In this document: positions 1-37,475 of the stretch, piece by piece | How positions within the stretch are numbered: position 1 is the first letter of the stretch | How the letters are laid out: each line of letters begins with the position of its first letter | NCBI GenBank assembly: GCA_026708055.1 | Contig: JAPOVS010000073.1 | Span: 1 to 37,475 of the forward strand | Reading direction: 5' to 3' | Length of the DNA: 37,475 bases | Source: a bacterium | Lineage (GTDB): Bacteria; Actinomycetota; Acidimicrobiia; Acidimicrobiales; CATQHL01 | Made by a program: the position numbers and the translations under genes | Notes under the pieces: model-generated | Seen by the model: the letters and a program-made list of their open reading frames with translations, nothing else | The model's database searches: none | What the model was told of the DNA's origin: nothing

Positions 1-856
1 CGTTCTCGCCGCTGAATCCGTGGATGACCGTCAAAGTGGGGAGGTCGCTGGGGCCGGCCGGGGGCGGCGGCGGCGGGGGTTCGGGCGGCGGCGGCGGTGG
101 CGGTTCGGGCGGTGGCGGTGGTGGCGGCTCGGGCGGCGGCGGCGGTGGCTCGGGCGGCGGCGGCGGTGGCTCGGACGGCGGTGGCGGCGGGGGCTCGGGC
201 AGCGGCGGAACGGCGGCAGCCTCCTCGCGAGCTTGCCGCGCCGCCTCCGCGGCCTCGGCGGCGACCTGCGCGGCCTCTTCCGCTGCCGCTTGGGCCTCGG
301 CCAAGGCCGCCTCGGCGGCCGCGAGGGCGGCTGCTTCATCGCCGGTGTCGGCCTCCGCCTGCTCGGCAGCGGCCTGCGCGGCCTCGGCTGAGTCTTCTGT
401 CGACGACGGTTCAGGTGCGGGCGCCGATGGCGGGGGTTCGGGTGCGGGCGCCGGTGGCGGGGGTTCGGGTGCGGGCGCCGGTGGCGGGGGTTCGGGTGCG
501 GGCGCCGGTGGCGGGGGTTCGGGTGCGGGCGCCGGTGGCGGGGGTTCGGGTGCGGGCGCCGGTGGCGGGGGTTCGGGTGCGGGCGCCGGTGGTGCGGGTT
601 CGGGTGCGGGCGCCGGGGGTTCCGGCGGCAGGGGCGCCGGCTGCTTGTCCGCCGGTGCCGGTGGAGGAGCCGCGGCGCTCTCGATGGCTGGCGGCGCCGC
701 TGTGGGTGCCGGCGCGGCGGCCTCGGCGGTCGGAGCGGGGGGCGGGGTGCTGACCTGCGCTGGCTCGGTGCCGCTGCAGGCCGCGGCGACCATAGCCGCC
801 AGCGCCACCATCACCACGGCGTGCAGCCCGAGCGCCACGGGAGGATGCCTGTTCAC
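1..856 (-). CDS. Thioredoxin-like lipoprotein with proline-rich linker, partial (C-terminus off the left edge)
   Basis: The frame opens with GTG at 856 and stays open to base 1. The N-terminus has a hydrophobic stretch ending in AAMVAAACSG, a lipoprotein signal with the lipidated Cys near residue 27. A very long low-complexity linker follows: nine-residue PEPPPPAPA units, an Ala/Glu-rich probably helical segment, then PPPPPPE units. The last visible residues, DLPTLTVIHGFSGEN, match the start of the redoxin domain of the next gene upstream (NDLPAVTVVDVVSGES), so the missing part is probably a paralogous thioredoxin fold outside the membrane. It is the last gene of the minus-strand sigma factor cluster, 87 bp after its paralogue. 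An in-frame GTG at 889 is an alternative start; neither has a convincing ribosome site. The redox motif itself is not in view. Confidence 0.7.
   Translation of the reverse strand, partial: MNRHPPVALGLHAVVMVALAAMVAAACSGTEPAQVSTPPPAPTAEAAAPAPTAAPPAIESAAAPPPAPADKQPAPLPPEPPAPAPEPAPPAPAPEPPPPAPAPEPPPPAPAPEPPPPAPAPEPPPPAPAPEPPPPAPAPEPPPSAPAPEPSSTEDSAEAAQAAAEQAEADTGDEAAALAAAEAALAEAQAAAEEAAQVAAEAAEAARQAREEAAAVPPLPEPPPPPPSEPPPPPPEPPPPPPEPPPPPPPEPPPPPPPEPPPPPPPAGPSDLPTLTVIHGFSGEN
60..205 (-). repeat. 21-24 bp tandem repeats encoding PPPPPPE-type units
   Basis: About six imperfect direct repeats of a GGC-rich unit ending in TCG. Read on the minus strand they encode runs of proline separated by one Glu or Ser. 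They sit just before the predicted redoxin domain of the partial lipoprotein and act as a stiff spacer. Confidence 0.7.
408..623 (-). repeat. 27-bp tandem repeat, 8 units, encoding PEPPPPAPA
   Basis: Eight consecutive 27-bp units, the inner ones identical and the outer ones with one or a few changes. They stay in frame on the minus strand and encode the nonapeptide PEPPPPAPA. The near-identity of the central units suggests recent expansion by slippage, so copy number may vary between strains. There are no spacers, so this is not a CRISPR array. Confidence 0.85.
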
Positions 857-943
857 CCTTGCGGTTCGGGTTGCGCCGTGGTCCTTCACAGGTGACGGCA
901 CTCTACCGAGGTGGCGCCTGGGATCGTCCGCGGCCGCGGTCCT

Positions 944-1540
944 TCATAGGGACGCGGCCCTGGCGAGCACGTCGGCCGTGTCGATCCCACCGAGGCCCCC
1001 CTCGACGTACTCGCCGTCGGGGGAGAACAGCGCCCACGCCGGCTGGGTGGCGACGCCGAGCTGAATCCACGAGTCGAAGGACTCGTCCCAGAGCATCGGG
1101 AACGCCGACACTCCCGTGTTCTCCACGAAGGTCTGCGCCAGATCCAGGTCGTCCTGCGTTCCCAGGCCGATGACCATGATCTCGTCTCCGTGATCTCGAG
1201 CGAACTGCTCGACGCCGGGTGCCTCCCGGGCGCAGATCGGTCAATGCGGCGCCCAGAACCACGCCAGGATCGGCCGGTCGGCGGGCGCCAGTGAGGACAG
1301 CACGAAGCTCTCGCCGCTGACGACGTCTACGACCGTGACCGCGGGAAGATCGTTGGCCGGATCCCGGGGGGCCGGTGCAGGCGCCGGGTCGGCGGGAGGA
1401 GCAGCCGGCGGGGTGCTGACCTGTGACGGTTCGCTGTCGGCGCAGGCTGCCGCCGTGACCGTCGCGGCGGCCAGGGCGACGGCGAGAAGCCGGGTCATGC
1501 GGGAGGAAACAGACCGGCGGGCGAGGCGGTTCTCGTTCAC
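944..1540 (-). CDS. Redoxin/TlpA-like lipoprotein, candidate selenoprotein (in-frame UGA in a UxxC motif)
   Basis: Predicted 198 residues if UGA at 1243-1241 is read as selenocysteine. Residues 15-33 form a lipoprotein signal (lipid Cys33), followed by a Pro/Ala linker. The thioredoxin-fold domain starts near residue 60 (NDLPAVTVVD). The active site reads FWAPH-U-PICAREAP. TlpA-type proteins normally have WCxxC here, so U100 replaces the first catalytic Cys and C103 is the resolving Cys. A cis-proline motif, TQPAW (P167), follows as expected for the fold. The 98 codons after UGA keep the same frame, typical codon use and a normal domain end. A hairpin starts 8 nt after the UGA. The GTG start at 1540 was chosen; ATG at 1498 gives a shorter signal peptide. 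The gene lies 49 bp after the GerMN protein of the sigma cluster and likely reduces or detoxifies thiols or peroxides outside the membrane. The alternative is a nonsense mutation, giving a pseudogene. Confidence 0.72.
1212..1243 (-). promoter_or_regulatory. Candidate bacterial SECIS hairpin directly after the UGA codon
   Basis: After the UGA (1243-1241) and a 7-nt gap, the minus strand reads GCGCC (1233-1229), a bulged C, GGG, loop AGGCA (1224-1220), CCC, GGCGT (1216-1212). The lower stem has five pairs including one G-U and the upper stem has three. The apical loop contains GG and begins 17 nt after the UGA. Known bacterial SECIS elements have a short loop with conserved G a similar distance from UGA. 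High GC makes chance hairpins common, so this is supporting evidence only. Confidence 0.5.
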
Positions 1541-1589
1541 GACGCCGCCGACCTTAGCGCCGCAGCCGGCAGGTCAGCGGTCGTTACGG

Positions 1590-3389
1590 CTACGGCTGGA
1601 TCCAGATGGCCTCGACAGCGGCGACCCGGGGCCCGTCGGGCGACAGGAAGTCGAAGATGGCGCTGATCTGCGCCCGTGGCGGAGTCGGCTGCTCGTCGGT
1701 GTCGTCGGTCTCCTCGGGCGGGGTTGGAAGCGCGGGAGGCAGGTCGGACCCCTCGCCCGTACCGGCCTGCGTCGTCGTCGTGGTCGTGGTGGGGATCGGC
1801 GGGGGCAGGACCGAACTCTGGACCGCCGAGCGGTAGATCGAGACGTACGCCAGCGAGGCGAAGTCGCCGTGCGGTTCGCCGAGTGGTCCGGGCGTGTTCA
1901 CCGTGACGGTGGCGCCGTCGCCGCTGCCGTCGATCCACAGCAGGTCGGCCAGCGAGGACGTCGCAGAACCGTCGCGTGGCGACGTCGTGTCCACCGGTAT
2001 GGACCACCAGTCGCTGACGGACGCCGCGGCGGTCGACACGACGGTGAGATCGCCGACGTCGGCACCCCATCGCAGCACGAGGCCCGCTGGCAGGAGGGCG
2101 GACGATTCGAGCCCGGGGCCGGTCGTGAGCCGGCGCGCCAGGTTCTCCATCGCGGCACGCGTCGTGCTGTCGATCGAGAGTGGTTGCGCCACGATCGTCC
2201 GGGTCGACACCCAGCCCGTGCTGCCGGCGGCGGTGACGACCTCGGCCCAGGCGTCGCTGCCGCTGCCGGAGCGGCCGGCGGTGAGGCGGGTGCCGTCTCC
2301 CAGGACGCCCAGTTCCTCGGCGTCGTCGTCGGGCCCGGCGCGGATCACCGCGCTCACGTCGCCGATCGTGTGGGCGGTCACCTCGCTGGTCCGGCTGGTG
2401 TAACCGGCGCCGTCCCGGATGTGGATCCGGCAGGAGCTGCCGGCGAGGGCGCCGAAGGCGGCGCAGTCGCCGTCGAGGCGGTACTCGGCGACGTCGAAGT
2501 CGCTGAACTGGAACACGGTGGCGTTGAGTTGCGTGAGGAATTGCTCGGCCGTGATGTCGTCGTCGCCGCCGAACGCGTCGGCAAGGCCGGCCGGGAGATC
2601 GATCGTCAACCACCGGTTGCTCGTCATGGTCGTCACCGCCGTGGCGTTGTCGCCGCTGAGCCCCCGGAACCCGGCGCTGCTGTCGGCCTCGTTGGGGCCG
2701 CCGAGCAGGATCCCCAGCGCGGTCGGAAGGTTGTTGGCGGCGGCGGCCCGTTGACGCGGCGCCGCGTCGCTCTCACCGCAGGCGAAGTACACGGTTACCA
2801 ACTCCGATGTGGCGTCGCTGCCGTCGCTCCCGGGCTGCTCCAGGCACGCCGGTGTCTCGGTGGCCGGCGCCTCGGCGGCGACGGCCTCGCCGTCGTCGGG
2901 AGTTGTGTCCGTCGCCGGCGCGGGATCGGCCGGAGGTGCCGGCGTGACCGGTGGGGGCGGTGTCGGCGGCGTCGGCGGCGTCGGCGGCGTCGGCGCAGGA
3001 GTGGTGGTGATCCGCCCGGAGTCGCTCGCCTGCGGATCGGCCTCGGCAACCGCCGGGGGAGCGGGAGTCGGGGGCTGGGGGGTCGGCGGCGGCTCGGCTA
3101 CCGTCGGTGCCACCGCGGCCGGATCGGCGGTGCCGGCCACCGGCGCGGTCTCGGTCTGAATCGGCGATGTTGCGCTGGGTCCCGTCACGGAAACCGAGAT
3201 GACGACGGCGATCGCCGCGCAGGCCGCAGCCGCCAGGACCAGGGCCGGCCGCAGGCGAACTTCGGGCACTCGCAGCACCCGTGGCCGGCGACCCGCTCGA
3301 CGCTGGATCTCGAAGAGGGCGCCGGGCGACACCTCGACGCCTTCCGCCCGCTGTGCGAAAGCGTCTCGGAGGCGTTCCTCGATGCTCAC
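1590..3389 (-). CDS. Membrane-anchored GerMN/SH3-like protein, putative anti-sigma partner
   Basis: 599 residues. Residues 1-46 are a basic cytoplasmic head (MSIEERLRDAFAQRAEGVEV...), of the kind found in proteins encoded after SigE-type sigma factors. One membrane segment covers residues 48-68. A Pro/Ala/Thr linker follows to about 190. About 195-325 resembles a GerMN domain (VTVYFACG, ALGILLGGPNEAD, LTIDLPAG). About 335-400 resembles an SH3b domain (AVIRAGPDDDAEELGVLGDG, GWVSTRTI). The rest is a less clear beta-rich region ending IFDFLSPDGPRVAAVEAIWIQP. Its ATG overlaps the sigma factor stop by 4 bp (ATGA), so the two are translationally coupled. I infer that the head binds or sequesters the sigma factor while the outer domains sense an envelope signal. 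No zinc-binding HxxxCxxC motif is visible. Confidence 0.8.
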   Translation of the reverse strand: MSIEERLRDAFAQRAEGVEVSPGALFEIQRRAGRRPRVLRVPEVRLRPALVLAAAACAAIAVVISVSVTGPSATSPIQTETAPVAGTADPAAVAPTVAEPPPTPQPPTPAPPAVAEADPQASDSGRITTTPAPTPPTPPTPPTPPPPVTPAPPADPAPATDTTPDDGEAVAAEAPATETPACLEQPGSDGSDATSELVTVYFACGESDAAPRQRAAAANNLPTALGILLGGPNEADSSAGFRGLSGDNATAVTTMTSNRWLTIDLPAGLADAFGGDDDITAEQFLTQLNATVFQFSDFDVAEYRLDGDCAAFGALAGSSCRIHIRDGAGYTSRTSEVTAHTIGDVSAVIRAGPDDDAEELGVLGDGTRLTAGRSGSGSDAWAEVVTAAGSTGWVSTRTIVAQPLSIDSTTRAAMENLARRLTTGPGLESSALLPAGLVLRWGADVGDLTVVSTAAASVSDWWSIPVDTTSPRDGSATSSLADLLWIDGSGDGATVTVNTPGPLGEPHGDFASLAYVSIYRSAVQSSVLPPPIPTTTTTTTQAGTGEGSDLPPALPTPPEETDDTDEQPTPPRAQISAIFDFLSPDGPRVAAVEAIWIQP

Positions 3390-3937
3390 GACGGCTCCTC
3401 CGCCGTGTCCTCTTCGGGCGGCGTCAGTTTCCGCTCCAGGGTTGCCAGACCGCGGCTGGCGTGCGTCTTGACCGATCCCGGGGAGATGCCGAGCGTCTCG
3501 GCGATCTCGGCCTCGCTGAGATCCAGGTAGTACCGCAGGGTCAGCACCTCCGACTGCCGTCGCGGCAGGCTGCGAACGGCGTCGATCAGGGCATCGCTCT
3601 GCAGCTGCTCGAGCGCGCCGGCCTCGGCGCTCTCGGCGGGGGGCGCCGCCTCGGGTACGACGCGCCGGCGCACCATGCGCCTGCGCATACGCGAGCGTGC
3701 CCCGTTCATGACCATGCTGCGCAGGTAGGCGGCCTCCTTGCCCTCCTCGGGGCGAGTGGTGAGGGTGTGCATCTTCACGAAGGCGTCCTGCACGACTTCC
3801 TCGCAGCTCCCCACATCATCGAGGAGCAGGGAGGCGAGGCGAACGAGATCCTTGTAATGGTCGGCGAACAGCCGGACCAGAAGGTCATCTTGGGTCTCGC
3901 TTCCTCGTGGGCCGCCTCGCCGCTGTGGGGCGCTCAT
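3386..3937 (-). CDS. ECF RNA polymerase sigma factor, SigE-like family
   Basis: 183 residues. Region 2 covers about 20-90 (LFADHYKDLVRLASLLLDD, EEVVQDAFVKMHT, YLRSMVMNGARSRMRRR). Region 4 covers about 125-175 (LPRRQSEVLTLRYYLDLSEAEIAETLGISPGSVKTHASRGLATL) and contains a clear helix-turn-helix. The size and the two-domain layout without region 3 are those of ECF sigma factors; the region 2 wording is that of the actinobacterial SigE-like group. It is the first gene of a minus-strand cluster followed by the membrane GerMN protein and two thioredoxin-like lipoproteins, so an envelope or redox stress response is a reasonable inference. The 246 bp upstream hold no feature I could assign. Confidence 0.9.
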   Translation of the reverse strand: MSAPQRRGGPRGSETQDDLLVRLFADHYKDLVRLASLLLDDVGSCEEVVQDAFVKMHTLTTRPEEGKEAAYLRSMVMNGARSRMRRRMVRRRVVPEAAPPAESAEAGALEQLQSDALIDAVRSLPRRQSEVLTLRYYLDLSEAEIAETLGISPGSVKTHASRGLATLERKLTPPEEDTAEEPS

Positions 3938-4183
3938 GGCTGCAGGCTCATGACTCGGTGCAGGTTCGTTTCAACCTACGCAGGTACAGACGCCCGAAGT
4001 CCTGCGCGCGTTGACAGCGCCGGCGAAGAGATTCCCCGAGTTCATAGTGATCGCCGACAACCTAACCAGCAGGATCGCCGAACGGCGGCACGGGTGACGC
4101 CGGAGCCGCTGCGGGGCGGCCGCCGGACAGGGGCTCGGGCGGCCCGGCGGTTATGCGCCGCGCGCCGGTCGCGCCGGAGGCTG

Positions 4184-4639
4184 TCAGGAGTCGGGCGCCG
4201 CCTCGACCTTGGCGTCACACATCTGCTCGAACGCCTGCACCAGGCCGGTCAGCTGCTCGGCCTGCAGATGATCGGCCAGCGAGCGGAGTCGTTCGTGGCC
4301 GATCATCCAGAACCTGTCGGCAGCCCGGCGTCCCTGCTCGGTGAGTTCACAGATGACGACCCGGCGGTCTTTCGGATCCGAGAGACGTGTGGCCAGACCC
4401 CGATCGACGAGACGGTCCACGACGGTCGTCGTGGCCGATACGGCGATCCCCAGTGCTCCCGCGATGGTTCCCATCCGCTGCGGACCCTCCCGCTCGAGAA
4501 GGAAGAGCGTCTTCGCTTGGGGGATGGTCAAGTCGAGGTCCTGCCACTCGCTTAGTCGATCGAGCCGCAGTTGCCTGTTCAGGTGCTCCACCGACTCGAC
4601 GAGCCGCTGGGTCAGTTCTTCCCGCGATTTTGTTTGCAT
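4184..4639 (-). CDS. MarR-family transcriptional regulator
   Basis: 151 residues from ATG at 4639, preceded by AGGTGG at 5 nt spacing; GTG at 4648 would add three residues. The fold follows MarR order: N-terminal dimer helix, recognition region MGTIAGALGIAVSATTTVVDRL, the wing with LSDPKDRRVVICELTEQG, and a long C-terminal dimerisation helix ending AFEQMCDAKVEA. The wing DxRxx signature (DPKDRR) is intact. It stands alone, separated by about 250 bp from the sigma factor and 280 bp from the next gene, so its target is not clear; autoregulation is common in the family. Confidence 0.88.
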   Translation of the reverse strand: MQTKSREELTQRLVESVEHLNRQLRLDRLSEWQDLDLTIPQAKTLFLLEREGPQRMGTIAGALGIAVSATTTVVDRLVDRGLATRLSDPKDRRVVICELTEQGRRAADRFWMIGHERLRSLADHLQAEQLTGLVQAFEQMCDAKVEAAPDS

Positions 4640-4679
4640 CGGATCCACCTACTGTCCGGCGACTTGTAGCGCGAATCCG

Positions 4680-4730
4680 CCTTCTACGCTTCTACAGCCG
4701 CAGGACACTAAGACTAGGTCAATACCTTCG
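4680..4730 (-). promoter_or_regulatory. Putative promoter/operator region of the MarR gene
   Basis: On the minus strand a TTGACC box near 4723 is followed after about 20 nt by two head-to-tail copies of GTAGAAG separated by one base (about 4682-4696). The direct repeat sits where a promoter -10 region or repressor site would be expected for the MarR gene. No perfect palindrome of MarR operator type was found, so the assignment is weak. Confidence 0.25.
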
Positions 4731-4921
4731 GCGGTGCGCGGCAGGTTCATCTGCAACAGGCTAAGCAGGACCCGCAGAGTGAGAGTCGCAATGGAATTCT
4801 CTTCGCCGGCCCGCCGGCCATCCATTGATTCAATCTGAGGAATTCACCGCACGATCATATGAGCATCGTCTGCCTACGGATCTACGGGCGTGTGGATCCC
4901 CCAGTGCCGCGGTGGGTCGGC

Positions 4922-5776
4922 TCACGGCGCCGGCGGCTGTCCGCTGTCGAGATGCTCGAGGGCTTCGGCGATGCCCTTCAGGGAGAATTCGGCGCGGGCG
5001 AGCAGGGTCGCTGCCTGAGCGGGGCGGCCGAACCCGACTCCGCGGGTGAGTTGCTCCGCCGATTCCCAGCTCGCGCGGTCGTACAGGGCGACGGTCAGCG
5101 AGCGGGCATCGGCGGCTGTGGCGTCGCCGACGAGGGACCGGCGGGTAGTCCAGTGCGACGTGCTGGCGCCGATGTACTGCGGCCTCCGCGTCCACGCGTC
5201 GTGTGTCCAGTCGCCGGCCCCGAGGCGGTGCCGCACGAGAACGTCCGAATCGCCCCATGGCCAGATGTTCCGCCACGTCACGAGGTTGATCCAGTGCCGG
5301 GCGGAGTCGCAGGCAATGGTCAGCAGCGCGGGCGTGTCCGGCCAGCCGGACACGTTGTGGCCGGAGTACTCGTAGCTGGTGGCGGGTGTGCTGATGTGCG
5401 GGTCGCCCGCGTCGGTGTAGTCGAGGATCCACCGTCCTACCTGCGACCACGTTTGCAGCGCCGGCACCGGCGGCTCCTGCGGCGACGGGGTTGGCGCAAC
5501 CGGGGCCACCCCCGCGCCTGCCATCGGGCTGTGGGGTGGGGGTGTCGCCGCGCCGGTGAAGGAGCACGAGGCATACAGCCAGCGGCCGGCGCGAGCGCCG
5601 GGGTAGGCGAACAGGCGCGGCAGGGGAAGCCATTGCCCGGACTCGCCGACCTGCGCTGCGCTACCCACCGCGGCGGCTCCGGACTCTGGGCCGCGTGAGA
5701 CGGTTCGGGGAACACTCCCCCCGCGCTGCCGGCGCTCCTCGCATTGCGCCGGCAGCGCGGCCGCCGAGGGCGGCAC
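4922..5776 (-). CDS. Hypothetical protein, possibly related to TagO/VasI-like beta-sandwich proteins
   Basis: Not recognised with certainty. The frame gives up to 284 residues from GTG at 5776; an internal GTG near 5668 is also possible and an in-frame stop lies about 70 bp upstream of 5776. No signal peptide is visible at either start, so the N-terminus may be degraded or misplaced. Two stretches look related: GQWLPLPRLFAYPGARAGRW...YASCSF and SQVGRWILDYTD...LLTIACDSARHWINLV. The rest (VLVRHRLGAGDWTHDAW, TVALYDRASWESAEQLTRG, LLARAEFSLKGIAEAL) recalls proteins in which a cysteine strand precedes a charged-ligand or amino-acid comparison fold. Third-position GC and amino acid content are like those of real genes, whereas the opposite and other frames are arginine/proline rich. 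Confidence 0.55.
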   Translation of the reverse strand: MPPSAAALPAQCEERRQRGGSVPRTVSRGPESGAAAVGSAAQVGESGQWLPLPRLFAYPGARAGRWLYASCSFTGAATPPPHSPMAGAGVAPVAPTPSPQEPPVPALQTWSQVGRWILDYTDAGDPHISTPATSYEYSGHNVSGWPDTPALLTIACDSARHWINLVTWRNIWPWGDSDVLVRHRLGAGDWTHDAWTRRPQYIGASTSHWTTRRSLVGDATAADARSLTVALYDRASWESAEQLTRGVGFGRPAQAATLLARAEFSLKGIAEALEHLDSGQPPAP

Positions 5777-5969
5777 GGGGAGCGGCGGGCCGGACCTGGG
5801 GAGATCGAGGCCGGCGCCGCAGATTCGAGGGACGCTGCCGAGACGACTCGCTCACTGTCGGGGGCCTTGTGCCTGCCAGGGGCGAGTACCTGGCGAGCCA
5901 CGGTCGCTGAGGTGGCCTGCGATCAGGCTCACATCTCTCCACGGGATCCGAAGAGGGAGCGCACGGCGG

Positions 5970-6125
5970 CTAGGAGAGAGCGGCGTACTGGATCCAGTAG
6001 ACGTCCCCGTTCCCGTCCGGACAGGGCGGGAATCGGTCTCCCTCGTTGAGGTCGGCTTGGATGAGATGTTCGCAGATCGAGATGTACTTTCCGGGTTTGT
6101 CACAGGTCTCGCCGGTTGCGGGCAT
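5970..6125 (-). CDS. Small 51-residue cysteine-containing protein
   Basis: ATG at 6125 is preceded by GAGGAG with 6 nt spacing, one of the best ribosome sites in the window; the stop is TAG at 5972. The product starts MPATGETCDKPGKYISICEH and continues LIQADLNEGDRFPPCP, ending YWIQYAALS. Three Cys (8, 18 and one in PPCP) plus the KPGxY...EGDRFPPCP pattern recall short zinc-ribbon-like or YjzC-like proteins, but the usual four-ligand set is incomplete. It stands alone between an unknown gene and the IS21 remnant. The 118 bp upstream are relatively AT-rich, with CCTAG repeated twice (about 6208-6220), and may hold its promoter. Function unknown. Confidence 0.65.
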   Translation of the reverse strand: MPATGETCDKPGKYISICEHLIQADLNEGDRFPPCPDGNGDVYWIQYAALS

Positions 6126-6319
6126 CGGCGTCTCCTCATGGTCGGGGACGATGCTGACCGTGTGGAATCAGGCGTGAACCCTAGCGAAGGATATGATGGG
6201 ACGTATACCTAGTGACCTAGATATGTGAGTCTGCTCACCATTGTGTCAATGGCCAGTGGGGTCTGCCCAGTGGCGGCCAGCAGAGTTGCCTGCTGGCGGC
6301 CAGGTGTTCTGCCCGCGGT

Positions 6320-6597
6320 TTAGTTGGTCAGTGGCGTCACCCCCTTTCCGGCGGTGGCTTGGGTGAAGCGGATGCTGTCACCGGCGGTGAGGACGATGTG
6401 GGCGTGGTGCAGGAGCCGGTCGACGGTGGCGTTGGCGATGGTCTTGGGCATCGATTCGTCGAACCCGGCGGGGTGAAGATTGCTCGACAAGGCGATGGAT
6501 CGTTTCTCGTATGCGGCGTCGACGACGCGGTAGAGCGCTTCGGCGGTGGCGGCGCTGACTGGCAGCAGGCCTATGTCGTCGCTGATGATGTCGTCGG
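6320..6597 (-). pseudogene. istB ATPase-helper remnant (C-terminal part)
   Basis: Fused in frame to the end of the IstA remnant. It reads DIISDDIGLLPVS...EALYRVVDAAYEKRSIALSSNLHP...MPKTIANATVDRLLHHAH...GKGVTPL, a clear match to the second half of IS21 IstB from the Walker B strand (DDIG) to the sensor and C-terminus. Walker A and the N-terminal half are missing, deleted together with the end of istA. Confidence 0.8.
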
Positions 6598-7080
6598 CGC
6601 GCCGGCGTTGTCCGGGCGGGTGTGCAGCCAGGATCGAAGCCGGGTCGCCGTCTGCGAAGCGGCCGTAGGTCGCGGCGTGGCCGAGCGCCCAATCGACGCG
6701 TGTGTGGCCGTGGAGTCGGGCCGGGTCGACGGCTTGGGCCATCTTGGTCTTGATCCGCGACGTGCCCGCGGAGGCGGCTTCAACGAGCCAGGTGTGGGCG
6801 CCGTCGCCGATCGCGAGGAACTCGGCTTCGGCCGCGCTGGCGGCTTCGGCTGCGCCCCGAGCGGCCCTGTTGGGCGCGGCGGGTAGTGGGCGTCGTCGAT
6901 CATCGGGTGCCCAGGCGTCGAACGCTGGTGGCGGGCGACCTCGACTGGGCCCGAGGATGCGCAGTGCACCACGACGATGTGGTCGCCGTCGATGCGCGCC
7001 CGCACCGTCTCATCGGCCAGGGTGTGCGGGACCGAGTAGGTCACCCCGCCGAGGTGGACCCCGACGGGAGACGGACTTCA
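6595..7080 (-). pseudogene. istA transposase remnant (C-terminal part, frameshifted)
   Basis: The first part reads GVHLGGVTYSVPHTLADETV...DGDHIVVVHCASSGPVEVARHQRSTPGHPMIDDAHYP, the C-terminal beta-barrel region of IS21 IstA. Near 6855-6870 the frame shifts, and the neighbouring frame carries on with FLAIGDGAHTWLVEAA...SRIKTKMAQAV...RVDWALGHAATYGRFADGD, the extreme C-terminus of IstA. The N-terminal DDE catalytic core is absent. Confidence 0.75.
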
Positions 7081-7337
7081 ACGCGGGCAACTCCGTTGGC
7101 CGCCACTGGGCAGAACTGCTGGCCGCCAGCGGGCAGCTACATGGCCGCCACCGGGCAGGCTCTCATGGCCGCCGACAATCCGTCACGGAGAGAATCTGGC
7201 GTGTCGAATCCCTCAGGCAAGTTGGGCGGTTGGGCGCCCCTGTCGAGCGCAACACGAGTGCATGCGCGAAGTGATGGCAAGATCTGACCGGAGCGACATG
7301 CAGGCAGGTCAGAACGCACTTCGAGCGCTGTTCTCGG

Positions 7338-7411
7338 TGGAGCTAACGGGACTCGAACCCGTGACCTCTGCCATGCCATGGCAGCGCTCTAGCCAACTGA
7401 GCTATAGCCCC
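7338..7411 (-). tRNA. tRNA-Ala (anticodon GGC)
   Basis: A 74-nt cloverleaf. The acceptor GGGGCTA pairs with TAGCTCC and has the G3:U70 wobble that identifies alanine tRNAs. The D arm is GCTCAGTTGGCTAGAGC, the anticodon stem CTGCC/GGCAG encloses loop ATGGCAT (anticodon GGC), and the T arm is ACGGG-TTCGAGT-CCCGT. Discriminator A is at 7338; CCA is not encoded. It is divergent from leuS. Confidence 0.96.
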
Positions 7412-7492
7412 GGCGGCAGCAGGTTACCAAGCACGTCGCCCTCTGCCTGCTGCGACCGGGCCCCGGATCGTCTGAAGGCGTACCGGGCCATC

Positions 7493-7505
7493 TAGCATCG
7501 GGGCG
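7493..7505 (+). promoter_or_regulatory. -10 element for leaderless leuS transcript
   Basis: TAGCAT at 7493-7498 fits the actinobacterial TANNNT -10 pattern and ends 6 nt before the GTG of leuS. Transcription would start at or next to the start codon, and no Shine-Dalgarno sequence is present. Several other genes in the window have the same arrangement. Confidence 0.5.
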
Positions 7506-9979
7506 TGCAGGACCACTACGACGCGGTGGCGCTCGAAGGGCGCTGGCAGCAGCGCTGGCGCGACGAAGGCACCTACGAGATCGACAACGACGATCCGCGC
7601 CCGCCGTACTACGTCCTCTCGATGTACCCCTACCCGAGCGGTCCCGCCCACATGGGCCACGTGCGGAACTACACGTTCGGGGACCTGCTGGTGCGCTACC
7701 GCACGATGCGGGGCGACGGGGTGCTGTCGCCCATCGGCTTCGACAGCTTCGGCCTGCCGGCGGAGAACGCCGCCATACGCACGGGCGAGCATCCCCGGAC
7801 CTTCACCGAGGCTCGCATCGCCGAGCTCTCCTCCTCGCTCGAGCGCATCGGGGCGGTCTACGACCTGCGGCGGGTGATCTGCAGCCACGACCCCACCTAC
7901 ATCCACTGGACGCAGTGGATCTTCCTGCGCCTATTCGAGGCCGGGCTGGCGTACCGGGACTCGGCCCCGGTCAACTGGTGCCCGGGGTGCCGGACCGTGC
8001 TGGCCAACGAGCAGGTGCTGCCCGACGGCACCTGCGAGCGCTCCGGCGACCCCGTGGAGCACCGCGAGTTGGCGCAGTGGTTCTTCCGTATCACCGCCTA
8101 CGCCCAGCGCCTGCTCGACGACACGGCCGGCATCGACTGGCCCGAGCGGGTCAAGAACATGCAGCGGAACTGGATCGGCCGCTCCGAGGGCACCGAGTTG
8201 GGCCTCCCCATCGCCGACGCCGAGGGCCGCCCACGTCACGACGTGCCGCCCGTGGAGGTGTTCACGACCCGTCCCGACACCGGCTTCGGGATCACCTACG
8301 CGGTGCTGTCCCCCGAGCATCCGCGGGTCGACGAGTTGATCGCCCCGTCGCACCGGGCCGCCGTCGAGGAATTCCGCCGCTCGGTGGCGACGCAGAGCGA
8401 GATGGAGCGCCTGTCCACCGAGGGTCTCCTCGACAAGCGGGGCGTGGCCTGCGGAACGTCGCTCATCAACCCCTTCACCGGCCGGCCCGTGCCGCTGTAC
8501 CTGGCCGACTACGTGCTCATGACCTACGGCACCGGGGCCATCATGGGCGTCCCGGGGGAGGATCAGCGCGACTGGGAGTTCGCCGTGGCCCACGGCCTGC
8601 CGATCGTGCGCACGGTGCAGCCGCCGGAGGGCTGGAACGGCGAGGCCTACAGCGGCGAGGGGCCCTCCATCAACAGCGAATGGATGGACGGCCTGGCGGT
8701 GGCCGACGCCATCGAGCGTGCCGCCGACTGGCTGGAATCGGAGGGTCTGGGGCGGCGCAAGGTGAACTACCGCCTGCGCGACTGGCTGGTGTCGCGGCAG
8801 CGCTTCTGGGGCTGTCCCATCCCCATGGTGCTGTGCGAGGCGTGCGGCTACCGGCCCGTGGCGGAGTCGGACCTGCCGATCCTGCTGCCCGACGACGTGG
8901 ACTTCCTGCCCACCGGGCAGTCACCGCTGAACGCCCACGCCGGGTTCCTGGAGGCCTCCTGCCCGGACTGCGGAGGTCCGGCCCGGCGCGAGACCGACAC
9001 CATGGACACCTTCGTGGACTCGTCGTGGTACTTCCTGCGCTTCGCCGACCCCACCAACGGCGGGGCCCCGTTCTCGGTGGAGGCGGCGGCCCGCTGGCTG
9101 CCGGTGGACCAGTACATCGGCGGCATCGAGCACGCCATCCTGCACCTCATGTACGCCCGCTTCTTCACCAAGGCGCTGGCCGACATCGGCGTGGCCCCGG
9201 CGGGCCTCAGCGAGCCGTTCGCCCGGCTGTTCACCCAGGGCATGATCCGCCTCGGCGGCGCCAAGATGTCCAAGAGCAGGGGCAACCTCGTGGCGCCGGA
9301 GGAGATCCTGGACCGCCAGGGTGCCGACGCGCTGCGCCTGGCGCACCTGCAGGTGAAGCCGCCGCAGGACGACGTGGACTGGGAGGACTTCGGGATCGAC
9401 GGGTGCGCCAAGTTCCTCGGCCGCGTCTGGCGGTTGGTGACCGGGGAGGCGCACGCCGGCGTCCCCGTCCGGTCCGGCGCACTCGCCGCCGACGACACCG
9501 AGATCGATCGCGGCGCCCACCGGCTGGTGGATCGCGTGACCCGCGACTTCGAGCGCTGGTCGTACAACACCGCGGTGGCGGCCTGCATGGAGTTCACCAA
9601 CGACCTGTACCGCTACGTGCAGGCGCCGGGGGGTCCGCACGGGGAGACCCTGGACGGGGCGATCGACCGGCTGCTGCTGGTGATGGCCCCGATGGTGCCC
9701 CACATCACCGCCGAGCTGTGGGAGCGGCGCCGCGGCCGCCACATCCACACCGAGCCGTGGCCGGTCGCCGATCCGGCGAAGCTCGCCGCCGAACGGGTGA
9801 CGCTCGTCGTTCAGGTGAACGGCAAGGTGCGCGACCGCCTCGAGGTGGACGCCGCCATCGGCGAGTCCGAGGCGGTGGAGCACGCCCTCGCCTCCGAGCG
9901 GGTACAGCGCCACCTGGACGGCACCAGCCCCCGCCGGGTCATCGCCCGGCCCCCCAAGCTGGTCAACCTGGTGGTCTGA
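7505..9979 (+). CDS. leuS: Leucyl-tRNA synthetase
   Basis: 824 residues; charges tRNA-Leu with leucine in the cytoplasm. Class I signatures are intact: HMGH at 49-52 (HIGH motif, in [19 protein letters not shown]) and KMSKS at 587-591 ([11 protein letters not shown]). The CP1 editing domain lies about 220-420 ([40 protein letters not shown]). Cys pairs NWCPGC, CEACGY and CPDCGG suggest zinc modules. The anticodon-binding and C-terminal domains end [19 protein letters not shown]...[11 protein letters not shown]. The bacterial single-chain form is normally 800-870 residues. The GTG start fits the leaderless -10 box. The 3' end overlaps the convergent oxidoreductase gene by 17 bp. Confidence 0.98.
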
Positions 9980-11042
9980 GGGGATCCGGCGTCGTCGGCC
10001 GCCGGTCCGCGACGGCCCTGCGGAGTTGCTCCAGCAGGAGGGCCCAGCTCTGAGGATCGGTGCCGCGGTCTGTCGAGGCGCTGTCGAAGGTGGTCACCAG
10101 CGTGAGCCGGTCGACCAGGTCGCCGTAGCGTTCCGCCAGGATCGCCGCGGCCTCGGCGGGCGTCCCGACCGCGGCGATGGTGTGAAGCATCTCGTCGTCG
10201 ATCACGTCGGCCATCTCGGCCCAGCGTCCCTTGACCGAAAGAGCGTGCAGTTCGGTCTGGGCGTCGCCCCAGCCGTGATGCTCCAGGACGCCCCGGTAGG
10301 CCGGCGTGGATCCGTAGAACGCGATCCTCATGCGCATCGTGCGGCAGTGCTCCTCGAACGCCTCTGCGGTATCCGCCGCGACTGCCATCGCGAGCAGCGA
10401 GACCCGGACCTCGCCACCCGGCCGCCCGCCGGCCGCCTCTCCCTCGCGCAGCGCGGGCAGCGTGACGTCGCGCACGTAGTCCGCGGTGGTGAAGCCGTGG
10501 CAGTGCAGGCCATCGGCCACCTGCCCCGCGGTCCGGGTCATGAGGGGCCCGACGGCGGCCAGGTAGACATCCGGTCGACGGTGCGGCTGCGGCGGCGGCA
10601 CGAACATCGGGTTGGTCAGCGTGTGCTGGTAGAAGTCGCCACGGAAGTTCAACTTCCCCCCCGTCTCCCAGGCGTCCCAGATGGCGTGCAGGGCCTCGAT
10701 GTACTCCCGCATCCGCGCTGCCGGGCGGGACCAGGGCATGCTGAAGCGGCGCGTGATGTGGGGTTTGATCTGCGAGCCCAGCCCGAGAATGAAGCGACCG
10801 CCGGAGAGCAGTTGCAGGTCCCACGCCGCGTGGGCCGTGGTCATGGGGTTGCGGGCGAACGCCACGGCGATGTTGGTGCCCAACTCCAAGTGCTCGGTGT
10901 GCTGAGCGGCCGCCACGAGCGGGAGGAACGGGTCGTGGTTCGTCTCGCTCGTCCAACCACCGTCGTAGCCGCCCTCTTCGAGTTGCCGGGCACGCCGCGC
11001 CGCTGCGGTCGGATCCGATCCGAGCGTGGCGTCCAATCGCAT
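9963..11042 (-). CDS. LLM-class F420-dependent oxidoreductase
   Basis: 359 residues with a luciferase-like TIM-barrel layout: [84 protein letters not shown]. The GxGS...HxxRRF wording is typical of the actinobacterial group assigned to coenzyme F420. The start ATG has GGGAG at 6 nt spacing. It converges on leuS (17-bp overlap of coding ends, leaving no room for a separate terminator) and is followed upstream by the APH-type gene on the same strand. The substrate cannot be deduced; FMN rather than F420 use is not excluded. Confidence 0.88.
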
Positions 11043-11085
11043 CGTGGTCTCCCGTCCTGTCCGGTGTCGTCGTGTCGCGGCGCGC

Positions 11086-12138
11086 CTACCGCACGAGGGC
11101 GGCGTGGTGGGTGGCCCGGGCCACGAGGCCGTCGATGCGGACCGCGAAGCTCTCGATGCCCTCCAGGGGCGCCTTGTCGCCCATGGCGCCGGCCAGGTAG
11201 CGAGCCTGCACGCCGATGAGGATGCAGGCGAGGCGCCAGGCGCCCCACGCCAGGTAGAAGTCGATCTGATCCAGCGAACGTCCCGAGCACTCGGCGTAGG
11301 CCTCCAGCAGCTCCGCCCGCGAGTAGAAGCCCTCGACCGCGGTGGGGGCGTTGTCCAGGGCCTGCGTGTCCTCGCCGGGCTCGCTCCAGTACGTGAGCAG
11401 CATCGCCACGTCCGCGAGCACGTCGCCGAGGGTGCAGAGCTCCCAGTCCAGGACGGCGCGCACCTGCCCGTCGTCGCCGACGATGCAGTTGTCCAGCCGG
11501 TAGTCGCCGTGCACGATGCCGGTGGTGCTCTGTTCGGGAATCCGCGCGGCGAGGTGATCGTGCACGGCGCGGATCTCGGGCCGTTCGACGGTGTCGGTGT
11601 CGGTGACCTGGCGCAGCCAGCGGCGCAGCTGGCGGGCCACGTAGCCCTCGCGCCGACCGTGGTCGGCGAGGCCCACGGCGTCGGGGTCGAAGCTGTGCAG
11701 TCGGGCGAGCACCTCCACGAGGGAACGGCTGAGGGCGCGCCGCGTGTCGTGCGGCAGGTCGGCGGCCTCGCCGGCGTCGCGGATCACCGAGCCGTCCACG
11801 TGCTCCATGACGTAGAAGGGAGCGCCGTTCACGGAGGGATCGGTGCACAGCCCCAGCGGTCGCGGCACCGGGAACCCTTCGGGGTGCAACGCCGCGATCG
11901 CACGATGCTCGCGCCCCATGTCGTGGGCGGTGGCCAGCACGGTGTGCAGCGGGGGTCTGCGCAGCACCCAGCGCCGGCGCCGCGTGTCGCTCACGACGAA
12001 GGTCATGTTGGAATGTCCGGCCTCGATCAGCGAGAACCTCAGCGGGGGACGGGCGGCGGGCACGTGCTCGCCGAACCAGGCCGTCACCGCCTCGGCGTGG
12101 ATGCCCTCGGGAGCGGCGGTGCTGGGGATGGTGCTCAT
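11086..12138 (-). CDS. APH-fold phosphotransferase family protein (ACAD10/11 N-domain type)
   Basis: 350 residues of the aminoglycoside-phosphotransferase-like kinase fold. The nucleotide loop region reads IEAGHSNMTFVVSD, the lysine strand is WVLRRPP and the catalytic loop is GIVHGDYRLDNCIV (Brenner-type HGDxxxxN). The metal site is VLDWELCTLGDVLADVAML (DWE instead of DFG/DXD). All catalytic residues look present. The VLDWEL-TLGDxLADVA wording matches the subgroup related to the kinase domain of ACAD10/11, linked in some organisms to hydroxyacyl-CoA or fatty acid metabolism rather than to antibiotic resistance. It lies 43 bp upstream of the F420-type oxidoreductase on the same strand. Confidence 0.85.
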   Translation of the reverse strand: MSTIPSTAAPEGIHAEAVTAWFGEHVPAARPPLRFSLIEAGHSNMTFVVSDTRRRRWVLRRPPLHTVLATAHDMGREHRAIAALHPEGFPVPRPLGLCTDPSVNGAPFYVMEHVDGSVIRDAGEAADLPHDTRRALSRSLVEVLARLHSFDPDAVGLADHGRREGYVARQLRRWLRQVTDTDTVERPEIRAVHDHLAARIPEQSTTGIVHGDYRLDNCIVGDDGQVRAVLDWELCTLGDVLADVAMLLTYWSEPGEDTQALDNAPTAVEGFYSRAELLEAYAECSGRSLDQIDFYLAWGAWRLACILIGVQARYLAGAMGDKAPLEGIESFAVRIDGLVARATHHAALVR

Positions 12139-12308
12139 GGGACGCCCGTCACGCTACCGCCGGGCCGCGCGGCGAGTCGGCGGGCGCCCGCATCCATTGC
12201 CGGAGCCTGCAGGGTTGGCGCAGCGGGCCGGCGGCCTCTGGCCGGCAATGATATGAAAAATCAGTAGAAATATTGAAATAACTTCTAGAGGCGGTAGATA
12301 TTCAGCCT

Positions 12309-12980
12309 GTGGGCCCGGAGATGGCTGACAGCTGGAAGCGCCGGGTGGAGTCCGTCTCCTGGCGCGCTGTCGCCGGCGCGGCGGCGGTCGTGCTCGTGGC
12401 GGTGGGGGGCTGCCTCGCCCTGCGATCCGAGGAGCGTGCCGCGGCGGTCGTGCTCCCCCGTGCGAGTCCCGTGGCGCCGGTGACGAGCGCCTCGGGCGGC
12501 CCGGGGTCGCAGGACGCCGAGATCGTGGTGCACGCCGCCGGTGCGGTGGCGCGGCCCGGCGTCTACCGGCTGGCGCCCACGGCGCGAGTCGTGGACCTCC
12601 TGGAGGCGGCGGGCGGTCCGGTCGCCGGCGCCGAGCTCGGCGGGATCAACCTGGCGGCGCCCCTGGCCGACGGTGCGCGCGTTCACTTTCCCCGTTCGGG
12701 CGAGGAACCCCCGGCGGAGGTGGCCATCGTGGAAGCACCCCCCGGGCAGTTCGGCGCGGGCGCCGGCGCCGGGGCCTCGCCGGTGCCGGTGGACCTGAAC
12801 GAGGCCGGCGCCGCCGAACTCGAGTCGCTTCCGGGCATCGGCCCGGTCACCGCCGCAGCGATCGTCGCCCATCGCCAGCGCGAGGGCCCGTTCCGCTCCG
12901 TCGAGTCGCTGCAGGAGGTCACCGGGATCGGCCCGGTGAAGCTCGGCCGCATCGAGGACCTGGTGACGGTCACACCGTGA
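12309..12980 (+). CDS. comEA: ComEA-type DNA receptor protein
   Basis: 223 residues from GTG 12309 (ATG 12321, MADSWKRRV, is equally possible). One N-terminal membrane anchor lies about 21-41 (AVAGAAAVVLVAVGGCLAL). An SLBB domain follows (VVHAAGAVARPGVYRLAPTA...INLAAPLADGARVHFP). The C-terminal double helix-hairpin-helix binds DNA: LNEAGAAELESLPGIGPVTA and LQEVTGIGPVKLGRIEDLV. In competent bacteria ComEA holds incoming double-stranded DNA outside the membrane and passes it to ComEC. Its TGA overlaps the comEC GTG (GTGA), so the pair is coupled. The 170 bp upstream contain an AT-rich tract (about 12247-12300) unusual for this genome, probably the promoter. Confidence 0.92.
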   Translation: MGPEMADSWKRRVESVSWRAVAGAAAVVLVAVGGCLALRSEERAAAVVLPRASPVAPVTSASGGPGSQDAEIVVHAAGAVARPGVYRLAPTARVVDLLEAAGGPVAGAELGGINLAAPLADGARVHFPRSGEEPPAEVAIVEAPPGQFGAGAGAGASPVPVDLNEAGAAELESLPGIGPVTAAAIVAHRQREGPFRSVESLQEVTGIGPVKLGRIEDLVTVTP

Positions 12981-14887
12981 GTGGCGGCGCTGCCGGCGAT
13001 GGCCGGGAGCCTCCTCGCCGTCCGGCCGAACGATCCGCCCGCCGGCCCCCGGCGGACGATCCGGCGTCGCAGCCGGCCGGCCCGGCCGGCCCGGCTCGGG
13101 CCATGTCCGATCGCTGGACCTACCTCCTGGCCGGCTGCGTCGTGGCCGGTGCGGTGGTGCCGGCTCCGGGCCCCCGGCTGGTGGCGCTGGGCTGCGTGCT
13201 GGGCGCCCTGGCGCTGCGGCGGCCGTTGCTGCTCTGCGCCGCCGCGGGGCTGCTGGCGTCGTTCTCGGCCGCGGCGGCCGCCGCCGGCGTGAGCGCCGCC
13301 GTGCAGCCGGGCCCCTTCGAGGGCCGCATCGTGCTGGTGGCGGACCCGGCGGCCCGCAACGGGGCGACCCGCGCCGTTGCCGACACCTCGCGGGGGCGCT
13401 TGGAGGTGTGGGCCTGGGGCGGGGCGGGTGCCCGGCTGTCGGGGCTGGCGGCCGGCGAGGTCGTGGAGGTGACCGGCCGGGTGGCGCCGGCTGCGGGCGA
13501 CTCCCCGCGGATGCGAAACGCCGGGATGGTGGGGCGCCTCACGGTCGGCGAGGTCGGCGCCACCCATCCCGGCGCCCCGCACTACCGGGTCGCCAACGCC
13601 CTGCGGGAGGTTCTGATGCGGGGCGCGGCGTCACTCGGGACCGAGGACCGCGCGCTGTTCAGCGGCCTGCTGATCGGCGACGACCGGGACCGCTCGCCCC
13701 GGACGGCCGATGACTTCCGCGGGGCGGGGCTCACCCACCTGCTGGCGGTCTCCGGGCAGAACGTGGCCTTCGTGCTGCTGCTGGTGGCGCCGCTGGCGAT
13801 GCGGCTCGGCCTGTGGGGGCGGTGGCTGGCGATCCTGGCGGTGCTGGGCCTGTTCGCCACCGTCACCCGCTTCGAACCGTCGGTGCTGCGGGCGACGGCC
13901 ATGGCCGCCATAGCGGTGAGCGTGTGGCTGGCGGGACGGCAGGTCTCGGGACGGCGCATCCTGGCGCTGGCCGTGGCGGGGCTCTTGCTCGCCCAGCCAC
14001 TGCTGATTCACTCGCTGGCGTTCCGCCTGTCCGTGGCGGCCTCGGCGGGGATCCTCTTCTGGGCGCCGCGCCTCGCCGAGCGGATCGCCGGGCCGCGGCC
14101 GCCGGCCAAGGCCCTGGCGGTCACGGTGGCCGCGCAGCTGGCGGTGGCGCCCCTGGTGATCCCGGTCTTCGGCGGCATCCCGGTGGCGGCGCTGCCGGCC
14201 AACCTGCTGGCGGCGCCGGCCGCGGCGGCCGTGATGATGTGGGGGCTGACCGGGGGTTTCGCGGCGGGCCTGCTCGGAGAGCCGTTGGCCACGTGGCTGC
14301 ACCTGCCCACCCGGGGGCTGCTGGTCTGGATCGAGGGCGTGGCTGCCACGTTCACCGGTATGCGGCTCGGCCAGATGCGCATGGGGCACGTGCTGCTGCT
14401 CGGCGCCGCTCTGGCGATCGTCGTGGCCGCCCGGCGCCGGCGCGGCGCGGTCCTGATCGCCTGGCTGGCGGCCGGGGCCGTCCTCGTGGCGCCGCTGCTG
14501 GCGGACCGGGCCCGGCCGGCGCCGAGGGCGCAGGTGCTGGCCGTCGGTTGGGAGTCCACGCTGTGGCGGACTCCCCGCAGCGCCGTGCTGCTGCTGGGCG
14601 GCGGCGAGAGCACCGAGCGGCTGCTGGGGGACATCCGGATGGCGGGCGCCGAACGGATCGACCTGATCGTGGCCTCCGGCGGCGGCAGGTCGGTGCCCGG
14701 GGACGTCGCCGTGCTGCGGCAGCGCTACGGGCCCGCGGCCGTCTGGGCGCCCGCCGGGAGCCGGATCGCCGGGGCCACGGTTCCGGTGGCCGGTTCGGTC
14801 GCCGCCGTCGGTGACATCGTGGTGACCGTCGAGGGGGGCGGTGAGCGGCTCGAGGTCCGGGTGAACGTCGCCGCAGGCGGCGGGTAG
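12977..14887 (+). CDS. comEC: ComEC/Rec2-type DNA uptake channel with degenerate C-terminal domain
   Basis: 636 residues. N-terminal membrane segments about 45-105 are followed by an OB-like outer domain (EGRIVLVADPAARNGATRAV...GEVVEVTGRVAP). The competence channel domain begins near 225 (LFSGLLIGDDRDRSPRTADDFRGAGLTHLLAVSGQNVAFVLLL), with the LLAVSG-N hallmark, and continues through many membrane helices to about 510. The C-terminal 120 residues sit where ComEC usually has a metallo-beta-lactamase nuclease domain. They keep a faint outline (QVLAVGWEST, SAVLLLGGGEST, IDLIVASGGG) but have no HxHxDH motif. The channel is probably functional; strand degradation must be done elsewhere or the domain is only structural. 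Coupled to comEA by a 4-bp overlap. Confidence 0.9.
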   Translation: MSGGAAGDGREPPRRPAERSARRPPADDPASQPAGPAGPARAMSDRWTYLLAGCVVAGAVVPAPGPRLVALGCVLGALALRRPLLLCAAAGLLASFSAAAAAAGVSAAVQPGPFEGRIVLVADPAARNGATRAVADTSRGRLEVWAWGGAGARLSGLAAGEVVEVTGRVAPAAGDSPRMRNAGMVGRLTVGEVGATHPGAPHYRVANALREVLMRGAASLGTEDRALFSGLLIGDDRDRSPRTADDFRGAGLTHLLAVSGQNVAFVLLLVAPLAMRLGLWGRWLAILAVLGLFATVTRFEPSVLRATAMAAIAVSVWLAGRQVSGRRILALAVAGLLLAQPLLIHSLAFRLSVAASAGILFWAPRLAERIAGPRPPAKALAVTVAAQLAVAPLVIPVFGGIPVAALPANLLAAPAAAAVMMWGLTGGFAAGLLGEPLATWLHLPTRGLLVWIEGVAATFTGMRLGQMRMGHVLLLGAALAIVVAARRRRGAVLIAWLAAGAVLVAPLLADRARPAPRAQVLAVGWESTLWRTPRSAVLLLGGGESTERLLGDIRMAGAERIDLIVASGGGRSVPGDVAVLRQRYGPAAVWAPAGSRIAGATVPVAGSVAAVGDIVVTVEGGGERLEVRVNVAAGGG

Positions 14888-14897
14888 CGTCGCGGTC

Positions 14898-15779
14898 GTG
14901 CTGCTGGAGTTGGGCGAGCGCCGCTACGACCTCGCCGAGCGCCCGCTGGTGATGGGAATCCTCAACCGCACACCCGACTCGTTCTTCGACGCCGGCGAGT
15001 ACTGGGGCTTCGACGACTTCTTGAGCCGGGCCGAGCGGCTCCGGCGCGACGGCGCCGACATCCTCGACGTGGGCGGCGTCAAGGCCGGACCCGGCAGCGA
15101 GGTGACCGCGAGCGAGGAGCTCGAGCGCGTCGTGCCCGCCATCGAGGCCCTCGCCGCCCGCTTCGACGTGGCGCTGTCGGTGGACACCTGGCGCGCCTCG
15201 GTGGCCGAGGCGGCCTACGCCGCCGGGGCCGTGCTGGGCAACGACATCAGCGGCTTCGCCGATCCCGATTTCCTGCCGGTCGCCGCCGAGGCCGGCGCCG
15301 CCGTGGTGGCCTGCCACGTGCGGCTGGCGCCCCGCTACGCCGACCCGGACCCCGTCTACGAGGATCTGCTGGGCGAGGTGCGGAGCTACCTGGCCGAGCG
15401 GGCCTCCTGGGCCGACTTCGCCGGGCTGGGTCCGACCCGGGTGCTGTTGGATGCCGGGCTGGACCTCGGCAAGACCCCCGCCATGTCGGCCGCACTGCTG
15501 CGCCGCAGCGACCACCTGGCGGCGCTGGGCTATCCGATCCTGCTGTCGGCCTCCAACAAGGGGTTCCTGGGCCGGCTGTGCGGGACCGAGCTGGGCGAGC
15601 GCCGCGCCGGCAGCATCGCCGCCCACGCGCTGGGCAGCTTCGCCGGCTGCGGGGTGATCCGGGCCCACGACGTGCGCGGCACCCGGCGCGTCGTGGAGGT
15701 CGCCACCGAGCTGCGCCGGCGCAGCGGGCGAAGCGCCGGCGGGACCGGTGTGCCGGCTGGGACGGGAGCGGCGCCATGA
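14898..15779 (+). CDS. folP2: Dihydropteroate synthase-like protein, FolP2 type
   Basis: 293 residues with the pterin-binding TIM barrel: VMGILNRTPDSFFDAGEYWG, DGADILDVGGVKAGPGSEVT, LSVDTWRASVAEAA, LGNDISGF, VLLDAGLDLGKT, ILLSASNKGFLG, IRAHDVRGTRRVVEV. True DHPS has DVGGESTRPG at the second site; here it is DVGGVKAGPG, and the Lys/Ser loop is SNKGF. As I recall, the same replacement occurs in the mycobacterial paralogue FolP2, reported to lack normal DHPS activity. The gene may therefore have another role. GTG at 14898 is 7 nt after TAGCGT; that TAG is also the comEC stop. Its TGA overlaps the holA ATG by 4 bp. Confidence 0.85.
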   Translation: MLLELGERRYDLAERPLVMGILNRTPDSFFDAGEYWGFDDFLSRAERLRRDGADILDVGGVKAGPGSEVTASEELERVVPAIEALAARFDVALSVDTWRASVAEAAYAAGAVLGNDISGFADPDFLPVAAEAGAAVVACHVRLAPRYADPDPVYEDLLGEVRSYLAERASWADFAGLGPTRVLLDAGLDLGKTPAMSAALLRRSDHLAALGYPILLSASNKGFLGRLCGTELGERRAGSIAAHALGSFAGCGVIRAHDVRGTRRVVEVATELRRRSGRSAGGTGVPAGTGAAP

Positions 15780-16813
15780 GCTCGCCGGCCGGGATCGAGT
15801 TGGTGTCCGGCGGCGACCCTGCGGCGCTCTCGCGGCTGGTGCGCGATTCCCTCACCCGGCTCGTGGGGGATGCCGACAGCGCTCTCGTCGTGACCGAACT
15901 GGGGGAGGAGGCCTATACCTCCGCCGACGGCACGCTCGCCATGTCGCCGGTCATCGACGCCGCCCAGACGCCGCCGATGCTGAGCGACTACCGGGTCGTC
16001 GTGGCCCGGCACCTGGGCGTGTTCCCCGCCGCCGAGGTCGACCCGCTGGTGGACTACCTGGCCGCGCCGCTCGAGACGACGCGCCTGCTGCTCGTCTGGG
16101 AGAAGGGTGCCGCCCAGACCCAGAACCGGCCCCTGCCGGCCGCGCTCGCGGCCGCGGTCGAGGCGGCCGGGGGCGTCTGCCATCGCGCCGAGGTGGGGCG
16201 GGGCCGGGCAGGGAAGGCCTGGCTGGGCGAGCAGCTGGCTGCCTCTCCCGTGCGGTTGGATCGCGCCGCGGCCGACCTGCTCGCCACTCACCTCGGTGAG
16301 AACCGGACCCGCGTCTGGGCGGTGCTGGACACCCTGGAGGGGGCCCACGGTTCCGGGGCCCGCCTGGGTGCCGCCGAGGTGGCCCCGTTCCTGGGAACGC
16401 GGGGGACGGTGCCGCCGTGGGAACTCACCGACGCCATCGGCCGCGGCGACATCGCCGGCTCGCTGGGCTGCCTGCAGCGCCTCTGCGGCCCCGAGGCGAT
16501 GCACCCGATGCAGATCGTGGCGATCCTGCGGAACCACTTCGACCGCATCCTGCACCTCGACGGGTCCGGAGCCCGCGACGAGGCGGCTGCGGCCGAGGTG
16601 CTGCGTGAGGCGGGCCTGCTGCAAAAGGGGGGCTCCACGTTCCCTGCCCGGGGGGCGCTGGCGGCGTCCCGCCGGCTCGGTCCGGAGGGGATCCGCAGTG
16701 CGGTGGCGCTGCTGGCCGCCGCCGACCTGGACCTGCGCGGTCGGACGGCGCTGGAACCCGAGGTGACCCTGGAGCTGCTCGTCGCCCGCCTCAGCCGGCT
16801 GCACCGCCGCTGA
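15776..16813 (+). CDS. holA: DNA polymerase III delta subunit
   Basis: 345 residues. Delta opens the beta clamp within the clamp loader. Length and position after comEC are typical. Visible features are the N-terminal ATPase-like fold without Walker A (MSPVIDAAQTPPMLSDYRVVVARHLGVF), the Lys/Trp region VCHRAEVGRGRAGKAWLGEQL, the helical middle part (LDRAAADLLATHLGENRTRVWAVLDTLEG) and the C-terminal collar (IGRGDIAGSLGCLQRLCG...MHPMQIVAILRNHFDRILHLDG...LLQKGG). ATG 15776 overlaps the folP2 stop (ATGA), so I chose it over the open frame further upstream. Ends tail-to-tail with rpsT. Confidence 0.9.
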   Translation: MSSPAGIELVSGGDPAALSRLVRDSLTRLVGDADSALVVTELGEEAYTSADGTLAMSPVIDAAQTPPMLSDYRVVVARHLGVFPAAEVDPLVDYLAAPLETTRLLLVWEKGAAQTQNRPLPAALAAAVEAAGGVCHRAEVGRGRAGKAWLGEQLAASPVRLDRAAADLLATHLGENRTRVWAVLDTLEGAHGSGARLGAAEVAPFLGTRGTVPPWELTDAIGRGDIAGSLGCLQRLCGPEAMHPMQIVAILRNHFDRILHLDGSGARDEAAAAEVLREAGLLQKGGSTFPARGALAASRRLGPEGIRSAVALLAAADLDLRGRTALEPEVTLELLVARLSRLHRR

Positions 16814-16830
16814 GGCGACGCCGCCTCAGC
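16809..16830. terminator. Perfect 9-bp inverted repeat over both holA and rpsT stop codons
   Basis: GCTGAGGCG (16809-16817), loop ACGC, CGCCTCAGC (16822-16830). The left arm contains the TGA of holA and the right arm contains the TGA of rpsT on the other strand. No U-run follows, but the hairpin is symmetrical and placed to serve both converging transcripts. Confidence 0.55.
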
Positions 16831-17101
16831 CCTCCTCGCCGGCGTTGATGCGGGCGATGCGGCGGGTCAGCCGGGACTTCTTGCGGGAGGCGGTATTGGA
16901 GTGCAGGACGCCCTTGGCGGCCGCCGAGTCGATGCGCTTGACGGCCATACGGAGCTTCTCGGCCGCGTCCTCCTCGCCGGCTCGTGCCGCCGCCTCGGCG
17001 CCGGCGCTGCGCGTGTTGATCTCCGACCGCACCGACCGGTTGCGCAGCCGTCGCTTCACGTTCTGGCGGTTCCGCTTGATCTGGCTCTTGATGTTGGCCA
17101 C
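16826..17101 (-). CDS. rpsT: 30S ribosomal protein S20
   Basis: 91 residues from GTG at 17101, chosen because GAGGG lies 5 nt upstream and the product then begins as S20 proteins do (MANIKSQIKRNRQNVKRRLR). The sequence is basic and helical throughout (RMAVKRIDSAAAKGVLHSNT, ASRKKSRLTRRIARINAGEE). S20 binds 16S rRNA in the small subunit body. It is divergent from lepA, the usual neighbour in actinobacteria. The longer open frame to 17146 adds 15 non-family residues. Confidence 0.96.
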   Translation of the reverse strand: MANIKSQIKRNRQNVKRRLRNRSVRSEINTRSAGAEAAARAGEEDAAEKLRMAVKRIDSAAAKGVLHSNTASRKKSRLTRRIARINAGEEG

Positions 17102-17432
17102 GTTGTCCCTCGCGATCGCTGTCGGGATGAGCCGGCGGTTCCGCATCGGCGTCCGGCTCGGGGTGCCCGAATCGACCCGTGCATGCTACCGAGGGCGGCA
17201 CGCGTCCCATCCCCGGCGCGGTGGAGGGCGAACCCCGCCCGCCCGGCGTGTCGACCGATCGTGCCCTGGGGCGGCGACCTGCGACGGGTCCGGACGCGGC
17301 CGGTCACCCGATGGCCGGTAGCATCGCGTGCAGGAATCCCGGGCGCCCGCCCGCTTCCCCGCCCGCTCCGGCCGATGCCGGCGAGCCCGCCGAGTGCCCG
17401 GTCCGGGCGCCGGGGCCGCCGCTTTCGAGGTC

Positions 17433-19220
17433 ATGGATCAGTCCCGCATACGCAACGTGGCGATCATCGCCCACATCGATCACGGGAAGTCCACGCTGGC
17501 CGACCGCTTCCTGGAGATCTGCGAGGCGGTGGAACCGCGCGCCATGCGCGCCCAGTACCTGGACTCGATGGACCTGGAGCGTGAGCGCGGCATCACCATC
17601 AAGCTGCAGAGCGTGCGGCTGTCCTACGGCCCGTGGTGGATCAACCTGATCGACACACCCGGGCACGTGGACTTCGGCTACGAGGTGTCGCGGTCGCTGG
17701 CGGCCTGCGAAGGCGTCATCCTGCTCGTGGACGCCGCCCAGGGCATCGAGGCGCAGACCCTGGCCAACGCCGCGATGGCGCTGGAAGGCGACCTCACGAT
17801 CGTGGCGGCGCTCAACAAGCTGGACCTGCCGGCCGCCGACCCCGACCGGGTGGCCGGCGAGATCGAGCAGGTCCTCGGGATCCCGGCCGCCGAGGTGCTG
17901 CGCATCTCGGCGAAGACGGGCGAGGGCGTGCGGGAATTGCTCGACACGATCACCGCGCAGGTCCCGCCACCCGCCGGCGACCCCGCAGCGGCACTGCAGG
18001 CCCTCGTCTTCGACTCCCACTTCGATCAGTACCGGGGGGTGGTGAGCTCGATCCGGGTCGTGCAGGGCACGCTCAGGTCCGGCTCGCAGGTGCGCTTCAT
18101 GCAGGCCGCGGCGACCCACGAGACCCAGGAGATCGGGGTGCGCGCCCCGACGCCGACGGCGGTGGGCGAACTCGGTCCCGGTGAGGTGGGATACCTCATC
18201 GCCGGCGTGAAGAACACCGCCGAGGCGCGCGCCGGCGAGACGGTCACCGAGGCCGACCGCCCCGCGCCGGACCCGCTCGTGGGGTACCGCGAGCCCAAGG
18301 CGATGGTGTTCTGCGGCCTCTATCCCATCGACGGCGACGAGTACCTCGACCTCCGCGACGCGCTCGACAGGCTCCGGCTCAACGACTCCAGCTTCAGCTA
18401 CACCCCCGAGACCTCCACCGCTCTGGGCTTCGGCTACCGCTGCGGGTTCCTGGGGCTGCTGCACATGGAGATCATCACCGAGCGGCTCGAGCGGGAGTTC
18501 GATCTGGACATCATCGCCACGACGCCGTCGGTGGAGTACCGGGTGCGCACGACGGCGGGCACCGAGGTGGCCGTGGACAGCCCCAGCCGGTTGCCGCCGG
18601 CGGGGGAGGTGGCCGCCATCGCCGAGCCCTTCCTGCTGCTCACCATCATCGCCCCGGCACGTTGCACGGGGACGCTCATGGAGCTCTGCCAGAAGCGCCG
18701 GGGCAACCTCCGGGGCATGGACTACCTGTCGCCGGAGCGGGTGGAGTTGCGCTACCGGCTGCCGCTGGCGGAGGTTGTGACCGACTTCTACGACCTGCTC
18801 AAGAGCCGCACCCAGGGCTACGCCAGCCTGGACTACGACGCCGACGGTTACGAGGACTCCGACCTGGTGAGGGTGGACATCCTGCTGCAGCACGAGCCGG
18901 TGGACGCCTTCAGCTCGATCGTGCACCGCAACGAGGCGTACTCCTACGGGCGGAAGATGACCGCCAAGCTGCGCGAGTTGATCCCGCGCCAGCAGTTCGA
19001 CGTGCCGATCCAGGCCGCCATCGGCAGCCGGATCATCGCCCGGGAGACGGTCAAGGCCTACCGCAAGGACGTCACCGCGGGCCTCTACGGCGGTGACGTC
19101 ACCCGCAAGCGGAAGCTGCTGGAACGCCAGAAGGCCGGGAAAAAGCGGATGAAGGCGATCGGCAGGGTGGAAGTGCCGCCCGAGGCGTTCGTCTCGGCGC
19201 TGCGGATGCCCTCCGGCTAG
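17433..19220 (+). CDS. lepA: Elongation factor 4 (back-translocating GTPase)
   Basis: 595 residues from ATG 17433 ([20 protein letters not shown]), the standard LepA beginning. GTPase motifs are AHIDHGKST (P-loop, 13-21), RGITIKLQ (switch I), DTPGHVDF (G3) and NKLDL (G4). Domain II, the EF-G-like domains ([17 protein letters not shown]) and the LepA-specific C-terminal domain ([53 protein letters not shown]) are complete. LepA acts on stalled ribosomes and in ribosome assembly. GAGG lies just before the ATG. The open frame reaches GTG 17328, directly after a TAGCAT -10-like box, so transcription probably starts near 17331 and the mRNA has a leader of about 100 nt. Confidence 0.96.
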
Positions 19221-19238
19221 GCCCGCCGAGGGGGGCGG

Positions 19239-19254
19239 TAGTATCGGATGACCA
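19239..19254 (+). promoter_or_regulatory. -10-like element ahead of hrcA
   Basis: TAGTAT at 19239-19244 precedes two in-frame ATG codons (19248 and 19254) by 3 and 9 nt. No Shine-Dalgarno is seen and no CIRCE inverted repeat (the usual HrcA operator) occurs here. Confidence 0.4.
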
Positions 19255-20270
19255 TGGGTTCTCGTTCCGATGCCCTGTCGCCGCGCAAGGAGGAGGTCCT
19301 GCGCGCCGTGGTGGAGTGCTATATCGCCGGCGCCTCCCCGGTCGGCTCGGGCACCGTCTACGAATCGCAGGACTTCGGTGTCTCCCCAGCGACGATCCGC
19401 AAGGAGATGCTGGTGCTGGAGCAGGCCGGGTACCTGCAGCAGCCGCACACCTCCTCGGGCCGGGTTCCCACCGAGGCCGGCTACCGCTACTTCGTCGACG
19501 CCCTCATGGCGCCCTACAGCCTCGGGCCGGTGGAGGGGCGCCAGATCAGCGAGTTCTTCGAGCACGCCCACGGCGAGCTGGGCTCGGTCCTGGCGTCGCT
19601 CTCCTCGTTGCTCGCGGACGTGACGCGCTGTGCCGCCGTCGTGGTCGGTCCTCGCGCCGACTCCGCCGTGGTCCGGTCGGTGCAGTTGGTGGAACTCTCC
19701 GGCCACGTGGTGCTCCTCGTGGCCGTGCTGTCCACGGGCGCCGTGGAGCAGCGGGCCCTCGAACTGGACGCCGCCCCGCTTGCCGCCGACGTGGATCACG
19801 CCGCCGAGGTGCTCGCCCGGACGCTGGTCGGCAGGCCGGTCGACACCGAGGTCCCGGTCGAGGGGCTGCCCACCGGCGTCGCCCGTCTGGTGTCGGCGGC
19901 GGCGGATGCCCTGCGCGCCGTCGAGGGCGGGCTCGCCGAGCACCTCTTCGTCGGCGGGCACGCCACGGTCGTGCGCTCCTTCGGCGCCGTCGAGACCGCC
20001 CAGCGGATCCTGACGCTCCTCGAGCGGCACTACGCGGTGGTCTCGCTGCTGCGGGACATCATGGACCGGGGAATGAAGGTCGCCATCGGCGGCGAGACGG
20101 GGCTGGTGCCCCTCAGTGAATGCTCGGTGGTGGTCTCGCCCTACCTCGTGGAGGGACGCCGGGCGGGCTCCATCGCGGTGCTGGGCCCGACCCACCTCAA
20201 CTATCCCCAGGCGATGGCGACGGTGGCGGTGATCAGCCGGCAGCTCGGCCGGATGCTGAGCGGCGGCTAG
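19248..20270 (+). CDS. hrcA: Heat-inducible transcription repressor
   Basis: 340 residues. The N-terminal winged helix reads LSPRKEEVLRAVVECYIAGA, VGSGTVYESQDFGVSPATIR, EQAGYLQQPHTSSGRVPTEA and GYRYFVD, a near-perfect HrcA signature. A GAF-like middle domain and the dimerisation part follow (LLVAVLSTGAVEQRALEL, IGGETGLVPLSECSVVVSPY, GSIAVLGPTHLNYPQAMATV). HrcA represses chaperone operons by binding CIRCE. The gene is 21 bp from dnaJ. The start may be ATG 19254. In many actinobacteria hemW lies between lepA and hrcA; here it is absent. Confidence 0.95.
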   Translation: MTMGSRSDALSPRKEEVLRAVVECYIAGASPVGSGTVYESQDFGVSPATIRKEMLVLEQAGYLQQPHTSSGRVPTEAGYRYFVDALMAPYSLGPVEGRQISEFFEHAHGELGSVLASLSSLLADVTRCAAVVVGPRADSAVVRSVQLVELSGHVVLLVAVLSTGAVEQRALELDAAPLAADVDHAAEVLARTLVGRPVDTEVPVEGLPTGVARLVSAAADALRAVEGGLAEHLFVGGHATVVRSFGAVETAQRILTLLERHYAVVSLLRDIMDRGMKVAIGGETGLVPLSECSVVVSPYLVEGRRAGSIAVLGPTHLNYPQAMATVAVISRQLGRMLSGG

Positions 20271-20291
20271 GGCCGACCTTCCTTCGATCAC

Positions 20292-21380
20292 ATGGCCGAG
20301 CGCGACTACTACGACGTGTTGGGCGTGTCCCCGCAGGCGACCGCGGAGGAGATCAAGCAGGCCTATCGGCGCCTGGCGCGGGAATCCCACCCCGATCGCA
20401 ACCCCGACGATCCCGGCGCCGAGGAGCGTTTCAAGGAGCTCGCCGCCGCCTACGAGGTGCTGAGCGACCCGGAGCGGCGCGCCAACTACGACCGGTTCGG
20501 CACCGCCGAGGCCCCCTCCAACCCGTTCGACATCTTCGCCGCGTTCTTCGGCGACGCCGGCTTCGGCGGCTTCGGCGCTCCCGGCCGCAGCGCCGCGGCA
20601 ACCGGTGCCGACGTCGAGACCACCCTGGAGCTGGATCTCGCCGACGCCGTCTTCGGCGGCGTGCAGGAGCTGACCGTGACCCTGGCCGTGCCCTGCGAGG
20701 ACTGCGAGGCCACCGGTGCCGCGGCGGGCACCGAGGCGACGACCTGCGGCGACTGCGCCGGCAGCGGTCAGGTTCGTCAGGTGCGCTCCTCGCTGCTGGG
20801 CCAGATGGTCACGGCGGGACCGTGCCGCCGCTGCTCGGGACTCGGCCGGTACGTCGAGCGCCCGTGCCGCGCCTGCCGGGGACAGGGGCGCATCCGGGGT
20901 GAGCGGACGTACTCCCTCGACGTGCCCCCCGGGGTGGACACGGGTACCGTGCTGCGGCTACCCGGGCGGGGAGGCGTGGGGCTGCGCGGCGGACCCCACG
21001 GTGATCTCTACGTGCAGGTGCGGACGCGCCCGCACGCCACCCTGCAGCGCCGAGGTGACGACCTGCTGGCGATCGTGGAGATCCCCATGACGCAGGCCGC
21101 CCTGGGCGGCAAGGTCACCCTCGACACGCTCGACGGCCCGATGGAGTTGCGCGTCGTGCCGGGCACGCAATCCGGCCAGACGATGGTGTGCCGCTACAAG
21201 GGGGTGCCTCGGGGTCGGGGCAGGGGACGGGGCAACCTGCTGGTGGAGTTCGTGGTGCAGACACCCGAAGACCTCGACGGCGAGCAGGCCGAGTTGGTGC
21301 GCGAGCTGGCGCGCCTGCGGGGCGAGGACATCGACGCCGGCGGGTTGCGCAGCAAGCTCCGCTCCACCTTCGGCTCCTGA
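20292..21380 (+). CDS. dnaJ: Chaperone protein DnaJ (DnaJ2-type, next to hrcA)
   Basis: 362 residues. The J domain 1-70 has HPD at 33-35 (ESHPDRNPDDPGAEERFKEL). A Gly/Phe-rich segment covers about 76-100 (FDIFAAFFGDAGFGGFGAPG). The zinc domain about 137-210 has four CxxC motifs (CEDCEATG, CGDCAGSG, CRRCSGLG, CRACRGQG). The C-terminal substrate-binding part reads YSLDVPPGVDTGTVLRLPGR, LGGKVTLDTLDG and PRGRGRGRGNLLVEF. It stimulates DnaK ATPase and delivers unfolded clients. The hrcA-dnaJ pair is the usual actinobacterial arrangement for the second DnaJ; no dnaK or grpE is in view. Confidence 0.95.
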   Translation: MAERDYYDVLGVSPQATAEEIKQAYRRLARESHPDRNPDDPGAEERFKELAAAYEVLSDPERRANYDRFGTAEAPSNPFDIFAAFFGDAGFGGFGAPGRSAAATGADVETTLELDLADAVFGGVQELTVTLAVPCEDCEATGAAAGTEATTCGDCAGSGQVRQVRSSLLGQMVTAGPCRRCSGLGRYVERPCRACRGQGRIRGERTYSLDVPPGVDTGTVLRLPGRGGVGLRGGPHGDLYVQVRTRPHATLQRRGDDLLAIVEIPMTQAALGGKVTLDTLDGPMELRVVPGTQSGQTMVCRYKGVPRGRGRGRGNLLVEFVVQTPEDLDGEQAELVRELARLRGEDIDAGGLRSKLRSTFGS

Positions 21381-21425
21381 GCCCCCGGGGCCGGCCCCTC
21401 CCGCACCCCGCCGCGGCGCCGTCTG

Positions 21426-22778
21426 TCAGCCCACCGCTGTCGGCAGGGGCAGGTGCCAGCTCCCCTCGCTGTAGCGCACGGTCAGCTCGTTGCAGGCGCC
21501 GCGCGCCACGTCGGCCAGTTCCACCGGCGGCGGGAGCTCGGCCACTAGGGTGCCGACAAGCGGCGCCTGTTGCGGCCAGCCCTCGAAAAGGTAGACGCGC
21601 CCGCCGGGTTGAACGATCGCCACCGTGGCGATGCCGTCGCAGTCCCAGTCGCCGACCGCCACCTGGTCGCCCGGAGCGCCGACGGGGTAGCGAACCCCGT
21701 CGACGGACACGAAGCCCGCGGTGATGCGGATCCGCTCCGCGCAGCCGTCGCCGTCGACGTCCCGCCAGCCGCTCCCCGGGCCCGGGCAGCGGGCCGTTGC
21801 GCTCCCGGGCGGACCCGGTGGGCCCTCTGGGCGTTCGGGCCGCTGCGGCGGATCGGGCCGTGTGGTCGGGGGAGTCGAGGGGGGAGCCTCCTGCGCCGCG
21901 ACCTCCGGAGCCGCCGGCTCCGCTGGTCGGGACGGTGCGCTCAGCGACGCCGAGGCGACCACCGTCGGAGCGGCGGAGGTGCCGTCGCCGAGGCGCAGGA
22001 CCATGACCACCCCGAGGACGCAACCAGCGCACACGGTGGCAGCGGCGAGCCAGGTCGCCCGCCGGGGGCGCCGCCGGAGGGAGCCGGCGGTCCGGCCGTC
22101 GCCCCGCGCCGGCAGCCGCGGGCGGATCGCGGCGGCCCGTCCCGGCGGCTCGTCCCGCCGGCGGTCAGCGCCGGGCCGGGAACTGCGGGACTCGCCGGCG
22201 GCGGCGCGCAGCCGGCTCGCCAGCGCCCTGCTGCTGGGAACCCGCCCGTCGACGGCGGCCTGCGCCACCGCCTCCAGGCGCCGGCGCAAGAGCTGCGCGT
22301 GGCGTCGCCGGCCCGGTCGCTGCTGCGCCTCCAGACGCTGCAGCGTCGCCTGCACCGTCTCGCCGATGGCCTTCACGTCGGCGAGTTGCGCCGCGGGGTC
22401 ATCGCTGGCGTCGCGGCGGGCGGCCGAGAAGCCGCAGAGCAGCGGCCGGCGCAGCGCATCGATCACGACGTGGGCCGGCCGGATGTCCCGATGGAGGATC
22501 CCTCGCTCGTGCAGGTAACAGACCGTCTCGGCGACCTCCTCGAATACCCGGCGGAGTTCCTCGAGCCGCGGCGGCTGCCACGTCGCCAGCGTCTCCCGGC
22601 CGGCGTAGCGCGTCAGCAGGCGCAGCCCGCGCTCGTCGTCGACCAGCGCCACGAAGCCGATGACCCCCGGATGGTCGAGATCCGCCAGGAGCGCGGCCTC
22701 GTGCCGCAACGCCTCGGCGGCCCCGCCCTCCTTGACGGCCACCAATTCCCGCTCGTGCAACTCGGAGCGAAGTGTCAT
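21426..22778 (-). CDS. Transmembrane protein-kinase-like protein with degenerate catalytic site and outer FG-GAP-like domain
   Basis: 450 residues. The inner part is a Ser/Thr kinase fold: VAVKEG (Lys16), Glu27, the catalytic-loop region ERGILHRDIRPAHVVI with HRD at 96-98, and a C-lobe ending near 190. Three features deviate from active kinases: the glycine-rich loop is missing because the protein begins at its second strand; the catalytic-loop Asn is His103; and DFG is GFS (116-118). One membrane helix spans 242-263. The outer part has a Pro-rich stalk, then a small domain with DVDGDG (340-345) and DWDCDG (377-382), Ca-binding-type motifs of FG-GAP/VCBS repeats. It is therefore probably a pseudokinase sensor. 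ATG 22778 lies 7 nt after TACTCT in an AT-rich tract. Converges on dnaJ. Confidence 0.82.
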   Translation of the reverse strand: MTLRSELHERELVAVKEGGAAEALRHEAALLADLDHPGVIGFVALVDDERGLRLLTRYAGRETLATWQPPRLEELRRVFEEVAETVCYLHERGILHRDIRPAHVVIDALRRPLLCGFSAARRDASDDPAAQLADVKAIGETVQATLQRLEAQQRPGRRRHAQLLRRRLEAVAQAAVDGRVPSSRALASRLRAAAGESRSSRPGADRRRDEPPGRAAAIRPRLPARGDGRTAGSLRRRPRRATWLAAATVCAGCVLGVVMVLRLGDGTSAAPTVVASASLSAPSRPAEPAAPEVAAQEAPPSTPPTTRPDPPQRPERPEGPPGPPGSATARCPGPGSGWRDVDGDGCAERIRITAGFVSVDGVRYPVGAPGDQVAVGDWDCDGIATVAIVQPGGRVYLFEGWPQQAPLVGTLVAELPPPVELADVARGACNELTVRYSEGSWHLPLPTAVG

Positions 22779-22830
22779 AGCTTGAAGAGTAGCAATAAAT
22801 CAGGAAATATCAGAAAAGCTGGTCCCAGAA
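22779..22830 (-). promoter_or_regulatory. AT-rich promoter of the kinase-like gene
   Basis: On the minus strand TACTCT (22791-22786) ends 7 nt before the ATG, so the transcript would be leaderless. It sits in an AT-rich stretch with two similar copies of CTGATATTT/CTGATTTAT further upstream, in contrast to the GC-rich surroundings. Confidence 0.4.
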
Positions 22831-22944
22831 CGAGTCGCTGGCCGTTATGCGGCCGAGAGCGGGATGCGCCGGGCAATGTTCGGATCGCACCGCCGGGGGA
22901 TCCTGCGTTGGCATTCCGCGGGGGCTGGCAGCGCCGGCAACACC

Positions 22945-22956
22945 TAGGCTCGATCG
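22945..22956 (+). promoter_or_regulatory. -10-like element for the FAD oxidoreductase gene
   Basis: TAGGCT at 22945-22950 ends 5 nt before GTG 22956, the start that leaves a compact N-terminus before the FAD-binding motif. Confidence 0.4.
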
Positions 22957-24131
22957 TGCGACGTGGAATGCCGAGAGTCGAGGTGGGCCGAGTGCGGTCA
23001 TGTGACGCGGTCGTCATCGGAGGCGGCATCGCAGGCATGTCGGCCGCGTACTCGCTCGCGCGCCGGGGCGTCGAGGTCGTCGTGCTCGAGCGGGAGGACT
23101 CGCTGACGGCGCACAGCACGGGACGGTCGGCCGCCCAGTACATCGAGACCTACGGCGGACCGGTGAACCAGGCGCTCACCGTTGCCTCCCGTGACTTCCT
23201 GCTGAGCAATGCCGACGGCCTGGCCGCGGTGGAACTGCTGCAACCGCGTGCGGTCCTCTGGGTCGCCCCGGCGGAGCACCTCGGCGACTTGGAGCAGCTC
23301 CGGCAGGAGATGTCGCCGCTCACGCCGCATCTGGCGATCGTCGGGCCGGACGAGGCCCGGACGCACTGTCCCGTCCTGAGCCCCCAGTGGGTGGCGGGGG
23401 GCCTATTCGAGGAGGGGAGCTACGACATCGACGTGGCCGGCCTGCACCAGGCGTTCCTGCGCGGTGCCCGACGCCACGGCACCACCGTCGTGCGTTCCAG
23501 CCCGGTCGAGGGGCTGGACCGCGCGAGCGGCCGCTGGGAGTTGCGAGCTGCCGCCGGGGCGTTCGCGGCGCCGGTCGTCGTCAATGCCGCCGGGGCATGG
23601 GCGGACGATGTGGCCGGCCGCGCCGGGGTGCCGCCCCTCGGGCTGGCGCCGCTGCGCCGCACCATCTTCACCTTCGCCGCTCCCGCCGCGTATGCCGCCG
23701 AGGAGGTGTGGCGCTGGCCGTTGGTGACCGACATCGGCGGCAGGTTCTACTTCAAACCCGAGGGGCCGTCTCAGATCCTGGGTTCGCCGGCCGATGAGAC
23801 GCCGGATGCGCCCTGTGACGCCCGTGCGGAGGAGTTGGACGTGGCGCGGGGCATCGACGCCGTGAATGGTGCCACGACGCTGGGCGTGCGCGCCGTCCGC
23901 TCGGTGTGGGCCGGTCTGCGCACCTTCGCCGCCGACCGACACCCCGTGGCGGGGTTCGACGAGGGGACCGAGGGATTCGTGTGGTGCGCCGGTCAGGGAG
24001 GCACCGGCATCCAGACCTCGCCGGCGATGGGCGAGGCGGTCGCCTCCATCGTCTGCGGGACGGTGCCGCCGGCGGCGCTCAGCGCGGTGATCGGGCAGCT
24101 CTCACCGGGGCGGCTCCGGCACACCGGCTAG
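22956..24131 (+). CDS. FAD-dependent oxidoreductase, D-amino-acid oxidase (DadA/GlpO-like) family
   Basis: 391 residues from GTG 22956. The Rossmann FAD motif CDAVVIGGGIAGMSAAYSLA ends in VEVVVLERE, and the second signature STGRSAAQYIE is where DAO-family enzymes contact the flavin. The substrate domain has FKPEG and DETPDAP. The C-terminal FAD motif is ADRHPVAGFDEGTEGFVWCA followed by GQGGTGIQTSPAMGEAVASI. Such enzymes oxidise amino or N-methyl-amino acids, passing electrons to oxygen or quinones. The exact substrate (glycine, sarcosine or a D-amino acid) cannot be told. An open frame continues upstream to 21570 but runs antisense through the kinase gene and is not used. Confidence 0.88.
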   Translation: MRRGMPRVEVGRVRSCDAVVIGGGIAGMSAAYSLARRGVEVVVLEREDSLTAHSTGRSAAQYIETYGGPVNQALTVASRDFLLSNADGLAAVELLQPRAVLWVAPAEHLGDLEQLRQEMSPLTPHLAIVGPDEARTHCPVLSPQWVAGGLFEEGSYDIDVAGLHQAFLRGARRHGTTVVRSSPVEGLDRASGRWELRAAAGAFAAPVVVNAAGAWADDVAGRAGVPPLGLAPLRRTIFTFAAPAAYAAEEVWRWPLVTDIGGRFYFKPEGPSQILGSPADETPDAPCDARAEELDVARGIDAVNGATTLGVRAVRSVWAGLRTFAADRHPVAGFDEGTEGFVWCAGQGGTGIQTSPAMGEAVASIVCGTVPPAALSAVIGQLSPGRLRHTG

Positions 24132-24220
24132 CCCGCGGCCGGGCCGACAAGTAGTCCAGCTCGCGGCTTCCTGATCCTTGGTGTCGCCGGAGTCGCCGGC
24201 GGCCGTCGTGCAGGCTCTCG

Positions 24221-24244
24221 AACCGATTGGTTCCTCCATCGGTT
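24221..24244 (+). terminator. Hairpin in the gap between FAD oxidoreductase and M16 protease genes
   Basis: AACCGAT (24221-24227) and ATCGGTT (24238-24244) form a perfect 7-bp stem with a 10-nt loop, about 90 bp after the oxidoreductase stop. Only a short T-run follows, so it may be a weak terminator or part of the protease 5' region. The rest of the 239-bp gap shows nothing else I can name. Confidence 0.35.
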
Positions 24245-24370
24245 TCATCAACTCGTTCATCGAGACTCCTCCAGGGTTTCGATGGTGCCTCGGTAGGCTT
24301 CGACGGCTACCGCTCGAGGGTTCGATCGGGCCCTCGGACCGGTAGCAGACACAGCTTTGGAAGGTTCCCC

Positions 24371-27300
24371 ATGCGGCGACTCATTCTCGTGATCCTCGGC
24401 GCGGTGCTGATTGCAGCGGCGTGCGCGGGTGGTGATTCCCCCGACGCCCCGGACGCGCCGCCCGCACCGGCGGCAGCCGTCGAACCGCCGCCGGAGCCTC
24501 CGCCCGAGTCCGCCCCCGAGCCTCCGCCCGAGTCCGCTCCCGAGCCTCCGCCCGAGCAGGCCCCCGCGCCCCCGCCTTCTCCCGAGCCGCCGGAACCGCA
24601 ACCCGTCGAGGAGGAGCCCGTCGCCGAGGCGCCCGTCGAGGAGCCGGTCGCGGAGGAACCCGTCGCGGAGGAACCCGTCGAGGCACCCGTCGCGGAGGAG
24701 CCGGTCGAGGAACCCGTCGAGGAGGCCCCGGCTGCTGAGGCCGCGCTGCTGCCGGTGGATCCGGACGTGCACATCGGCACGCTCGACAACGGCCTCACCT
24801 ATTACCTCCGGAACAACGAGGAGCCGGGCAGCAACCTGTCGCTGCGCCTGGCGGTGAACGCCGGGTCCGTGAACGAGCCCGCTCCGGACCTCGGCATCGC
24901 CCACTTCCTCGAGCACATGATGTTCAACGGCACCGAGGACTACCCCCGCAACGAGATCGTGGACGCGCTGCGCGATCTCGGGGTGGAGTTCGGCCCCGAC
25001 ATCAACGCCTACACCTCCTATGACGAGACGGTCTACGAACTCGACGTCGTCACCACCCAGGCCGGCGCTGTCGAGACCGCCTTCAACGTCCTGGCGCAGT
25101 GGGCCCATGCGGCCACGATCGCCGAGACCGACGTCATCGAGGAGCGCGGCGTCGTGCGGGACGAGCTGCGGCTGCGCTACGAGACCGGCTCGGGCATCAT
25201 CAACCGCATCTTCGATCAGGCCTACGTGGAGGACACCCCCTACGAGGGCCACCACCCGATCGGCACCGCCGAGGTCATCGAGTCCATGACCCCCGGGATG
25301 CTGCGGGACTTCTACGAGGCGTGGTACGTGCCGTCGAACATGGCCCTCGTCGCCGTCGGCGACCTGCCCGTCGAGGAGCTCGAAGAGCTCGTCGAGGAGT
25401 ACTTCGGCCCCATCCCGGCCGGCGAGGCGCCACCGGCGCCCGACAAGCACTCGCCGATCAGCCCCGAACCGGTCTATCTCATCGCCACCTCGCCGAGCTG
25501 GGCCTACTCCTACATGTCGCTGGACCTGAAGATCCCCGCCTGGGACGGCGCCACGGTGGACGGGGAGCGTACGTGGCTCATGGAGACGCTCATCTCCCGC
25601 GTGCTGGACGCCCGCCTGAAGGACGCCTACGAGCAGGGCTTCCTCTCGCAACTCGACCCGGCCAAGTGGGAACCGTTCAACTACACCGACGGCATCCGCT
25701 TCTACGGCACGAACCTGCGCGCCGACGATCTGGCGACCGCCCTCGGCGACTACTGGTCGATGGTGCTGAGCCTGGAGGCCGCCGGCTTCAGCGACGAGGA
25801 CCTCCAGCAGGCCGCGGACGTGGTGCGGACCGACCTGCAGTTCGAGCTCGACAGCGTCGGGACGGTGCAGGACCACGAGTGGGCCGACCTTTACGTGTCG
25901 CACTTCCTTGCGGGTGATGACATCGGGACCGTGGCCGACCGGGTGGAGCGGGTCGACGCGCTGCTCGACGAGATCCGGCCCGAGGATGTCAGCGAGCACT
26001 TCCGGTCGATCATGAGCGCGGCGGCCCCGATCGTGATCGCCGCGGGGTCCGACCCCTCCGAGGTGCCCACCGTCGAGGAGATTCGTGCCGCCGTCGAGAG
26101 TGCCGCTCCGGGTCCCGTGCCCGAGCGGACCGCGCAGGTCAGCACACTGATGCAGGCCCCGGAGCCCGTCGAGGCGGTCTCCGAGGGCCCGGTGGAAGCC
26201 ATCGAGGACGCCTACGAATGGGCCTTCGCCAACGGCGCCACCGTGGTGTTCGTGCCATCGGACATCTCCGAGGCGCAGGTGGACGTGCGGGCCGTCTCCC
26301 GGGGCGGCTGGTCGGCCATGGAGCCCGGGGAGCGGGTCCTGACCGGCAGGCTGGCCGTCCGGGCGGTCCGCAACAGCGGCGTCGGCGGCCTGGGCCCGTC
26401 GCAGGTGCAGCGCCTGCTCGAGGAACGGAACGCCGGTGTGTCGCCGTTCATCGACGAGACGGAGGAGGGCTTCAGCGGCTCGGCCGCGGCCGACGGGATC
26501 GAGGCGATGTTCCAGATGCTGCACCTGCTGGTGACCGCTCCGCAGGTCGACGACCAGGCCTTCGCCGAGGCGCTCCAGGTCGGCGACATCCTCATCTCGC
26601 TGGCGGAGTCCGATCCCGACTGGATGACCTGGATCGCCTCCATCAAGGCCCGCCATCCCGACGCCTTCGAGTGGTTCGACCCGATCGCCTCGGCGGAGGC
26701 GCTCGCCGCCCTCACGCCCGAGTCGCTGCTGGACCGCTACCTGCGGCGCCTCGGCGACGTGGACGACCTGCTCGTGGCCGTGGTGGGGGACATCGACCGC
26801 GACACCGTGGCGGTCATGGCGCGCCAGTACATCGGCACGCTTCCCGCCGGTGAGGCCGACACGTTCGTCAACCGCCGCTCGGCCGAGCCGGCCGGGGTGG
26901 TGCGGCGCGAGGTGGTGCTGCCGCCGGACACCCAGAGCACCGGCGTGGACATCTACTTCGAGGCACCGAGCGATGAGGTGAACGTGGCGCTGGACGTGGC
27001 GGCGGCCGCCTTGGCGACGATCCTCGACGCCCGGCTGGTGGCCCAGGTCCGCGAGGACATCGGCGCCACCTACAGCGCCGGGACGCGGGTGTCGCCCGTC
27101 CTCACGCCCGAGCCCGGCGTCAGCGGGCTGATCGTTGCCTCCGGTGACCCGCAGTACATCGAGCAGATCCAGGTCACCATCGTCGAGATCCTGGCCGACC
27201 TGGTAGCCAACGGGCCGACCTCCGACGAGTGGGCGGAGGCGCTGGCGGTCCTGAACGCCGAGTACACCCACGAGGGCAACTCGGACTACCTCAACGCCGT

Positions 27301-27454
27301 GCTCCGGCGGGCCTACGCCCCCGACACCGAACTGCCCACGACGAAGCGGCTGTTCGAGGAGGTCGCCAATCTGGAGATCGGCGACGTGCAGGCCCTGGCG
27401 GCCGCCCTCTTCGACCTCGACCAGCGCATCGACATCATCACCGTGCTGGGCTAG
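24371..27454 (+). CDS. M16-family zinc metalloprotease lipoprotein (two-domain, pitrilysin-like)
   Basis: 1027 residues from ATG 24371, chosen because GGAAGG lies 6 nt upstream and a lipoprotein signal follows (RRLILVILGAVLIAAACAGG). A linker of PPPESAPE and PVAEEPVEE repeats runs to about residue 130. The first M16 unit has the inverted zinc motif HFLEH (178-182) within GIAHFLEHMMFNGTEDYPRN, then the downstream glutamate region (ETDVIEERGVVRDELRLRYE). A second inactive-type M16 unit follows from about 620 (WAFANGATVVFVPSDISEAQ, DIGATYSAGTRVSPVLTPEP). Enzymes of this layout degrade peptides outside or at the membrane. The family is usually about 900-950 residues; the extra length is the linker. 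Confidence 0.92.
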   Translation: MRRLILVILGAVLIAAACAGGDSPDAPDAPPAPAAAVEPPPEPPPESAPEPPPESAPEPPPEQAPAPPPSPEPPEPQPVEEEPVAEAPVEEPVAEEPVAEEPVEAPVAEEPVEEPVEEAPAAEAALLPVDPDVHIGTLDNGLTYYLRNNEEPGSNLSLRLAVNAGSVNEPAPDLGIAHFLEHMMFNGTEDYPRNEIVDALRDLGVEFGPDINAYTSYDETVYELDVVTTQAGAVETAFNVLAQWAHAATIAETDVIEERGVVRDELRLRYETGSGIINRIFDQAYVEDTPYEGHHPIGTAEVIESMTPGMLRDFYEAWYVPSNMALVAVGDLPVEELEELVEEYFGPIPAGEAPPAPDKHSPISPEPVYLIATSPSWAYSYMSLDLKIPAWDGATVDGERTWLMETLISRVLDARLKDAYEQGFLSQLDPAKWEPFNYTDGIRFYGTNLRADDLATALGDYWSMVLSLEAAGFSDEDLQQAADVVRTDLQFELDSVGTVQDHEWADLYVSHFLAGDDIGTVADRVERVDALLDEIRPEDVSEHFRSIMSAAAPIVIAAGSDPSEVPTVEEIRAAVESAAPGPVPERTAQVSTLMQAPEPVEAVSEGPVEAIEDAYEWAFANGATVVFVPSDISEAQVDVRAVSRGGWSAMEPGERVLTGRLAVRAVRNSGVGGLGPSQVQRLLEERNAGVSPFIDETEEGFSGSAAADGIEAMFQMLHLLVTAPQVDDQAFAEALQVGDILISLAESDPDWMTWIASIKARHPDAFEWFDPIASAEALAALTPESLLDRYLRRLGDVDDLLVAVVGDIDRDTVAVMARQYIGTLPAGEADTFVNRRSAEPAGVVRREVVLPPDTQSTGVDIYFEAPSDEVNVALDVAAAALATILDARLVAQVREDIGATYSAGTRVSPVLTPEPGVSGLIVASGDPQYIEQIQVTIVEILADLVANGPTSDEWAEALAVLNAEYTHEGNSDYLNAVLRRAYAPDTELPTTKRLFEEVANLEIGDVQALAAALFDLDQRIDIITVLG

Positions 27455-27483
27455 GAGTCTCGGCAGGTCTCGCCGCTCGCGTC

Positions 27484-28056
27484 TCAGCCGTCGAGGCGGT
27501 CGGCATCCGGGTCAGGACCTTCGTCGGCGCTCGCCCACGTAGCAGCGCAGAGTTGGCCCAGCCACTCACGTTGCCGGTGACCGAGTGGTTCGCCCGGAAA
27601 TACGCTCTCCACGAGCGCCTCCACCTGTTCGACGCGGCGCAGGTCCAGGTTGCGTAGGAGGCGCCGTGTGTCGTCCACGTCCGCGATTCGAGCGGCTCTG
27701 ACCTTCATGGCCAGCATGTGCTCGCGTGACGCAACGACAACTTTCAAAGCAGGATGATCGAGAACGACCCGGCCGCGCGCATCGGGGACGGTCGGCATGT
27801 AGGCCGTGGCCTGCTCGTTGAGCCATGTGCTCGGCCAGTGTCGCTCACGTGCAATCTCTCGTACAGCGTTGATGATGGCGCTGTGGCCCTCCAGGATGGC
27901 GGCATCGATGTCGCGCGTGTGCTTGTCGGTGTCGTGTGCCATCGCCATGGCGGCGCCCCCGGCGATGTAGAGGCGCCCGTGAACACCTCGCCTTGAGAGC
28001 TTCTCTGCGAGTTCCAGTAGAGCGCCGCGAATCTCGCGACCACCGAGCGGTTCCAT
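27484..28056 (-). CDS. Nucleotidyltransferase-type toxin-like protein (DUF6036/AbiEii-like)
   Basis: 190 residues from ATG 28056. The fold start LYIAGGAAMAMAHDTDKHTR has Gly-Gly-Ala at 33-35 and the metal-binding pair RDIDAAI (Asp49, Asp51), the usual minimal nucleotidyltransferase signature. The C-terminal part (LAMKVRAARIADVDDTRRLL) has the K-x-x-A-R...D-DD-L pattern of DUF6036/AbiEii-like proteins. Such proteins often act as toxins that transfer nucleotides to RNA and pair with an upstream antitoxin. Its ATG overlaps the stop of the upstream gene (TGATG), so the two are coupled. Whether it is an active toxin is inference. Confidence 0.75.
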   Translation of the reverse strand: MEPLGGREIRGALLELAEKLSRRGVHGRLYIAGGAAMAMAHDTDKHTRDIDAAILEGHSAIINAVREIARERHWPSTWLNEQATAYMPTVPDARGRVVLDHPALKVVVASREHMLAMKVRAARIADVDDTRRLLRNLDLRRVEQVEALVESVFPGEPLGHRQREWLGQLCAATWASADEGPDPDADRLDG

Positions 28057-28448
28057 CACACGACCTGCAGTTCCCGCTCGGGCAGCCAGATCCCGTGCAC
28101 CTCGAAGGCAGCGGGAGCCGTAAGCACCGCCCAGAACCGGTCGGAGGGGAACTGCTCGCCCGGATGCCAGAAGTCCCGCAGGTAGCGGCACGGGTCGAAC
28201 GCCCAGTCCGGCGCGGGGATTCCGGCGTGATAGCAGACGTGCTCGGTGTAAGCGGCCAGGAAGGCGTCCCATCGCGTATCGAAACGCTCAGGCTCGGTGG
28301 CGACGAGCACGCGACGCTCCTCGGTGTCGGCGTGCTGCCACACGAGACCGAAATCATGGAGCACGATCCGCAACCGGAGGTTGTCGCCGGCTCGGCGCAG
28401 CGCCGGAACATACCGGTCCAGCGTGTTGGCGGTAATCGTCACGTCCAC
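28056..28448 (-). CDS. Partner of the nucleotidyltransferase gene, putative antitoxin lacking an HTH domain
   Basis: 130 residues from GTG 28448. The C-terminal half (FDTRWDAFLAAYTEHVCYHA, PAPDWAFDPCRYLRDFWHPG, AAFEVHGIWLPERELQVV) resembles the C-terminal domain of XRE-type regulators encoded directly before DUF6036-type nucleotidyltransferases. Those usually have an N-terminal helix-turn-helix; here only about 50 residues precede (MDVTITANTLDRYVPALRRA), too short for a clear HTH. It begins 1 nt after the stop of the helicase remnant and overlaps the next start by 1 nt. It may act by direct binding, or be an N-terminally truncated antitoxin. Confidence 0.6.
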   Translation of the reverse strand: MDVTITANTLDRYVPALRRAGDNLRLRIVLHDFGLVWQHADTEERRVLVATEPERFDTRWDAFLAAYTEHVCYHAGIPAPDWAFDPCRYLRDFWHPGEQFPSDRFWAVLTAPAAFEVHGIWLPERELQVV

Positions 28449-28449
28449 G

Positions 28450-29157
28450 TCACCATAACCCGACGAGATGAACTGTATCGCCGCGGCGCTCGATGCGCCG
28501 GATGGCGATCAGCCGACCGATCGCCTCGTCGAAGGCGTCCCTGGTGTTGGTTCCGACGCGTGCCCAGCCGAACAGGCGCGCCCATTCTCTGCGCAGGTCG
28601 TCGCATTGGAAGGCACCGCTCGCGTCGCGTAGGAGTTCGAGGATCGCCAACCTCAACTCGCCGGGCGGTACGTGGTGAACGTCGCGCCTCGGCGAGGACG
28701 GGCAGCGGGGCACCCGCACGACCGATATCGCCTCGCCGGGCAGATGAAGGAAGCCGTCGGTCTCCGCGATACCGCCTGCGTTGATCGATCTGTTGACCGA
28801 GCGCGAGAACGCCTGGCGAACCTGCTCGTTGCCGCGACCGTAACCCCATGTGCCCTAGATGTGGAGTATGGGGAGGTTGTCCCTGTATCGGTCCGGTTGC
28901 GTGGACACACGAAGCTGATCATCCTGCGGTGGCTCGGGCTCGGGTGGCGACTCGACCTCGAATAGTGACTCCGGCTCGTCCGCGGGCGGTTCTGGCAGAT
29001 AGAAGCGCCAGCCAGCGTCAAGACGCGATTCGACAAGGTCGGGCTCCTGGGCGAACTCCAAGGAGCGGCTCCGAGTTTGCCGGAAGCAGAGGAGGCAGTT
29101 GCGGCCGGTGAGGTCGATGAGTTCATCGGCCCAGTCGTCGATCTGCTCGTAAATCAC
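28450..29157 (-). pseudogene. Deleted remnant of a large DUF4011/DUF3320-type helicase gene
   Basis: The N-terminal part (29157-28858) reads IDDWADELIDLTGRNCLLCF...SRSLEFAQEPDL...GWRFYLP, which resembles the DUF4011 start of very large AAA helicase-nuclease proteins. It ends at an in-frame TAG (28857-28855). The same frame then continues GTWGYGRGNEQVRQAFSRSV...AGGIAETDGFLHLPGEA and REWARLFGWARVGTNTRDAF...RRIERRGDTVHLVG, resembling the winged-helix C-terminus (DUF3320) of the same family. The entire helicase and nuclease middle, expected to be well over 1000 residues, is missing. So a large in-frame deletion joined the two ends. It lies 22 bp after citrate synthase and directly before the toxin-like pair. 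Confidence 0.6.
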
Positions 29158-29179
29158 CGTCGATCGGACGAACTAGGCC

Positions 29180-30451
29180 TCAGTCGCGCTCGGCCAGCGG
29201 GACGTAGTCGCGCTCGGGGTGCCCCACGTAGAGCTGGCGGGGACGGGAGATGCGGGAGCTCTTGTCCAGCATCTCGCTCCAGTGGGCCAGCCAACCGGCG
29301 GTGCGGGGGATGGCGAACAGCACCGTGAACATGTTGGTGGGGAACTTCAGGGCCTCGTAGATCAGCCCCGAGTAGAAGTCCACGTTGGGATACAGGCGCC
29401 GGCTGATGAAGTACTCGTCGGCCAGCGCCACCTCCTCCAGCTTGAGGGCGATGTCCAGCAGCGGGCTGCGGCCCGCCAGCTGGAACACCTCGTCGGCGGC
29501 CTCCTTGATGATGCGCGCCCGCGGGTCGTAGTTCTTGTAGACGCGGTGGCCGAAGCCCATCAGCCGGTGCTTGCCGGCCTTCACCTCGGCGATGAACGGA
29601 TCCACGTTCTCGTAGCTCCCGATCTCGCGCAGCATCGCCAGCACGGCCTCGTTGGCGCCGCCGTGGCGGGGCCCGTAGAGGGCCGCGCAGGCGGCGGCCA
29701 CCACCGAGTAGGGGTCGGCGTGCGCGCTGCCGACGACCCGGGCGGTCGTGGTGGAGCAGTTCTGGCTGTGGTCGGCGTGCAGGATGAAGAGGATCTCCAG
29801 GGCTCGGCGGACCGCCGGGTGGCAGTGGTAGCGGGGCTCGGCCACGCGGAACATCATCGACAGGAAGTTGGAGGTGAAGTCCAGGTCGTTGTCCGGATAG
29901 ACGAACGGCATGCCGATGGAGAAGCGGTGCGCGGCGGCGGCCATGGTCGGAACCTTGGCGATGAGGCGCACGATCTGGCGCATCCGCACCTCGGGATCCT
30001 CGATGTCCTTGGCCTCGGGGTAGTAGGTCGAGAGCGCGGCGAGCGACGAGACGAGAACTCCCATCGGGTGGGCGTCGTAGCGGAACGATTCCATGAAGCG
30101 CTTGCGGAAGTTCTCGTGGATGTAGGTGTGGTGGGTTATCTCGTCCCGCCAGTCGTCGAACTGCTCCGGCGTGGGCAGTTCGCCGAAGAGGAGCAGGTAG
30201 GCCACCTCGAGGTATGTCGATCGACGCGCCAGCTGCTCGATCGGGTAGCCCCGGTAGCGCAGGATTCCCTCGGCCCCCACGATCTGGGTGATCGAACTCT
30301 CGCCGATGGCGGTGTGGCTGAACGCATCGTCGGAGAACCAGATGTTGCCGAGGAGCTTGGCCCAACCGCCGGAGTCCACACCGCCGTTGAGGATGGGGAT
30401 CTCGACCGATTCGCCGGTGCGGTTGTCAGTGATGGTGATGGACTCTGTCAA
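29180..30451 (-). CDS. gltA: Citrate synthase (type II, GltA)
   Basis: 423 residues from TTG 30451; TTG 30487 would add 12. It condenses oxaloacetate with acetyl-CoA at the entry of the TCA cycle. Active-site features are present: GPRHGGANEAVL (first His), MGFGHRVYKNYDPRARI (second His and Arg), FYSGLIYEALKFPTNMFTVL (region of the catalytic Asp, VDFYSG) and RTAGWLAHW (Arg). The N-terminal beta strands (TESITITDNRTGESVEIPIL) and the length are those of the hexameric type II enzyme. On the minus strand TATCAT (30479-30474) could be a -10 box giving a leader of about 16 nt with GGAAAGG. Confidence 0.95.
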   Translation of the reverse strand: MTESITITDNRTGESVEIPILNGGVDSGGWAKLLGNIWFSDDAFSHTAIGESSITQIVGAEGILRYRGYPIEQLARRSTYLEVAYLLLFGELPTPEQFDDWRDEITHHTYIHENFRKRFMESFRYDAHPMGVLVSSLAALSTYYPEAKDIEDPEVRMRQIVRLIAKVPTMAAAAHRFSIGMPFVYPDNDLDFTSNFLSMMFRVAEPRYHCHPAVRRALEILFILHADHSQNCSTTTARVVGSAHADPYSVVAAACAALYGPRHGGANEAVLAMLREIGSYENVDPFIAEVKAGKHRLMGFGHRVYKNYDPRARIIKEAADEVFQLAGRSPLLDIALKLEEVALADEYFISRRLYPNVDFYSGLIYEALKFPTNMFTVLFAIPRTAGWLAHWSEMLDKSSRISRPRQLYVGHPERDYVPLAERD

Positions 30452-30520
30452 GACTCGCCCGCCTTTCCGGCGAGATGATACCGACAAACCCCCGGTCCGG
30501 TAAAGCCGCTGGCAGGCGGG

Positions 30521-31870
30521 CTACAGCGGCGTGTTGCCGTGGCGGTTGCCGGGAATCTCCTCCCGCTTGGAGGACAGCAGGGCCAGTGCCTCAGCCACCT
30601 CCCTGCGGGTGTCGGCGGGATCGATGACCGCGTCCACCGAGCCCCGCTCGGCGGCGCGGTAGGGGTTCAGCAGCCGCTCGGCGTACTCGTCCTCCAGCGC
30701 GGCCCGCTCGGAGGGGTCCGCCTCGCGGTGCAGGATCTCGGTGGCCCCCTTGGCCCCCATCACGGCGATCTCCGCGGACGGCCAGGCGAAGGCCATGTCG
30801 TTGCCCATGCAGCGGGAGTCCATCACGATGTAGGCCCCGCCGTAGGACTTGCGCAGCGTCACGCAGATCCTGGGGACCGTGGCGGCGGCGTAGGCGAACG
30901 CCAGCTGCGCACCGTGGCGGATCATCCCCCGCCACTCCAGGTCCTTGCCGGGCTGGAAGCCGGGGGTGTCCACGAAGGTCACGATGGGCAGGTTGAAGGC
31001 GTCGCAGAACGACACGAACCTCGCCCCCTTCTGGGAGGCGGCGATGTCGAGCGTGCCGGCCAGGTGCTGCGGCTGGTTGGCCACCATCCCAACGGGGTGA
31101 CCGTCCACGGCGGCCAGGGCGGTCACCAGGTTCGGCGCCCAGCCGGCTCGCAACTCGATAAGGGCGCCGTCGTCGGCCACCGCCTCCAGTACGGCCCGCA
31201 CGTCGTGTCCCCCCGTCGCCGAGGCCGGGAGGACATCGCACAGTTCCGGCGTGGCACGGTCCGCCGGATCGCCCGTGGGGAGGCGCTCGGAGATCTCGTC
31301 CACGTGCGGCGGCAGGAGCCGCAAGAGTTTCCCGACCGCGGCGGCGCCGGCGTCGCTGTCGGCCACGACCAGCGAGACCACGCCGCTGCGGGCCGCGTGC
31401 ACCGCCGAGCCCCCGAGATCCTCCGCAGCCACCGGGACGCCGGTGAACTGCTCCACCATGGCCGGCCCGCTCACGAAGGCGAAGCCGTCGTCGACCATGA
31501 CGACGAGGTCGGCTATCCCGAGCAGCAGCGCCGGACCCGAGAGCATGGGTCCGGTGACGCACAGCAGGATCGGCACCACCCCGGAGACCGACACCAGGGC
31601 GCGCGCCGCGATCCCCCAACCGTGCACCGACGTGATGCCGCCGGAGATGTCGGGTCCGGTCGCCGAGACGAAGCCGACGATCGGCAGCCTCTTCTCGAGC
31701 GCCGTCTCGACGGCCGCCTCGAGCAACTCGCCGACGTCCTGCGTTATCGCTCGGTTGGACTCGTCGGCGCCGAGTTGCACCACGACCGCGGGTCGGCCGC
31801 CGATGGTGTCGACCGCGGCCGAGACGTGCGAGCGGGCGCGGGCGCGGGCGCGCAGATCGACCGGTGGCAT
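30521..31870 (-). CDS. Acyl-CoA carboxylase carboxyltransferase (beta) subunit, divergent N-half
   Basis: 449 residues from ATG 31870; GTG 31903 is also in frame. The C-terminal crotonase half is canonical: DIAASQKGARFVSFCDAFNL, FVDTPGFQPGKDLEWRGMIR, LRKSYGGAYIVMDSRCMGND, FAWPSAEIAVMGAKGATEIL. It transfers carboxyl from biotin to an acyl-CoA (acetyl-, propionyl- or similar). The N-half is shortened and altered: the usual SGGARIQEG is ATGPDISGG, and the oxyanion-hole region GPCAGGAVYSPA is GPMLSGPALLLG. Family members usually have 510-540 residues. No biotin carboxylase or carrier gene is nearby. TAGCCT (31889-31884) lies 13 nt before the ATG. The exact substrate is unknown. Confidence 0.85.
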   Translation of the reverse strand: MPPVDLRARARARSHVSAAVDTIGGRPAVVVQLGADESNRAITQDVGELLEAAVETALEKRLPIVGFVSATGPDISGGITSVHGWGIAARALVSVSGVVPILLCVTGPMLSGPALLLGIADLVVMVDDGFAFVSGPAMVEQFTGVPVAAEDLGGSAVHAARSGVVSLVVADSDAGAAAVGKLLRLLPPHVDEISERLPTGDPADRATPELCDVLPASATGGHDVRAVLEAVADDGALIELRAGWAPNLVTALAAVDGHPVGMVANQPQHLAGTLDIAASQKGARFVSFCDAFNLPIVTFVDTPGFQPGKDLEWRGMIRHGAQLAFAYAAATVPRICVTLRKSYGGAYIVMDSRCMGNDMAFAWPSAEIAVMGAKGATEILHREADPSERAALEDEYAERLLNPYRAAERGSVDAVIDPADTRREVAEALALLSSKREEIPGNRHGNTPL

Positions 31871-32000
31871 AGGGCTCGCGCCGAGGCTACCGGACGCCGG
31901 CACCCCTCCCGGCGGTACATGCCCGGCGGGAAGCTCGCCGCGTACCTAGAGTGTGAGGCCGGCAACGGGACGAGCAGGGGCGGTAGGCGGAGCAGTGTCG

Positions 32001-33194
32001 GTGGATACTCGTATCAGCGACTGGGTGGTCCAGCGCGTCCTGCGGCGCGTCATGGGCCCACTCGTCCCGCTGGCGGCGACGATCACGGCCCTGCTCGTGG
32101 GCGCCGCGATGGTCTGGGGTTTCGGCGGCGATCCCGTGGAGGGCTACCGCGCCATGTTCACCGGCGCCTTCGGGGGTATCAGCGAGTTCGCCGACACCAC
32201 CGTGAAGGCGACGCCGCTGCTGCTCGTGGGGGTGGGGATCTGCATCGCCTTCCGAGCCTCGGTGATCAACATCGGTGGCGAGGGGCAGATCATCGCCGGG
32301 GCGCTGCTGTCCACCGTCGTGGTGCTGGCGCTGCCGGATCTGCATCGCGGGGCGCTCCTGCCGCTGGCGCTGATCGCCGGCGCGGTCGGCGGTGCCTGTA
32401 TGGGCTTCATCCCGGGCGTGCTGAAGGCATACGCCAATGTGAACGAGATCCTCTCCACGATCATGCTCAACATCGTGGCGGGGTACATGATGCAGTACCT
32501 GCTGCTGGGACCGATGATCGACAAGGCGGCCGTGGAGGCCGGCAACCACATCGCCCAGACGAAGCGGTTGTCGGAGAATGCGGATCTCCCGATCCTTCTC
32601 GGGGACACGCAGATGAACCTGGGCATCGTGATCGGGGTGGCGGTGGCCATCGCCGTGTTCTTCCTGCTGTGGCGTACGTCGCTCGGCTACGAGATCCGGG
32701 CCGTCGGCGGCAGCAAGGACGCCTCCCGCTACGCCGGCATGAAGGTGGAGCGCAGGATCGTGCAGGCGCTGACGCTCAGCGGGATGATGTCGGGGCTCGG
32801 CGGCGCGGTGCTGGTGTTCTCCTCAGTGGCCCACCGGCTCAGCGTCGAGAGCGGTCCGGCGGGGTTCACGCAGCTGGCCGGGTTCAACGGCATCGTGGCG
32901 GCCCTCTTCGGGGGGCTGCACCCGCTGTGGACCATTCCCGCCGCCATCCTCTTCGGCGGCCTGCTGGTGGGGGCGAACGCCCTGCAGCGGGCCGTGCAGG
33001 TGGCGACGCCGCTGGTCGTGGCGCTCAGCGGGCTCGTGGTGGTGTTCGTCGTCAGCAGTGACCGGGCGGTGCGCTGGGCGCGCCGCGTCGTGGAGCAGTT
33101 CGAGGGCGGCGAGGGTTCGGACACCGGTCGCAGCGACGGCGCCGTCGCCCCGCCTGCTCCTTCGCCGTCCGGCGGTCAGGCAGGGGACCCATGA
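32001..33194 (+). CDS. ABC transporter permease, BMP/nucleoside-type (YufP/NupP-like)
   Basis: 397 residues from GTG 32001, placed 8 nt after GGAG; the frame is open to GTG 31953 next to a TAGAGT -10-like box, so a leader of about 40 nt is likely. Membrane helices run throughout. Family motifs are FADTTVKATPLLLVGVGICI, ASVINIGGEGQIIAGAL (the INIGxEGQ signature), VNEILSTIMLNIVAGYMMQY and ATPLVVALSGLVVVFVV. It forms half of the channel of importers that take up nucleosides or related compounds using BMP/PnrA-type binding proteins. Its TGA overlaps the next permease by 4 bp (ATGA). Confidence 0.92.
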   Translation: MDTRISDWVVQRVLRRVMGPLVPLAATITALLVGAAMVWGFGGDPVEGYRAMFTGAFGGISEFADTTVKATPLLLVGVGICIAFRASVINIGGEGQIIAGALLSTVVVLALPDLHRGALLPLALIAGAVGGACMGFIPGVLKAYANVNEILSTIMLNIVAGYMMQYLLLGPMIDKAAVEAGNHIAQTKRLSENADLPILLGDTQMNLGIVIGVAVAIAVFFLLWRTSLGYEIRAVGGSKDASRYAGMKVERRIVQALTLSGMMSGLGGAVLVFSSVAHRLSVESGPAGFTQLAGFNGIVAALFGGLHPLWTIPAAILFGGLLVGANALQRAVQVATPLVVALSGLVVVFVVSSDRAVRWARRVVEQFEGGEGSDTGRSDGAVAPPAPSPSGGQAGDP

Positions 33195-34201
33195 TCGCCG
33201 GCCTCGCCTCCCTCGACATGGCGACCGTGGCGGTGTTCGCCCAGGCTCGCAGCGGCTGGAGCGGCTTCTTCACGCTTGCCACGCTGGTGGCCACCGTGGC
33301 CGCAGCCATCCGCCTGGCGACGCCGTATCTCATTGCCGCCGTCGGCGAGAGCGTCGGCCAGCGCAGCGGGGTGCTCAACCTCGGCGTCGACGGCGTCATG
33401 CTGCTGGGGGCTTTCGGCGCCTACTACACCGCGGTGCAGACCGGTCAGCCGTGGTACGGCCTGCTGGTGGGCCTGGGCATCGGCATGGCGATGGGGCTGG
33501 TCTACGCCTTCATCACCGTGACGCTCCACGCCGAGCAGGGCATCAGCGGCATCGGCATCTACCTGTTCGGTCTGGGGTTCAGCGACCTGCTCTTCCGCCA
33601 GCTCGTGGGCACCCCGCGCCCCATTCTGGGCTTCGACGGCGTGTTCGACTTCACGCTGCCCGAGGGCCGCCTGGAGATCGCCTACCCGGACCTCTACAAC
33701 CACAGCCTCGTCATCTACCTGGCGTTCCTGCTGGTCCCCGCAGTGACCCTGCTCGTCAACCGCACCACGTTCGGGCTCAACATCCGGGCGGTCGGCGACA
33801 CGCCCCAGGCTGCGGACAGCCTGGGCGTCAGCGTGGCCCGCACGCGCTACGGCACGATCCTGATCGGCAACACCCTCGCCGGGGCGGCGGGCGCGGTGCT
33901 GGCGCTGGAGAAGGGCATCTTCATCCAGAACATGACCAACGGCATGGGCTTCATCGCCGTGGCGCTGGTGTACTTCGGGGCGTGGCGACCGCTGGGCGTG
34001 CTCGCCGGGTCGCTGCTGTTCAGTCTGGTGACCGCCGCGGTGCTGCAGTGGAAGACGCTCGGCATCCTCAGCGGCGCGGCGGCGCAGCTCACCGAGATGG
34101 CGCCGGCGGCGGTCACGATCATCGCCCTGGTGGTCGTGACGCACCGCATCGGCGCACCCTCGGCGCTCACGCGGCCCTTCCGGCGCGGAGCCGAGCACTA
34201 G
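33191..34201 (+). CDS. ABC transporter permease, BMP/nucleoside-type (YufQ/NupQ-like)
   Basis: 336 residues, the second channel subunit. The motif GVLNLGVDGVMLLGAFGAYY is the partner signature (LNLGxEGxMLxGA). ISGIGIYLFGLGFSDLLFRQ, NIRAVGDTPQAADSLGVSVA and GMGFIAVALVYFGAWRPLGV follow the family, with a C-terminal helix before the basic tail (RPFRRGAEH). Coupled to the first permease by an ATGA overlap. The order permease-permease-binding protein-ATPase differs from the common order binding protein-ATPase-permeases. Confidence 0.92.
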   Translation: MIAGLASLDMATVAVFAQARSGWSGFFTLATLVATVAAAIRLATPYLIAAVGESVGQRSGVLNLGVDGVMLLGAFGAYYTAVQTGQPWYGLLVGLGIGMAMGLVYAFITVTLHAEQGISGIGIYLFGLGFSDLLFRQLVGTPRPILGFDGVFDFTLPEGRLEIAYPDLYNHSLVIYLAFLLVPAVTLLVNRTTFGLNIRAVGDTPQAADSLGVSVARTRYGTILIGNTLAGAAGAVLALEKGIFIQNMTNGMGFIAVALVYFGAWRPLGVLAGSLLFSLVTAAVLQWKTLGILSGAAAQLTEMAPAAVTIIALVVVTHRIGAPSALTRPFRRGAEH

Positions 34202-34233
34202 CAGGTCACCTCCCGATCATCTCGTTGCGAGGC

Positions 34234-34337
34234 CCTCGCGCGAGCAAGGGGCCGGGGAGTTCGGCGTCCCGAAGCGGGCCCGTCATCCACGACGAGCGTG
34301 GCGACCTCGCGCGAGTAAAGAGCCGGGGAGTTGGCGT
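34234..34337 (+). repeat. Imperfect 33-bp direct repeat upstream of the binding-protein gene
   Basis: CCTCGCGCGAG..AA followed by GCCGGGGAGTT and GGCGT occurs at 34234-34267 and 34305-34337, start to start 71 bp, with four or so differences. The second copy runs straight into TAGTCT (34337-34342), a -10-like box. The repeats lie in the 194-bp gap between the permease and the lipoprotein gene and could be twin regulator sites or a duplicated promoter part. Confidence 0.5.
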
Positions 34338-34395
34338 AGTCTCTGGCAACCCGGCTGTCGCTTGCCGGGTCCGCATCGACGACAAGGGGGTCAAG

Positions 34396-36390
34396 ATGAG
34401 AAAGCCCACACGACGCGCCAAGTCCTTCGGACTGCTGGCGGCGCTGCTGGCGATCGTGCTGCTGGCCGCGGCCTGCGGAGGCGACGACGAGGACGCGGCC
34501 ACCGAAGCGCCGCCGCCGCCCGCGGAGACAGAGGCGCCCGCGGCGCCCGACGAGGCGCCGCCCCCGCCGCCGCCGGCGGAGCCGTCTGGGCCGTTGCGGG
34601 TGGCGATTGTGGCGCCGTCGGCGTCGAATGATCTGGCGTTCACGCAGAGCATCGTGGATGGTGTCGCGGCGTTGGGTGAGGCGCGCCCGTTGGAGGTGGA
34701 GGTCACGGACGGGACCTTCATCGTGGAGGATGCTGCGGTGGCGATCCGGGAGTACGCGGAGGCCGGGTTCGATCTGGTGATCGCGCACGGTTCGCAGTAC
34801 GGCGGGTCGCTGCAGGAGATCGCGCAGGACTTCCCGGAGGTGTCGTTCGCGTGGGGGACGTCGAATGACACGTTCGGTTTGGCGAATGTGTTCGCGTATA
34901 CGGCGGCGTCGGATCAGGGCGGTTATGTGCTCGGGTCGATGGCGGCGGCGTTGACCGACACGGGCGTGATCGGCGTTGTGGGGCCCATCGAGGTGGGTGA
35001 CGCGAAGTTGTTCGTGGACGGTTTCGTGTCCGGCGCCGCTGCGCAGGACTCCAGCGTGGACGTGAACGTGGTGTACACGGAGTCCTTCAGCGATGTGGCC
35101 AAGGCGGCCGAGACCGCCGAGGCGCACGTCTCGCAGGGCGCGGACGTGATGACCGGCACGGCGCAGATGGTCGTGGGTGCCGTGGGCGTCGCTCAGCGTG
35201 AGGGCGCGGCGTGGTTCGCGACGCAGGCCGATCAGACGGAGTTGGCGCCGGAGATCGTGGTGGCTTCCCAGGTCTATGAGTGGGAGGTGGTCCTCTCGGA
35301 GATCGCCGATGCGATCGATCGGGGTGTGCTGGGCGGCGAGTCGTTCACGCTCACGCTGGCCAACGGCGGCCTGAATATTGCGGTCAACGACGCTTACGGC
35401 CTGTCGGCGGAGATCCGCCGGATCGGCGAGGACACCGTCGCCGGCATCATCGACGGCAGCATCAACACGATGGGCGAACCCGCCCCGGCGGAGCCGTCTG
35501 GGCCGTTGCGGGTGGCGATTGTGGCGCCGTCGGCGTCGAATGATCTGGCGTTCACGCAGAGCATCGTGGATGGTGTCGCGGCGTTGGGTGAGGCGCGCCC
35601 GTTGGAGGTGGAGGTCACGGACGGGACCTTCATCGTGGAGGATGCTGCGGTGGCGATCCGGGAGTACGCGGAGGCCGGGTTCGATCTGGTGATCGCGCAC
35701 GGTTCGCAGTACGGCGGGTCGCTGCAGGAGATCGCGCAGGACTTCCCGGAGGTGTCGTTCGCGTGGGGGACGTCGAATGACACGTTCGGTTTGGCGAATG
35801 TGTTCGCGTATACGGCGGCGTCGGATCAGGGCGGTTATGTGCTCGGGTCGATGGCGGCGGCGTTGACCGACACGGGCGTGATCGGCGTTGTGGGGCCCAT
35901 CGAGGTGGGTGACGCGAAGTTGTTCGTGGACGGTTTCGTGTCCGGCGCCGCTGCGCAGGACTCCAGCGTGGACGTGAACGTGGTGTACACGGAGTCCTTC
36001 AGCGATGTGGCCAAGGCGGCCGAGACCGCCGAGGCGCACGTCTCGCAGGGCGCGGACGTGATGACCGGCACGGCGCAGATGGTCGTGGGTGCCGTGGGCG
36101 TCGCTCAGCGTGAGGGCGCGGCGTGGTTCGCGACGCAGGCCGATCAGACGGAGTTGGCGCCGGAGATCGTGGTGGCTTCCCAGGTCTATGAGTGGGAGGT
36201 GGTCCTCTCGGAGATCGCCGATGCGATCGATCGGGGTGTGCTGGGCGGCGAGTCGTTCACGCTCACGCTGGCCAACGGCGGCCTGAATATTGCGGTCAAC
36301 GACGCTTACGGCCTGTCGGCGGAGATCCGCCGGATCGGCGAGGACACCGTCGCCGGCATCATCGACGGCAGCATCAACACCGGTTCCTAG
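34396..36390 (+). CDS. BMP-family substrate-binding lipoprotein with duplicated binding domain
   Basis: 664 residues from ATG 34396 with AAGGGGG 5 nt upstream. The lipoprotein signal reads FGLLAALLAIVLLAAACGGD, followed by a Pro/Glu/Ala linker. Residues about 60-358 and 364-662 are two tandem copies of one BMP/PnrA-type binding domain (PLRVAIVAPSASNDLAFTQS, FDLVIAHGSQYGGSLQEIA, DAKLFVDGFVSGA, VGAVGVAQREGAAWFATQAD, ASQVYEWEVVLSEIADAIDR). A normal protein of this family has one such domain, 320-370 residues in all. The copies are joined by TMGEPAPAEPSG, where the second half repeats the linker end. The protein delivers substrate to the permeases encoded upstream. Codons such as GCG, TTG, GAT and GGT are commoner here than in neighbouring genes. 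Confidence 0.93.
   Translation: MRKPTRRAKSFGLLAALLAIVLLAAACGGDDEDAATEAPPPPAETEAPAAPDEAPPPPPPAEPSGPLRVAIVAPSASNDLAFTQSIVDGVAALGEARPLEVEVTDGTFIVEDAAVAIREYAEAGFDLVIAHGSQYGGSLQEIAQDFPEVSFAWGTSNDTFGLANVFAYTAASDQGGYVLGSMAAALTDTGVIGVVGPIEVGDAKLFVDGFVSGAAAQDSSVDVNVVYTESFSDVAKAAETAEAHVSQGADVMTGTAQMVVGAVGVAQREGAAWFATQADQTELAPEIVVASQVYEWEVVLSEIADAIDRGVLGGESFTLTLANGGLNIAVNDAYGLSAEIRRIGEDTVAGIIDGSINTMGEPAPAEPSGPLRVAIVAPSASNDLAFTQSIVDGVAALGEARPLEVEVTDGTFIVEDAAVAIREYAEAGFDLVIAHGSQYGGSLQEIAQDFPEVSFAWGTSNDTFGLANVFAYTAASDQGGYVLGSMAAALTDTGVIGVVGPIEVGDAKLFVDGFVSGAAAQDSSVDVNVVYTESFSDVAKAAETAEAHVSQGADVMTGTAQMVVGAVGVAQREGAAWFATQADQTELAPEIVVASQVYEWEVVLSEIADAIDRGVLGGESFTLTLANGGLNIAVNDAYGLSAEIRRIGEDTVAGIIDGSINTGS
34573..35468 (+). 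repeat. Long tandem direct repeat, copy 1 (896 bp)
   Basis: Matches 35485-36380 at an offset of 912 bp. Every stretch I compared was identical, including silent third positions. The unit covers one complete BMP domain plus the end of the linker. A 16-bp segment (35469-35484) separates the copies. Confidence 0.93.
35485..36380 (+). repeat. Long tandem direct repeat, copy 2 (896 bp)
   Basis: Second copy of the BMP-domain unit, in frame with the first. It ends at ATCAACAC, after which copy 1 continues into the joining segment while copy 2 reads CGGTTCCTAG and stops. Confidence 0.93.
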
Positions 36391-36407
36391 AACCGAGCCG
36401 GCGGAGG

Positions 36408-36431
36408 CGGGTCGCGGGTATCCCCGACCCG
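36408..36431 (+). terminator. Hairpin between binding-protein and ATPase genes
   Basis: CGGGTCG (36408-36414), a bulged C, GGG-TAT-CCC, CGACCCG (36425-36431) fold into a 10-pair stem with a 3-nt loop. No U-run follows, so it may be a partial terminator or an mRNA-stabilising hairpin that lets the binding protein be made in excess of the ATPase, as is common in such operons. Confidence 0.5.
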
Positions 36432-36478
36432 GCTCCCGGCCGGCTGCAACCCGGCCGACGAAATCGAGGAGATCCGGC

Positions 36479-36502
36479 ATGACGGAGCGATCCCGCACAT
36501 GA
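36479..36502 (+). CDS. Seven-codon minicistron MTERSRT coupled to the ATPase gene
   Basis: ATG 36479 has GAGGAG about 7 nt upstream, a strong ribosome site. Seven codons (MTERSRT) end at TGA 36500-36502, which overlaps the ATPase start ATG 36499 (ATGA). The ATPase start has no good site of its own, so ribosomes probably load at the minicistron and reinitiate. The peptide may have no function. Confidence 0.45.
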   Translation: MTERSRT

Positions 36503-37475
36503 GCCCTGCCCCGCTGCTGCAGATGCGCGGGATCACCAAGCAGTTCCCGGGCGTCCTGGCCAACGACGCCGTCGACTTCAACCTCGAGGCCGGCGAGGTG
36601 CACACTCTGCTGGGAGAGAACGGAGCGGGCAAGAGCACGCTCATGAAGATCCTCTACGGCATGTACCGCCCCGAGGCCGGCGAGGTCTTCCTGCGCGGGC
36701 AGCGGGTCGCGATCGACTCCCCGTCGGTGGCCATCGAGCACGGTATCGGCATGATCCACCAGCACTTCATGCTGGTGCCGCCCCTCACCGTCACCGAGAA
36801 CGTGGCGCTGGGACTGCAGTCGAGCCGGCGCCCGCTCACCGATCTGCCGACGGTGGCGAACCGGATCCGCGAACTCTCCGAGACGTACGGGCTGCGCGTC
36901 GACCCCGACGCCCCCATCTGGCAACTCGCCGTTGGGGAGCGCCAGCGGGTGGAGATCCTCAAGGCCCTCTACCGGGAGGCGACCATCCTGGTCATGGACG
37001 AACCCACCGCGGTGCTGACCCCCCAGGAGGTGGACGAGCTGATCGTCGTCCTGCGCCGCATGGTTGCCGACGGTCGGGGCCTTGTCTTCATCTCGCACAA
37101 GCTGCACGAGGTGATGGCCGTGTCGGACCGCATCACCGTGCTGCGCGACGGCCGCGTGGCCGGGGAGACGACGCCAGCGACCACCGACCGGGCCGAACTT
37201 GCCCGCCTGATGGTCGGGCGCCCCGTGCAGATGGTGCCCGACCGCCCCGACGTGCGACTCGGCGAGACGCTGATGCAAGTGAGAGACCTGCACGTGCTGA
37301 GCGACCGGGGCGACGAGGCGGTGGCGGGGATGTCCTTCGACGTGCGCGCCGGGGAGATCCTGGGACTCGCCGGGGTCTCCGGCAACGGGCAGTCCGAGTT
37401 GGCTCAGGCGATCGCCGGTCTGCGCCCCGTCACCGAAGGCCGCGTCCGCATCGCCGGGGCGGACGTCACCGGGAG
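36499..37475 (+). CDS. ABC transporter ATP-binding protein, dual-domain BMP/nucleoside type, partial
   Basis: 325 codons to the right edge, start ATG 36499 (MSPAPLLQMRGITKQFPGVL). The first ATPase domain is complete: Walker A GENGAGKST (39-47), Q-loop IHQHFMLVPPLTVTENVALG, signature WQLAVGERQRVEILKAL (a variant of LSGGQ usual in this family), Walker B ILVMDEPTAVLTP and H-loop LVFISHKLHEV. The second domain begins near 255 (LMQVRDLHVLSDRGDEAVAG) with GVSGNGQSELAQAI in place of Walker A, and is cut by the window end. It powers the two permeases encoded upstream. Family members have about 500-520 residues. Confidence 0.92.
   Translation, partial: MSPAPLLQMRGITKQFPGVLANDAVDFNLEAGEVHTLLGENGAGKSTLMKILYGMYRPEAGEVFLRGQRVAIDSPSVAIEHGIGMIHQHFMLVPPLTVTENVALGLQSSRRPLTDLPTVANRIRELSETYGLRVDPDAPIWQLAVGERQRVEILKALYREATILVMDEPTAVLTPQEVDELIVVLRRMVADGRGLVFISHKLHEVMAVSDRITVLRDGRVAGETTPATTDRAELARLMVGRPVQMVPDRPDVRLGETLMQVRDLHVLSDRGDEAVAGMSFDVRAGEILGLAGVSGNGQSELAQAIAGLRPVTEGRVRIAGADVTG

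Follow-up and report, generated by a model that had tools for sequence, protein, structure and literature searches.

A predicted exported UxxC selenoprotein of the thioredoxin fold in Acidimicrobiales, with a candidate SECIS hairpin inside its coding region

The locus and its interrupted reading frame

The window, by which we mean the whole stretch of 37,475 nucleotides analysed, is contig C73 of a 3.9-Mb assembly that is 96.4% complete (hereafter the own genome). On its minus strand, positions 944 to 1540 hold a frame of 198 codons interrupted by a single TGA at 1243-1241. The features of the locus are as follows.

944..1540, minus strand: predicted selenoprotein gene for an exported DsbF/TlpA-like UxxC thioredoxin-fold lipoprotein, 198 residues long and holding a single internal UGA; the start is GTG at 1540 (ATG at 1498 is a possible alternative), stop TGA at 946-944
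1442..1540, minus strand: putative signal peptide with a lipobox-like AAAC, identified by eye; residue 33 is the candidate lipid-anchor Cys
947..1351, minus strand: thioredoxin-fold domain (predicted pLDDT 97.6; Pfam)
1241..1243, minus strand: in-frame UGA, predicted from homologous-codon counts to be selenocysteine, the N-terminal redox residue of W-A-P-H-U-P-I-C
1213..1231, minus strand: hairpin 1, GC-rich, just after the UGA, of the type CCGGG-AGGCA-CCCGG; auxiliary at most
1196..1212, minus strand: hairpin 2, candidate SECIS, UCGAGC-AGUUC-GCUCGA, with a 6-bp stem and a 5-nt loop at 1206-1202
2..901, minus strand: tandem paralogue cut by the contig end, of which the N-terminal part is present: a signal peptide, a linker of P/E/A repeats and the domain start PSDLPTLTVIHGFSGEN
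1590..3389, minus strand: exported SH3-domain protein, conserved upstream neighbour
3386..3937, minus strand: ECF sigma factor of the SigE family, also a conserved neighbour on the upstream side

The TGA falls on the first residue of the active site (...FWAPH-TGA-PICAREAP...), and beyond it the frame continues for 98 clean codons that include the cis-Pro motif TQPAW. A first-pass annotation had described a UGA in place of the first catalytic cysteine with this run of codons and this motif behind it, and the description was borne out when the frame was reread. The same annotation expected standard gene calling to split or truncate the gene, and two pieces were obtained, 1540-1241 (99 aa) and 1177-944 (77 aa). 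Its further claim that UGA is a normal stop elsewhere, with no reassignment of the code, agrees with the mechanical list of long frames in the window, in which leuS, folP and dnaJ end in TGA.

The arrangement of the sigma factor and the SH3-domain protein upstream of the gene is kept in three other genomes; PADLOC gave no match. The truncated tandem paralogue ends inside P/E/A-coding repeats of 24-27 nt, and its orthologue in another genome (G008) is intact and also contains a UGA. Contig C21 of the own genome begins inside a similar UGA-containing gene (L019), and two further relatives (L028 and L029) likewise sit at contig ends, for which reason we suspect that short-read assemblies may break at such repeats. 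Where the gene half on C21 overlaps the cut paralogue the two differ (GPNDLPTLTVIDVFSGEN vs GPSDLPTLTVIHGFSGEN), and this half may therefore be another copy rather than the missing end of the paralogue.

Conservation of the UGA codon and co-occurrence with selenocysteine machinery

Homologues were found in 8 of 9 genomes in a survey of the family, with exactly one TGA at 17 places, and in alignment the TGA occupies the same codon in relatives that range from close orthologues to same-genus paralogues only about 32% identical. A survey of the order gave a match in 140 of 298 genomes, at least 86 of which, among the places listed, carry the TGA form, several of them in two to five copies; tandem UGA pairs are common. 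Most of the homologous sequences come from metagenome-assembled genomes. At the 92 homologous places extracted the codon is TGA in 78 and TGC or TGT in the other 14, with no other codon observed, and on these counts the in-frame TGA is not a chance event. When 84,980 species genomes were scanned, the order was identified as Acidimicrobiales (class Acidimicrobiia, Actinomycetota) and the homologous codon was TGA in 98 cases and Cys in 2, a ratio that is skewed towards carriers of the hairpin because the query peptide overlaps it. TGA forms also occur in other Actinomycetota. The first-pass annotation had proposed aligning homologues to see which codon stands here, and the alignment gave a single conserved TGA or a Cys codon, free of random stops and frameshifts.

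We regard it as extremely improbable that the gene is decayed or mis-sequenced, with the UGA either an error or a stop that truly ends translation early, and with the C-terminal half unused or made separately from ATG 1177. Such an origin would account for the two separate frames reported by gene callers, and two homologues do have extra stops: in L080 (G213:C79) a TAG replaces the conserved Gln codon near the hairpin loop although the stem is kept, which may reflect recent decay or an error, and in L188 (about 4109-4123) the frame meets another TGA four codons further on (U-P-T-C-TGA-R) while its hairpin is intact, which may be a double Sec, a mutation or an error. However, the same single TGA is found in more than 80 species with the frame never lost, purifying selection acts on the region after it (dN/dS about 0.22 in comparison with the two nearest orthologues), the full domain is predicted to be well folded, and the hairpin described below is conserved in the TGA forms only.

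Two variations on the gene were also seen. Within the genus, another subfamily with UGA (L044, L035, L036, L037 and L040) has WSPY/H/L-U-G/L-x-C in frames of about 310-370 codons and probably a different N-terminal architecture, and one UGA homologue (L131, JABDMN010000004.1) extends for 251 codons beyond the UGA, which suggests a C-terminal fusion.

The machinery for selenocysteine, which the first-pass annotation had named as the thing to look for, is present in the own genome. A tRNA-Sec scores 64.3 bits, above the Rfam cut-off and in agreement with ARAGORN, and selA and selB lie close together and close to this tRNA on contig C26. A selD gene was also found; it carries an in-frame TGA and is itself a UGA-containing selenoprotein gene (L068, G000:C40:60240-61175), with a hairpin (GCGCAG-GUC-CUGCGC) at a distance from the UGA similar to that in the TlpA-like genes.

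Across the order, selA was detected in 179 of 298 genomes. It was found in 85 of the 86 listed genomes with UGA forms and in 1 of the 9 with Cys forms only (the other 8 lacking it), in statistics that, like those on codon bias below, ignore shared ancestry. The lone UGA genome without a selA match (G174) is 83% complete. One genome, G027, combines a strong selA match with Cys forms only (L052 and L073), and its f20 relatives are without selA; an intermediate state or a different use of selA is possible. Six switches between UGA and Cys states are needed on the tree, where Cys forms appear at several places, some nested within UGA forms, a placement that would fit Cys having taken the place of Sec more than once as the machinery was lost.

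Sequence alone does not reveal the inserted residue, and the UGA might be read as another residue, as Trp or Cys or by near-cognate suppression. This is highly improbable, as Cys occupies the codon in all 14 non-UGA homologues extracted, UGA forms track selA in a setting where UGA is otherwise a normal stop, and a SECIS-type hairpin lies at the right distance. Decoding as selenocysteine, the first-pass proposal, is well supported by the machinery, the homologues and this covarying hairpin.

A candidate SECIS element within the coding region

Two hairpins follow the UGA. Hairpin 1 (+12 to +30) was our first choice as the SECIS and was dropped: 60.5% of its cells are paired, covariation is seen in 4 of 8 pairs, and it lies outside the consensus fold. 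Hairpin 2 is preferred because of this weak pairing and because shuffled versions of the region fold just as well. As this last result was obtained with the window sequence alone, the RNA evidence rests on the comparative data for hairpin 2. A search of the region against Rfam gave no meaningful match.

Hairpin 2 has a spacing of 34 nt from UGA to loop and a minimum free energy of -8.0 kcal/mol, and its loop, stem, spacing and energy all agree with the bSECIS rules given in PMC13188914. Over 64 distinct sequences, pairing holds in 97.9% of its cells, whereas slid versions reach 13-47%; two-sided (compensatory) changes occur in 3 of 6 pairs, loop bases G39, U40 and U41 (alignment numbering) are invariant, and hairpin 2 is the sole structure in the consensus fold. 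It is missing from 14 of 14 Cys homologues. A covariance model of the region, run on the own genome, clearly matched the two UGA genes only (E 2e-16 and 6e-15), with the next match at E 0.003; weaker matches (L198, L199 and L200) were judged on examination to be due to chance.

The codons within hairpin 2 are unusual for these genes. GCT serves as Ala codon 14 in 123 of 131 distinct sequences but makes up 11% further downstream in these genes; for CGA at Arg codon 15 the figures are 92 of 116 and 15%. Where the Arg codon has become CAA (Gln), the stem partner has mostly changed from C to T. By these comparisons hairpin 2 overrides codon preference, forcing rare codons, and offers a clear case of an RNA element dictating both codons and amino acids within a coding region.

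Predicted function and relation to known selenoproteins

The protein has a thioredoxin fold with a motif of the WAPxCxxC type, in which U stands for the first C, and a cis-Pro, P167, that is invariant. Both Pfam AhpC-TSA and Redoxin exceed their cut-offs, AhpC-TSA being the best Pfam match. The solved structures nearest to the predicted domain are Mycobacterium tuberculosis DsbF, Escherichia coli CcmG, ResA and MPT53, and a sequence search also gave DsbF as the best match (E 2.9e-16). The first-pass label "TlpA-like" holds for the fold group; among solved relatives, though, DsbF and DsbE/MPT53 stand closer than TlpA proper. Against the NCBIfam DsbE model (TIGR00385) the window protein scores 26 bits, under the cut-off of 123, and all 26 family members compared are weakly similar to it. 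A linker rich in P and A, recognised by eye, follows the putative lipid-anchor Cys 33.

Gene integrity, conservation of the recoding codon, the machinery, the RNA element and the fold were all computed here. Taken with these, it is very probable that the gene encodes an exported UxxC selenoprotein in which the UGA is read as selenocysteine, an extracytoplasmic thiol-selenol oxidoreductase that belongs to the DsbF/DsbE/ResA/TlpA group and is probably anchored by a lipid. We infer SelB-dependent insertion of Sec, export, lipidation and a thiol-selenol exchange at the UxxC site in which Sec attacks, in the following model. SelA would make Sec-tRNA-Sec with selenophosphate from SelD, and SelB would bind the hairpin, which lies 34 nt past the UGA, and deliver this tRNA to that codon; the UGA would consequently be read as selenocysteine and the whole domain made. 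After export the active site would be Sec-x-x-Cys (HUPIC), in which a solvent-exposed N-terminal Sec may attack or receive disulfides of substrate proteins and the Cys may resolve the mixed selenenylsulfide.

An alternative is that the product is a selenoprotein with another job, namely peroxide or metalloid reduction or the maturation of haem or copper proteins, rather than general protein disulfide exchange. The fold is common to peroxiredoxins and CcmG, and the best Pfam match noted above would fit such a role. We consider it unlikely, though by a lesser degree than the readings rejected above, since disulfide exchange is what the UxxC motif indicates, as do DsbF and DsbE/MPT53, the closest relatives. 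In the own genome a Cys homologue on contig C87 adjoins a DsbD_TM gene, and because of this adjacency the role in cytochrome maturation is probably held by that pair.

We suggest tentatively, and with less than even confidence, that this uncatalogued, order-wide, often multi-copy exported selenoprotein family serves Acidimicrobiales as a dedicated extracytoplasmic redox system based on Sec, with a lineage-specific SECIS (loop AGUU) that shapes the VEQFAR segment and, in the lineage of the window, a link to a SigE-type sigma factor. With at least 86 of the 298 sampled genomes carrying the family, several in two to five copies, this order, widespread in water and soil, seems to make more use of selenium than the catalogues show. 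Annotation probably splits or truncates the members, as no curated NCBI selenoprotein model matches the family well. The named strain Ilumatobacter nonamiensis YM16-303, with its two UGA copies and its tRNA-Sec, makes a bench test possible.

The claim of the first-pass annotation that this is a candidate new selenoprotein needs narrowing: it stands for a new subfamily and not for the class, as UxxC selenoproteins with TlpA-like folds have already been catalogued (PMC13188914, PMC9312934 and PMC2398784). The entries in the available text of PMC13188914 include a thiol-disulfide isomerase-like protein (cd02966), a Prx-like thiol:disulfide oxidoreductase (PF00578) and a Redoxin family (PF08534). 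These share the fold class and the UxxC motif with our protein, in agreement with its Pfam matches to AhpC-TSA and Redoxin; actinobacterial members are not explicitly named in that portion of the source. Literature searches on selenoproteins with TlpA and actinobacteria, Ilumatobacter or Acidimicrobi found no paper describing the family, and NCBIfam selenoprotein models gave no convincing match to the 26 members. The subfamily is set apart by models and descriptions rather than by the sequences of representatives, and overlap with, for example, the Redoxin entry is possible.

Individual known systems resemble the family in part. The HUIPC motif thioredoxin-like selenoprotein NF047660, as described in the available text of PMC13188914, has a similar motif, H-U-x-x-C; its model gave no match to the window protein at E <= 1, and the 25 families listed as matching the 26 members at that threshold do not include it. 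NF041054, a ResA-like WAxxUGC protein, is a TlpA-like selenoprotein with WAxxU, but has UGC where our family has UPxC; 6 of the 26 members match it weakly (best E 1.5e-7), one of them scoring 21 bits against a cut-off of 300. The M. tuberculosis proteins DsbF and DsbE/MPT53 (3ios, 1lu4) are exported actinobacterial thioredoxin-fold oxidoreductases, as is predicted for the window protein, and DsbF matches its predicted structure with Z 19.3 and an rmsd of 1.9 over 128 residues; they have WCPTC or WCPFC, whereas the window protein has UGA/Sec for the first Cys, H before it and a P/A-rich lipoprotein-like linker. Finally, the bacterial SECIS of the E. coli fdhF type, in the general model outlined in the available text of PMC13188914, is like hairpin 2 a small hairpin past the UGA with a loop that starts G-U, whereas the loop here is AGUUN, lies 34 nt downstream and is preceded by a separate, less conserved hairpin.
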